This document shows positions 1 through 44,898 of a DNA stretch of 44,898 nucleotides, one piece after another. The notes beneath the pieces are model-generated. The model saw only the letters and a list, made by a program, of their open reading frames with translations, was not told the origin of the DNA and did not search any database. The translations under genes were made by a program, and so were the position numbers. Source of the DNA: Lachnospiraceae bacterium (GTDB lineage Bacteria > Bacillota > Clostridia > Lachnospirales > Lachnospiraceae); NCBI GenBank assembly GCA_017396555.1, contig JAFQLS010000015.1, positions 1-44,898 on the forward strand, in the 5' to 3' direction. The first letter of the stretch is position 1, and every line of letters starts with the position of its first letter.

Positions 1-224
1 AGCTTTGTTAGGTTTATTCTTTGTATTTTTAATAATATATCCTTTCCGAATAACACCAATAATTATATATAATATAGCATTTTAACTTTGTATTGTAAAT
101 ATATTTTTAGTATTTTTATTGTTTCCGTTGTTGCCAATGTTTCCGCTTACTCCTATTACTTCTTTTCATTACTTTTTATTAATATATAAAGTTATTGGAA
201 ACATTAGAAACATATATATTTATC

Positions 225-251
225 TTGACAATTCAAAAAAAAAAATACAAT
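225..251 (+). promoter_or_regulatory. Candidate sigma-A promoter before structured leader/lipoprotein
   Basis: A perfect TTGACA (225-230) is followed by TACAAT (246-251). The 15-base spacer, mostly an A run, is short for sigma-A, so strength is uncertain. Transcription would begin near 258, just before the GC-richer structured segment, and could read on into the lipoprotein gene. Confidence 0.4.
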
Positions 252-257
252 AAGTAT

Positions 258-470
258 ATAAAACTGACCGCAAAATTTTTCGTGCCAAGCTGCTTCAGCG
301 AGGCACGATATGTATTCCACAATTGACAATCTACCCAAAAAGCAATTGTGAACTCTTTAACAGGCTTTCTACGGAAAGGGATCTGACTGGCAGACCCGGG
401 GTGCCCTGTATAAAAACGAACACGCTAAGGCCAGAAAAATAGACGCCTCAGGGATGGGGCGCCTATTCCA
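258..470 (+). ncRNA. Putative structured RNA / 5' leader upstream of lipoprotein gene
   Basis: This stretch is clearly GC-richer than its flanks and folds by eye into several helices. CGTGCC (281-286) pairs with GGCACG (302-307) and encloses GCTG/CAGC. CACAATTG (318-325) pairs with CAATTGTG (343-350). ACAGG (360-364) pairs with CCTGT (405-409) and encloses CTTTC-TACG-GAAAG (365-378). AATAG/CTATT plus CGCC/GGCG form a hairpin at 438-467. No long protein is encoded. The last hairpin lacks a T-run, so it is not an obvious terminator and the RNA may be the leader of the lipoprotein mRNA. I could not match it to a known riboswitch, T-box, 6S, SRP, RNase P or tmRNA consensus. The strand is inferred from the promoter and the downstream gene. 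Confidence 0.45.
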
Positions 471-508
471 TGTAATTTATAATATATTATAAAAAGGAGG
501 GCATAATT

Positions 509-1102
509 ATGCTTAAAGGAAGAAGATTATTATCGATAGTTTTAACATGTGTTTTTTTATTTTCGTTAACTGCTTGTTCTGGTGGAGGTGATAATAAAAA
601 AGATACAAGCACAACTGCACCAACAACTAAGGCAGAAGATACTACAAAAGAATCTACTACTAAGGAACCTGAAACAACAACAGAAGAACCAACTACTGAA
701 AAACCAACGTATTCTAAGGAAATGAGTTTTACAATTAGAGCTGATAAAAAAGATATGTTTGATGGTTTAATTGTAGAAAAAGGGTATAAATTTGTTATAA
801 ATGATATAATGCCTGAGGGAGATGGATTTGATGATCATGACAGAGGAATGTTATCTATGAAAGTTGCGTATGCTCTTTTTAGAGAATGTACACCAACAAG
901 TGGTGAAATAAGTGATATTGTATACAGTGGTGGTTCACAACTCGAAATGCTTTCTACTAGTCAAAACCTTGTCATAGAATATGTAGGTTCTGATAAATTA
1001 GTTTTTGAGTTAGATGAAGTAAAAGAAGTTACAAAGCATGATCCAGAGGGGAATGAAATAATTGATGATTATGCTTATTTTATTGTACATCCAGTTGAAT
1101 AA
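509..1102 (+). CDS. Small secreted lipoprotein with Thr/Glu-rich linker
   Basis: A 197-residue protein with a lysine/arginine start, a hydrophobic stretch and a clear lipobox (LTAC, Cys23), so it should be lipidated and anchored outside the membrane. Residues ~30-68 are a low-complexity linker rich in Thr, Glu, Pro and Lys, typical of a wall-spanning spacer. A ~125-residue acidic C-terminal domain follows that I do not recognise. AAGGAGG lies 9 bases before the ATG. The gene is alone on its strand and is preceded by a promoter and a probable structured leader. A hairpin terminator follows. Function unknown; a binding or sensory lipoprotein is possible. Confidence 0.8.
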   Translation: MLKGRRLLSIVLTCVFLFSLTACSGGGDNKKDTSTTAPTTKAEDTTKESTTKEPETTTEEPTTEKPTYSKEMSFTIRADKKDMFDGLIVEKGYKFVINDIMPEGDGFDDHDRGMLSMKVAYALFRECTPTSGEISDIVYSGGSQLEMLSTSQNLVIEYVGSDKLVFELDEVKEVTKHDPEGNEIIDDYAYFIVHPVE

Positions 1103-1127
1103 TTAAAAAGAAAAACTATTCTTTTTG

Positions 1128-1151
1128 GCACTATATTATATAGTGCTTTTT
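1128..1151 (+). terminator. Terminator of lipoprotein gene
   Basis: A perfect 8-bp stem GCACTATA/TATAGTGC with a 3-base loop is followed by five T, starting 26 bases after the lipoprotein stop codon. Confidence 0.85.
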
Positions 1152-1155
1152 CTAA

Positions 1156-1304
1156 TGTATGCCAACCGTAAGGGTGGTTTTATACAAATAAAAACGGAGG
1201 TAAAAGGCGTAAGTATGATAATCCATCATACACATCCATTTCAATTATTGTAATTTCTTATTTACCTACTGACTTCTACACTCTAGAATTCAGTAGGTAT
1301 TTTT
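1156..1304 (+). other. Hairpin-bounded intergenic segment ending in a terminator
   Basis: The segment starts with a small hairpin (CCAACC-gtaa-GGGTGG) and contains GGAGG and a GTATGAT/ATCATAC hairpin. It ends with a long stem ACCTACTGA/TCAGTAGGT (1264-1298) extended inward by TTCTA/TAGAA, then a T-run at 1300-1304. No convincing ORF is present; the reading after GGAGG is only about 12 codons. The hairpin-RBS arrangement resembles the 5' end of IS200/IS605 tnpA genes, so this could be a relic of such an element. It could equally be a small transcript with its own terminator. The terminator itself is well supported; the rest is speculative. Confidence 0.35.
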
Positions 1305-1324
1305 GCTCTCACCACAAGCCATTC

Positions 1325-1676
1325 AATACAGAGAAATCTAATTAAAAGAATGACCGCTCCTACTCATAGTGTCATTCCAAATCACAATTTCTAGCTAAAA
1401 GTATGACCACTCCTACTCATAGTGTCATTCCAAATCACAATTTCCAGCTAAAAGAATGACCACTCCTACTCATAGTGTCATTCCAAATCGCAAATTCTAG
1501 CTAAAAGTATGACCACTCCTACTCATAGTGTCATTCCAAATCACAATTTCTAGTTAAAAGTATGACTATTCCTACTCATAGTATCATTCCAAATCACAAT
1601 TTCTAGCTAAAAGTATGACTAATACATCACTTTCATTCATTCCAAATTCAAATTTTCACCCAAAAGTATGACACAC
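1325..1676. repeat. 53-bp tandem repeat array, seven units, each a hairpin
   Basis: The anchor AAAAG(A/T)ATGAC starts at 1344, 1397, 1450, 1503, 1556, 1609 and 1662, exactly 53 bases apart. Units 1-5 are nearly identical and units 6-7 decay. Within a unit, GAATGAC/GTATGAC pairs with GTCATTC across a loop centred on CCTACTCAT, so every unit can form a hairpin. No unique spacers are present, so this is not a CRISPR array. A single diverged copy of the first unit's edge lies at 24097-24133. No protein or protein-binding role is evident. Confidence 0.85.
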
Positions 1677-1824
1677 ATAAAGCGCACTACCACATCTGGC
1701 AGGTAACCTCCCACCAAATACAAGGTATCTTATAAAATCAGCAGACGACCTTCGTCAAATACCGGCACTTTGCCGAAATCGAAAACGTGTCGGATGTAAT
1801 TTATATAAGACACCATTTATATCG
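1677..1824. other. Intergenic sequence without recognisable gene
   Basis: This sequence lies between the tandem repeats and the terminator of the threonine operon. It has short GC-richer patches, including a GGCA/TGCC mini-hairpin, but no ORF with a ribosome binding site and no recognised RNA. Confidence 0.4.
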
Positions 1825-1851
1825 AAAAAGGTACCGACCTCAGCCGATACC
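1825..1851 (-). terminator. Terminator of ACT-hom-apgM operon
   Basis: On the minus strand a 9-bp stem with two G-T pairs (GGTATCGGC/GTCGGTACC, loop TGAG) is followed by TTTTT, 20 bases after the apgM stop. Confidence 0.85.
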
Positions 1852-1870
1852 CTTAAAACACAAATCTATT

Positions 1871-3073
1871 TTATTTACTTAATAACTTTTCCATCATCTT
1901 GTAGCCTTCATCAAGGAAGTTGCCACTAGCCTCGGCATCCTTCTCGTTATAACTCCAAGATTCATTCTTCTCATCTGTACTGTCATATAACATATATGGT
2001 ACAGGGTCTGATGTATGAGTTCTTACGCAAATTGGTGTTGGATGGTCTGGTAATACAACCATTCTGAAATCAACTCCTGCTGCCTTAAGCCCTTCATATA
2101 CAGGCTTAATAATTCTTGAGTCGAGAAATTCAATAGCTTTAACCTTTCTCTCAACACTTCCCTGGTGCCCCATTTCATCCGGTGCCTCAACGTGGATGTA
2201 TACAAAATCAAAGCTATCCTTAGTCACTGCATCGATAGCTGCCTGAGCCTTACCTTCATAATTAGTCTCAAGCTGACCATTAGCACCTTCAACTACAATA
2301 TTATGCATATCAGCACCAACAGCAATACCCTTAAGTAAGTCTACCGCTGAAATCATAGCACCATTTTTGTGATATTTTTCTTCAAATGAAGTTAAGATAG
2401 GCTTTGTTCCTGCTCCCCAGAACCAAATTGAGTTAGCCGGATTTAAGCCCTTCTCAATTCTTTCAAGGTTGAGAGGATGATTAGCTAAAATATCATAACT
2501 CTTCTTCATCATTTCCTTTAAAGCCTCTTCCTTAGGAAGATAATCACCTATAACTTTTCCTAAGATATCGTGAGGAGGTGTAAGTTCTACAACCTCGCCC
2601 TTATCCCAGATTGTAAGATGTCTATAACTTGTTCCAAGATAATACTTGTAAATATCATTTTCAAGCTCTTTCTTAACAGCCTCAAGAAGAACTGCTGCGT
2701 CCTCTGTGCTGATTTCACTTGAGCTGTGGTCGATGATAGTCTTTTCTTCATATGGCTTATCATCTGTTGATACCGTTACGATGTTGCACCTAAGTGCAAT
2801 ATCTGTATCCTTCATATCCACTCCGATACTTAAAGCTTCAAGTGGAGAACGACCTGTGTAATATTTCTTAGGGTCATAACCGATAACAGAAAGATTTGCT
2901 GTGTCACTACCCGGGCTCATTCCTTCCGGAATTGTATGTACAAGTCCTATTTCAGACTTCTTAGATAATTCATCCATTGTAGGTGTAGTAGCATATTCAA
3001 TAGGTGTTTTTCCACCAAGCTCTTCTATAGGCTTATCCGCCATTCCGTCTCCTAATACAACTACATACTTCAT
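1871..3073 (-). CDS. apgM: ApgM-type phosphoglycerate mutase family enzyme; candidate homoserine kinase
   Basis: A 400-residue member of the alkaline-phosphatase superfamily, archaeal-type cofactor-independent phosphoglycerate mutase branch. The N-terminus carries the metal-binding GDGMAD start, and the SPGSDTANL segment contains the catalytic serine region. A C-terminal metal-site segment has DHPTP and THTSDPVP. The gene lies 27 bases after homoserine dehydrogenase and shares its operon and terminator. Members of this family next to hom and thrC in genomes lacking thrB have been proposed as alternative homoserine kinases. That context fits here, so phosphorylation of homoserine is more likely than a glycolytic role. 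This is inference; sequence alone does not separate the two activities. AGAAAGG precedes the ATG. Confidence 0.8.
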   Translation of the reverse strand: MKYVVVLGDGMADKPIEELGGKTPIEYATTPTMDELSKKSEIGLVHTIPEGMSPGSDTANLSVIGYDPKKYYTGRSPLEALSIGVDMKDTDIALRCNIVTVSTDDKPYEEKTIIDHSSSEISTEDAAVLLEAVKKELENDIYKYYLGTSYRHLTIWDKGEVVELTPPHDILGKVIGDYLPKEEALKEMMKKSYDILANHPLNLERIEKGLNPANSIWFWGAGTKPILTSFEEKYHKNGAMISAVDLLKGIAVGADMHNIVVEGANGQLETNYEGKAQAAIDAVTKDSFDFVYIHVEAPDEMGHQGSVERKVKAIEFLDSRIIKPVYEGLKAAGVDFRMVVLPDHPTPICVRTHTSDPVPYMLYDSTDEKNESWSYNEKDAEASGNFLDEGYKMMEKLLSK

Positions 3074-3100
3074 AATATATTGCCTTCTTTCTAAGTTAAA

Positions 3101-4318
3101 TTAATCTTCAATTCTAATTCTTGTAATGATTCCGTCAACCTTCGAAGCCGCCTCTTCAAATGCTGCTTCTGTAAGTTCGCTTGTAATAAATGCAAACTCA
3201 TCTGTAAGCTCTGCAACCTTAATAACCTGAACCTTACCAAATGCTTCTTCAATCTGAGCAAGTCTGTCTTCAGCCTGACCGCTTACACGAACAAAGAACT
3301 TCTTAGACGACAACTTAATATCTGTAATTTCAAGTTTCTTGCTGCTCCACTGAATAATAACATTTGTGTTAAGATGTTTAACTGCATCTACAATATCTGA
3401 TACAACTGCACTCGCTGTTGGAAGCTTACCTGCACCGCTTCCGTAGAACATAACATCACCAAGAACATTTCCGTTTACAAGGATACCATTAAACACACCA
3501 TTTACGCTATATAAAGGATGAGTTGAATTAACCATAACCGGTGCTACATAAGCATAGAACTTATCATCAACCTTCTTAGCCTTACCAAATAACTTAACTG
3601 CGCAACCAATAGAATTAGCATACTTAAAGTCCACGTCTGTAATCTTTGTGATACCTTCTGTATAAATATTTTCGTAGTCAACATCTTTACCAAACGCAAG
3701 TGATGCTAAGATAGCAATCTTTCTACATGCATCGAAACCTTCTACGTCAGCTTCCGGATTTCTCTCAGCATAACCAAGATCCTGTGCTTCCTTAAGAACT
3801 GTGTCAAATGCAAGTCCTTCCTGACACATTTTTGTAAGTATGTAATTAGTTGTACCATTTAAGATACCTGTAATCTCTGTAATCTCATCAGCTGTCAAAG
3901 ACTGATTAAGTGGTCTGATAATTGGAATACCACCACCAACACTTGCTTCAAACAAGAAGTTTCTATTGTGTTCCTTTGCAATCTTAAGAAGTTCTGCACC
4001 ATGCTTCTCAACTAATTCTTTATTTGATGTACAAACGCTCTTACCTTTTTCAAGTGCTGCCTTAACAAAATCATATGCCGGATTAACTCCACCCATAACT
4101 TCTGCAACAATTTCAACCTCTGGGTCATTTAATATAACATTATAGTCATGCACAAGAATATCCATAACAGGGTCACCGGGAAATTCTCTAAGGTCTAACA
4201 CATACTTAATGTTAATGTCCTGTCCCGCCTTCTTATTAATACTCTCCTGATTTGTTCTGATAACTTCTACCACACCAGAACCAACTGTACCATAACCTAA
4301 TACTGCGATGTTAATCAT
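3101..4318 (-). CDS. hom: Homoserine dehydrogenase
   Basis: A 405-residue NAD(P)-dependent homoserine dehydrogenase, which reduces aspartate semialdehyde to homoserine for threonine and methionine synthesis. The N-terminal Rossmann motif is LGYGTVGSG. The catalytic domain has SNKELVEKHG, the ASVGGGIPI segment and the GILNGTTNYIL signature. The last ~80 residues form a regulatory ACT domain, so threonine feedback is expected. A GTG start four codons upstream would swallow the GGAGG; the ATG at 4318 sits five bases behind it and is preferred. It follows the ACT-domain gene by 11 bases and precedes the ApgM gene by 27, giving one operon. Confidence 0.93.
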   Translation of the reverse strand: MINIAVLGYGTVGSGVVEVIRTNQESINKKAGQDINIKYVLDLREFPGDPVMDILVHDYNVILNDPEVEIVAEVMGGVNPAYDFVKAALEKGKSVCTSNKELVEKHGAELLKIAKEHNRNFLFEASVGGGIPIIRPLNQSLTADEITEITGILNGTTNYILTKMCQEGLAFDTVLKEAQDLGYAERNPEADVEGFDACRKIAILASLAFGKDVDYENIYTEGITKITDVDFKYANSIGCAVKLFGKAKKVDDKFYAYVAPVMVNSTHPLYSVNGVFNGILVNGNVLGDVMFYGSGAGKLPTASAVVSDIVDAVKHLNTNVIIQWSSKKLEITDIKLSSKKFFVRVSGQAEDRLAQIEEAFGKVQVIKVAELTDEFAFITSELTEAAFEEAASKVDGIITRIRIED

Positions 4319-4329
4319 AACTACCTCCA

Positions 4330-4773
4330 CTATTCTCTCGCTAAAATTTTTAAGTAATGAATTCCTTTATCTGATTCAATTGCTTCTATCATCTCGGACA
4401 CATTTTGTGTATCCGGAAGAATACCTACACTTAAAGTTAAGGACGCTACTCCGTTAACCGGAATAGTCTGATGAATGGTTAAAATATTAGCCTTATATTC
4501 AGCAATCTGCTTAAGCACCTTAGATAAAATCCCAGGCTCATCATCCATCTGAAGAACAAATGTTATCGTTCTTCCCCTTGCGTTATCATGAAATTTGAAA
4601 ATATCATCTTTGTATTTGTAAAACGAACTTCTGCTAAGTCCGACCTTATCGGTAGCTTCCTGTATAGTCAAAGCTCTCTCTGATTCCAAAAGCTTCTTAG
4701 CTTCCACAACCTTAAGCAATACCTCCGGAACAGCCTTACGTCTTACAACAAAATATTCTGCTTTATCGTTCAT
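4330..4773 (-). CDS. ACT-domain regulatory protein (PheB/UPF0735 family)
   Basis: A 147-residue protein. The N-terminal half contains a helix-turn-helix-like segment (TIQEATDKVGLSRSSFYKYK). The C-terminal ~75 residues are an ACT domain (FVLQMDDEPGILSKVL), a small-molecule sensing fold usually bound by amino acids. Length and layout match the UPF0735/PheB family, which commonly sits before hom in Firmicutes. A longer frame starts at 4821, but AAGGAG lies eight bases before the ATG at 4773 and the family begins near there. It is the first gene of the operon and probably senses an aspartate-family or aromatic amino acid; the ligand is not deducible. Confidence 0.85.
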   Translation of the reverse strand: MNDKAEYFVVRRKAVPEVLLKVVEAKKLLESERALTIQEATDKVGLSRSSFYKYKDDIFKFHDNARGRTITFVLQMDDEPGILSKVLKQIAEYKANILTIHQTIPVNGVASLTLSVGILPDTQNVSEMIEAIESDKGIHYLKILARE

Positions 4774-4839
4774 AGGACAACTCCTTATTTTTTTCGTTAA
4801 GTGTTCGCAAAGGAAATACACTTGTTTTTCCTAGAGGGA

Positions 4840-4868
4840 ATTTTATCACAGAAGTTCTGCTTTATCAA
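4840..4868 (-). promoter_or_regulatory. Sigma-A promoter of ACT-hom-apgM operon
   Basis: Minus-strand TTGATA (4863-4868), 17-base spacer, TAAAAT (4840-4845). The start site would be near 4833, giving a leader of about 60 bases before the preferred ATG at 4773. Confidence 0.7.
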
Positions 4869-4883
4869 CCACTTTTTAGAAAT

Positions 4884-4916
4884 AAAAAAGGAAGTTGCCA
4901 AATTAATGACAACTTC
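4884..4916 (-). terminator. Terminator after cheW (end of secA-prfB-cheW operon)
   Basis: Minus-strand stem GAAGTTG/CAACTTC with a 12-base loop, then CTTTTTT, starting 13 bases beyond the cheW stop. Confidence 0.8.
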
Positions 4917-4929
4917 TTACATACGCATC

Positions 4930-5406
4930 TTATTCTTCTTCAGTTTCAGAATCCTGCAATAAATCTTTAATTGCCTCTCTTTCTGATGGCAACAAAACAT
5001 TTATAGGGTCAATTACTATAATAAGCTTTCCATTAACACTAACAACTTTTTTTACATACTCTGTTTCCTGATTCTTAATGATTATTGGTGCATCATGAAC
5101 CATTTCAACATCTACATTCTGAATTTCCTCTACCGAATCAACTTCTAAAGCTAACAAAAAGTCCCCGGACTGTACTATTATTAATCTTGTTTCAAGAGTA
5201 GGTTCTATTTCTTCTAACCCAAATTTGCTTCTGATACTAAATACAGGGATTACATCGCCTCTAAGATTAATAATACCTTTTATATGGCGACTAGAATTTG
5301 GAATTCTGCTAATTTCCTGCATTCTTTCTATACCTCTCACATCACCAATATACACACCATATTTTTCGCCGCCAATATTAAATACTACTGGTCTAAAATT
5401 CGCCAT
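4930..5406 (-). CDS. cheW: CheW-like chemotaxis coupling protein
   Basis: A 158-residue single CheW domain. The double SH3-like beta-barrel signature is visible: FNIGGEKYGVYIGDVRGIERM at the start, then IKGIINLRGDVIPVFSIRSKFG. In chemotaxis CheW links receptors to the kinase CheA at the membrane. GGAGG stands before the ATG. It lies 21 bases after prfB and is followed by a terminator, so it is probably expressed from the secA-prfB promoter. No cheA, receptor or flagellar gene is nearby. A role outside classical chemotaxis or as an accessory CheW is possible. The acidic tail (DSETEEE) is unusual but minor. Confidence 0.9.
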   Translation of the reverse strand: MANFRPVVFNIGGEKYGVYIGDVRGIERMQEISRIPNSSRHIKGIINLRGDVIPVFSIRSKFGLEEIEPTLETRLIIVQSGDFLLALEVDSVEEIQNVDVEMVHDAPIIIKNQETEYVKKVVSVNGKLIIVIDPINVLLPSEREAIKDLLQDSETEEE

Positions 5407-5427
5407 ACTACATCCTCCGTTCTTTTG

Positions 5428-6550
5428 CTACACTTCTTCCTTGTTACCTATGCTAAGCCATTTCAAATATGCATTGATAAATATATCAATCCCACCATCA
5501 AGTACATTTCCAACATTACCTGACTCAGCATTAGTTCTATGATCCTTAACCATTGTATAAGGCTGCATTACATAAGACCTTATCTGATTACCAAATCCAT
5601 TTTCCTTTACTTCTCCACGGATATCTGATACCTTATCGGCATTTTCCTCCTGCTTCATAATATAAAGCTTTGCTTTAAGCATCTGCATAGCTTTGTTCTT
5701 ATTCTGAAGCTGTGAACGTTCATTTTGACATTGAACAACAATACCTGTAGGGATGTGAGTTATTCTGATTGCCGAAGATGTTTTGTTAACATGCTGTCCA
5801 CCTGCTCCACTTGAACGATAGGTATCAACTCTTAAATCATCTTCATTAATCTCAATATCCAAATCTTCCTCTATATCTGGCATTATATCACAAGATGAGA
5901 AAGATGTCTGCCTTTTTCCTGCTGCATTAAACGGAGAAATTCTTACAAGTCTATGCACTCCATGTTCTGACTTAAGATATCCATATACATTTTCCCCATT
6001 TATCTGCATTGTAATAGACTTAATTCCTGCTTCATCACCATCCAGATAATCAAGAACCTCTACTGAAAATCCTTTTTTCTCTGCCCATCTCTGATACATT
6101 CTATATAACATAGATGTCCAGTCACATGATTCTGTCCCACCTGCACCGGCATGCAAAGTTAGAATAGCACCGCATTTATCATACTCGCCTGACAGCAAGG
6201 TATTAATTCTAAGCTCCTCAAAGGCATTTCTAAACTCCTCAAGCTCCGTTCTAATGTCTTCTAATATAGACTCGTCATTTTCTTCATAACCAAGTTCAAT
6301 CATAGTAATAATATCTTCATAACCTGTATGGAGCTTATTATATTTCTCTATGACCAGCTTCAGCGAATTCAATTCCTTCATAATGTTCTGTGAAGCTTCT
6401 ACATTATCCCAAAATCCCGGCTGTTCCATATTAGTCTCTAATTCCATTATTCTGCTTTCTTTGAAAGCTAAGTCAAAGTGAATCCCTCAATTCTTTTAAT
6501 GGTTGTTCAAATGTATTAACCTCATACTTAATCTGATCAAGCTCTACCAC
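5428..6550 (-). CDS. prfB: Peptide chain release factor 2, with programmed +1 frameshift
   Basis: RF2 recognises UGA/UAA stops and releases the finished protein from the ribosome. The first 25 codons (6550-6476, GTG start) end in CTT-TGA at 6475-6473. Shifting past T6475 reads CTT-GAC and continues to 5428, giving 373 residues in total. An internal Shine-Dalgarno-like AGGGAT lies just before the CTTTGAC slip site, the classic autoregulatory arrangement. The RF2 anticodon-like SPF (ISPFNAAGKRQ) and the catalytic GGQ (GAGGQHVNKTSSA) are intact. Without the shift only the frame from 6447 would be called, missing the N-terminus. It begins six bases after secA and is co-transcribed with it. Confidence 0.95.
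6473..6485 (-). promoter_or_regulatory. Programmed +1 frameshift site of prfB
   Basis: Minus-strand AGGGATTCACTTTGAC spans the site. The anti-SD-pairing AGGG lies upstream, CTT slips to TTT, and the in-frame TGA is at 6475-6473. When RF2 is scarce, slow decoding of the UGA favours the shift, so RF2 level controls its own synthesis. Confidence 0.93.
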
Positions 6551-6555
6551 TAAAA

Positions 6556-9120
6556 TCACCTTCTTCCACAACACTGTTTATATTTCTTACCACTTCCACA
6601 TGGACATGGTGCATTAGGATATATCTTCTGTTCCGCACGTTTCTTAGGTTGCTTTGTTGCACTTTCATCTTTGTTAGTTCCCGTAACCTTAGCAACCTGC
6701 TCTCTTTCAACCTTCTGTTCAACCTTTACGTGCATAAGTAATCTTACTGTATCTTCACGAATGCTCTGGATAAGTCCATTAAACATATCGAAACCACTCA
6801 TCTTGTATTCTACAACCGGATCTCTCTGACCATATGCCTGTAAGCCAATACCCTGACGCAACTGATCCATATCGTCAATATGATCCATCCATTTTCTATC
6901 AATAACTTTAAGTAAAATTACTCGTTCTAATTCTCTTACCTGCTCAGCCTCCGGGAATTCAGCCTCTTTTTCTTCATATAATTTAACGGCCTGTTCTTTA
7001 AGCTGGTGTTTAAGCTGGTCTTTCTTAATTCCTTCAATATCCTCTCTTGTAACCGGCTTGATTGGAATAATTGGTATAAGAACCTGATTAAGTTCTTCAA
7101 GATTCCATTCATCCTTAGATACATCATCACTAAGAACACCATCCACAACACTTTCAACAGTTTCTGTTATCATTTTATAAATAACATCTCTCATACTCTC
7201 GCCATCAAGAACTCTTCTTCTCTCTGCATAAATAATTTCTCTCTGTTCATTATTTACAGCATCATATTCAAGAAGATTCTTTCTGATACCAAAGTTATTA
7301 TTTTCTATCTTTGTCTGTGCTTTTTCGATAGCATTAGAAAGCATCTTATGTTCAATCTGCTCATTTTCAGGGACACCAAGTGCATTAAATACTGACATAA
7401 GTCTCTCCGAACCAAAAAGTCTCATAATATCATCTTCAAGAGAAATGAAAAATCTTGATTCACCTGGATCTCCCTGACGACCGGCACGACCACGAAGCTG
7501 ATTATCAATACGTCTTGATTCATGTCTTTCTGTACCTATAATCTTAAGTCCGCCTGCTGCCCTTGACTGTTCATCAAGCTTAATATCAGTACCACGACCA
7601 GCCATATTAGTAGCTATGGTAACAGCACCATGCACACCAGCTTCCGCAACTATTTCTGCTTCAAGCTCATGGAATTTTGCATTCAAAACTTTATGCGGTA
7701 TACCCTGTTTCTTAAGCAATGCACTTAATTCCTCTGAAGCTTCAATTGTTATAGTACCAACAAGCACAGGCTGCCCTGTCTTATGTGTTTCAACTATTTC
7801 ATTTACTATAGCTCTAAGCTTTTCCTTCCTAGTCTTATACACAGCATCCTGCTGATCAATTCTTGCAATCGGACGATTAGTTGGTATCTCAACTACGTCC
7901 ATTCCGTAAATATTTCTAAATTCCTGTTCCTCTGTAAGAGCTGTACCGGTCATACCACTCTTCTTCTGATATTTATTAAAGAAGTTCTGGAATGTAATAG
8001 TTGCAAGTGTCTTACTCTCTCTCTTAACCTTAACATGCTCCTTAGCTTCAATTGCCTGATGAAGACCATCCGAATATCTTCTACCCGGCATAATACGACC
8101 TGTAAATTCGTCAACTATAAGAACCTGATCGTCCTTAACAACATAGTCCTTATCTCTAAACATAAGGTAATGAGCACGAAGTGCGAGAATAATATTATGC
8201 TGAATCTCAACATTTTCAGCATCAGCGAGGTTATCTATTGAGAAGAATCTCTCAACCTTGTGCACACCTTCTTCTGTAAGGTTAACGACCTTATCCTTCT
8301 CATTAACTACAAAATCACCTTCTTCTGTGATTTCTTCCTTCATAATAGCAGCCATTTTAGTCATTTCCTGACTAACACTACCCTTCTTAAGCTGTTTAGC
8401 CAATATATCACATGCTTCATACAATTTTGTGGACTTTCCACTCTGACCCGAAATAATAAGCGGTGTTCTGGCTTCATCAATAAGAACCGAGTCAACCTCA
8501 TCCACAATAGCATAATGCAAGCCTCTCTGAACAAGCTGTTCTTTGTAAATAACCATATTATCACGAAGATAGTCAAATCCTAGCTCATTATTAGTAATAT
8601 ATGTAATATCACATTCGTATGCCTTTCTTCTCTCGTCATTATCCATAGAATTAAGGACACAACCTACTGTAAGTCCTAAAAATCTGTGAACCTGACCCAT
8701 CCATTCAGCATCACGGTGTGCAAGGTAATCGTTAACAGTAACGACATGTACGCCCTTACCTTCTAACGCATTCAAATAAGCCGGCAAAAGACATGTCTGT
8801 GTCTTACCTTCACCAGTTCTCATTTCTGCGATACGACCCTGATGTAAAATAATACCACCAATAAGCTGTACCTCATAATGCTCTGTATTCATTACTCTTC
8901 TTGCTGCTTCTCTTACAGTTGCATATGCTTCAGGTAAAATATCATCTAATGTTTTTCCATTTGCTAATTGTTCCTTAAACTGTCTTGTCTTATCTCTAAG
9001 TTCTTCATCGCTTAATGCCATCATAGAATCTCTGTAACCTTCAATCTTCTTAACAAGTGGCATTATTCGCTTTATTTCTCTCTGGCTATGTGTTCCAAAA
9101 ATCTTACTTGCAATTCCCAT
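6556..9120 (-). CDS. secA: Preprotein translocase ATPase SecA
   Basis: An 854-residue motor of the Sec export machinery that pushes unfolded preproteins through SecYEG at the membrane. Walker A is MRTGEGKT near residue 104, the DEAD-type motif is [19 protein letters not shown], and the second helicase half includes GRGTDIKL and [11 protein letters not shown]. The C-terminus ends in the zinc-binding SEC-C motif ([13 protein letters not shown]), which contacts SecB or ribosomes. Length is normal for Firmicutes. It is the first gene of the secA-prfB-cheW operon. Its own promoter lies at 9187-9215, separated from hpf by a bidirectional terminator. Confidence 0.97.
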
Positions 9121-9186
9121 TATCTTGCTCCTAAATAAAAGTATTAAGTGTATATATAGTATCCCACTATAAAAAACACCTATGAT

Positions 9187-9215
9187 ATTATATCACTTAA
9201 AGAGAACATATTCAA
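9187..9215 (-). promoter_or_regulatory. Sigma-A promoter of secA operon
   Basis: Minus-strand TTGAAT (9210-9215), 17-base spacer, perfect TATAAT (9187-9192), about 65 bases before the secA start codon. Confidence 0.8.
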
Positions 9216-9242
9216 GGAATTTTGGTTTTATCTTTTAAACGC

Positions 9243-9277
9243 AAAAATGACGCGACATATCTATCGCGCCATTTTTT
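9243..9277. terminator. Bidirectional terminator between hpf and secA
   Basis: An 8-bp stem (TGACGCGA at 9248-9255 with TCGCGCCA at 9264-9271, one G-T pair) has T-runs on both sides. It ends the hpf transcript on the minus strand. Confidence 0.85.
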
Positions 9278-9286
9278 TACCCACTC

Positions 9287-9814
9287 CTAAAACTCAGGTT
9301 CTATCAACCCGTACGTGTTACCTTTTCTCTTATATACTACATTAACCTCATCTGTGTCAGCATTTCTAAACACATAGAAATTATGTCCTAATAATTCCAT
9401 CTGGATACAAGCTTCTTCTGCGTCCATTGGCTTAATTCCAAATCTCTTAGATCTGATAATCTTAATCGAATCATCTTCATCATAATCGTTATCAATATAT
9501 TCTGACGAGAAGCTTTCTCTTGCATGCTGCTTATCTGTAATCTTATTCTTATACTTCTTAAGCTGTCTCTCGATAATCTCTTCAACCAAATCAATTGACA
9601 CATACATATCGCTACTTACCTGTTCAGAACGAATTATATTACCCTTAACCGGTATAGTAACCTCTATCTTCTGTCTCTCCTTCTCCACGCTCAATGTTAC
9701 GATAACCTCTGTATCTGGTGTGAAGTATCTCTCCAACTTACCAATTTTTTCTGTAACAGCGCTTCTTAAACCCTCTGTAACGTCGATGTTTCTTCCTGTA
9801 ATTACAAATCTCAT
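9287..9814 (-). CDS. hpf: Ribosome hibernation promoting factor, long form
   Basis: A 175-residue long-type HPF (RaiA/YfiA family). The N-terminal ~100 residues are the S30AE domain that occupies the decoding region of the 30S subunit. The last ~55 residues (KRFGIKPMDAEEACIQMELLGHNFYVFRN...) are the dimerisation domain that joins two 70S ribosomes into inactive 100S particles. An ATG at 9823 directly abuts GGAG; the ATG at 9814, nine bases from GGAG and matching the family start MRFVITGRN, is preferred. It is a monocistronic unit with its own promoter and terminator. Expected to be most active in stationary phase. Confidence 0.95.
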   Translation of the reverse strand: MRFVITGRNIDVTEGLRSAVTEKIGKLERYFTPDTEVIVTLSVEKERQKIEVTIPVKGNIIRSEQVSSDMYVSIDLVEEIIERQLKKYKNKITDKQHARESFSSEYIDNDYDEDDSIKIIRSKRFGIKPMDAEEACIQMELLGHNFYVFRNADTDEVNVVYKRKGNTYGLIEPEF

Positions 9815-9906
9815 GATGTCCATCTCCTTTTCCCAATATTGGAGTTATCACTAGGATTCCCCCACATAAATAAACCACAAAAATCAATGGCTTATTTATA
9901 ATAAAC

Positions 9907-9934
9907 ATTATACCATATTGTACATTTTTTTCAA
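9907..9934 (-). promoter_or_regulatory. Sigma-A promoter of hpf
   Basis: Minus-strand TTGAAA (9929-9934), 16-base spacer, TATAAT (9907-9912). The leader would be about 85 bases. Confidence 0.65.
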
Positions 9935-10067
9935 GAAAAAACCATCCTTCGCACCTACTTTTTTTGTCAATAGTTTTTTCAATTTTTTTCTTTTTTATTT
10001 AGTTTTCACAAAACATTTGTTCCAGTATTTTCCTACTATATTTACTATCCTATATCCACCACGATAA

Positions 10068-10156
10068 TGTGGATAATGTGGATAACTTCGTTTATAACTT
10101 AATTTTTTACAAATTTCTACATAATTCTTTGTATGTTTTTTAATAAGTTATCCACA
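10068..10156. promoter_or_regulatory. Cluster of three perfect DnaA boxes in an AT-rich gap
   Basis: Two abutting copies of TGTGGATAA (10068-10076, 10077-10085), the complement of the consensus DnaA box, face one TTATCCACA (10148-10156). The ~60 bases between are almost pure A/T. This sits in the 540-base divergent gap between hpf and the XRE gene. It may be a DnaA-titrating or DnaA-regulated site. dnaA, dnaN and rpmH are not in the window, so calling it oriC is not supported. Confidence 0.6.
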
Positions 10157-10297
10157 ATTTTTCAGCTTAATGATAGTTTTTTATGACAAGTACTTTTTTA
10201 TATACATTTATTTTTTGTGAAAAGTAAATAATCCCAACAAATGTCAATAGTTCTTTTTACTCATTTTATTACTTCGCGAATTGAAGTTCTTTATAAC

Positions 10298-10326
10298 TTT
10301 ACAACAACACTATTTTAATGTATACT
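10298..10326 (+). promoter_or_regulatory. Sigma-A promoter of XRE-family gene
   Basis: TTTACA (10298-10303), 17-base spacer, TATACT (10321-10326), about 30 bases before the start codon. Confidence 0.7.
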
Positions 10327-10357
10327 TTAAATAGTACAAATGATTAGGGAGGTCATT

Positions 10358-10858
10358 ATGAGCAAAAAAGCTACGAAAGCTGCTGATAACTTGTTCTACA
10401 TAGCACGTTATGAAGCATCCCACACTAACCCACAATTAACAAGTCGTGAAAATGCTGCTGAAATACTTGGTATAGACAGAACAAGATTAGCACGTATAGA
10501 ACTTGGTAATATTTTACCTTATCCCGAGGAAGTACTAATTATGTCAAAGGTTTATAACAGACCTGAGTTATGTCATATGTTTTGTTCCATGGAATGTACA
10601 CTCGGCAAATGTACAATGAACGAATTAAATGTTATTGGAGATTTTGACCGATTGGCTCTTCAGGTATTAGGTTCTATAGAAAATGTTGCTTCGTTAAAAA
10701 CAAAGCTTATCAAAATTGCAGAAGATGGTACCATCACTCCTGATGAAGTTGATGATTTCCAGTCTGTGCTTGATGCCCTTGACAGAATAGCAAGCAATGC
10801 TACTTCTCTTAAGATATGGGCTGAAAAAAATATTAAGTTAAAAAGCAAAAAAAATTAA
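10358..10858 (+). CDS. XRE-family helix-turn-helix protein
   Basis: A 166-residue cytoplasmic protein. Residues ~10-65 form a Cro/C1-type HTH (SRENAAEILGIDRTRLARIELGNILPYPEEV). A short cysteine-containing segment (CHMFCSMECTLGKC), which might bind a metal or cluster, follows. The rest is a ~75-residue helical C-terminal region. GGGAGG is six bases before the ATG at 10358; an upstream in-frame ATG at 10340 lies ahead of that site and is not preferred. It is a single gene with its own promoter, and its stop codon is built into a long hairpin. Targets unknown; divergence from the DnaA-box gap is notable. Confidence 0.8.
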   Translation: MSKKATKAADNLFYIARYEASHTNPQLTSRENAAEILGIDRTRLARIELGNILPYPEEVLIMSKVYNRPELCHMFCSMECTLGKCTMNELNVIGDFDRLALQVLGSIENVASLKTKLIKIAEDGTITPDEVDDFQSVLDALDRIASNATSLKIWAEKNIKLKSKKN

Positions 10859-10899
10859 TAACAGGAGACTAACCATTCACTGATTAGTCTCCTGTTATT
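10857..10899 (+). terminator. Long hairpin at end of XRE gene
   Basis: A perfect 16-bp stem beginning AATAACAGGAGACTAA and closing TTAGTCTCCTGTTATT, with an 11-base loop, overlaps the stop codon. No T-run follows on the plus strand, so it may act as a stabilising 3' end or a weak terminator. Confidence 0.6.
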
Positions 10900-10953
10900 A
10901 TCTACCAATCTTATTTTCGCATAAATATTACTAAAATATTTTAAACAACATAT

Positions 10954-10993
10954 AAAAAGTGGTGTCCTGACATTTATATGCCCTAACACCACT
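10954..10993 (-). terminator. Terminator of NlpC/P60 gene
   Basis: Minus-strand stem AGTGGTGT/ACACCACT followed by TTTTTA. Nearer the stop codon an additional AACAGTTG/CAACTGTT hairpin (about 11008-11036) precedes it. Confidence 0.75.
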
Positions 10994-11042
10994 ATATTTA
11001 CATTCTGAACAGTTGCTCCAATTTATACAACTGTTTTATCTT

Positions 11043-12368
11043 TTAATAAATTATTCTTCTTGCTGCAACAGGAGTTCTATAGAATGCATTCGAAACTATA
11101 ATTCCCTGACTTGGTGTACTTGCATGTACAACCTGTCCATTTCCAATATAAATAGCTGCATGTCCGATATAATATCCACCATTAGAATATAACAAAATAT
11201 CTCCCGGCTGTAATTCGTCTAATGATACCGCTATACCATTGTACTGCTGGTCAGATGATACTCTGTTAAGAGAATATCCAAAATTAGCATATACAAGTGA
11301 TGTAAATCCTGAACAATCTGTACCATTTGTCAAGCTATTTCCACCATATACATATGGACATCCAACATATTGCAATGCAAATGCTACTACTGCCTGTCTT
11401 TTCTTTGCTAATGAAGATTTCTCAGTCTTAGATGCATTCTGAGCTGCTGCTGCCGCCTTATCTGCTTCAGCCTTCATAGCTGCCTGTCTTGCAGCTTCTG
11501 CCTCTGCTGCTGCCTGTCTTGCAGCTTCTGCCGCTGCTGCTGCTTCCTCTGCACGCTTACGTTCTTCTTCTAACTTAGCCTGCTCTTCTTCTAATGTAAT
11601 AGCTGTATCAAAGTTAATGTCAATCTTGACAAACTCCATCGATACCCAGCCCTTAATATCTCCATCTACACAAATATATACCCACTCATCACCATATTCT
11701 TCAACATCAAATACTCCTCCCTGTGGTAACTGTGTAAGTAATGTAGTATCTGTTCCCTGTCCTTCTCTTACATTAAGTGTAGGACAAGTAACTGTTGCTG
11801 TAACGTGGGCAATTTCCAAAGCCTTAGCTTCTGCTTCATCACCGGTTATAAAATACTCACTCTTTATATAACCTTTAACATTACCTGATTCAATTTTGTA
11901 CCAGCCATTAGTTTCTTTAATAATAGTAGCTGCACAATTATTATATATCTTACCTACAATTTCACTCTCTGTCGTAGGTTTCTTTCTAACATTAACATAA
12001 TTATATACCTGTGAAACCGCAATTGTATCATAGTAATCTGTTTCTTTTTCTGTCTGTTTCTCTGTTTCCTTATTTGGTTTCTTTGCCGGTTTCTTAGTTG
12101 CCTTCTCTGTCTCTTTCTCAGTCTGCTTTTCTGTCTCAGCTTCTGTAGACTCTTCAACCTTACCCTGCGCTACGGTATCAGTAAGTAATGCTACAATATC
12201 TGCTGTCTCTTCTGTATTATTCTCATAATACTTATCAAGCATAGCAGTTACACCAGCACTTGCTACACCAACGCCACCATTATAAGCCTTGGCGCTCATA
12301 GAACTCGCCAAGATTACTGCCAAACTACATGCACAAACAGCCGATACACCCAATATCTTTCCTTTCAT
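11043..12368 (-). CDS. Secreted NlpC/P60 peptidoglycan endopeptidase with two SH3b domains
   Basis: A 441-residue exported cell-wall hydrolase. A signal peptide (residues 1-28, ends SAKA) is followed by a Thr/Lys/Glu linker (~70-110). Two bacterial SH3 domains follow (~113-175 and ~188-248; NVRKKP and NVREGQG), which bind wall peptides. Then come an Ala/Glu-rich coiled-coil (~258-315) and a C-terminal NlpC/P60 domain. The catalytic cysteine is Cys352 in TDCSGF, with histidines in GHAAIYIG and VVHAST. The layout resembles Firmicutes cell-separation endopeptidases cutting D-Glu-meso-DAP bonds. It is a single gene with a consensus promoter and its own terminator. Confidence 0.93.
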   Translation of the reverse strand: MKGKILGVSAVCACSLAVILASSMSAKAYNGGVGVASAGVTAMLDKYYENNTEETADIVALLTDTVAQGKVEESTEAETEKQTEKETEKATKKPAKKPNKETEKQTEKETDYYDTIAVSQVYNYVNVRKKPTTESEIVGKIYNNCAATIIKETNGWYKIESGNVKGYIKSEYFITGDEAEAKALEIAHVTATVTCPTLNVREGQGTDTTLLTQLPQGGVFDVEEYGDEWVYICVDGDIKGWVSMEFVKIDINFDTAITLEEEQAKLEEERKRAEEAAAAAEAARQAAAEAEAARQAAMKAEADKAAAAAQNASKTEKSSLAKKRQAVVAFALQYVGCPYVYGGNSLTNGTDCSGFTSLVYANFGYSLNRVSSDQQYNGIAVSLDELQPGDILLYSNGGYYIGHAAIYIGNGQVVHASTPSQGIIVSNAFYRTPVAARRIIY

Positions 12369-12433
12369 CGAAATTCCTCCATATATTCACTGCAACCCTA
12401 AATGTTACAAAATTATTAACAATTTGCTTGTTT

Positions 12434-12462
12434 AGTATAACAAACTCGTCATACTTTGTCAA
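12434..12462 (-). promoter_or_regulatory. Sigma-A promoter of NlpC/P60 gene
   Basis: Minus-strand perfect TTGACA (12457-12462), 17-base spacer, TATACT (12434-12439). It is back-to-back with the SDR promoter. Confidence 0.85.
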
Positions 12463-12480
12463 CAAAACTATTACTATTTA

Positions 12481-12510
12481 TTGAGTTTTTTCCACTTTTT
12501 ATGCTATAAT
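12481..12510 (+). promoter_or_regulatory. Sigma-A promoter of SDR gene
   Basis: TTGAGT (12481-12486), 18-base spacer, TATAAT (12505-12510), 32 bases before the SDR start; AGGAGG precedes the ATG. Confidence 0.75.
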
Positions 12511-12541
12511 ACATAAAATTCACTATTATTAGGAGGCAAAA

Positions 12542-13273
12542 ATGCACAATAAAACTGTTTTGATAACTGGTGCTTCACGTGGAATTGGTCGTTCAACAGC
12601 AAAGAAATTTATATCCGAAGGATATAATGTTATTATTATCTGCAAAAACGATATTTCCAGAATGAATGATTTAAAGCAACTTGCTGATACAAACAATTTA
12701 ATATGCCTTATGTATGAGTGTGATGTATCTTCATATGAAGCCGTAACAAATATATTTAATGATATACACGCAAAGAATATTAATATAGATATCGTTGTCA
12801 ACAATGCAGGAATCAGTCACGTCGGATTATTGCAGGATATGACTGTAGAAGAATGGAATTCTACAATTAATACTAATCTTTCTTCAGTATTTTATATTTG
12901 TAAAAATGTAATACCCGGTATGCTCAAAAAGCACAACGGAAAAATAATAAACATTTCTTCAATCTGGGGAATTGTCGGAGCATCCTGTGAGGTAGCTTAT
13001 TCAACAACTAAAGGTGGCGTTAATTTATTTACAAAAGCGCTTGCAAAAGAGCTTGCACCAAGCAATATCCAAGTAAATGCTATTGCCTGTGGAGTAATTG
13101 ATACGGATATGAATTCTCATTTATCCAATGAAGACAAACAAAATCTGGAAGCTGAAATTCCAACAGGACGTATGGGAACTCCGGATGAAATCGCAAATAT
13201 TATTTATGATATTGCAAATTCAGGCGAATATATGACAGGACAAATCATAACTGTTGATGGGGGATTTATTTAA
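12542..13273 (+). CDS. Short-chain dehydrogenase/reductase (FabG-like)
   Basis: A 243-residue classical SDR. The NAD(P)-binding TGASRGIG is at residues 9-16, NNAG at 87-90, and the catalytic Ser139/140-Tyr153-Lys157 set is in the SSIWG...AYSTTKGG region. The end TGQIITVDGG is typical of FabG-like enzymes. An isolated FabG-like SDR of this size in Firmicutes can be the EF-P 5-aminopentanone reductase (YmfI type) rather than a fatty-acid enzyme, and no fatty-acid genes are nearby. That is only a possibility. It has its own promoter, and the terminator overlaps the stop codon, so it is transcribed alone. Confidence 0.88.
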   Translation: MHNKTVLITGASRGIGRSTAKKFISEGYNVIIICKNDISRMNDLKQLADTNNLICLMYECDVSSYEAVTNIFNDIHAKNINIDIVVNNAGISHVGLLQDMTVEEWNSTINTNLSSVFYICKNVIPGMLKKHNGKIINISSIWGIVGASCEVAYSTTKGGVNLFTKALAKELAPSNIQVNAIACGVIDTDMNSHLSNEDKQNLEAEIPTGRMGTPDEIANIIYDIANSGEYMTGQIITVDGGFI

Positions 13274-13286
13274 TCCTCCTTTTTTT
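13259..13286 (+). terminator. Terminator of SDR gene overlapping its stop codon
   Basis: Stem GGGGGATT/AATCCTCC (one G-T pair), 5-base loop, then seven T. Confidence 0.85.
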
Positions 13287-13340
13287 GTATAAAGCTCCAA
13301 TTATTGTCAATACTTCTAACAAAAGGTCAGGAGGAATATG

Positions 13341-14720
13341 ATGATAAGTACTAATTTAGAAGAAAACATTAATTTCATTGAAGAGACTCTTCCCATAGGA
13401 TTAAGCTTCGATATTATAACCAGAGAACTTTACTTTGGCAAAAGTAAGGTATATTGGCTGGGCTTAAACGGATTATCGAATACAGAAATCCTACAACGAA
13501 TCTTTTCAGATTTACAATCCGATTCAGAAGGTCATATTGATGATATTAATAACTATGTGGCTTCCCACATAGGCTATGTACAAACAACTTTTTGCAAGGA
13601 AATGAACAAGGCCATCGAGGGTGTATTAACAGGATGTTCTGCATTATTTATTGACGGATTTGATACAGCGGTAATTCTCGACACCAGATCCTATCCGTTA
13701 AGAAGTATTGATGAACCAGCTACCGAAAAGGTTCTCAGAGGTGCAAAGGAATGTTTTATTGAATCAATAGTATCAAATTCATCCCTTATTAGAAGACGTA
13801 TAAAAAATCCAAAATTAACCTTTGAAATATTCAGTGTAGGCACAGAAAGTAAAACAGATGTAGCCATTGCCTATACTGATTACAACACCTCTGCTGATTT
13901 AATTAATTTCCTGAGAAACAAATTAACTAACATTGATGTAACAACACTTACTCTTGGTACCAAAAGCCTTGAAGAGCTGCTAATAAAACGACATTGGTAT
14001 ACACCAATGCCGAGCATACTAACCACCGAGCGACCGGATGTCGCCTGCAGCTATATTGCCGAAGGTCACATTGCCATAATAGTTGACAATTCACCTTCCG
14101 TTATAATTTTACCTTGCACAATTTTTCAGTTCACACAGGCTCCCACCGATTACTACAAATCACTTGCTATGGGAAACTATGTGAGGTTTATCAGATTTAT
14201 CTGCGTATTATTAGGACTATTGACCCTTCCGATTTATATGGTGTTTCAAAATGATATTTCTGTTATTCGTATGTTTGTATATACACTTGCTATTGAATTT
14301 TCTTTAGACTTATTCAAATATTCCACAGCTCACGCTCCTAGTGAATATTCCGGTTCTCTATCCCTTATTGGCGGACTCATCCTAAGTGATTCTGCCATTA
14401 AGCTTAACTGGACATCTCCTGAAATCATTTTCTACGGAGCGGTAACAATGCTTGCAACTATGGCACTTTCACATATTGAATTTGCCGAAGCCATACGACT
14501 GTACCGATTACTGCTGGTTTTATGTACAGGTTTATTTGGCACTGTAGGTTTTATTGCAGGACTATTATTGATAGCTTTTTCAATAATAAAAACTCCCACC
14601 CTACCAGGCAGGAGCTATTTCTGGCCTTTATATCCTTTTAACAAAGAGGCACTCAAAAGATTACTTATTCGATTTCAGGCAACCAAAGCACAGCCTATTC
14701 AGAATCAAAAATCTCGTTAA
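13341..14720 (+). CDS. GerA/SpoVAF-family spore germination membrane protein
   Basis: A 459-residue protein. The N-terminal ~260 residues are the soluble GerA domain (YPLRSIDEP, LRGAKECFIESIVSNSSLIRRRIKNP). About five hydrophobic segments follow between residues ~285 and 430, then a basic tail. GerA A-subunits sit in the inner spore membrane and help sense germinants. SpoVAF-type homologues act with the SpoVA channel. The N-terminus (LPIGLSFDIITREL) is more SpoVAF-like. No B/C subunits or spoVA genes are present. AGGAGG is followed by two consecutive ATGs; the second (13341) has better spacing than 13338. The 3' end overlaps the convergent dus gene by 26 bases. Confidence 0.85.
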   Translation: MISTNLEENINFIEETLPIGLSFDIITRELYFGKSKVYWLGLNGLSNTEILQRIFSDLQSDSEGHIDDINNYVASHIGYVQTTFCKEMNKAIEGVLTGCSALFIDGFDTAVILDTRSYPLRSIDEPATEKVLRGAKECFIESIVSNSSLIRRRIKNPKLTFEIFSVGTESKTDVAIAYTDYNTSADLINFLRNKLTNIDVTTLTLGTKSLEELLIKRHWYTPMPSILTTERPDVACSYIAEGHIAIIVDNSPSVIILPCTIFQFTQAPTDYYKSLAMGNYVRFIRFICVLLGLLTLPIYMVFQNDISVIRMFVYTLAIEFSLDLFKYSTAHAPSEYSGSLSLIGGLILSDSAIKLNWTSPEIIFYGAVTMLATMALSHIEFAEAIRLYRLLLVLCTGLFGTVGFIAGLLLIAFSIIKTPTLPGRSYFWPLYPFNKEALKRLLIRFQATKAQPIQNQKSR

Positions 14721-15621
14721 CCACCTTAATATATTCTTCTATATGCTTTGATTTTTTTATTTTTTTGTATTGTTTTTCACACTCCGGAAATAAATCAATC
14801 ATATAGAACCAAACCTCTTTCAATTTATTAAGGACATTTATATCTCCAAATAAATGTTCCTTATAAATTGATAACAATTCACTATGAAATTCTCTTAATT
14901 TTACATAATCTATATCTTTATTTGATTTTATCTGATTAACTAATCCAGGATTACTAATAAGCCCTCTCCCAATCATAATTCTATCAATATCCGGATATTT
15001 TTTTACGAACGTATTATATGTATTCTTATCTACTATATCACCATTATAACACAGTTTATTTATGCTATTATCAACAGCATACTCAAAACTATCCATATCC
15101 GGCATTCCTTGGTAAAATTGCTCTCTCACTCTGGGATGTATTATCAGTTCCTTCATAGAATACTTATTGTAAATATCAAGAAGCCTCGGAAATTCTTCCC
15201 TATCCATCTTGCCTATTCTGGTCTTTATAGTTATATCTATCTCACATTTTGAAAATATTTCGTATAAGAACTCATCCAACTTACCCGGTTCTGCAAGAAA
15301 TCCGGAGCCTTTTCCACTTGATACAACTGTTCCTGACGGACAGCCAAGATTAAGATTAACCTCTTTATATCCCATTTTCTTAAGCTCTGTGGCAAGCTTC
15401 AAAAAGCCTTCTGCGTTATTGGTAAGAATTTGAGGAACTACATTTAACCCTTCATTATGCTCAGGCAATATTTCATTTAGTTCTCTTGTTCGAAAATTTC
15501 TCTTAGCCGCAGGCACTATAAATGGTGTGAAATATTTATCAATTCCCGGATAATATCTATCATGAAGATTTCTATATATATAAGTTGTAAGCCCCTCAAG
15601 AGGTGCAAAATAGTACTTCAT
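14695..15621 (-). CDS. dus: tRNA-dihydrouridine synthase
   Basis: A 308-residue flavoenzyme of the Dus family that reduces specific uridines in the tRNA D-loop using FMN and NADPH. The TIM barrel starts with APLEGLT. The catalytic cysteine is in the signature LNLGCPSGTVVSSGKGSGFL. KTRIG, the HPR segment and the GRGLISNPGL phosphate-binding end follow. Which uridines it modifies cannot be told. It starts three bases after the upstream hydrolase gene and is the last gene of a five-gene minus-strand operon beginning with the EamA transporter. Its end overlaps the germination gene on the other strand. Confidence 0.92.
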   Translation of the reverse strand: MKYYFAPLEGLTTYIYRNLHDRYYPGIDKYFTPFIVPAAKRNFRTRELNEILPEHNEGLNVVPQILTNNAEGFLKLATELKKMGYKEVNLNLGCPSGTVVSSGKGSGFLAEPGKLDEFLYEIFSKCEIDITIKTRIGKMDREEFPRLLDIYNKYSMKELIIHPRVREQFYQGMPDMDSFEYAVDNSINKLCYNGDIVDKNTYNTFVKKYPDIDRIMIGRGLISNPGLVNQIKSNKDIDYVKLREFHSELLSIYKEHLFGDINVLNKLKEVWFYMIDLFPECEKQYKKIKKSKHIEEYIKVVNEIFDSE

Positions 15622-15624
15622 CTT

Positions 15625-16146
15625 TTAGGCGTTCTCCACTTCTATCTGACACATTTTCATAGCCTCAAGCGCGTTGTTATGCGACTGTGGTGTTACACCT
15701 GCACAACATTTTGCATCAACTATAACCTTAATCTCTGGCATAAATGCCTTAACAAGCATTGCATTAGATATTACGCAAATATCTGTACACAAACCGATTA
15801 ATGTAACACTTTCAAGTTCATTATTTTCGCTAAGGTAATTTGCAAGTTCCACCGAACCAAATGTTGGCTTATCAAACACCTGCATATCACCATTTCTAAG
15901 CTTGTCAATATCTTCTCTGATTTCCCAACCTTCGCTATCCTTGATGCAATGCTTAACAGGAAGCTTCCTGCCTTCCTGAGTATCCAAATAATTTTCAAAA
16001 TGTGTGTCTCTTGTAAAAATCACTTCACCTTCAAAATTCTTAATCTTATCAATAACATTATTAACAATAGCTTCAGCTTCTTTTGTTCCTAATGTACCAT
16101 CAATAAAATCATTTTGCATATCAACTACAACTAACACATTTCTCAT
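15625..16146 (-). CDS. Nicotinamidase-like cysteine hydrolase
   Basis: A 173-residue isochorismatase-fold hydrolase. The triad is readable: Asp in VVDMQNDF (Asp9), Lys in DKPTFGS (~94) and the nucleophile Cys in LCTDICV (~125). Metal ligands are suggested by the DTHFENY segment and the KHC segment. These features favour nicotinamidase (nicotinamide to nicotinate, NAD salvage) over isochorismatase, but substrate is not certain. GGAGG precedes the ATG. It lies between the NSS symporter (17 bases upstream) and dus (3 bases downstream). Confidence 0.85.
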   Translation of the reverse strand: MRNVLVVVDMQNDFIDGTLGTKEAEAIVNNVIDKIKNFEGEVIFTRDTHFENYLDTQEGRKLPVKHCIKDSEGWEIREDIDKLRNGDMQVFDKPTFGSVELANYLSENNELESVTLIGLCTDICVISNAMLVKAFMPEIKVIVDAKCCAGVTPQSHNNALEAMKMCQIEVENA

Positions 16147-16163
16147 AAAAATACCTCCAATCT

Positions 16164-17531
16164 TTATTTAAAAAAGTCATACAAACCATAAACGAACACA
16201 AACACAATTATCAGAGGAAGAACATAGGTAATATATCCTCTCATCCATTCCCTAACTCTCATTCCTTTACCTGCATTTGCTTCTTCTAGAAAATTATTCC
16301 ATCCCCAGCCTTTCTTCGTTACACAAAATAGCACAAAGGCCAACGAGCCTAGCGGAAGAATAATATTACTTACCAAAAACTCTTCCAAATCCATCAAATT
16401 AGAACTGCCTCCAAACGGCTTTATTCCTTTAAGCACATTAAATCCAAGTATACATGGCAGAGAAAGAATCAGCATTGCTATTCCATTTATAAGTGATGAT
16501 TTCTTCCTGCTCCATCCAAACATATCCATCGTACTTGAATTGATACCTTCAAACACGGTAAATATTGTAGAAAGTGCTGCAAATGACATAAATACAAAGA
16601 ATAAACTTCCCCATAATCTTCCCATTGGAATATTATTAAAAATATTTGGCAAAGTTATAAAAATTAGACTTTTTCCACTATCAACCTTTACACCATAAGC
16701 AAAACACGCCGGGAACATTATAAGTCCTGAACAAAATGCAACAAATGTGTCAAGCACTGCTACATTTACAGCCTCACCCATAAGTCTTCTTTCTTTACCA
16801 ATGTAGCTTCCAAATAATGCCATAGCACCCATACCTAGACTCAAGGTAAAAAACGCCTGATTCATAGCACCAACAATTACATTTCCTATTCCCACCGACT
16901 TCATTCTGTCAATGTCAGGTAAAAGATAAAACTTAAGTCCTTCTTCTCCACCTTTTATAAATATACTATTAATTGCAAGCACAATCATTATTCCAAGCAA
17001 TAATATCATCATTACCTTGGTTACTTTCTCCAGACCCTTCTGTAATCCTACTGAACATAAACCAAATCCAAGAATAACTACTATACTCACATAAATAATC
17101 ATACTCTTTTCATCTGCTAAAACTTCATCAAATTTGTTAGAAACACCTGTTGAATCAAGTCCTTCAAATTTTCCTGTTGCCATCATTACAAAATATTGCA
17201 GCATCCATGCAGATACGGAGGTATAAAACATCATAAGAATATAATTGCCTATAACTGCTACATATCCATGTAAATGCCACTTGCTTCCCTTTGGTTCTAT
17301 CTGCTGATACATTCTGGCCGGACTTTTCTGACTAGCTCTACCTATTGCAAATTCCATTGTCATAACCGGAATTCCAATAATAGCAAGGAAAAATAAGTAT
17401 ATAAGAACAAATGCTCCTCCACCATATTGACCTACCATATACGGAAATTTCCACACATTTCCTATTCCAATCGCACATCCTGCACTAAGTAGTATAAATC
17501 CAAGCCTACTTCCAAGTCTTTCTCTATTCAT
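16164..17531 (-). CDS. Sodium-dependent transporter, NSS (SNF) family
   Basis: A 455-residue multi-pass membrane protein with about eleven helices, the usual prokaryotic NSS number. The first helix carries the hallmark GCAIGIGNVWKFPY with the unwound sodium/substrate-binding stretch. The family moves amino acids or related solutes into the cell with sodium; the substrate here is unknown. A longer frame from 17543 begins on the codon just before GGAGG. The ATG at 17531, seven bases after GGAGG and starting MNRERLGSRLGF, is the family-like start. It follows trmO by about 18 bases. Confidence 0.92.
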   Translation of the reverse strand: MNRERLGSRLGFILLSAGCAIGIGNVWKFPYMVGQYGGGAFVLIYLFFLAIIGIPVMTMEFAIGRASQKSPARMYQQIEPKGSKWHLHGYVAVIGNYILMMFYTSVSAWMLQYFVMMATGKFEGLDSTGVSNKFDEVLADEKSMIIYVSIVVILGFGLCSVGLQKGLEKVTKVMMILLLGIMIVLAINSIFIKGGEEGLKFYLLPDIDRMKSVGIGNVIVGAMNQAFFTLSLGMGAMALFGSYIGKERRLMGEAVNVAVLDTFVAFCSGLIMFPACFAYGVKVDSGKSLIFITLPNIFNNIPMGRLWGSLFFVFMSFAALSTIFTVFEGINSSTMDMFGWSRKKSSLINGIAMLILSLPCILGFNVLKGIKPFGGSSNLMDLEEFLVSNIILPLGSLAFVLFCVTKKGWGWNNFLEEANAGKGMRVREWMRGYITYVLPLIIVFVFVYGLYDFFK

Positions 17532-17549
17532 AAATTCCTCCATTTATTT

Positions 17550-18218
17550 TCATTTTTCTTCTATCCTTTTTATGTATATTTTTTCCTCCAAGATTGTAAA
17601 TCCAATCTCCCACTTACCAAATTCCATACCATACACTCTATTATCATCCTGATACGATGGTCTTGGGTCTTGTTTTAACACCTTTATAAGTGCTATTTCC
17701 TTTTCTAAAGGTAATATACCGTTGCATTCATTTTCAAATATTACATCATATTCCTTATGAATAATCCCATCTGTAAATCCTCCTGTAGCATCAGGCTTGG
17801 AATCAACATATGCAAGATATGGCTTTATATCATATATCGGAGTATTATTCATAAGGTCAGCTCCCGATATATGAAGTATCGGGCCTTTTGATTTGTTATA
17901 CTCTATATTTTCCAGTTTTACACAAGATAGCCCTACTGGGTTTGGTCTAAATGGTGATCTCGTGGCAAATACACCTTTTCTTACATTTCCACCTAGTTTT
18001 GGCGGTCTTACTGTCGGAGACCACTTCTTATCTTTATTTTGAGAAAATTCCCATATTATCCATATATGTGAAAATTCATCAAGTCCGCGAAACGCCTCTC
18101 TATCTCTGTATTCTTCTTCAAAAACTATATATGCCTTAAGTTCTTCTACAATTCCGCTCTGTCTTGGTATGCCGAATTTAGTAGGGAAATCCGTATGAAT
18201 ATATGCTATTGGTTTCAT
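17550..18218 (-). CDS. trmO: tRNA (adenine37-N6)-methyltransferase TrmO family (TsaA-like)
   Basis: A 222-residue protein with the all-beta TrmO/YaeB/VirR fold. Signatures are IAYIHTDFPTKFGIPRQSG, FATRSPFRPNPVGLS and GADLMNNTPIYDIKPYL. Characterised members methylate N6-threonylcarbamoyladenosine at position 37 of some threonine tRNAs, using S-adenosylmethionine. It begins four bases after the EamA gene. The operon also contains dus, another tRNA-modifying enzyme. Confidence 0.93.
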   Translation of the reverse strand: MKPIAYIHTDFPTKFGIPRQSGIVEELKAYIVFEEEYRDREAFRGLDEFSHIWIIWEFSQNKDKKWSPTVRPPKLGGNVRKGVFATRSPFRPNPVGLSCVKLENIEYNKSKGPILHISGADLMNNTPIYDIKPYLAYVDSKPDATGGFTDGIIHKEYDVIFENECNGILPLEKEIALIKVLKQDPRPSYQDDNRVYGMEFGKWEIGFTILEEKIYIKRIEEK

Positions 18219-18222
18219 TTAA

Positions 18223-19092
18223 CTACACCTTCTCCCTCTTATCAGTTAATTCACTGAAAAATGTTGAACCAAGAATTAACACTGCTCCAATTATTCCAAA
18301 TACATCCATTCCCTCTCTTAGTATTGTAGCAGATAATATTATTGCTACAGCTGGATCAATATAGCTGAATATAGCAACTGTCTGAGCCTTTAAGTCCTGC
18401 ATTGATGAAAAATATAATGCATATGTAATACCTGTATGAACGATACCAACAACCGCCAATAATATAGCTGTTCTTTCATCAAGATTAATAGTACTTACAT
18501 TCTCTGTAAGCAAAGTATATGGCAATATTACAAGTGTAGCTGTTCCAAGTTGCATTATAGTCATATCAAATGCTGAAATCTCTTTTAAATATTTATTAAG
18601 AACCATAACACTGGCATATGCTGTAGCCGCCAAAAGTCCGAAAACAATCCCCTTTGCATTTGCTGAATTATCACCACTTAATACACCCGATACAAGCACC
18701 ATACCGATTATAGCAAGACATACACATAGACTTTTCTTTAGTGTAAGCTTTTCCTTTAATAATAAAGGTGATAAAAGTACCACAAATACCGGAGCCATAT
18801 AGTAACATAGGGTAGCTGTAGCAACTGTCGTATATTTGTAAGATTCAAATAAGAGAATCCAGTTTACTCCAATACATGCACCTGATATACACAATACGAG
18901 AAGATTCTTTTTAACTGCATTTACCGACATCTTCTGTCTCCTAATAAGTATAAATAATATAAGGAACAATGCTCCTAAAGCTCCTCTTACGGTAGCTATA
19001 ACACTTGAAGGTAAATCTATATATTTTACAAATATGCCTATTGTTCCAAATATAAACATCGAACTAATTAATTTAATTTTAGCTGTTTTCAT
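18223..19092 (-). CDS. EamA/DMT-family transporter
   Basis: A 289-residue membrane protein with two EamA repeats of five helices each (roughly 1-140 and 150-285). The internal duplication is seen in the similar PVFVVLLSPLLLKEKLT and PAVAIILSATILREGMD segments. Such proteins usually export amino acids or metabolites; the cargo is unknown. GGAGAAG precedes the ATG. First gene of the EamA-trmO-NSS-hydrolase-dus operon. Confidence 0.9.
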   Translation of the reverse strand: MKTAKIKLISSMFIFGTIGIFVKYIDLPSSVIATVRGALGALFLILFILIRRQKMSVNAVKKNLLVLCISGACIGVNWILLFESYKYTTVATATLCYYMAPVFVVLLSPLLLKEKLTLKKSLCVCLAIIGMVLVSGVLSGDNSANAKGIVFGLLAATAYASVMVLNKYLKEISAFDMTIMQLGTATLVILPYTLLTENVSTINLDERTAILLAVVGIVHTGITYALYFSSMQDLKAQTVAIFSYIDPAVAIILSATILREGMDVFGIIGAVLILGSTFFSELTDKREKV

Positions 19093-19130
19093 TCTTCTTC
19101 TCCGATATGTAATATTTTTTATCGTTTTAA

Positions 19131-19159
19131 ATTATATTACAATTTCTAATTATGAGCAA
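19131..19159 (-). promoter_or_regulatory. Sigma-A promoter of EamA-trmO-NSS-hydrolase-dus operon
   Basis: Minus-strand TTGCTC (19154-19159), 17-base spacer, TATAAT (19131-19136), immediately downstream of the preceding gene's terminator. Confidence 0.6.
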
Positions 19160-19160
19160 C

Positions 19161-19192
19161 AAAAAAGGATAGCAGATTTTCTTCTGCTACCC
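19161..19192 (-). terminator. Terminator of secreted repeat protein gene
   Basis: Minus-strand 10-bp stem GGGTAGCAGA/TCTGCTATCC (one G-T pair), then six T, 13 bases after the stop codon. Confidence 0.9.
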
Positions 19193-19205
19193 TTTATATA
19201 CGATA

Positions 19206-21077
19206 CTATTTCACCTTAACAAATTTGATATTTCCTGCATTTGCATTTGCTGTAACCTTCGCAACTGTCTTATATGCTACAATCTTGTAGTAGTATTTCT
19301 TACCTTTTTTAAGAGATTTTTTATCTGTATAATTAGTTTTCTTTGCTCCCTTTACAGTAGCAATCTTCTTATATTCTCCATTCTTCGACTCACATCTGTA
19401 TACATAATATCCTGTTGCATTAGCTGACTTCTTCCACTTAAGTGTTACCTTCTTTGCCTTAGACTTAATAGATGTAATCTTAGTTGCACTTGGTGCTTGC
19501 GTAAACTTTGTGCTTATTGTATAACGACATTCTGTTGGAGCAAATGATGAATGCTGTGTCTCAACCTGTACATAATATGTACCCTTCTTAAGATTTATTG
19601 TAGTTGCACCTTTAGATTTGATATTACTAACTTCTGCAACTTCGTTATTATTCTTATCATATATAACGTATGACCAACCCCACGAAATATCGTCTGCTGA
19701 TGCTGAAGAGTGTTTCTTTAACTCAAGTTTAACAGCTCCATTCTTAGCAATCTTGAACTTATACCAATCTTCATCCTCAGAATGATTTGTCACACCATTG
19801 TATGTCTTACCTAAAGTAAGTGTATCTGCTTTTTTCTTAATATCATTATTTTCAGACTCATAGTTTGAAGCCGCCTTGTTAATAACCTGAAAACTATAAT
19901 CACAATCAAGAGGGGCAAAACTACTATGCTGTGGTTCTATCTTAATATAGAAAGTGTCTTTTCCGTATGGAAGAATTATTGTTCTTACCTTACTCTTAAC
20001 ACCACTCATTTCTTTTATCTCATTAAAATTCTTATCATAGATAGTCACATCCCAACCCCATGATATCTTCTCACTGTCTACTTCAAACGGAACTGTAAAC
20101 TCAACCTGAAAATATCCTGCTTTTGTTGTCTTAACTTTATACCAATCAGTATCTTCTGTATGATATGTACTTCCATTCCACACTTCATTTACATTAATAA
20201 CCTCTGCATACTTATTTTCGTCATTGTACTCAGATTCCCATCTTGCAGGTGTTTTATAATTAACTTTAATTCCATACACACAGTCTAAACATGGAAAACT
20301 TGTATGCTGCATCTCAACTTTTAAATAATAAGTTCCCTTTGCAAAAGGAAGCTCTGCAGTTGTAGTTGCCCTGTCTATACTGCTATATCTTTTAATTTCA
20401 TTAAATTCAGAATCATATATAGCAAGGTTCCATCCCCAACCTATTGCATCAACATTTGTTGCATCATCAATGCTAAGTGTAACACTAAACTTTCCATCTT
20501 TAGTCGTTGTAAACTTATACCAGTCCTGATCCTCATAAACAGTATGTACACCCTTATACTGCTCATTCACTTTAATAACAGTTGGTACTCTATTATCATT
20601 ATTTGATTCTGTTTCCCAGTGTGAATCTACTGTATAATCAGCCTTAATTGCATATTCACATCCATTTGTAGGAAATGATGAATGCTGTTCAGTTACAACA
20701 ACATAGTAATCACCCTTTGGTAACGCCATCTTTGCTGTTGTCATACTAGAAGTAATGCTACCATATTCACGAATAGAATTATAAATATCCGTTGAAGAAT
20801 ATATCTTTACATTCCATCCCCAACCTATATCATCGATATTGGAATTTGCTGTCGGATATACACTTAATTGAAAATATCCTGTATCAGCTATTGTAAATTT
20901 GTAGTAGTCCGCATCGTCATTACCTATAACTGAGCCTGCAACCGACTGTCCGTAAGTTAACTGTCTGGCATTAGCCTGTAAATCAGCAAGTGTAATTGCA
21001 TAGTTTTCTCCTACACCAACAAGCACGAGGCAAATTGCAAAAGTGAGTATTGCTAAAATGTTTCTTAGTTTTTTCAT
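19206..21077 (-). CDS. Secreted protein with four ~126-residue PPC-like repeats and an FN3-like end
   Basis: A 623-residue exported protein with a signal peptide at residues 1-28. Four repeats of about 126 residues follow. Each has D-x-D-(W/Y)-Y-K at its start, WGW at 86, 214, 340 and 466, then (K/Y)G..(Y/F)Y, QH(S/T)SF at 131, 257, 383 and 508, and a single conserved Cys-x-Y soon after. The jelly-roll-like pattern resembles pre-peptidase C-terminal (PPC) domains, but no peptidase is attached. The last ~90 residues form a lysine-rich fibronectin-III-like domain. An upstream in-frame start at 21125 lacks a hydrophobic leader; the ATG at 21077 follows AAAGGACGG. Function unknown; probably wall-associated binding. 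Confidence 0.85.
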   Translation of the reverse strand: MKKLRNILAILTFAICLVLVGVGENYAITLADLQANARQLTYGQSVAGSVIGNDDADYYKFTIADTGYFQLSVYPTANSNIDDIGWGWNVKIYSSTDIYNSIREYGSITSSMTTAKMALPKGDYYVVVTEQHSSFPTNGCEYAIKADYTVDSHWETESNNDNRVPTVIKVNEQYKGVHTVYEDQDWYKFTTTKDGKFSVTLSIDDATNVDAIGWGWNLAIYDSEFNEIKRYSSIDRATTTAELPFAKGTYYLKVEMQHTSFPCLDCVYGIKVNYKTPARWESEYNDENKYAEVINVNEVWNGSTYHTEDTDWYKVKTTKAGYFQVEFTVPFEVDSEKISWGWDVTIYDKNFNEIKEMSGVKSKVRTIILPYGKDTFYIKIEPQHSSFAPLDCDYSFQVINKAASNYESENNDIKKKADTLTLGKTYNGVTNHSEDEDWYKFKIAKNGAVKLELKKHSSASADDISWGWSYVIYDKNNNEVAEVSNIKSKGATTINLKKGTYYVQVETQHSSFAPTECRYTISTKFTQAPSATKITSIKSKAKKVTLKWKKSANATGYYVYRCESKNGEYKKIATVKGAKKTNYTDKKSLKKGKKYYYKIVAYKTVAKVTANANAGNIKFVKVK

Positions 21078-21160
21078 AGTTTTCCGTCCTTTCTGTTTTT
21101 GTATAATCTGTACATATTTTATCACATTTTATAATGTTTTGTAAACAATTTTACCAAATC

Positions 21161-21436
21161 TCACCACGAACTCCTTATATGAAATCCTCGTTCATTTTCA
21201 ACCACAGGTATAACTGTTGTTTTAATCCTGTCAATCATTACATACTCGCCTTTATTTATCATAACCAGAACTTTATTTATCTGTTCTTCCGTTCCCTGAG
21301 CTTCCATTTCCACAGAACCATCGTAACAGTTTTTAACCCATCCTGTTACTCCTATTCCGTTCGCCGCATGGTTCGCTCTATACCTAAATCCAACCCCCTG
21401 TACTCTTCCCGTAAATATAAAATGTTTTCTTACCAT
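21161..21436 (-). CDS. acyP: Acylphosphatase
   Basis: A 91-residue protein of normal length for the family. The signature GRVQGVGFRYRA contains the phosphate-binding arginine. GWVKNCYDGSVE contains the catalytic asparagine. It hydrolyses acyl phosphates such as acetyl phosphate or 1,3-bisphosphoglycerate in the cytoplasm. It starts five bases after the ArsR regulator stop and so appears to be the last gene of the metal-efflux operon, perhaps by position only. Confidence 0.93.
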   Translation of the reverse strand: MVRKHFIFTGRVQGVGFRYRANHAANGIGVTGWVKNCYDGSVEMEAQGTEEQINKVLVMINKGEYVMIDRIKTTVIPVVENERGFHIRSSW

Positions 21437-21441
21437 TTAAT

Positions 21442-21756
21442 CTAATCCTCTTCAATATGTTCTTTTCCCATAGCAAGTATCACCCTTACATGCTCATCAG
21501 CCAATGAATAATATATCTGTTTACCTTCTCTTCTAATCTTAACCAGTTTGTTCTGTTTAAGTATTCTTAACTGATGTGATATAGCTGACTGTGTCATATT
21601 GAGAATCTGTGCTATATTACCTACACATTCTTCTTTTTCTGATAACACATATAAAATTCTAATTCTGGTAGAATCACCAAACACCTTGAATAATTCTGCC
21701 AAATCATAAAGTTCAGTTTCTTCCGGCATATTTGACATTATCCTATCTTTATCCAC
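21442..21756 (-). CDS. ArsR/SmtB-family metal-sensing repressor
   Basis: A 104-residue winged-helix repressor. The recognition region is NIAQILNMTQSAISHQLRILKQNKLV. The C-terminal helix D-E-H-x9-H-x2-E (from ADEHVRVILAMGKEHIEE) matches the alpha5 zinc site of CzrA/SmtB-type sensors. No N-terminal CadC-type cysteine pair is seen, so zinc or cobalt is more likely than cadmium/lead. AGGAGG precedes a GTG start. It lies directly after the P1B ATPase. The palindromic operator at 23913-23934 is a fitting target, so the operon should be self-repressed until metal binds. Confidence 0.92.
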   Translation of the reverse strand: MDKDRIMSNMPEETELYDLAELFKVFGDSTRIRILYVLSEKEECVGNIAQILNMTQSAISHQLRILKQNKLVKIRREGKQIYYSLADEHVRVILAMGKEHIEED

Positions 21757-21768
21757 TTTACATTCCTC

Positions 21769-23637
21769 CTATAACTTCTTAACAAATAATGCTCTTATTG
21801 CATTTAAAATAGCAAGTACCATTACGCCCACATCTGCAAATATTGCAAGCCACATATTTGCAATTCCAATAGCACCAAGAATTAAGCATATAATTTTAAT
21901 TCCAATTGCAAAGTAAATATTCTGATACACTATACTCATTGTCTTTTTTGCTATTCTAATAGCCTTTGATATCTTAAGTGGGTCATCATCCATAATGACA
22001 ACATCTGCTGCTTCAATTGCAGCATCTGAGCCAAGTGCTCCCATTGCAATCCCAACATCAGCTCTTGATAATACAGGTGCATCATTTATACCATCACCAA
22101 CGAATACTAACTTCTCATTTTTTCTTGCATTGTTCAATACATTTTCGATCTTCATAACCTTATCTTCCGGCAATAACTCGCTATGAACCTCATCAATTTT
22201 CAATTCATTTCTTACATAGTTCGAGGCACCCTTAGAGTCACCTGTAAGCATAATAGTTTTCTTAATTCCATTTTGCTTTAAATGTTTTATTGCAGCCTTT
22301 GAATTCTGCTTAATAACATCTGAAATCACTATATAGCCCTTGTAATCATTATCAATACAAACGTGTACTATAGTGCCTACCTCACCCACTTCTTTGTACT
22401 CAATATTAAGCTTTTTCATAAGCTTTTCATTACCTATAGCAACTTCTTTATTATCTACAATTGCTTTTATTCCATATCCACTAATTTCTTCTATATCTCT
22501 CACAATGCTTCTATCTATGCCATTTCCATAAGCCTTTATAAGACTTTTGCTTATAGGATGAGAAGAACTGCTTTCTGCATGCGCTGCATATTTTACAAGC
22601 TCATTTTCTTCTATATCCACCGCATTTATCTTGGTTACTTCAAACACTCCTTCTGTTAACGTTCCTGTCTTATCCATAACAACATATTTTGCTTTGGATA
22701 AGGTTTCCATATAGTTTGAGCCTTTAACAAGAATCCCCTGTTTGCTTGCTCCGCCTATTCCTGCAAATAGCGTAAGCGGAATACTTATAACCAATGCACA
22801 CGGACAGCTTATTACAAGAAATGTTAATGCTCTGTATATCCACATTCCAAAATTGTAGTTTCCATTTAAAAAAAATCCACTAACAAGAGGTGGTAAAAAC
22901 CCAAGTGCAAGTGCAAGACAACATACAATCGGAGTATAATATTTTGCAAATTTAGAAATAAATTTCTCTGATTTAGATTTCTTAGAGCTTGCATTTTCAA
23001 CAAGTTCAAGTATCCTTGATACTGTAGACTCACCAAACTCTCTTGTTGTTTTAATTTTCAGAACTCCTGTAAGATTTATACATCCACTAATTATCTCTGT
23101 TCCTACATTAATTTCTCTTGGAACACTTTCACCTGTAAGTGCCTTTGTGTCTACTGAAGATTTCCCTTCCAAAACAACACCATCAATAGGTACTTTTTCA
23201 CCTGGGTTAACAATAATAATAGTTCCTATCTCTATCTCATCCGGGTCTTTTTTCTCCAACCTGCCATCTATTTCAACATTGGCATAATCAGGGCGAATAT
23301 CCATTAGTTCACTTATATTTCTCCTACTCTTACCAACGGCATAGCTTTGAAATAACTCACCTATCTGATAGAACAACATAACTGCCACGCCTTCGGTATA
23401 TTCACCAAGAATTATTGCGCCAACTGTTGCAACAGACATTAAAAAATTCTCATCAAATACTTGTTTTTTTAAGATACCTTTAACTGATTTTCTCAATATG
23501 TCATAGCCTATAACCAGATACGGCACCATATAAAGTGCAAATCTTACATATCCCTTAACCGGTACAAAGCCTAATACTATCATTAATGCAGCGGATATTA
23601 TTATTCTAACAAGAACTTTCTTCTGCTTCTTATTCAC
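21769..23637 (-). CDS. P1B-type heavy-metal-transporting ATPase
   Basis: A 622-residue membrane pump. The actuator motif TGES, transmembrane metal site CPC (ISCPCALVIS), phosphorylated DKTGT and hinge GDGINDAP are all intact. CPC and the ArsR partner point to Zn/Cd/Pb-type export (ZntA/CadA group) rather than copper, though this is inference. The usual N-terminal metal-binding domain is missing from the protein and is encoded separately just upstream (23653-23871). The start is GTG. Third in the order HMA - ATPase - ArsR - acylphosphatase is the repressor, 12 bases downstream. Confidence 0.94.
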   Translation of the reverse strand: MNKKQKKVLVRIIISAALMIVLGFVPVKGYVRFALYMVPYLVIGYDILRKSVKGILKKQVFDENFLMSVATVGAIILGEYTEGVAVMLFYQIGELFQSYAVGKSRRNISELMDIRPDYANVEIDGRLEKKDPDEIEIGTIIIVNPGEKVPIDGVVLEGKSSVDTKALTGESVPREINVGTEIISGCINLTGVLKIKTTREFGESTVSRILELVENASSKKSKSEKFISKFAKYYTPIVCCLALALGFLPPLVSGFFLNGNYNFGMWIYRALTFLVISCPCALVISIPLTLFAGIGGASKQGILVKGSNYMETLSKAKYVVMDKTGTLTEGVFEVTKINAVDIEENELVKYAAHAESSSSHPISKSLIKAYGNGIDRSIVRDIEEISGYGIKAIVDNKEVAIGNEKLMKKLNIEYKEVGEVGTIVHVCIDNDYKGYIVISDVIKQNSKAAIKHLKQNGIKKTIMLTGDSKGASNYVRNELKIDEVHSELLPEDKVMKIENVLNNARKNEKLVFVGDGINDAPVLSRADVGIAMGALGSDAAIEAADVVIMDDDPLKISKAIRIAKKTMSIVYQNIYFAIGIKIICLILGAIGIANMWLAIFADVGVMVLAILNAIRALFVKKL

Positions 23638-23652
23638 ACTATCACCATAACC

Positions 23653-23871
23653 TTATACATATATCTCGCAGTCATCTTCAACTACTTTACAATTCTTAAT
23701 AACTTCCTTCATTACTGAATCAACATTGACACCTTCTTCAAATTCCACAGTCAGCTTAAGAGTCATAAAATTCACAACTGCGTCCTTTACACCCTTTGTA
23801 TTTTTTGTTGCTTCCTCCATCTTGTTTGCACAATTGGCACAATCAACCTCAATTTTATAAGTCTTCTTCAT
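23653..23871 (-). CDS. Stand-alone heavy-metal-associated (HMA) domain protein
   Basis: A 72-residue ferredoxin-like metal-binding domain with the CxxC site in VDCANCANKMEE. It looks like the N-terminal domain of a ZntA-type pump encoded as a separate gene, 15 bases before the ATPase. The C-terminal CKVVEDDCEIYV adds cysteines and acidic residues that could help select divalent metals. It probably delivers or senses metal for the pump. First gene of the operon; AGAAAGGA precedes the ATG. Confidence 0.9.
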   Translation of the reverse strand: MKKTYKIEVDCANCANKMEEATKNTKGVKDAVVNFMTLKLTVEFEEGVNVDSVMKEVIKNCKVVEDDCEIYV

Positions 23872-23912
23872 AATTAATTCATCCTTTCTACTAATATATC
23901 ATTTAACTTTAT

Positions 23913-23934
23913 CATATGAACAATCATTCATATG
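23913..23934 (-). promoter_or_regulatory. ArsR-type operator of metal-efflux operon
   Basis: Inverted repeat CATATGAA-CAATCA-TTCATATG, the typical ATATGAA..TTCATAT form bound by ArsR/SmtB repressors. It lies about 8 bases downstream of the -10 box, where bound repressor would block transcription. Confidence 0.85.
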
Positions 23935-23942
23935 TTTATTTT

Positions 23943-23971
23943 ATTATAATACCTTATTATATTCATGTCAA
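23943..23971 (-). promoter_or_regulatory. Sigma-A promoter of metal-efflux operon
   Basis: Minus-strand perfect TTGACA (23966-23971), 17-base spacer, perfect TATAAT (23943-23948). Confidence 0.9.
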
Positions 23972-23972
23972 T

Positions 23973-24016
23973 AAAAAAATGTGAACCGCTACAAAATTTA
24001 TGTGCAAGTTCACATT
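23973..24016 (-). terminator. Terminator downstream of HAD gene
   Basis: Minus-strand stem AATGTGAAC/GTTCACATT with a long loop, followed by seven T, about 135 bases beyond the HAD stop codon. Confidence 0.75.
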
Positions 24017-24096
24017 ACTATTGTTATCGTTATTATTTTATACAGCAATTTATTTAATTGCTAAATTCGAAAATTCTTCTTGAAATCAGGTAACAA

Positions 24097-24133
24097 GTCA
24101 TTCTATATGGAGAAATCTAATTAAAAGTATGAC
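24097..24133. repeat. Single diverged copy of the 53-bp repeat edge
   Basis: GTCATTC, then GAGAAATCTAATTAAAAG (24110-24127, interrupted in the array only at one base downstream) and TATGACC match the left edge of the array at 1324-1356 almost base for base. This shows the element is dispersed in the genome. Its ends GTCAT/ATGAC are inverted. Confidence 0.7.
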
Positions 24134-24150
24134 CTGTACAAGAAACACAC

Positions 24151-24804
24151 TTACTCTCCCATATACTCTTTAACCTCAACCAGCGAAGGTAATATTACCT
24201 CAGATAGATTCCTCATCTCATCATCCGGCTCCATTCTGTCAGGAACCATTATTGTACGAAGTCCCGCGCTACTTGCAGAGCGTATTCCATTATAAGAATC
24301 CTCTATTCCAAAGCTTCTTGAAGGACTAACTTCTAACAACTCACATGCCTTTAAAAAAATCTCCGGTTCAGGTTTACTCTTAGCTACCATATCTCCACAT
24401 ACAAGAATATCAAAATATTTCAGCAATCCTGCATCTCTAATCTCTGCTTCAACTACCTCTCGTCTGGTAGATGAGGCTACAGCTACCTTCTTATCATTAT
24501 CTTTAAGAAATCTTAACAAATCTTCTATGCCGGGTTTAAGCGGTAAAAGTCCACCATCATATTTGTCATGATAGAACTTAGACGCTTCCTGTTTGAATTC
24601 ATCATAAGGGAAATTAGAACCATATCTTTCAAGCATTTTTATTTTGGTAGCTTCTCTATTAAGCCCAAGACATTCGTTACAGGCTTCTTCTATACCCTCA
24701 ATATTATATTTGTCAGCTACATGCATCCAGCTTTCAATGACACAAGTTTCCGAATCAAATATAACACCATCCATATCAAATATTACTGCATCAAAATCCT
24801 TCAT
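24151..24804 (-). CDS. HAD-superfamily phosphatase (beta-phosphoglucomutase-like)
   Basis: A 217-residue HAD subfamily IA hydrolase. Motif I FDMDGVIFDSE holds the nucleophile Asp. Motif II is VASST, motif III is the Lys in KSKPEPEIF, and motif IV is GIEDSYNGI. The helical cap inserted after motif I resembles beta-phosphoglucomutase or sugar-phosphate phosphatases. The substrate is not deducible. GGAGG precedes the ATG. It begins two bases after the upstream membrane-protein gene and is probably co-transcribed with it. Confidence 0.9.
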   Translation of the reverse strand: MKDFDAVIFDMDGVIFDSETCVIESWMHVADKYNIEGIEEACNECLGLNREATKIKMLERYGSNFPYDEFKQEASKFYHDKYDGGLLPLKPGIEDLLRFLKDNDKKVAVASSTRREVVEAEIRDAGLLKYFDILVCGDMVAKSKPEPEIFLKACELLEVSPSRSFGIEDSYNGIRSASSAGLRTIMVPDRMEPDDEMRNLSEVILPSLVEVKEYMGE

Positions 24805-24806
24805 AA

Positions 24807-25439
24807 TTATTTATTTCCTCCGATACTATTAAGCTTATTCAGCCCCATCGCAAGCGCATATGCACCACCTATAATAACAACTACCCATATAATACTCTCA
24901 AACACCGACTGTTCATACACATACAAAAAAGGATAAGGTCCTTCCATAACCCTTAAAATGTTAAGTATTAATGTAACAATTGCATATAAAATCGTTGGGA
25001 TCAAAGTAAACATTTCTTCTCTTCTACCAAGCTTAACTTCTTTTTCCAATACAATATATGTTATAGTCATAAAAAGCGGACATAATAAATGATGAAACAA
25101 ATTAGCTCTTTCAAATAGATATCTACTAATTGACGAAGCACCATTTGTTGGTATAAGTACTGTAACAACCACAATAAATGTAACCATCAGACATACTACC
25201 ACTAAAAATCTCAACATCTTAATCCATTTAAAAACAACAAAATCATCTACATTCATATTTTTAAGAAGCACAACTATATATATAATGCTTATTACACCAC
25301 ACATAATATTACTTAGCACTGTATAATATCTTAATGCCGCAATTCCTCCATCTATAAAACAAAATGTAGTTCCAATTATCTCCATAATAAGAAGCATTAT
25401 ATTAATAATTAAAAGTATCAGTTTCTTTTGTCTTGTCAT
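24807..25439 (-). CDS. Six-helix Pr6Pr-like integral membrane protein
   Basis: A 210-residue membrane protein with about six hydrophobic helices and short loops. The motif RYYTVLSNIMCG in the second helix region resembles the Pr6Pr family, whose function is unknown. AAGGAGAT precedes the ATG. It is coupled to the HAD gene downstream. Confidence 0.7.
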   Translation of the reverse strand: MTRQKKLILLIINIMLLIMEIIGTTFCFIDGGIAALRYYTVLSNIMCGVISIIYIVVLLKNMNVDDFVVFKWIKMLRFLVVVCLMVTFIVVVTVLIPTNGASSISRYLFERANLFHHLLCPLFMTITYIVLEKEVKLGRREEMFTLIPTILYAIVTLILNILRVMEGPYPFLYVYEQSVFESIIWVVVIIGGAYALAMGLNKLNSIGGNK

Positions 25440-25468
25440 AATTTCTATTTATCTCCTTTTTGTTAAAT

Positions 25469-25511
25469 AAGAAAATCGCAGGATAAATCATTATTCATTT
25501 ATCTCTGCGAT
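25469..25511 (-). terminator. Terminator of carB
   Basis: Minus-strand stem ATCGCAG/CTGCGAT extended by ATAAAT/ATTTAT, followed by TTTCTTATTT, 13 bases after the carB stop. Confidence 0.8.
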
Positions 25512-25523
25512 AATCATTTTAAA

Positions 25524-28500
25524 TTATTTATCTGTTATTTCGCTATGAAGTTCTTGTAAAGACTTAATATCACCATTATTATATTTTCTAACATATGCGA
25601 TACCTTCTGCTGTAGCCTTAGCTGCTGCAAGAGTTGTCATATAAGGAACCTTCGCCTTAATAGCAGCCTTTCTTAAATAGCTGTCATCTGTTACTGCATC
25701 CTTACCAATAGGTGAGTTAATTATAAGCTGAATATCCTTATTTACAATCATATCGTAAATATTTGGTCTTCCCTCATACTGTTTCTTAACATGGGTAGAT
25801 TCAATTCCCGCTTCCTTAAGATACTTATGTGTTCCCTCTGTTGCAAGAATCTTAAATCCATTTTCCTCAAATATTTTAGCTACCTCTATCGCCTCAACCT
25901 TATCCTTATTATTTACTGAGATAAGAACTGTTCCCTTAAGCGGAAGTTTTGATGATGCACCCTCCTGTGCCTTATAGAATGCCTCACCATAGTGTTCTGA
26001 CATACCAAGTACTTCACCTGTCGAACGCATTTCCGGTCCGAGTACCGGGTCAACCTCCTGGAACATATTAAATGGAAATACAGCTTCCTTTACACCATGA
26101 TATGGTATATTCTGCTCTTTCAATTCCTTAATTGGCGATGGTCTTCCTGTTATCTCTGATGTAATAATCTCTGTAGCAAGTGGCACCATACGGATGTTAC
26201 ATACCTTTGATACCAATGGAACTGTACGAGATGCTCTTGGGTTAGCTTCTAGTACATATACTTTATCCTTTTCAATAGCATACTGCATATTCATAAGACC
26301 TTTAACATGCATTTCTTCTGCTATCTTTCTTGTATATTCTTTAATTGTATTAACATTTTCCTCTGAAATATGAACAGATGGAAGAATACAAGCCGAGTCA
26401 CCTGAATGAACACCAGCAAGCTCGATATGTTCCATAACCGCCGGAACAAATGCATTTTCACCATCACTGATTGCATCCGCTTCACACTCTAAAGCATTGC
26501 TAAGGAAACGGTCAATAAGAATTGGTCTGTCTGGAGTAACACCAACTGCTGCCTTCATATACTCTGACATACTCTTGTCATCGTATACAACTTCCATACC
26601 ACGTCCACCAAGAACATATGAAGGACGAACCATTACCGGATATCCAATCTTGTTAGCTATTTCAATAGCTTCTTCGACATTTACCGCCATTCCTGATTCC
26701 GGCATTGGAATCTCTAATTTTTCCATCATTTCTCTGAACAAATCTCTATCCTCTGCTAAATCAATTACAGAAGGAGCAGTTCCAAGAATCTTAACACCAT
26801 TCTTCTCAAGGTCAGCTGCAAGGTTAAGTGGTGTCTGTCCACCAAACTGTGCAATTACGCCAAGTGGTTTTTCTTTGTTATAAATGCTAAGAACATCTTC
26901 AAGTGTAAGAGGTTCAAAGTATAACTTATCTGATGTATCATAATCCGTTGATACAGTTTCAGGATTACAGTTAACAATAATCGTCTCAAATCCAAGCTTC
27001 TTAAGAGCTGTAGCCGCATGTACACAACAGTAGTCAAATTCGATACCCTGACCAATTCTGTTTGGTCCGCCACCAAGAATCATAATCTTCTGTTTATCTG
27101 TATTAATAGGATTCTTATCCTCTGCATTATATGTTGAGTAGTAGTAAGCACTGTCTTCTGTACCACTTACATGTACGCCTTCCCATGCTTCTTCTACGCC
27201 AAGCTCAATACGGCGATTTCTTATATCTTCTTCCGGAATCTCAAGAATCTGACTTAAGTACTTATCTGCAAAACCATTTTTCTTAGCTGAAATAAGCGCT
27301 TCGTCAGAAGGCATGCTTCCCTTAGAAGCAATAAGTGCCTCTTCTTCTTCAACAAGTTCCTTCATCTGTTCAATAAAGTACTTCTTAACCTTTGTTATTT
27401 CAAATATTTCATCTATAGTTGCCCCCTTACGAAGAGCTTCATACATAATGAAGTGTCTTTCGCTTGAAGGTGTTATAAGCTGACTTAATAATTCTTCCTT
27501 AGTAAGCTCATCAAAATTCTTTGCATGACCAAGACCATAACGACCTGTCTCTAAGCTTCTGATAGCCTTTTGGAAAGCTTCCTTATAAGTCTTACCAATA
27601 CTCATTACTTCACCAACAGCTCGCATCTGTGTACCAAGCTTGTCCTGAACACCTTTGAACTTCTCAAATGCCCAACGAGCAAACTTAATAACAATGTAAT
27701 CTCCATCCGGAACATACTTATCTAATGTACCGTATTTTCCACAAGGAATATCCTTAAGTGTTAACCCTGCTGCAAGCATAGCTGACACAAGAGCAATAGG
27801 GAAACCTGTTGCCTTTGAAGCTAATGCCGAAGAACGGGATGTTCTAGGATTAATCTCTATAACAATAATTCTATCTGATACCGGGTCATGTGCAAACTGT
27901 ACATTTGTTCCACCAACAACCTGAACTGATTCTACAATCTTATACGCCTGTTCCTGTAATCTTCTCTGGCAATCTTCTGAAATTGTAAGCATAGGTGCTG
28001 AACAAAAAGAATCACCTGTATGAACTCCAAGAGGATCAATATTTTCAATTAAACAAACTGTAATTATGTTATTATCTGCATCACGAACAACTTCTACTTC
28101 TAATTCTTCCCAACCAAGAATTGATTCTTCTACAAGAACCTGACCAACAAGACTCGCCTGAAGACCTCTTGCACATACTGTCTTAAGTTCTTCTTCATTA
28201 TATACAAGTCCGCCTCCTGCACCACCCATAGTGTAGGCTGGTCTAAGTACTACCGGATAACCAAGTTCGCTGGCAATATCAAGTGCTTCCTCTACTGTAT
28301 AAGCAACTTCACTTCTTGCCATCTCAATACCCAACTTATCCATTGTCTTCTTGAATTCGATACGGTCCTCACCACGCTCAATGGCATCAACCTGTACACC
28401 AATAACTTCTACATTATATTTATCAAGAATTCCTGCCTGATTAAGCTCCGAACATAAATTAAGTCCTGACTGTCCTCCAAGGTTTGGAAGTAATGCATCC

Positions 28501-28748
28501 GGACGCTCCTTCGCAATAATCTGTTCAAGACGCTCAACATTAAGGGGTTCAATATATGTCACATCTGCTGTCTCTGGATCTGTCATAATAGTTGCAGGGT
28601 TTGAGTTAACTAATACAATTTCGTATCCTAACTTCTTTAAAGCCTTACATGCCTGAGTACCTGAATAATCAAATTCACATGCCTGACCGATAACAATTGG
28701 GCCTGAACCAATTATGAGAACCTTGTTAATATCTGTTCGCTTTGGCAT
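25524..28748 (-). CDS. carB: Carbamoyl phosphate synthase large subunit
   Basis: A 1074-residue enzyme making carbamoyl phosphate from bicarbonate, ATP and glutamine-derived ammonia for arginine and pyrimidine synthesis. The two homologous ATP-grasp halves are evident: GSGPIVIGQACEFDYSGTQA near residue 14 and GGGPNRIGQGIEFDYCCVHA near 560. Each has its INPRTSRSSAL or EANPRASRTVPL end. The last ~140 residues form the MGS-like allosteric domain. The small subunit carA is not adjacent, which is less common. It is a single-gene unit with its own promoter and terminator. Confidence 0.97.
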   Translation of the reverse strand: MPKRTDINKVLIIGSGPIVIGQACEFDYSGTQACKALKKLGYEIVLVNSNPATIMTDPETADVTYIEPLNVERLEQIIAKERPDALLPNLGGQSGLNLCSELNQAGILDKYNVEVIGVQVDAIERGEDRIEFKKTMDKLGIEMARSEVAYTVEEALDIASELGYPVVLRPAYTMGGAGGGLVYNEEELKTVCARGLQASLVGQVLVEESILGWEELEVEVVRDADNNIITVCLIENIDPLGVHTGDSFCSAPMLTISEDCQRRLQEQAYKIVESVQVVGGTNVQFAHDPVSDRIIVIEINPRTSRSSALASKATGFPIALVSAMLAAGLTLKDIPCGKYGTLDKYVPDGDYIVIKFARWAFEKFKGVQDKLGTQMRAVGEVMSIGKTYKEAFQKAIRSLETGRYGLGHAKNFDELTKEELLSQLITPSSERHFIMYEALRKGATIDEIFEITKVKKYFIEQMKELVEEEEALIASKGSMPSDEALISAKKNGFADKYLSQILEIPEEDIRNRRIELGVEEAWEGVHVSGTEDSAYYYSTYNAEDKNPINTDKQKIMILGGGPNRIGQGIEFDYCCVHAATALKKLGFETIIVNCNPETVSTDYDTSDKLYFEPLTLEDVLSIYNKEKPLGVIAQFGGQTPLNLAADLEKNGVKILGTAPSVIDLAEDRDLFREMMEKLEIPMPESGMAVNVEEAIEIANKIGYPVMVRPSYVLGGRGMEVVYDDKSMSEYMKAAVGVTPDRPILIDRFLSNALECEADAISDGENAFVPAVMEHIELAGVHSGDSACILPSVHISEENVNTIKEYTRKIAEEMHVKGLMNMQYAIEKDKVYVLEANPRASRTVPLVSKVCNIRMVPLATEIITSEITGRPSPIKELKEQNIPYHGVKEAVFPFNMFQEVDPVLGPEMRSTGEVLGMSEHYGEAFYKAQEGASSKLPLKGTVLISVNNKDKVEAIEVAKIFEENGFKILATEGTHKYLKEAGIESTHVKKQYEGRPNIYDMIVNKDIQLIINSPIGKDAVTDDSYLRKAAIKAKVPYMTTLAAAKATAEGIAYVRKYNNGDIKSLQELHSEITDK

Positions 28749-28789
28749 AAAATATCCTCCTAATTACTTAAATTATCATAAACGATTAA

Positions 28790-28817
28790 ATTATAGCACA
28801 ATTTTCAGATTTATCAA
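28790..28817 (-). promoter_or_regulatory. Sigma-A promoter of carB
   Basis: Minus-strand TTGATA (28812-28817), 16-base spacer, perfect TATAAT (28790-28795). AGGAGG precedes the ATG. No PyrR, T-box or purine riboswitch signature is seen in the ~40-base leader. Confidence 0.75.
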
Positions 28818-28824
28818 TGTTTTT

Positions 28825-30861
28825 TTATTGTTTTTCTTCAACCGGTTTTTTGCCGAAAGCTAACTGCTCAAATTCATCCAATGGCATTGGTTTGGCAAAA
28901 TAATATCCCTGTATCAAATCGCAATCCTTAGTCGCAAGGAAATCAACCTGTTCTCTAGTTTCTATTCCTTCGGCAACAATTTTCATATCCAACTTCTTAG
29001 CAAGAGCTATTGTATCTCCAACAATTATATCTCCCCTGCCATCTTCATCTGTATCTCTAAAGAACTCCGCATCTAACTTAACCACATCAAGCGGTAATTC
29101 CTTTAAAGAATTAAGAGATGAGTATCCCGCACCGAAATCATCCATCGACACTGCAAAACCATATTCGCGTAATTTCTTAACAGTATTTAAAAGCATCGAC
29201 TTATCGTCAAAGAATGCACTCTCAGTAAGTTCGAGTTCTATTTTATCGTGAGGCACATTATATTCATCAATAATTTCACATATATGCTTAGCCAGATCCG
29301 CTCTTGTAAAATGAATTCTAGATACATTTACTGATATAGGAACTATTTCCTTACCTTCTTCTAACCATTTTGCCTGCTGTATCGCAACCTCTCTAATCAT
29401 ATAATCATCCAATTTTAAAATGAAACCATTACTCTCAAAAATAGGAATAAATCTAAATGGCGGAACAAATCCTTCTGTTGGATGAATCCATCTAACCAGT
29501 GCTTCAGCTCCAGAAAGTTTTTCTTCCTTCGGGCTATACTTCGGCTGTAGATATACCTTGAATTCCTTATTTACCAAGGCTCTTTCCATGTCATCCTCAA
29601 CCCTTCTAATCCACATCTGGTCCTCGTACATCTTGTCAGTAAAGAATCTAAATCTGTCCTCACTATCCTCAGATATAGCATTAATAGCAACCCCAGACAA
29701 ATTATACATCTTAGAAACATCTTCTTTTTTATTTTTAATTCTATAAATTCCCACACTAAAATATATTTTCTGTGCTGGTCTTACATTTTCAAGCGCCTTA
29801 ACAATCCCACTAAGTCTTCTTATAATTTCTTCTTCTGAAGAATAGGCAATCAATATTGCAAAGTCTCCTTTTTCAGCACGAACCACAAGTTCATTCTTAT
29901 CCAAGTCTTTTTTTATTTTAGAATAATATGTTTCCAATAACTCTTCTCCGGTTCTTGTTCCATAGCAAGAACAGAAATTACGATATTTTTCCATACGAAG
30001 AGTAACTAAAGCAGCATTATTTTTCTTAAATATTGATTTCCTTAAAAGTTTCTTTCCCACATCAAAGAAATACTGCAGGTTATAGCCTCCTGTTATCACA
30101 TCTGTATACACAATTTTTGTCAATCTTCTTTTCTTAAATACAAGATTAATTATTGAACAAATATGATAAAGAATAATAAAGGCAGCTAATAACGATACCC
30201 CCGTCAATGCTAACATAACACCTTCAGCCTCATAAGCTTCCACAGTAAGTTTTGTCTTAATACACACCTTAACTGAATCATATGTATATTGTGTTGGAAT
30301 AATATACCATACCTTAGCATATCCTAATGGAGGTCTTGCGTCCTCGAGATTTTCCTGAGTTGCAAATAATGTACTCCAATTAATTTTATTTAAATCAACA
30401 GCATCCTTGGTCAAAACACTGTCTCCGTCATCTGTAAGCATTATCTCTACATTATTAGTACTATATAGGTATGTAATACTTTCTTGATTATAACCAGGAA
30501 CATCATCTCCATATTTATAAGAAACTTCAAAATCAACAACTCCCTCTGAGGTATAAAAATCTTTCATTATACAGATTCCCTCAATATTCGAGTTAACTTT
30601 TATAATATTTTCGCAAACCTCATCCATTTCTTCTGTTGTCAGTTCTCCCCTGGACCATTTATCATCAATTAATGACACTACTTGTTGCATCTCATCTGTT
30701 TCCATGCTTATAATTTTTTCAAACAAATTCGCGCAATATGTACCTAAGATTATAACAATTACAAAGACTGTACCTAAAAGTAAAAATACAGCTCCAAAAA
30801 TATGTGGCCACATTCTTTGCTTCTTAAGTTTTTTCAGTCTTTTTTCTTTTCGTTTATTCAT
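28825..30861 (-). CDS. Membrane c-di-GMP phosphodiesterase: sensor, degenerate GGDEF, EAL
   Basis: A 678-residue protein (numbering below counts from a possible GTG three codons upstream). A basic N-terminus and helix at ~24-46, an extracytoplasmic sensor region (~50-212) and a second helix (~217-245) come first. A GGDEF-like domain (~255-410) has AEKGDF in place of GGDEF, so cyclase activity is probably lost. An EAL domain (~425-670) has EAL (456-458), SVNVSR, ELTES, MDDFGAGYSS, VKLD, AEGIET and DLIQGYYFAKP, all needed for c-di-GMP hydrolysis. AAGGTGG precedes the ATG at 30861. It lies 15 bases after the surface-protein gene, linking c-di-GMP turnover with a cell-surface protein. Confidence 0.92.
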   Translation of the reverse strand: MNKRKEKRLKKLKKQRMWPHIFGAVFLLLGTVFVIVIILGTYCANLFEKIISMETDEMQQVVSLIDDKWSRGELTTEEMDEVCENIIKVNSNIEGICIMKDFYTSEGVVDFEVSYKYGDDVPGYNQESITYLYSTNNVEIMLTDDGDSVLTKDAVDLNKINWSTLFATQENLEDARPPLGYAKVWYIIPTQYTYDSVKVCIKTKLTVEAYEAEGVMLALTGVSLLAAFIILYHICSIINLVFKKRRLTKIVYTDVITGGYNLQYFFDVGKKLLRKSIFKKNNAALVTLRMEKYRNFCSCYGTRTGEELLETYYSKIKKDLDKNELVVRAEKGDFAILIAYSSEEEIIRRLSGIVKALENVRPAQKIYFSVGIYRIKNKKEDVSKMYNLSGVAINAISEDSEDRFRFFTDKMYEDQMWIRRVEDDMERALVNKEFKVYLQPKYSPKEEKLSGAEALVRWIHPTEGFVPPFRFIPIFESNGFILKLDDYMIREVAIQQAKWLEEGKEIVPISVNVSRIHFTRADLAKHICEIIDEYNVPHDKIELELTESAFFDDKSMLLNTVKKLREYGFAVSMDDFGAGYSSLNSLKELPLDVVKLDAEFFRDTDEDGRGDIIVGDTIALAKKLDMKIVAEGIETREQVDFLATKDCDLIQGYYFAKPMPLDEFEQLAFGKKPVEEKQ

Positions 30862-30876
30862 ATTTTCCACCTTGAA

Positions 30877-32820
30877 TTATTTTAATTTAAATGCCTTCAC
30901 TTCAGACCATGGACCATATACTTTTTTCTTATTTACTATCTTATATGCTCTTACCTTATAATAGTACTTTTTGTTCTTGTTAACTTTTAAGGTAACTGAT
31001 TTAGCCTTTGCATTTTTTATATTCTTAATCACCTTAAACTTCTTATTCTTGTAGCTTGACTTCGCAATCTGATATCCAGTCTCTCCATTAATGTCTTTCC
31101 ATGTAAGTTTAATCTTATTACCTGATATTTTTTTAATGCCAGGTTTTTTTAATTTCTTTAACGTATATACATAACCCGACGTTTTTGCTTTACCCTTGTA
31201 CAGAATACCCTTAATTTCAACACATGGAGTAACTCTGAAGCAATACTTCTTTCCTTCAACCAGATTTTTCTTTTTTAACGAGGTCTTTGTAGTATAAGCA
31301 CTCTTTAGCGCATTTTTCCATTTACCTCCTGTCACTCTGTATTCTACCTTATATTTTACAGTTGCTCCCTTAACTGACTGTGAACTCCATTTTACATAAA
31401 TGTCGTCATATGCTCCTTTACCAGTTGCAAGTCTCGCCATAACTGTCTTTTGTGGTTTAACCTCCGGCTTAACTACCGATGGAACAATTGGATCTGTTAC
31501 CGGCTTACCCTTATCATCTTCCTCTTGTTTTACAGATTTTATTACAAATGTCTTAGTTATAGTTCCTTGACAATTTCCCTTTCCTGTAATTGTTACTGTT
31601 GCTGTTCCAGGATTTACATTATTGCTATATTCTACTGTATAATCATCCGCTTTTAACCCCTCTATCTTTACAGATGGTGTCTTAGCATTTCCATCATATT
31701 CGTACGAATCATTTTCAAGCACTACAGTTTTATTATTAATGTTTGCCCGCTCAATTTTAAATGTCTTTTCAATAATTCCAGTATATTTCACCTGACCCGT
31801 AATTGTTACTGTTGCTGTTCCTACATTAACATTATCGCTATACTCCACACTATAATAACTCTCATCCACACCTTCGATTATAACTTCCGGCTCTATTGCC
31901 TTTCCTGTATATGTATAAACATCCTGTTCAAGTTCAACTACCCTCGTAGAAATATCCGGTAGCGGCACAACAACCTCTGTATTATTACTGGTACTACTTC
32001 CAAAAAGATTATAAGCAGTTATTACATAATTATATGTATTTCCTACTTCTACTGAATCATCTGTAAATGTAACCTCACCATTTTCAATCGAAAATTTCAC
32101 TTGCAAAGCCTCGTCATTACTATCAAATATTACAGGTTCCTCATTCTCACCTAAACTGCGGATTACTTTATATCCATATGCGCCTCCATTTCTACCAATA
32201 ATATCATCAAAAGAAATTTCGACTTTTCCACCTTCATACTTAGACTCAGAAATATAAAGGCTTTTTGAGCTCAAATCCATATACTGCAAAATTTCAACGC
32301 TCGAATTATTTCCAAGCTTGAACTTTTCTTTAATAGTTGTTCCATTATAAGTGTAATTCGCATCACAATTAACATATACCGTCTCTAAATTCTCTGCACT
32401 GCTAAAATCTAGCGCCCCACTTGCTATCTTATTAAAATCCGACGCTGCCATTTCAAGCTTGACATATTTAAGGTTGTTGCAGTCTGAAAATGCATCTGAT
32501 GCAATACTTGTTATGTTTAACACCGCATTCCATTTCGAACCTGATTCATAATAAACATTCTCAAGCCCCACCGGAATAGCCAAAGTTCTTTGTGTAGTAG
32601 GCAGTTTTATTATTTTTACAGGGCATGAATAACCATCAGTAGATGAACCTACATAATACTGAGAACCATCACTACCCTCTGCAATACCTGTTGATTGTAC
32701 ATAAATATATGTAACATCTTCATTAGCATATGCCCTAGCACCTAAATCTCCCACCTGACCTATAAACAATGTACATAAAAGAAAAACACACATCAGTTTT
32801 GAAAAAATATTTCTCCTCAT
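30877..32820 (-). CDS. Secreted surface protein: LRR_5-like region, two Ig-like repeats, FN3-like end
   Basis: A 647-residue exported protein. A signal peptide (1-33, ends ARAYA) is followed by a BspA-type leucine-rich-like segment (ITSIASDAFSDCNNLKYVKL, ~100-180) and an FN3-like stretch (~185-285). Two near-identical ~75-residue Ig-like repeats follow (YTYTGKAIEPEVIIEG and YEYDGNAKTPSVKIEG, each ending GTATVTITG). A proline/lysine linker and two lysine-rich FN3-like domains to the C-terminus complete it. No sortase motif or transmembrane anchor is seen; strong positive charge may hold it to the wall. It sits between the anti-sigma gene and the EAL gene. Confidence 0.85.
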   Translation of the reverse strand: MRRNIFSKLMCVFLLCTLFIGQVGDLGARAYANEDVTYIYVQSTGIAEGSDGSQYYVGSSTDGYSCPVKIIKLPTTQRTLAIPVGLENVYYESGSKWNAVLNITSIASDAFSDCNNLKYVKLEMAASDFNKIASGALDFSSAENLETVYVNCDANYTYNGTTIKEKFKLGNNSSVEILQYMDLSSKSLYISESKYEGGKVEISFDDIIGRNGGAYGYKVIRSLGENEEPVIFDSNDEALQVKFSIENGEVTFTDDSVEVGNTYNYVITAYNLFGSSTSNNTEVVVPLPDISTRVVELEQDVYTYTGKAIEPEVIIEGVDESYYSVEYSDNVNVGTATVTITGQVKYTGIIEKTFKIERANINNKTVVLENDSYEYDGNAKTPSVKIEGLKADDYTVEYSNNVNPGTATVTITGKGNCQGTITKTFVIKSVKQEEDDKGKPVTDPIVPSVVKPEVKPQKTVMARLATGKGAYDDIYVKWSSQSVKGATVKYKVEYRVTGGKWKNALKSAYTTKTSLKKKNLVEGKKYCFRVTPCVEIKGILYKGKAKTSGYVYTLKKLKKPGIKKISGNKIKLTWKDINGETGYQIAKSSYKNKKFKVIKNIKNAKAKSVTLKVNKNKKYYYKVRAYKIVNKKKVYGPWSEVKAFKLK

Positions 32821-32851
32821 AAGTAACCTCCTCCTAAATTCATTACTTATA

Positions 32852-32880
32852 ATTTTATCATACTCTGATGTGTGTTACAA
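32852..32880 (-). promoter_or_regulatory. Candidate promoter of surface protein - EAL gene pair
   Basis: Minus-strand TTGTAA (32875-32880), 17-base spacer, TAAAAT (32852-32857), in the 61-base gap after the anti-sigma gene. A promoter dependent on the neighbouring ECF sigma factor is an alternative. Confidence 0.45.
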
Positions 32881-32881
32881 A

Positions 32882-34075
32882 TCATTTTATATCACGAACA
32901 GATATATAATGAACATTTTCGTTTTCACATAGTTTTAACAGTTCTTCTTTTGCTCCCACTATTGTAAATCCATATATATTGATTCCATTCTTTTCCACAT
33001 TGTCTGCAAGTTTATCATATTCCTCACTTGAAAAAGCATCCATTCCTATAACTTCTCTAAACTCTTCCCTATCTCCCATATATTTAAGAAGGCTTGTAAA
33101 ATGTTTTTTCATAATCTCTTCACTCGGAATATAATCATTTTCCACAGCTGTAAGTGAAACATCAAATTGCGATAAATATGGATATTTTTCTTTATCATAT
33201 GCTATTTGACCACATGAATCATTAAGTTTAAATCCCATAATTTGATCTGTAAAATAACCATCATCATTTTTAAAAGCCGTAGCACACCAGGCTGGTTCAA
33301 CCACATAATTATCCTCACACCATTTTATAAAATCATCATAGCTCATAACTTCTGACAAAGTTACATACCCCATATATAACTCAAGCTCTGGAAGATTTTT
33401 TATAAATTCCTTGGCAGTTCCCTTATTCTCATATGTTGGTCTGTACATATATTTCACCCCAATGTTATATGGTAAAAATGCATTACCTGGTACACTATTT
33501 AATATTCTGGTATCATATAACACCAATTTGTTTTTCTTAATTGTTCCACCTATATTTGTAAAATTCCCTGTGTAGCTTGAAGTTTGCAATATATTTATGT
33601 CATATTCTCCATATCCATTACTCTCCACAACTACATTATCTCTATAATATTCCGGTCTGAACAACTCAGTGTATACTGCCATATCAACGCTTAACGAATT
33701 TGTTTCGATTCCATCCATTTTCCCGGCAATCTCTCCCGGATCATAATAAAATTCGTCTGATATTCCAGGAAGAAGGTACACAACAAAAAGTACAATTGCA
33801 AGTGTAATAGTACTTACACAAATCCCCATTTTCAAAAACGCCTTCCTTATAGAGCGTTTTATAAGCTTTGAAAATTCTTTATCTGCGTCATTATTTATCT
33901 CAATATTATTCTTAAAATCATCACCTGACACGTCATCAATCCCAGCGATTTCTTCCGAATCGAATAAGTACTCACTTATCGCTTCATGTCTTTCGATATC
34001 ATATTCAACAATTTTTTTATTTTCCTCATCAATTTCTCCTCTTTTGTATAAATCTATTAACTCATTATATTTCAT
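32882..34075 (-). CDS. Anti-sigma factor (Sigma_reg_N/C-type), membrane-anchored
   Basis: A 397-residue protein. A cytoplasmic N-terminal ~85 residues is followed by one transmembrane helix (~90-110, STITLAIVLFVVYLLPG) and a ~285-residue extracytoplasmic domain. This layout matches Firmicutes ECF regulators with Sigma_reg_N and Sigma_reg_C domains, which hold a sigma factor at the membrane until an outside signal arrives. Its start overlaps the end of the sigma gene, a translational coupling typical of sigma/anti-sigma pairs. The ATG at 34075 is nine bases after GGAGG; the one at 34081 is only three and is less likely. Confidence 0.82.
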   Translation of the reverse strand: MKYNELIDLYKRGEIDEENKKIVEYDIERHEAISEYLFDSEEIAGIDDVSGDDFKNNIEINNDADKEFSKLIKRSIRKAFLKMGICVSTITLAIVLFVVYLLPGISDEFYYDPGEIAGKMDGIETNSLSVDMAVYTELFRPEYYRDNVVVESNGYGEYDINILQTSSYTGNFTNIGGTIKKNKLVLYDTRILNSVPGNAFLPYNIGVKYMYRPTYENKGTAKEFIKNLPELELYMGYVTLSEVMSYDDFIKWCEDNYVVEPAWCATAFKNDDGYFTDQIMGFKLNDSCGQIAYDKEKYPYLSQFDVSLTAVENDYIPSEEIMKKHFTSLLKYMGDREEFREVIGMDAFSSEEYDKLADNVEKNGINIYGFTIVGAKEELLKLCENENVHYISVRDIK

Positions 34076-34559
34076 ATCCATTCGCCTCCAAATAATTTTT
34101 AATTTCTCTCTTTCCTCTATATATCAAAACTCTGACGTTTTCCTGACTTATATTAAGCATACTGCTTATATCTCTTTGCGACATATTACTAAAATAAAAT
34201 AATTGCAACACTTCTTTTTTAATACCTGCAAGACTATCCAATGCTTTATATAACAATCGCCTATTTTCACTATCAATTAACGACTCTATCATATTCTTAT
34301 TATCCGGAATATCTTCCATTTCCGAAGAATCTATTTTACTCATCTCTCTTTTTGCGTAATTATAATAAATATTCCTGCCCACCATATAGAGCCACGCCTT
34401 TATGTTAGGATGATTTTCCTTTAAAGAAAGAATAGCTTTTACAAATGTTTCCTGCAATATATCCTCTGCCAGCTCATAATTTTTACACAAAGAATACAAG
34501 TATAGAAATAATTCATTTCTATATTTTGCATACAATTGTCTTAGCAATTCATTTTCCAT
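34065..34559 (-). CDS. ECF-type RNA polymerase sigma factor
   Basis: A 164-residue sigma-70 factor with only regions 2 and 4. Region 2 (~8-75) has YELAEDILQETFVKA and WLYMVGRNIYYNYAKRE. Region 4 (~105-160) has the HTH NMSQRDISSMLNISQENVRVLIYRGKREI. It should direct RNA polymerase to a small regulon at extracytoplasmic stress. AAGGAG is nine bases before the ATG at 34559; a longer frame to 34610 lacks a binding site. It overlaps the anti-sigma gene by 11 bases. Confidence 0.92.
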   Translation of the reverse strand: MENELLRQLYAKYRNELFLYLYSLCKNYELAEDILQETFVKAILSLKENHPNIKAWLYMVGRNIYYNYAKREMSKIDSSEMEDIPDNKNMIESLIDSENRRLLYKALDSLAGIKKEVLQLFYFSNMSQRDISSMLNISQENVRVLIYRGKREIKNYLEANGYEI

Positions 34560-34645
34560 ATCCACTCTCCTTTCCCATTGTTTTGAAGTACTTCTATAAT
34601 TAAAACACACTTTATCATAAAATGTTACAAACTTCTAATAATTTA

Positions 34646-34675
34646 TTGCAACATATATTTCCTCTATGGTATAAT
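34646..34675 (+). promoter_or_regulatory. Sigma-A promoter of receiver protein - hybrid kinase operon
   Basis: TTGCAA (34646-34651), 18-base spacer, perfect TATAAT (34670-34675), in the divergent gap with the ECF sigma gene. Confidence 0.7.
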
Positions 34676-34749
34676 AATCTAGTAATTTCGCTGATTTTTC
34701 GGATATTTTATTTATTATTTTTTATAAACAAGGATGGTGTACCAAAGAT

Positions 34750-35490
34750 ATGAGACCAAGCATATTAGTAGTCGATGATGATATGGCTACTTTGGAAATA
34801 ATGACATTATATTTACAGGATGAAGCGCGTGTAGCCACTGTAAGCGGTGGGCGACAGGCTATTGAATATGTTAAACAATATCCTGTTGATTTAATTTTAT
34901 TAGATGTAGAGATGCCACTTATGGATGGTTTCTTAACATTAGAACAACTTAGAAATATTGAAGAATGTATAAATGTTCCTGTCATACTAATTACAGGTCA
35001 CAAAGATAAGGCTACTATTATAAACTCTTGTCTGATGGGTGTAGATGGTTATCTTGTTAAACCCGTAGAAAAAAATACACTTATAAAAAAAGTAACGGAA
35101 GTGTATGAAAGCCGACGTTCTAAAGACAACAGACGCACTGTCTTACTGATTGATGATGATTTACCCTATCTCAAACAATTAAATACTATGTTAAACGAAA
35201 AGTATAATGTTGTAATGATTAATTCAGCCAAGCTCGCTCTTAATTATCTTATGAAAAACACTCCTGATATTATAATTTTAGATTACAATATGCCACTATA
35301 TAACGGTGCAAATGTTATGAATATGATTCAAAAAAACAATGTAGGAAAACCTATACCTATTATTATTTTGTCAGGTGCTTTAGATAGAGATGCATTGCAG
35401 GAATGTTACGCCTATAAACCTGTTGCCTGCCTTGCCAAACCTGTTACAAAAGAAATACTTACCGAAAATATTGAAAATGTTTTCAGATAA
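34750..35490 (+). CDS. Tandem two-receiver response regulator without output domain
   Basis: A 246-residue protein made of two CheY-like receiver domains. The first (1-120) has acidic DDD at 9-11, phospho-acceptor Asp52 (LLDVEMPLMDG) and Lys104. The second (~130-246) has DDD at 135-137, Asp178 (ILDYNMPLYNG) and Lys230. Both appear competent for phosphorylation. No DNA-binding, GGDEF or EAL domain is attached, so it may relay phosphate or act through protein contacts. The hybrid kinase gene starts 16 bases downstream and is the obvious partner. Confidence 0.93.
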   Translation: MRPSILVVDDDMATLEIMTLYLQDEARVATVSGGRQAIEYVKQYPVDLILLDVEMPLMDGFLTLEQLRNIEECINVPVILITGHKDKATIINSCLMGVDGYLVKPVEKNTLIKKVTEVYESRRSKDNRRTVLLIDDDLPYLKQLNTMLNEKYNVVMINSAKLALNYLMKNTPDIIILDYNMPLYNGANVMNMIQKNNVGKPIPIIILSGALDRDALQECYAYKPVACLAKPVTKEILTENIENVFR

Positions 35491-35506
35491 CGAAAGGAGT
35501 GTTTAA

Positions 35507-38389
35507 ATGAGATATATTGTATCATTATGGATTTATTCTGACTTTATTTTAGCATTATATTTTGCAATCTCACTCCTAATAAAAAGTAAATGTAAATATA
35601 CCGAGAACTGTATGTTCTTAGTATTTTGCCTCTCCAGTGCACTTTGGAGTTTTGGTTTTTTTGGCGTTTTTATCCAAACCGAACCTGATAATGCTTATAT
35701 ATGGAGAGCAATTGGTATGGTTGGTACATTTGCTTATCTTATCAGCGCTCAGGCTCTTTTATGTTTCATATGTAATATGCCAAAAAAATTCAGCTATATA
35801 ACTCAAAGCATTTCCTCTTTAGGTATAATCTTATATTTTTTTGTTATTCAAAAAAATCAAGTTACATATGAACCTACAAAATATGGTATGTCATATACTT
35901 TTAAACCCGGACTTCTAAATAATCTTTACACAATATACACAATAATTCTTGCAATTAACATGCTCATAGTTGTTATTTACACTTTAAAAAAATCAAAGAC
36001 TCAAAGATTAATCGTTCTTGCAAAAAAACTTTTAATCGCTGAGGGAATAATAGCTTTAGGTATGGTATTTGATACTATTTTTCCGCTTATGGGTCTCAAA
36101 GCATTTCCCGGAAGTACCCTTGCACAATTTATAGGTCTTACAGTAATCTATCATTCAATTTCCTTTGTTAACCATTCACGAATTAACATTAGCAATATGT
36201 CAGAATTTATATATTATTCACTTAAGGTTCCTGTTCTGGTATATGATGCCTCTCTTAATTTACAGATTTTAAATGATTCTGCATATTCATTTCTCGGTGT
36301 TAAGGATGGACCTCTTAACTATACTGGCATAGATGAGTTATTTGAGGCAGAACACGAAGACATATTTACATTTACTGAACAGTCCCATGATGTAGACGCA
36401 ATTTGTTGCAATAACAATTTATATTGTAGTTTGTCTGTAAATAAAATTTACGACGCATACAAGGATGTAATCGGATATATTATTATTGTTACCGACCTTT
36501 CAGAACGAATGAAATCAATGCGAAAGCTTGAAGAGGCTAAGCAAGAGGCCGAATCTGCTAATAAAGCAAAGAGTACCTTCTTAGCAAATATGTCTCATGA
36601 AATCAGAACACCTATGAATGCAATTGTCGGTTTCTCTGAATTAGTATTGAAAATGGATATTGATGAGAATGCAAGAAAACATGTTGAAGATATCAAATGG
36701 TCTTCCCACAACTTACTTGCGATTATTAATGATATTCTTGATTTTTCTAAAATCGAATCCGGTAAGATGGAACTTGTAACCGATACCTACTATTCGTCAC
36801 ATATGTTAAATGATATCACACTAATCATTACTCCGCAGGCGGAGAAAAAGGGATTGATATTTAATATTGATATTGATACAGAAATCCCAAGAACACTCTT
36901 TGGCGATAAAGTAAGGTTACGAAGTGTATTAACAAATATTCTCAATAATGCAGTAAAGTACACTAAAGAAGGTAGCGTCACCTTCAAGGCTGGTGTAATG
37001 AACATACACGAAGATACTGTCACTTTAAAATTTGTAATTTCTGATACCGGAATTGGAATCAAAGAACAAAATTTGCCTAATTTGTTTAATGACTTTGAAC
37101 GTTTGGACGAAAGAGTTCATTATGGTATTGAGGGTTCAGGCTTGGGGCTTGCCATTGCAAACAATTATATTAATTTGATGAATGGACACATTGATGTTGA
37201 AAGTGAATATGGCAAAGGCTCAATATTTACCATTACCATTGACCAAAAAATTATTGACCCTACCCCAATCGAATCTGAGTATAATCGTGAAAGTTCTTCG
37301 CATAATACCGGAAGTATTTCTGATATTAAGATAAGTGGTATATCAGTCCTTGTTGTAGATGACAATATCGTTAACCTTCGTGTTGCCGAAGAAATATTAC
37401 GCTTTTACGGGCTACACGTTGATACCGCTTCAAACGGTACCGTTGCCATAGAATTATGCCACTCCAGAAATTATTCCCTTGTATTTATGGATCAGATGAT
37501 GCCTGATCTTGACGGCATACAGACAATGAAAGAAATTCGATGTATAAACTCACACTATGCAAGTGGCGGCGACTGCAAAATTATCATTTTAACAGCAAAC
37601 GCCATAAAGGGAACCAGAGAAGCCTTATTAAGAAAAGGCTTTGACGAATACCTCGGTAAGCCTATTAATATTCATCAGCTTGAACGCTTATTTATTAAAT
37701 ATATTCCTAAAGAAAATATTTACTATGAAGAAGTAGAACAACATACTGAATTGCTTGACACATCAGAAATCGCCTACTTAAAGGATTCATTGCCTATGAT
37801 AAATGTAGAAAACGGAATATACAATTGTGGCGGAAAAATCGAAGATTATTTGAAAATACTTAAAATCACTCATGACTATGGCGAACGCCAATTAATAGAG
37901 CTTGAAAATGCATGGTCCAAAAAAGATTACAACTTCTATGTTATTAAAATTCATGCTTTGAAAAGTACCCTGTTAAACATCGGCGCCACAGAATTATCAG
38001 AACAGGCAAGACAACAGGAGCTGCAGGGAAAGGCTCATGAATACTCATATATTGATGATACCATCAAAGATTTTCAAAGCAATTATCGCAAGCTTGTAGA
38101 GGATATTAATGTAGTTCTTTCTCATTACAAAATGCTTGATAATCCACCTAATGACACCGAAGCAGAAGCTATATTGGACAGTAAAATCAGCCTACAGATT
38201 ATTAAGAATATAGAACATTATATAAATAATTTTGACTTTGAAAAAGTCTTTAATATTCTTGAAGAATCAAAAAAATTTACTTTCTCTGAAAATCATAGAA
38301 GCCTATTAAACAGAATCGAAGAACTTATGGATGATTTATCAGTAGATGAAATTTTAGAACTAATACATAGCGAAATCCGGGAAGTTTAA
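35507..38389 (+). CDS. Membrane hybrid histidine kinase with REC and Hpt domains
   Basis: A 960-residue multi-step phosphorelay kinase. The N-terminal ~225 residues form about seven membrane helices of the 7TM histidine-kinase sensor type. A PAS-like region (~235-335) and a short coiled coil follow. The HisKA dimerisation domain has His364 (MSHEIRTPMNAIVG). The ATPase domain has NNAVKY, DTGIGI and GSGLGLAI. A receiver domain with Asp662 (MDQMMPDLDG) follows, and then a C-terminal Hpt domain with His816 (KIHALKSTLLNIGA). It can carry phosphate His-Asp-His and hand it to the two-receiver protein encoded just upstream. The ligand is unknown. Confidence 0.94.
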   Translation: MRYIVSLWIYSDFILALYFAISLLIKSKCKYTENCMFLVFCLSSALWSFGFFGVFIQTEPDNAYIWRAIGMVGTFAYLISAQALLCFICNMPKKFSYITQSISSLGIILYFFVIQKNQVTYEPTKYGMSYTFKPGLLNNLYTIYTIILAINMLIVVIYTLKKSKTQRLIVLAKKLLIAEGIIALGMVFDTIFPLMGLKAFPGSTLAQFIGLTVIYHSISFVNHSRINISNMSEFIYYSLKVPVLVYDASLNLQILNDSAYSFLGVKDGPLNYTGIDELFEAEHEDIFTFTEQSHDVDAICCNNNLYCSLSVNKIYDAYKDVIGYIIIVTDLSERMKSMRKLEEAKQEAESANKAKSTFLANMSHEIRTPMNAIVGFSELVLKMDIDENARKHVEDIKWSSHNLLAIINDILDFSKIESGKMELVTDTYYSSHMLNDITLIITPQAEKKGLIFNIDIDTEIPRTLFGDKVRLRSVLTNILNNAVKYTKEGSVTFKAGVMNIHEDTVTLKFVISDTGIGIKEQNLPNLFNDFERLDERVHYGIEGSGLGLAIANNYINLMNGHIDVESEYGKGSIFTITIDQKIIDPTPIESEYNRESSSHNTGSISDIKISGISVLVVDDNIVNLRVAEEILRFYGLHVDTASNGTVAIELCHSRNYSLVFMDQMMPDLDGIQTMKEIRCINSHYASGGDCKIIILTANAIKGTREALLRKGFDEYLGKPINIHQLERLFIKYIPKENIYYEEVEQHTELLDTSEIAYLKDSLPMINVENGIYNCGGKIEDYLKILKITHDYGERQLIELENAWSKKDYNFYVIKIHALKSTLLNIGATELSEQARQQELQGKAHEYSYIDDTIKDFQSNYRKLVEDINVVLSHYKMLDNPPNDTEAEAILDSKISLQIIKNIEHYINNFDFEKVFNILEESKKFTFSENHRSLLNRIEELMDDLSVDEILELIHSEIREV

Positions 38390-38402
38390 TTCCCGGTTTT
38401 TT
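38377..38402 (+). terminator. Terminator of hybrid kinase operon overlapping the stop codon
   Basis: Perfect stem CCGGGAA/TTCCCGG with a 6-base loop containing part of the TAA stop, followed by six T. Confidence 0.92.
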
Positions 38403-38534
38403 CTATCCCAAAATCACTTTGCATCCTTCTTCTCTACCTTGCAGATTGAAGATACATTTATAAAAATTTGACAAATGTTCTTGTATAAATAATTCCAAAC
38501 AAACACATTATATATTTGAAAGGATGGTGTTTAT

Positions 38535-38723
38535 ATGAATCTGGATAAGGTAGTATGTAATTGTATGAACATAACAAATGGAATGATTAAAGAAGCGGTC
38601 GATGCAGGTGCAACAACTTTAGAGGATGTGCAGGAGCAAACCGGTGCTTCTACTGTTTGCGGAGCATGTTTAGAGGATGTACAGCGACTGGTAGATTTCT
38701 TTGTTAACGAACAAGAGAAGTAA
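38535..38723 (+). CDS. Small BFD-like [2Fe-2S]-binding protein
   Basis: A 62-residue protein with a CxC near the N-terminus (VVCNCMN, Cys8 and Cys10) and CxxC at 42-45 (VCGACLEDV). This is the four-cysteine ligand set of the BFD (bacterioferritin-associated ferredoxin)-like fold. Such domains pass electrons to partner enzymes or handle iron. Here it is a free-standing protein with no redox partner next to it. AAAGGATGG precedes the ATG. A TTGACA lies at 38468-38473, but no clear -10 box at standard spacing was found. Confidence 0.9.
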   Translation: MNLDKVVCNCMNITNGMIKEAVDAGATTLEDVQEQTGASTVCGACLEDVQRLVDFFVNEQEK

Positions 38724-39202
38724 AGCTTACTATTTGTTCAATATTTTAACTTATTTTTGAAATAAATAATCTTGATTTTAAGATTCTTCGCTTACGACGA
38801 GTTGATTCAGCAACAACTACCTATATGCCACTGTGCGACATCTTCCGCTCCGACGCAGTGCGCATCCCGCCGGAAGCTTTTAATGCATAGGAAATTCTAT
38901 TAGAGAACTTTCCTATAACATAAAAAAACCACACTTGTGAACTTACGCAAGTGTGGTCTTTTATTCTTTTTAATGTATGCCTCTTCGGTCACGCATTTAT
39001 TATCTCTTTGTTAACGCTTGGATAGCTTGAAAAGCCCGAAAACGAGGGATTCCTTATATCATTTGTTGCATACTTGTTTTACACGGTAGACTACTCAGGA
39101 CATCCCTCCCCCCCTAAACATCGAAGATGATAGCATAATATAAAAACATTCTTTTATGTTATCAATATTAATAACCGTCATCAATCCAGTTAATAATTCA
39201 AT
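38724..39202. other. Long intergenic stretch: GC-rich relic and bidirectional terminator
   Basis: Bases ~38786-38880 are sharply GC-richer than the surroundings. They carry overlapping inverted segments (CTTCCG/CGGAAG; CTATATGC/GCATAG; CACTG/CAGTG). Read on the minus strand they contain a short open stretch ending AESTRRKRRIL before a stop, without a start or RBS. This looks like a repeat or a decayed gene end. A terminator lies at 38921-38957. Bases 38960-39200 show no gene; a C-rich tract occurs at 39107-39116. The stretch separates core-like genes from the accessory module to the right. Confidence 0.4.
38921..38962. terminator. Bidirectional terminator
   Basis: Perfect 10-bp stem ACCACACTTG/CAAGTGTGGT with a 10-base loop. 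Seven T follow on the minus strand and CTTTTA on the plus strand. It probably ends the SNF2 operon (about 240 bases beyond its stop) and could also stop plus-strand transcripts. Confidence 0.8.
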
Positions 39203-41653
39203 TTATTTTTCAAGTATCAATTTTTCCATAACGTCAACAGTCATCGCTATAGGCACTTCATGACCATCAAGAATTTCCGAACATAAATTCTTTTTCTCGT
39301 TTTGGAGTTTTTGTATTTTTTCCTCTATTGTTCCCTCAGCTATTAACCTATAGATCATCACATTTCTTTCTTGTCCTATTCTATATATTCGATCTTCCGC
39401 TTGTCTCTCACTCGCAGGATTCCACCATGGGTCATAGATTATGGCTGTGTCAGCAGAAATCAAATTCAAACCCGTTCCTCCAGCCTTTAGACTAACTAGG
39501 AAAATACCTTTTTCACTATTTTCAAATTCATCAACAACTAACATTCTATCCTTAGTTGTACCATCCAAATAAAAATAGTTCATATGGGATATATTTATTT
39601 TTTTCTCAATGATTGACAGCATTTTTGTAAACCTGCTGAAAACCACCACTTTATGTCCATTAGAATACAAAGAAGCAAGAAGTTCCATCAATAGATCCAT
39701 TTTTGCTGATTCGTAGCATCCGCCATTATACTGATTTGAAAGCAATTGAGGGTGACAACATATTTCTTGCAAATACAATAATCCATTTAACATTATACTG
39801 TTTGATTTAATTTCAAACTGGTCATTTTTTCTCAATATTTCATGCCTTATACTTTCAAGCATTTTATCATATAATTTCTGTTGCTGTTCATCTAACTTGA
39901 CGAGCAGTGTTTGTTCTTGCTTTTCGGGTAAATCTTTTAACACATCCCTTTTTAATCGTCTAAGCAAAAATGGTGATGATAATAATTTTATTCTATCAAC
40001 TAATTGATTCTGATTCTTCGTCACACTTGAATATGGTTCAATAACATCTGGATTTATTAATCTCATCAATCCCCAAAACTCAGACAAATTATTTTCTATC
40101 GGTGTACCCGTCAAAATAATTTTCATAGATGCATCAATTGATTTGATAACATTATATGCCTTACTTTTAGAATTCTTAATATACTGTGCTTCATCAATAA
40201 CCAAATTATTGAAATATATACCATTAAATAGTTTGCAGTCATTAACCAAAGTATGATATGTTGTTAATACAATTTTAAACCCTTTAATATCATTAATATT
40301 TCTTTCGCTTCCATGATATATATATACCGATGCATCAGGCAAAAACTTCTTGAACTCTCTCTGCCAATTAATTAATAAAGTTTTGGGAACCACAATCAGA
40401 TTATGCGAATTATCAAATATCTCATCACTCAAATATGCAATTATCTGCAATGTCTTACCAAGTCCCATATCATCTGCCAAACATGCACCAAAATTATTAT
40501 ACATTAACGAAAGCAACCATTTCACACCAACAACCTGATATTCTCTCAGTATTTTTTTGAGGTTAGAATCAATTTTCATACACACATTATTATAATCAAT
40601 ATACTGATTTAGATTATGCACTACACTTCCATTTAAATCATTTGCAAGGCCAATTGCACTAATTATCTTTCTTTTATCTATATGTACCTCACCGGTAGTA
40701 GAATCTTTTTTTAACGTCTTTGATGTCAATGCTTTTGGAAGCATTATAACTTGGCCATTATACTCTGCCCAGTTTTCTTTCTTCTTTCTTAAATCAATCA
40801 GTTTTGTAATATCGATACTTTCTTCATTCCACTTAACCTCTCCCTTAACACTAAACCAATCAAAATCGTATGAAACTCTAATTTTGGAATAATCCGCCAC
40901 ACAAATTTTTTTCTCTGTATTTGTATAAACATTTATTCCGCTTTCTGATATTAAAACAATCCCTTCACTAACATCTTTTCCACAAAAAACAAACCCCTCA
41001 TTTCTTTTTAAGATCCAGCCTGAATTTTCTATAATTTCTTCTATCTTTTCTTCATATCTAAAATCACGATATTCATTGCCTAAATTTATTTGACGCTCTT
41101 TACTTAGAAAATCTACTATTGCAACACCATAATCAAATTTTAATTCTAACGGATAAGAACTGTCATTGAGATTTATATATACCTTAGGCGTTATTTCAAC
41201 TGCATATTTTTTTATTTTGCTCTCATCAATTTGAAAATATATAGATGTTTTATCACCTTCAAAACAAACCCCTTCAATAGAGTGAACATTTTTCGAAAGA
41301 ATGTTTTCATAGAATATCTTCTCTACAATATACATTCCATTTCTTTTGTCTTTGTAAAACAAACATCCCATTTCAACCAAACTCTTTAATCCAACCAAGC
41401 ATGCTGCTGATATCATATACTGATTCTTATTAATCTGAATATTTAAGTCATTGTTTAAAAATTCAGTAATAACATGCATATTAGCTTTTGAAAGATTATC
41501 AAATATTTGTGAAGCATTTATGTTAATATTTCTTAATTGTCCAGAAAATTTTTTGCTCTTCAATTTAGGAATAATGCCCTCATATGTTTCAATAACTATA
41601 CAATTTTTCTTTCTACTTTCATCAAAGTTTATGCTCAATATAAAATCCGACAC
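39203..41653 (-). CDS. SNF2-family DNA-dependent ATPase (Swi2/Snf2 helicase-like)
   Basis: An 816-residue protein. The N-terminal ~350 residues are unrecognised, a position often held by SNF2-associated regions. The SNF2 motor follows: Walker A DDMGLGKT (~390-398), DEAQ box VIDEAQYIKN (~485), LTGTPIENN, FLLRRLKRDVLKDLPEK. The C-terminal helicase half has SLKAGGTGLNL and RQAEDRIYRIGQ (~754). Such motors translocate on double-stranded DNA and remodel bound proteins; they do not usually unwind DNA. The start is GTG with GGGGAG nine bases before it, and this SD overlaps the stop codon of the radical SAM gene 14 bases upstream. That means close translational coupling in the peptide-maturase operon. 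A partner nuclease or methylase is not in the operon. Confidence 0.92.
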   Translation of the reverse strand: MSDFILSINFDESRKKNCIVIETYEGIIPKLKSKKFSGQLRNININASQIFDNLSKANMHVITEFLNNDLNIQINKNQYMISAACLVGLKSLVEMGCLFYKDKRNGMYIVEKIFYENILSKNVHSIEGVCFEGDKTSIYFQIDESKIKKYAVEITPKVYINLNDSSYPLELKFDYGVAIVDFLSKERQINLGNEYRDFRYEEKIEEIIENSGWILKRNEGFVFCGKDVSEGIVLISESGINVYTNTEKKICVADYSKIRVSYDFDWFSVKGEVKWNEESIDITKLIDLRKKKENWAEYNGQVIMLPKALTSKTLKKDSTTGEVHIDKRKIISAIGLANDLNGSVVHNLNQYIDYNNVCMKIDSNLKKILREYQVVGVKWLLSLMYNNFGACLADDMGLGKTLQIIAYLSDEIFDNSHNLIVVPKTLLINWQREFKKFLPDASVYIYHGSERNINDIKGFKIVLTTYHTLVNDCKLFNGIYFNNLVIDEAQYIKNSKSKAYNVIKSIDASMKIILTGTPIENNLSEFWGLMRLINPDVIEPYSSVTKNQNQLVDRIKLLSSPFLLRRLKRDVLKDLPEKQEQTLLVKLDEQQQKLYDKMLESIRHEILRKNDQFEIKSNSIMLNGLLYLQEICCHPQLLSNQYNGGCYESAKMDLLMELLASLYSNGHKVVVFSRFTKMLSIIEKKINISHMNYFYLDGTTKDRMLVVDEFENSEKGIFLVSLKAGGTGLNLISADTAIIYDPWWNPASERQAEDRIYRIGQERNVMIYRLIAEGTIEEKIQKLQNEKKNLCSEILDGHEVPIAMTVDVMEKLILEK

Positions 41654-41667
41654 AAAATATCACTCCC

Positions 41668-42993
41668 CTATTCTTCGAAAAAGTATTCATTACTTAATAT
41701 CATTTTTTCATACAAATGATTCTTACCCTCACATCTGTAATCCCAATTCCCAGAGTGTGTTTCGACAGAAGTAATTCCTTTATACTTCATTCTGCAACCT
41801 CCACCACAGATATATCTTACCTCACATGCATTGCACCCACTCGTATTATCTACAGATGTACTTTCTGCTATTTTCTTGCCTATAAGAAATATATCATGCA
41901 TGTCGCATTCAAAGACATTCAGGGAGCTTTTTAGTTCGTGAATACGATTACACCAATACACATCGCCATTTGCAGCAATGGTAATACCACCAAATCCACA
42001 GTTTTTTCTTAATGCTCTATTCTCATAATTCAACACAAAAGTTTCTGTATAGTAATTTGGATATAACCTCTCAACAAGTGCTTTTAACTTATTACGATAC
42101 TCTCTATTTTGTTCATCTGTTGTTTTCACCTCACGACCTTCAATCAACTCATGATTTAATTTAATAAACACATTAGGATATTTTTTCAAAAAATCATGCG
42201 CAAAAGGCTCAAATTTATCAACAAATATATCCAACTCTTCAAATAGTGGGGTTACAGCCATCGAAACTTTTGTATTAACTCTAGAAAAATTTTCTATGCA
42301 TTCAATTGCTTTTTTAAAACCATTGTATTTTCGTACAGAATAATATGATTCCTCATCATAGCCATCTATGCTTATTTGTATTTCATCAATGTATGAAGAC
42401 AAGTTATCAATCATATCCCGACTCCATAAAATACCATTACTTAAAACAGTAACTAGCAATCCTATGTTATGAGCATGTTTAATTAGTTCTTCAAATCCCT
42501 TATAAACAGTAATTTCTCCACCAGTAAATGTGACTCCTTCACATCCTTCATCTCTTAATTTATTCAATACATTAATCCATTTTTCAGCATCAACTTCTTC
42601 TATAACAACATCTCCAGCATACATATAACAATGTCTGCACCGCTGATTACAATTATTAGTTAGATATATGTATACATTCTTATCTTCATTTTGAATTATC
42701 TTTGGATGTTCAAAATCTTTTGCTTCTATCTGCATAATTACATTTATTACATCATCTCCATCATAGTTGGCCATCAAATACTCAATATTGCAACCTTTTC
42801 TTATATCCTCAAACACTTGCTTCTGTATATCGTTTTCCAATACAATCCATAAAACTCCTTCTGTGTATATTGCAAGATAGTATTCCTTGTACTTAACAAT
42901 AACTATATTCTCCGGCAACTCATATACTTTATCAAAATCTATTTCTGCCTCTATAATTTCATCTTCAAAAACATCAATGTCTTCTAAACTCAT
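41668..42993 (-). CDS. Radical SAM/SPASM peptide maturase with N-terminal PqqD/RRE-like domain
   Basis: A 441-residue enzyme. Residues ~27-90 (IVKYKEYYLAIY...WIVLENDIQKQVF) resemble a PqqD-like precursor-recognition element. The radical SAM core has CNQRCRHC (Cys115, 119, 122), TGGE and SIDG. The C-terminal SPASM region shows the full pattern Cys332-x15-Cys348, then Cys387-x2-Cys390-x5-Cys396-x3-Cys400, then Cys421, enough for two extra [4Fe-4S] clusters. Relatives install carbon-carbon or thioether links in ribosomal peptides. An ATG at 43029 lies in the loop of a terminator hairpin; the ATG at 42993, nine bases behind GAGGAG, is preferred. It follows the small peptide gene (43065-43166), its likely substrate. 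The chemistry is not deducible. Confidence 0.92.
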   Translation of the reverse strand: MSLEDIDVFEDEIIEAEIDFDKVYELPENIVIVKYKEYYLAIYTEGVLWIVLENDIQKQVFEDIRKGCNIEYLMANYDGDDVINVIMQIEAKDFEHPKIIQNEDKNVYIYLTNNCNQRCRHCYMYAGDVVIEEVDAEKWINVLNKLRDEGCEGVTFTGGEITVYKGFEELIKHAHNIGLLVTVLSNGILWSRDMIDNLSSYIDEIQISIDGYDEESYYSVRKYNGFKKAIECIENFSRVNTKVSMAVTPLFEELDIFVDKFEPFAHDFLKKYPNVFIKLNHELIEGREVKTTDEQNREYRNKLKALVERLYPNYYTETFVLNYENRALRKNCGFGGITIAANGDVYWCNRIHELKSSLNVFECDMHDIFLIGKKIAESTSVDNTSGCNACEVRYICGGGCRMKYKGITSVETHSGNWDYRCEGKNHLYEKMILSNEYFFEE

Positions 42994-43012
42994 TCTCTCA
43001 ATCTCCTCTTTT

Positions 43013-43043
43013 AAAAAAGGGTGTGACATTAAATCACACCCTT
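43013..43043 (-). terminator. Attenuating terminator between peptide and maturase genes
   Basis: Minus-strand perfect 10-bp stem AAGGGTGTGA/TCACACCCTT, 7-base loop, U-run of six. It begins 21 bases after the peptide stop codon. It should let most transcripts end after the peptide gene, giving excess precursor over enzyme. Confidence 0.9.
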
Positions 43044-43064
43044 AAGTAGTACTCAAATTAAGAA

Positions 43065-43166
43065 CTAATTCTGATTCTTCTCACATGACTTAAAGCAGTA
43101 CATTGTGTTGATTCTTGCAGAATTCTTTACTTTCTTAACCTTCCAAGAAATTGTAACTTTCTTCAT
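43065..43166 (-). CDS. 33-residue Lys-rich peptide, putative RiPP precursor
   Basis: A short gene with a strong binding site (GGAGG, nine bases before the ATG) and a consensus promoter upstream. The product starts MKKVTISWKVKKVKNSARIN and ends TMYCFKSCEKNQN. It has eight lysines and one arginine, one Trp (8) and two cysteines, Cys24 and Cys28. The basic N-terminal part would be the leader and the C-x3-C tail the core for modification. There is no signal peptide or Gly-Gly cleavage site. It lies directly before a radical SAM/SPASM enzyme and an attenuator, the usual place of a RiPP precursor. It is not SCIFF (which has six cysteines), and I do not recognise the family. Confidence 0.8.
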   Translation of the reverse strand: MKKVTISWKVKKVKNSARINTMYCFKSCEKNQN

Positions 43167-43188
43167 TTGTGCGCACCTCCATTAGATT

Positions 43189-43200
43189 TTGTATATACAA
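43189..43200. promoter_or_regulatory. Palindromic operator candidate at peptide-operon start site
   Basis: A perfect 12-bp palindrome TTGTATATACAA lies 4-15 bases downstream of the -10 box, covering the expected transcription start. No regulator gene is in the module, so the binding protein would be encoded elsewhere. AT-rich palindromes can arise by chance. Confidence 0.45.
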
Positions 43201-43204
43201 CTTA

Positions 43205-43233
43205 ATTATATTCGATGCACCTGCTTCTGTCAA
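43205..43233 (-). promoter_or_regulatory. Consensus sigma-A promoter of peptide-maturase-SNF2 operon
   Basis: Minus-strand perfect TTGACA (43228-43233), exactly 17 bases, perfect TATAAT (43205-43210). The leader to the peptide ATG is about 32 bases. One of the strongest promoters in the window. Confidence 0.92.
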
Positions 43234-43310
43234 ATATTTTTAAAACTTCAAAAACAGCTTATACCATTTTACAATATTCTTAGCTTTATTGGGTGTTTCT
43301 CAATCCAGTT

Positions 43311-44255
43311 CTATAACTTTCCAATAAATTCATATAATAATCTTCCACACGCTTCAAAATCATCTTTCCAAACTACAGTATTTGATGAATGAGGAAATTT
43401 GCAGGGTATAGAAATTCCAACCTCATCATGACCAAAATCTTGCTCGTTTGAAATAATTATTTCACTAGTTCCACAGTCACTTACCTCCAATTGAAAATTA
43501 ATATTTTTTTCAATAGCAACTTGTGTTAAGTAATCTACATATTTTTGCGATGATATACCCAAACTATCAGAAATCTTTATGCCCACACCTTTCGCTAATT
43601 CAATACTGCTCATATCGCCCTCTGGTGTTGTATCAATACTCACGCAACAATCTGGCTTTATCGAGGTTTTCGCAACTCTAAATCCTCTCATACCGACTTC
43701 TTCCTGAGTAGTAAATACATAATATAAATCATTATTTGTTTTAATTGATTTTTTGATTATATTAATCAATAAATAGCAAGCAATCCTATCATCCAATGCT
43801 TTTCCACAAAAATATGTATCATTTTCCACAAAATTCTCACCAAAAGTAAAAACTTCACCAATTTTAATGTTTTGCTCAGAATAACATTCCAAATACAAAT
43901 TTTCATAATTATGTGCTTTCAAATTATCTTCATCAAAAGCCCTAATAATTCCATTGAAAGAATCAGACCAGACTCTTTGCTGATATGCATTCCAAGTTTT
44001 AATATTTCCGAGGGGCTTTATTCTGTATTTATACTGTGATATTTTCTTAATCACTTGAAACCCAACTTCATCAAGATGAACACTTATCATTATTTTTTTA
44101 TTGCTATTCTTCCCTTTTCTATAACAAATAACATTTCCTACATTGTCTATTTTTAAGTCATCCAGGTCCTCATCAACCAACATTCCATAAATCATCTTTG
44201 ACACAGATGCTTCATAACCGGATACACCTCTAGCATTACACAATATATCTAACAT
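43311..44255 (-). CDS. M42-family metallo-aminopeptidase
   Basis: A 314-residue peptidase with the M42 fold. Metal ligands and catalytic residues are visible: His60 and Asp62 (VHLDEVG), Asp155/156 (ALDDRIA), Glu185/186 (TTQEEVGMRG), Asp208 (SIDTTPEGD) and His289 (KFPHSS). Family members are large cytoplasmic dodecamers that trim short peptides from the N-terminus using two divalent metals. AAAGGA precedes the ATG. It has its own candidate promoter and ends 144 bases before the peptide gene on the same strand. It might trim the leader or degrade products of the neighbouring peptide system; this is inference from position. Confidence 0.9.
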   Translation of the reverse strand: MLDILCNARGVSGYEASVSKMIYGMLVDEDLDDLKIDNVGNVICYRKGKNSNKKIMISVHLDEVGFQVIKKISQYKYRIKPLGNIKTWNAYQQRVWSDSFNGIIRAFDEDNLKAHNYENLYLECYSEQNIKIGEVFTFGENFVENDTYFCGKALDDRIACYLLINIIKKSIKTNNDLYYVFTTQEEVGMRGFRVAKTSIKPDCCVSIDTTPEGDMSSIELAKGVGIKISDSLGISSQKYVDYLTQVAIEKNINFQLEVSDCGTSEIIISNEQDFGHDEVGISIPCKFPHSSNTVVWKDDFEACGRLLYEFIGKL

Positions 44256-44290
44256 AGTTTCAATCCTTTCAAATATATTCTGTTATTTTT

Positions 44291-44319
44291 ATATTATTTA
44301 AAATAATTTCTTCTATCAA
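44291..44319 (-). promoter_or_regulatory. Candidate promoter of M42 peptidase gene
   Basis: Minus-strand TTGATA (44314-44319), 17-base spacer, TAATAT (44291-44296), about 36 bases before the ATG. Confidence 0.5.
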
Positions 44320-44414
44320 GTCAACTAGTGCTTCATTTGATATTCTTTCATTCTATCCGTCGCCATCATTGATTGTAATAATCGATTTCTTCCATAGACG
44401 CTTTATCCTTTTTT

Positions 44415-44898
44415 CTATCCTCTATTCAGTCTTCTTCTCTGTAACTTTTTCCATATATGCCTAGCATCAATGCACGCTTTCTGTTCAATGCCTAGAACAT
44501 CTACTAGCATTTTTTTATCTACAATCTCAAGAGCATCTTCTATATTACCATTATCCCTTATAATTGAATCAATTTGTTCCAACAACACTCTTATTTCTTC
44601 TATTGGAACATCATCCAATTTCGGAACCAAAATATTTCCCACTTCGCCTGGAAGAATTTCTAGCACACCACCACCATAACTTCTTCCACAAAGTTCAGTA
44701 AACGCAAAAGAAATACTGTTGTAGTAAGACAAAATTGCCCGTTCCGGTTCAATGCCTTCATTAAATTTGATTCTATGCATCGTGTCCGTAGATACTGCCT
44801 CGCACTGATTCAAAACAAATTTAGGATACAAATTGTTTCTGCGTAAAAAGAATGCGTCCGGCACCCATATAGATGGAATTCGATACCATCTGTCTCTG
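44415..44898 (-). CDS. C-terminal part of a DNA adenine methyltransferase (cut by window edge)
   Basis: The frame is open to the window edge and about 160 residues are visible. The visible part lacks the NPPY and SAM-binding motifs, which would lie upstream. Segments such as RIPSIWVPDAFFLRR, STDTMHRIKF and SFAFTELCGRSYGGGVLEILPGEV are typical of the target-recognition end of class I N6-adenine methylases (Eco57I/type IIG or HsdM-like). The frame ends in a basic tail and TAG at 44415. It is part of a restriction-modification or phage-defence gene, intact or not unknown. An open frame with one internal stop lies just downstream (about 44276-44405) and may be a decayed gene. Confidence 0.65.
   Translation of the reverse strand, partial: RDRWYRIPSIWVPDAFFLRRNNLYPKFVLNQCEAVSTDTMHRIKFNEGIEPERAILSYYNSISFAFTELCGRSYGGGVLEILPGEVGNILVPKLDDVPIEEIRVLLEQIDSIIRDNGNIEDALEIVDKKMLVDVLGIEQKACIDARHIWKKLQRRRLNRG

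Follow-up and report, generated by a model that had tools for sequence, protein, structure and literature searches.

Architecture of the locus

The window analyzed here, i.e., the whole 44,898-nucleotide stretch of contig JAFQLS010000015.1 from a Lachnospiraceae bacterium, carries a four-gene unit composed of an M42 aminopeptidase, a 33-aa peptide, a radical SAM/SPASM maturase, and an SNF2 ATPase. Its genes and signals are listed below by descending coordinate.

43311..44255, minus strand: M42-family aminopeptidase gene, 314 aa, candidate leader-trimming peptidase (Pfam Peptidase_M42, E 7.4e-48)
43205..43233, minus strand: promoter TTGACA-N17-TATAAT of the peptide gene (12 of 12 sigma-70 consensus positions, 17-base spacer)
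43175..43180, minus strand: ribosome binding site GGAGGT of the peptide gene, read from the sequence
43065..43166, minus strand: 33-aa precursor peptide (a homologue in this position in each of 16 cassettes, see below)
43068..43103, minus strand: conserved C-terminal core of the peptide, residues 22-33 (M[YF]CF[KR]xC[DES]xN[QKR]N in 16 of 16 cassettes)
43013..43043 (approximate), minus strand: terminator or attenuator between peptide and maturase genes (hairpin and T-run)
41668..42993, minus strand: radical SAM/SPASM maturase, 441 aa with the start proposed here (Pfam Radical_SAM, E 4.4e-23)
39203..41653, minus strand: SNF2-family ATPase, 816 aa, GTG start (Pfam SNF2-rel_dom, E 9.4e-64; Helicase_C, E 3.9e-21)

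The initial annotation had placed an operon of three genes at 39203..43233. The peptide, maturase, and SNF2 genes were all found there on the minus strand, but the M42 gene upstream (43311-44255) also belongs to the unit and had been overlooked, as had the terminator between the peptide and maturase genes. The consensus promoter claimed ahead of the peptide gene was recovered with every sigma-70 position matched, and ranks as the best of 43 promoter-like sites in 38300-44898, for which shuffled sequences average 37 sites of any quality. Similar sites precede the peptide gene in L009 (pattern search) and G468 (read from the sequence), and the pattern search returned none ahead of the peptide gene in L007 and L008. 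The overlap described between the ribosome binding site of SNF2 and the stop codon of the maturase was confirmed (TAGGGGAG, read from the sequence). The maturase start used initially fared less well: in the gene as listed (41668-43029), the ATG at 43029 falls within the hairpin and T-run, and the ATG at 42993, behind AGAGGAG, is the likelier start, so that the peptide gene has its own terminator. Folding of 42990-43070 gave a dG of -25 (z -4.1; 0 of 200 shuffles as good), and all 10 loci compared have a hairpin in this position, L011 only with a shifted maturase start.

The precursor peptide has two cysteines in the window (Cys24 and Cys28) and matches no NCBIfam or Pfam family. Residues M22, C24, F25, C28, N31, and N33 are invariant in all 16 cassettes, and W8 and R18 in the 10 sequences aligned. 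A conserved precursor encoded between the peptidase and maturase genes in 16 of 16 loci supports the ribosomal modified peptide (RiPP) reading proposed initially.

The maturase retains a CX3CX2C motif and seven SPASM-type cysteines, with all 10 cysteines kept in 24 of 24 relatives (spacing C344-C360, CX2CX5CX3C, and C433, numbered from the listed start). Its profile matched the solved structure of SkfB (6efn, E 3.1e-39), and it scored below the cut-off in all 25 of 68 NCBIfam equivalog families listed, the best being StsB (100.5 bits against a cut-off of 625) and SkfB (91.5 against 300). The N-terminal segment had been described as PqqD-like. Neither Pfam nor a segment profile run against PDB sequences returned a PqqD match. 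In the predicted model, residues 30-91 form three strands followed by three helices (block pLDDT 87-97), an architecture that would fit an RRE. Full-length structural matches to 5wgg and 8vpo cover this segment, residues before 100 being barely tested by the comparison. A PADLOC pVip label was rejected since it reflects a shared core only, the other parts of the pVip system not being in the cassette.

In the M42 protein, H60, D62, D155, E185, E186, D208, and H289, which we take to be metal and catalytic residues, are invariant in 8 of 8 aligned sequences. The SNF2 protein combines an N-terminal region of ~350 residues with a full motor core retaining DDMGLGKT, DEAQ, and the Helicase_C motifs; between Bacteroidota and Bacillota, the N-terminal regions show a weak likeness (HH probability 45). 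Labels of DpdE, ZorD, and DrmD were discarded as based on shared cores, with the remaining parts of those systems absent from the cassette.

Conservation of the gene unit

We compared 24 maturase family members, some of them near copies (L010/L018/L105 and L017/L106). The order M42–peptide–maturase–SNF2 occurs in 16 of the 24, spread over Bacillota, Bacteroidota, and one Spirochaetota MAG, and a gene order and peptide core repeated in 16 loci make the unit more than a chance arrangement. The M42 gene was seen at the same position in 15 of them, the contig of the remaining one starting too late. For L012, L013, and L111, the DNA examined included little upstream sequence in which an M42 gene could have been seen, and for L114, ~2.9 kb of downstream DNA was covered. 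Two further members, in Treponema saccharophilum and in another genome of the window's class, show a maturase–SNF2–methyltransferase arrangement with two candidate peptides. SNF2 thus adjoins the maturase in 18 of 24 members, always as the next gene 3′ with a small or zero gap, and the other six, which lack SNF2 in the DNA examined, form one clade with different peptides. The coupling of SNF2 to the maturase proposed initially is hence real across genomes; since the association of both SNF2 and peptide genes with the maturase is conserved, the absence of such association, which the initial annotation had named as evidence against its reading, was not what we observed.

If the SNF2 gene were a passenger, it would be one of several unrelated genes sharing the same mobile islands, as could be imagined from the frequency of SNF2 ATPases in defense systems (PADLOC matches) and from the six family members without one. 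This is very improbable given its position directly downstream in 18 loci, the correlated maturase and SNF2 distances (r 0.94 over 14 loci, 0 of 9999 permutations as high), and the control set, in which 0 of 68 other radical SAM loci had an SNF2, M42, or RdrB-like match in the DNA examined. We hold with high confidence that a RiPP–SNF2 module is conserved.

Families common to at least 3 of 17 loci (L017 being left out as a near copy) were the maturase (17), SNF2 (16), M42 (14), an RdrB-like protein (9), a small protein (6), and LRR (3). No transporter lies inside the cassette and no transporter family is common to at least 3 of these 17 loci, in line with the initial remark that none was visible. 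This bears on whether the product is a sactipeptide-like bacteriocin, with SNF2 as a regulator or immunity factor. Sactipeptides are defined by thioether bonds joining Cys sulfur to an alpha-carbon. The maturase does resemble the enzymes that make them (SkfB structure, and scores under the cut-offs with the StsB and SkfB models), yet neither an exporter nor an immunity family is common to the 17 loci, and the core, instead of diversifying, hardly varies between phyla, making an antimicrobial decidedly unlikely.

Distribution and mobility

The distribution is patchy, with 11 of 399, 2 of 392, 2 of 201, and 1 of 188 genomes in four genome sets. This census is a lower bound, covering 80 of 482 relatives in the contig scan; the counts leave out, as duplicates, L113 (contig of L013), L015 (locus of L003), L005 (part of L115), and the repeat loci L001, L006, L087-L104, and L126. 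Across 397 genomes of the window's taxonomic family (E 1e-25, at most 4 candidates scored per genome), only the window itself was recovered, and its genus consists of one genome.

The cassette moves horizontally, judging from its composition and placement: in L008, its GC is 0.31 vs 0.47 in the flanks, and it nests with Oribacterium in both trees. The branch that sets the 16 cassettes apart has support of 91/85, which falls short of the strict mark, and the branch leading to L115 is long. Viral collections yielded no match to a single maturase protein and one cassette (L105) to the profile; matches in phage records were partial and weak (9 records, none covering 80%), and this maturase was not found beside SNF2 in the best 80 of 576 confirmed SNF2 loci in viral contigs. 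Plasmids returned nothing for the SNF2 N-terminus alone, an empty result that says little as T. saccharophilum was missed too, and none for the Bacteroidota SNF2 N-terminus.

Defense genes next to the module

An RdrB-like (RADAR) deaminase adjoins 10 of 11 Bacteroidota cassettes, the 11th being cut by a contig end, and its active-site motifs are intact in 10 of 10. Across 399 Bacteroidaceae genomes, all 6 RdrB-like matches with E <1e-100 were among the 7 cassette carriers, and 3 weaker ones were in non-carriers (Fisher p 1e-10). An RdrA-like gene occurs near RdrB-like only in L106, L107, and, as a partial gene, L017 (18 loci searched, the window having none). The small protein next to RdrB-like resembles HIRAN in 3 of 6 cases (E 1.7e-4, 0.025, and 0.071, all below the Pfam cut-off), a suggestive identity only. 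Other defense-type neighbors include PifA-like and PDC-M62A (L011), PglZ, ZacA, and ZacC (L110), HEC-02A (L106), AriB-like (L017), and FRG/PDC-S15 (L003).

Carriers outside Bacteroidota, the window included, have little or no defense context. RdrB-like deaminases were found in 0 of 7 such genomes (the window's and 6 others), in a search without its own positive control whose query did find its targets in Bacteroidaceae. No defense gene was detected among the neighbors scanned, i.e., some of the neighbors, beside L007, L128, L008, and L009, and by BLASTP the HTH proteins downstream in L007 and L008 show no detectable relation. Ten other window genes scanned were ordinary or without assignment; near the cassette here, the one defense-looking item is a fragment of a type II methyltransferase where the contig ends. 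The defense role raised initially is suggested chiefly by the RdrB-like deaminases and other defense genes beside Bacteroidota cassettes.

The lack of a clear defense context in carriers outside Bacteroidota counts in favor of a product that is a small redox cofactor or regulator, for which SNF2 would be a transcription-type pathway regulator or target and the defense neighbors a mere feature of mobile islands. PQQ and mycofactocin are peptide-derived cofactors, the core is nearly fixed in distant bacteria, and the peptidase could free an end product that no transporter exports. However, no redox enzyme that would use a cofactor is common to the loci, the strong RdrB-like matches in Bacteroidaceae track the module, and the distribution among genomes is patchy; we consider a cofactor or signal improbable.

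Proposed role of the module

The reading that we consider most likely is that an intracellular modified peptide and a DNA motor act in phage defense, with nucleotide deamination as the output in Bacteroidota. In the full proposal, four genes that move horizontally as one module produce a small modified peptide, which remains inside the cell and is coupled, in defense, to an SNF2 motor that translocates on DNA; for this, we see an even balance of chances. Its parts differ: the product is quite likely intracellular and of fixed structure, defense as the role of the module could go either way, and direct control of SNF2 by the peptide is doubtful.

The precursor gene is framed by a strong promoter and a terminator, and the precursor should thus outnumber its enzymes. 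The maturase would hold a leader strand (residues ~3-11) with its RRE-type N-terminus and cross-link the core MYCFKxCxxNxN, most likely through thioether bonds from Cys24 and Cys28, since the nearest solved relatives of the maturase are RiPP maturases such as SkfB. The M42 aminopeptidase may trim the leader from its N-terminus until it reaches the ring. Since the module is not accompanied by a transporter, the product is presumably retained inside the cell. There, it could be a ligand of fixed structure for the SNF2 protein, and SNF2 would scan DNA for signs of invasion, leading to defense against phages or other elements. The response in Bacteroidota would probably come from the RdrB-like deaminase, with adenine nucleotides as its substrate; in other carriers, the SNF2–peptide pair may itself be the effector.

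As the module recurs in distant bacteria and adjoins anti-virus deaminase genes in one phylum, it may represent an unrecorded kind of bacterial immunity. A stronger version, namely an immune system of a new class in which the cross-linked peptide is a built-in ligand that either arms SNF2 or holds it back, SNF2 reads invading DNA, and the effector is swappable (an RdrB-type nucleotide deaminase in Bacteroidota, a different one in other phyla), is speculative and on balance unlikely. Radical SAM peptides have been studied mostly as antibiotics, signals, and cofactors; here, a DNA motor accompanies a near-fixed peptide product from phylum to phylum, joined in one of them by a RADAR-type deaminase. 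If this link is functional, RiPPs would gain a place inside cellular immunity, RdrB-type deaminases without RdrA would gain a possible partner, and the purpose of an unexported RiPP would become testable with one four-gene cassette.

Relation to known systems

No paper on the combination of M42 peptidase, peptide, radical SAM maturase, and SNF2 was found in the open-access PMC library. Unlike established SPASM radical SAM RiPP maturases (SkfB, CteB-type 5wgg, and SuiB), the window maturase scores below the listed NCBIfam equivalog cut-offs and comes with SNF2 and M42 partners, no transporter, and a family-less precursor.

VMAP/FtsH conflict systems, in the available text of Kaur et al. 2020 (PMC7159879), include a zincin peptidase, FxSxx, RxD, or acidic peptides, a MoxR-vWA core, and an AP-ATPase effector. 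Their peptide-processing modules share with ours a metallopeptidase, a small peptide with a conserved C-terminus, a radical SAM/SPASM enzyme, an NTPase, and a conflict setting, but ours has an M42 peptidase, a CFKxC peptide, and an SNF2 motor, with an RdrB-like deaminase in Bacteroidota only. The cassette peptide ends in CFKxCxxNxN without an FxSxx, RxD, or acidic C-terminus, and no MoxR-vWA or FtsH core family is shared in the 17 loci among the neighbors scanned. Compared with RADAR (RdrA-RdrB), as far as it is described in the available text of PMC9994260, Bacteroidota cassettes adjoin an RdrB-like gene with intact adenosine-deaminase motifs, three of them with an RdrA-like neighbor, whereas most RdrB-like loci have no RdrA-like gene in the DNA examined, and neither gene was found in the window or in the other carriers outside Bacteroidota.

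Also related are the Actinomycetota anti-phage lanthipeptides, modified peptides kept in the cell near defense genes and proposed to protect against phages, one of which blocks phage late transcription (reviewed in PMC12360287, in the text available); those rely on lanthipeptide chemistry, with no SNF2 or radical SAM enzyme in that account. By this analogy, the modified core could be a restrained toxin harming transcription of the cell or of a phage, destroyed or released by M42 and switched by SNF2 in abortive infection. The peptidase and precursor genes always adjoin, but no antitoxin-like gene is common to the loci, and a toxin appears a slim prospect. A further parallel is the Chryseobacterium DUF692 RiPP cluster (PMC10214503): in the text available for it, a DUF692 enzyme stands in place of the radical SAM enzyme and no SNF2 is present, yet it shares an M42 peptidase (ChrP) and precursors with a highly conserved C-terminal Cys motif.

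Organization of the maturase–SNF2 cassette

The peptide, radical SAM/SPASM maturase and SNF2 ATPase genes form a conserved, mobile module, which includes an M42 peptidase in one locus type (type A) and has an RdrB-like deaminase, a relative of the RADAR component RdrB, as partner in Bacteroidota. The consensus promoter that the initial annotation placed ahead of the peptide gene was found, with 12/12 positions matching, and its order of peptide, maturase and SNF2 held; the unit is larger than the three genes described there, with an M42 peptidase gene ahead of them.

44415–44897, minus strand: truncated gene coding for the C-terminal end of an M.Eco57I-like (type II) methyltransferase, interrupted by the contig end, just upstream of M42
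43311–44255, minus strand: M42 peptidase gene, first in the cassette
43233–43205, minus strand: consensus promoter
43065–43166, minus strand: gene for the 33-aa peptide
41668–43029 as listed, minus strand: radical SAM maturase gene
39203–41653, minus strand: SNF2 gene

Because the listed maturase start (43029) falls inside a hairpin with a T-run, and the next candidate, the ATG at 42993, lies behind a well-formed ribosome binding site, the maturase probably starts at 42993 and would be 441 aa long. A hairpin lies at the equivalent position in 10/10 loci examined (in one only after the maturase start was moved), at L016, at least, without a clear T-run behind it; the window's was not among the sites listed by the scan that scored the promoter. 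On the opposite strand, just past SNF2, a gene for a BFD-like [2Fe-2S] small protein (38535–38723) is followed by a clear terminator (38928–38957).

Distribution and locus types

A single-protein search of the window's family returned 1 carrier in 397 genomes, the window itself, and carriers were few in profile searches of the order (2/392), the class (2/201), Spirochaetota (1/188, the starting genome) and Bacteroidaceae, the family of Xylanibacter (11/399). A scan of genome contigs matched 482 relatives, and the 80 of them listed comprised 12 close and 68 remote loci; with one IMG/VR contig and one T. saccharophilum plasmid added and repeats removed, 24 members of the maturase family, which has at least that many, were compared.

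Sixteen of these 24 were type A (M42–peptide–maturase–SNF2), with M42 seen in 15; the remaining locus, L009, starts too close to a contig end, and a contig end cuts the L108 SNF2 gene. Two type B loci, in T. saccharophilum and genome G1323, have the order maturase–SNF2–methyltransferase followed in each case by two candidate peptides. These were selected by visual inspection, carry W and Cys motifs (e.g., GCFKSC), and may form a two-peptide system.

L128, 12743–12963: two adjacent candidate precursor peptides, 3′ of the methyltransferase
L003, 13405–13719: two adjacent candidate precursor peptides, 3′ of the methyltransferase

Six further members (L012, L013, L014, L111, L112, and L114) form one clade (support 95/93), with no SNF2 gene found in the flanking DNA examined and with other small Cys peptides (e.g., GCFARCC, GCYAVCC, and GCFFSCC). 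L013 has a TmtA-like gene downstream. None of the 68 remote radical SAM loci, among the matches listed, matched SNF2, M42 or RdrB-like proteins at E 1e-3 (mean 13.8 kb examined each). The SNF2–maturase association proposed from the window is seen across genomes, in all 16 type A and both type B loci.

Clustering of 215 ORFs of ≥90 aa from 17 loci (the window from 30001 on, L017 omitted) gave six families in ≥3 loci: maturase (17), SNF2 (16), M42 (14), RdrB-like (9), a weakly HIRAN-like small protein (6), and LRR (3). No transporter family was common to ≥3 of these loci, in agreement with the initial annotation, which saw no transporter; the peptide product may be retained in the cell.

Peptide, peptidase, and motor

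All 16 type A peptides are 33–37 aa long and end in M[YF]CF[KR]xC[DES]xN[QKR]N, with M, C, F, C, N, and N invariant. Pairwise comparisons of core codons, in which shared ancestry is counted many times, gave 462 synonymous vs 298 nonsynonymous differences. Because this core is constant in distant hosts, a fixed ligand or cofactor would fit better than a diversifying bacteriocin. The peptide is presumably crosslinked and may also be trimmed; the presumed metal and catalytic residues of M42 are invariant in 8/8 aligned sequences, and a precedent for M42 is described in PMC10214503.

The window's SNF2 protein has a full ATPase core and is the sole such match in its genome at E 1e-10. Proteins of the Bacillota type and those of Treponema and G1323 share its N-terminal region at an HH probability of 99; the likeness of this region to its Bacteroidota counterpart is weak (HH probability 45). 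Maturase and SNF2 distances correlate across 14 loci (r = 0.94, 0/9999 permutations as high), and within the Bacillota-type (0.99) and Bacteroidota (0.87) groups, a correlation to which shared host descent adds. The peptide may control SNF2. The nearest published idea, as outlined by Kaur et al. (PMC7159879), is a peptide-processing module built from other families. SNF2, helicase, and M42 are all absent from the main text of PMC10352776 (see also PMC11118758 and PMC12715929).

Defence context

The RdrB-like deaminase adjoins 10/11 Bacteroidota cassettes, on either strand, the 11th (L108) running into a contig end, and the motifs H-x-HLKGSS, TYH[VA]GED, DRLGH, and SINTDD are kept in 10/10. In the same 399 Bacteroidaceae genomes, deaminase matches below E 1e-100 occurred in six, all among 7 carriers (Fisher p 1e-10), and three weaker matches (E 3e-45 to 4e-40) fell in genomes without the cassette. 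Against a defence role, the deaminase was found in 0/7 carrier genomes outside Bacteroidota. At L110 it lies 15 bases 3′ of SNF2, and at L107 the genes run on one strand as M42–peptide–maturase–SNF2–PycC-like–RdrA-like–RdrB-like, RdrA being the RADAR ATPase.

L107, 549–11037, minus strand: cassette, PycC-like, RdrA-like, and RdrB-like genes with little or no spacing

No RdrA-like gene was found in the DNA examined at the RdrB-like loci L010, L011, L016, L018, L105, L109, and L110. Mostly, a small 110–139-aa protein sits beside the deaminase at such loci; the small protein near RdrB-like genes showed weak HIRAN likeness in 3/6 tested. Other defence-type neighbours occur at L003, L011, L017, L106, and L110. 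Among the window's scanned neighbours, and again counting against a defence role, the methyltransferase fragment is the sole defence candidate, the others with an assignment being two-component, sigma, GGDEF/EAL, carbamoyl-phosphate synthase, P-type ATPase, and germination genes. The module may serve defence; RADAR is described as converting ATP to ITP (PMC9994260), and anti-phage lanthipeptides as acting intracellularly (PMC12360287).

Signs of transfer

In base composition and phylogeny, the module appears to move as one unit. The cassette of L008, a Spirochaetia MAG, has a GC of 0.31 vs 0.47 in its flanks and groups with Oribacterium in both trees; corresponding values are 0.40 vs 0.51 in T. 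saccharophilum and 0.31 vs 0.35 in the window. L007 showed no GC difference between cassette and flanks, and at L011 the cassette GC lies above that of the flanks. The contig of L105 (IMGVR_UViG_3300031993_005618), which carries the cassette and an RdrB-like gene, is filed as viral, a label that may be wrong because the locus is a near copy of the chromosomal loci L010 and L018.
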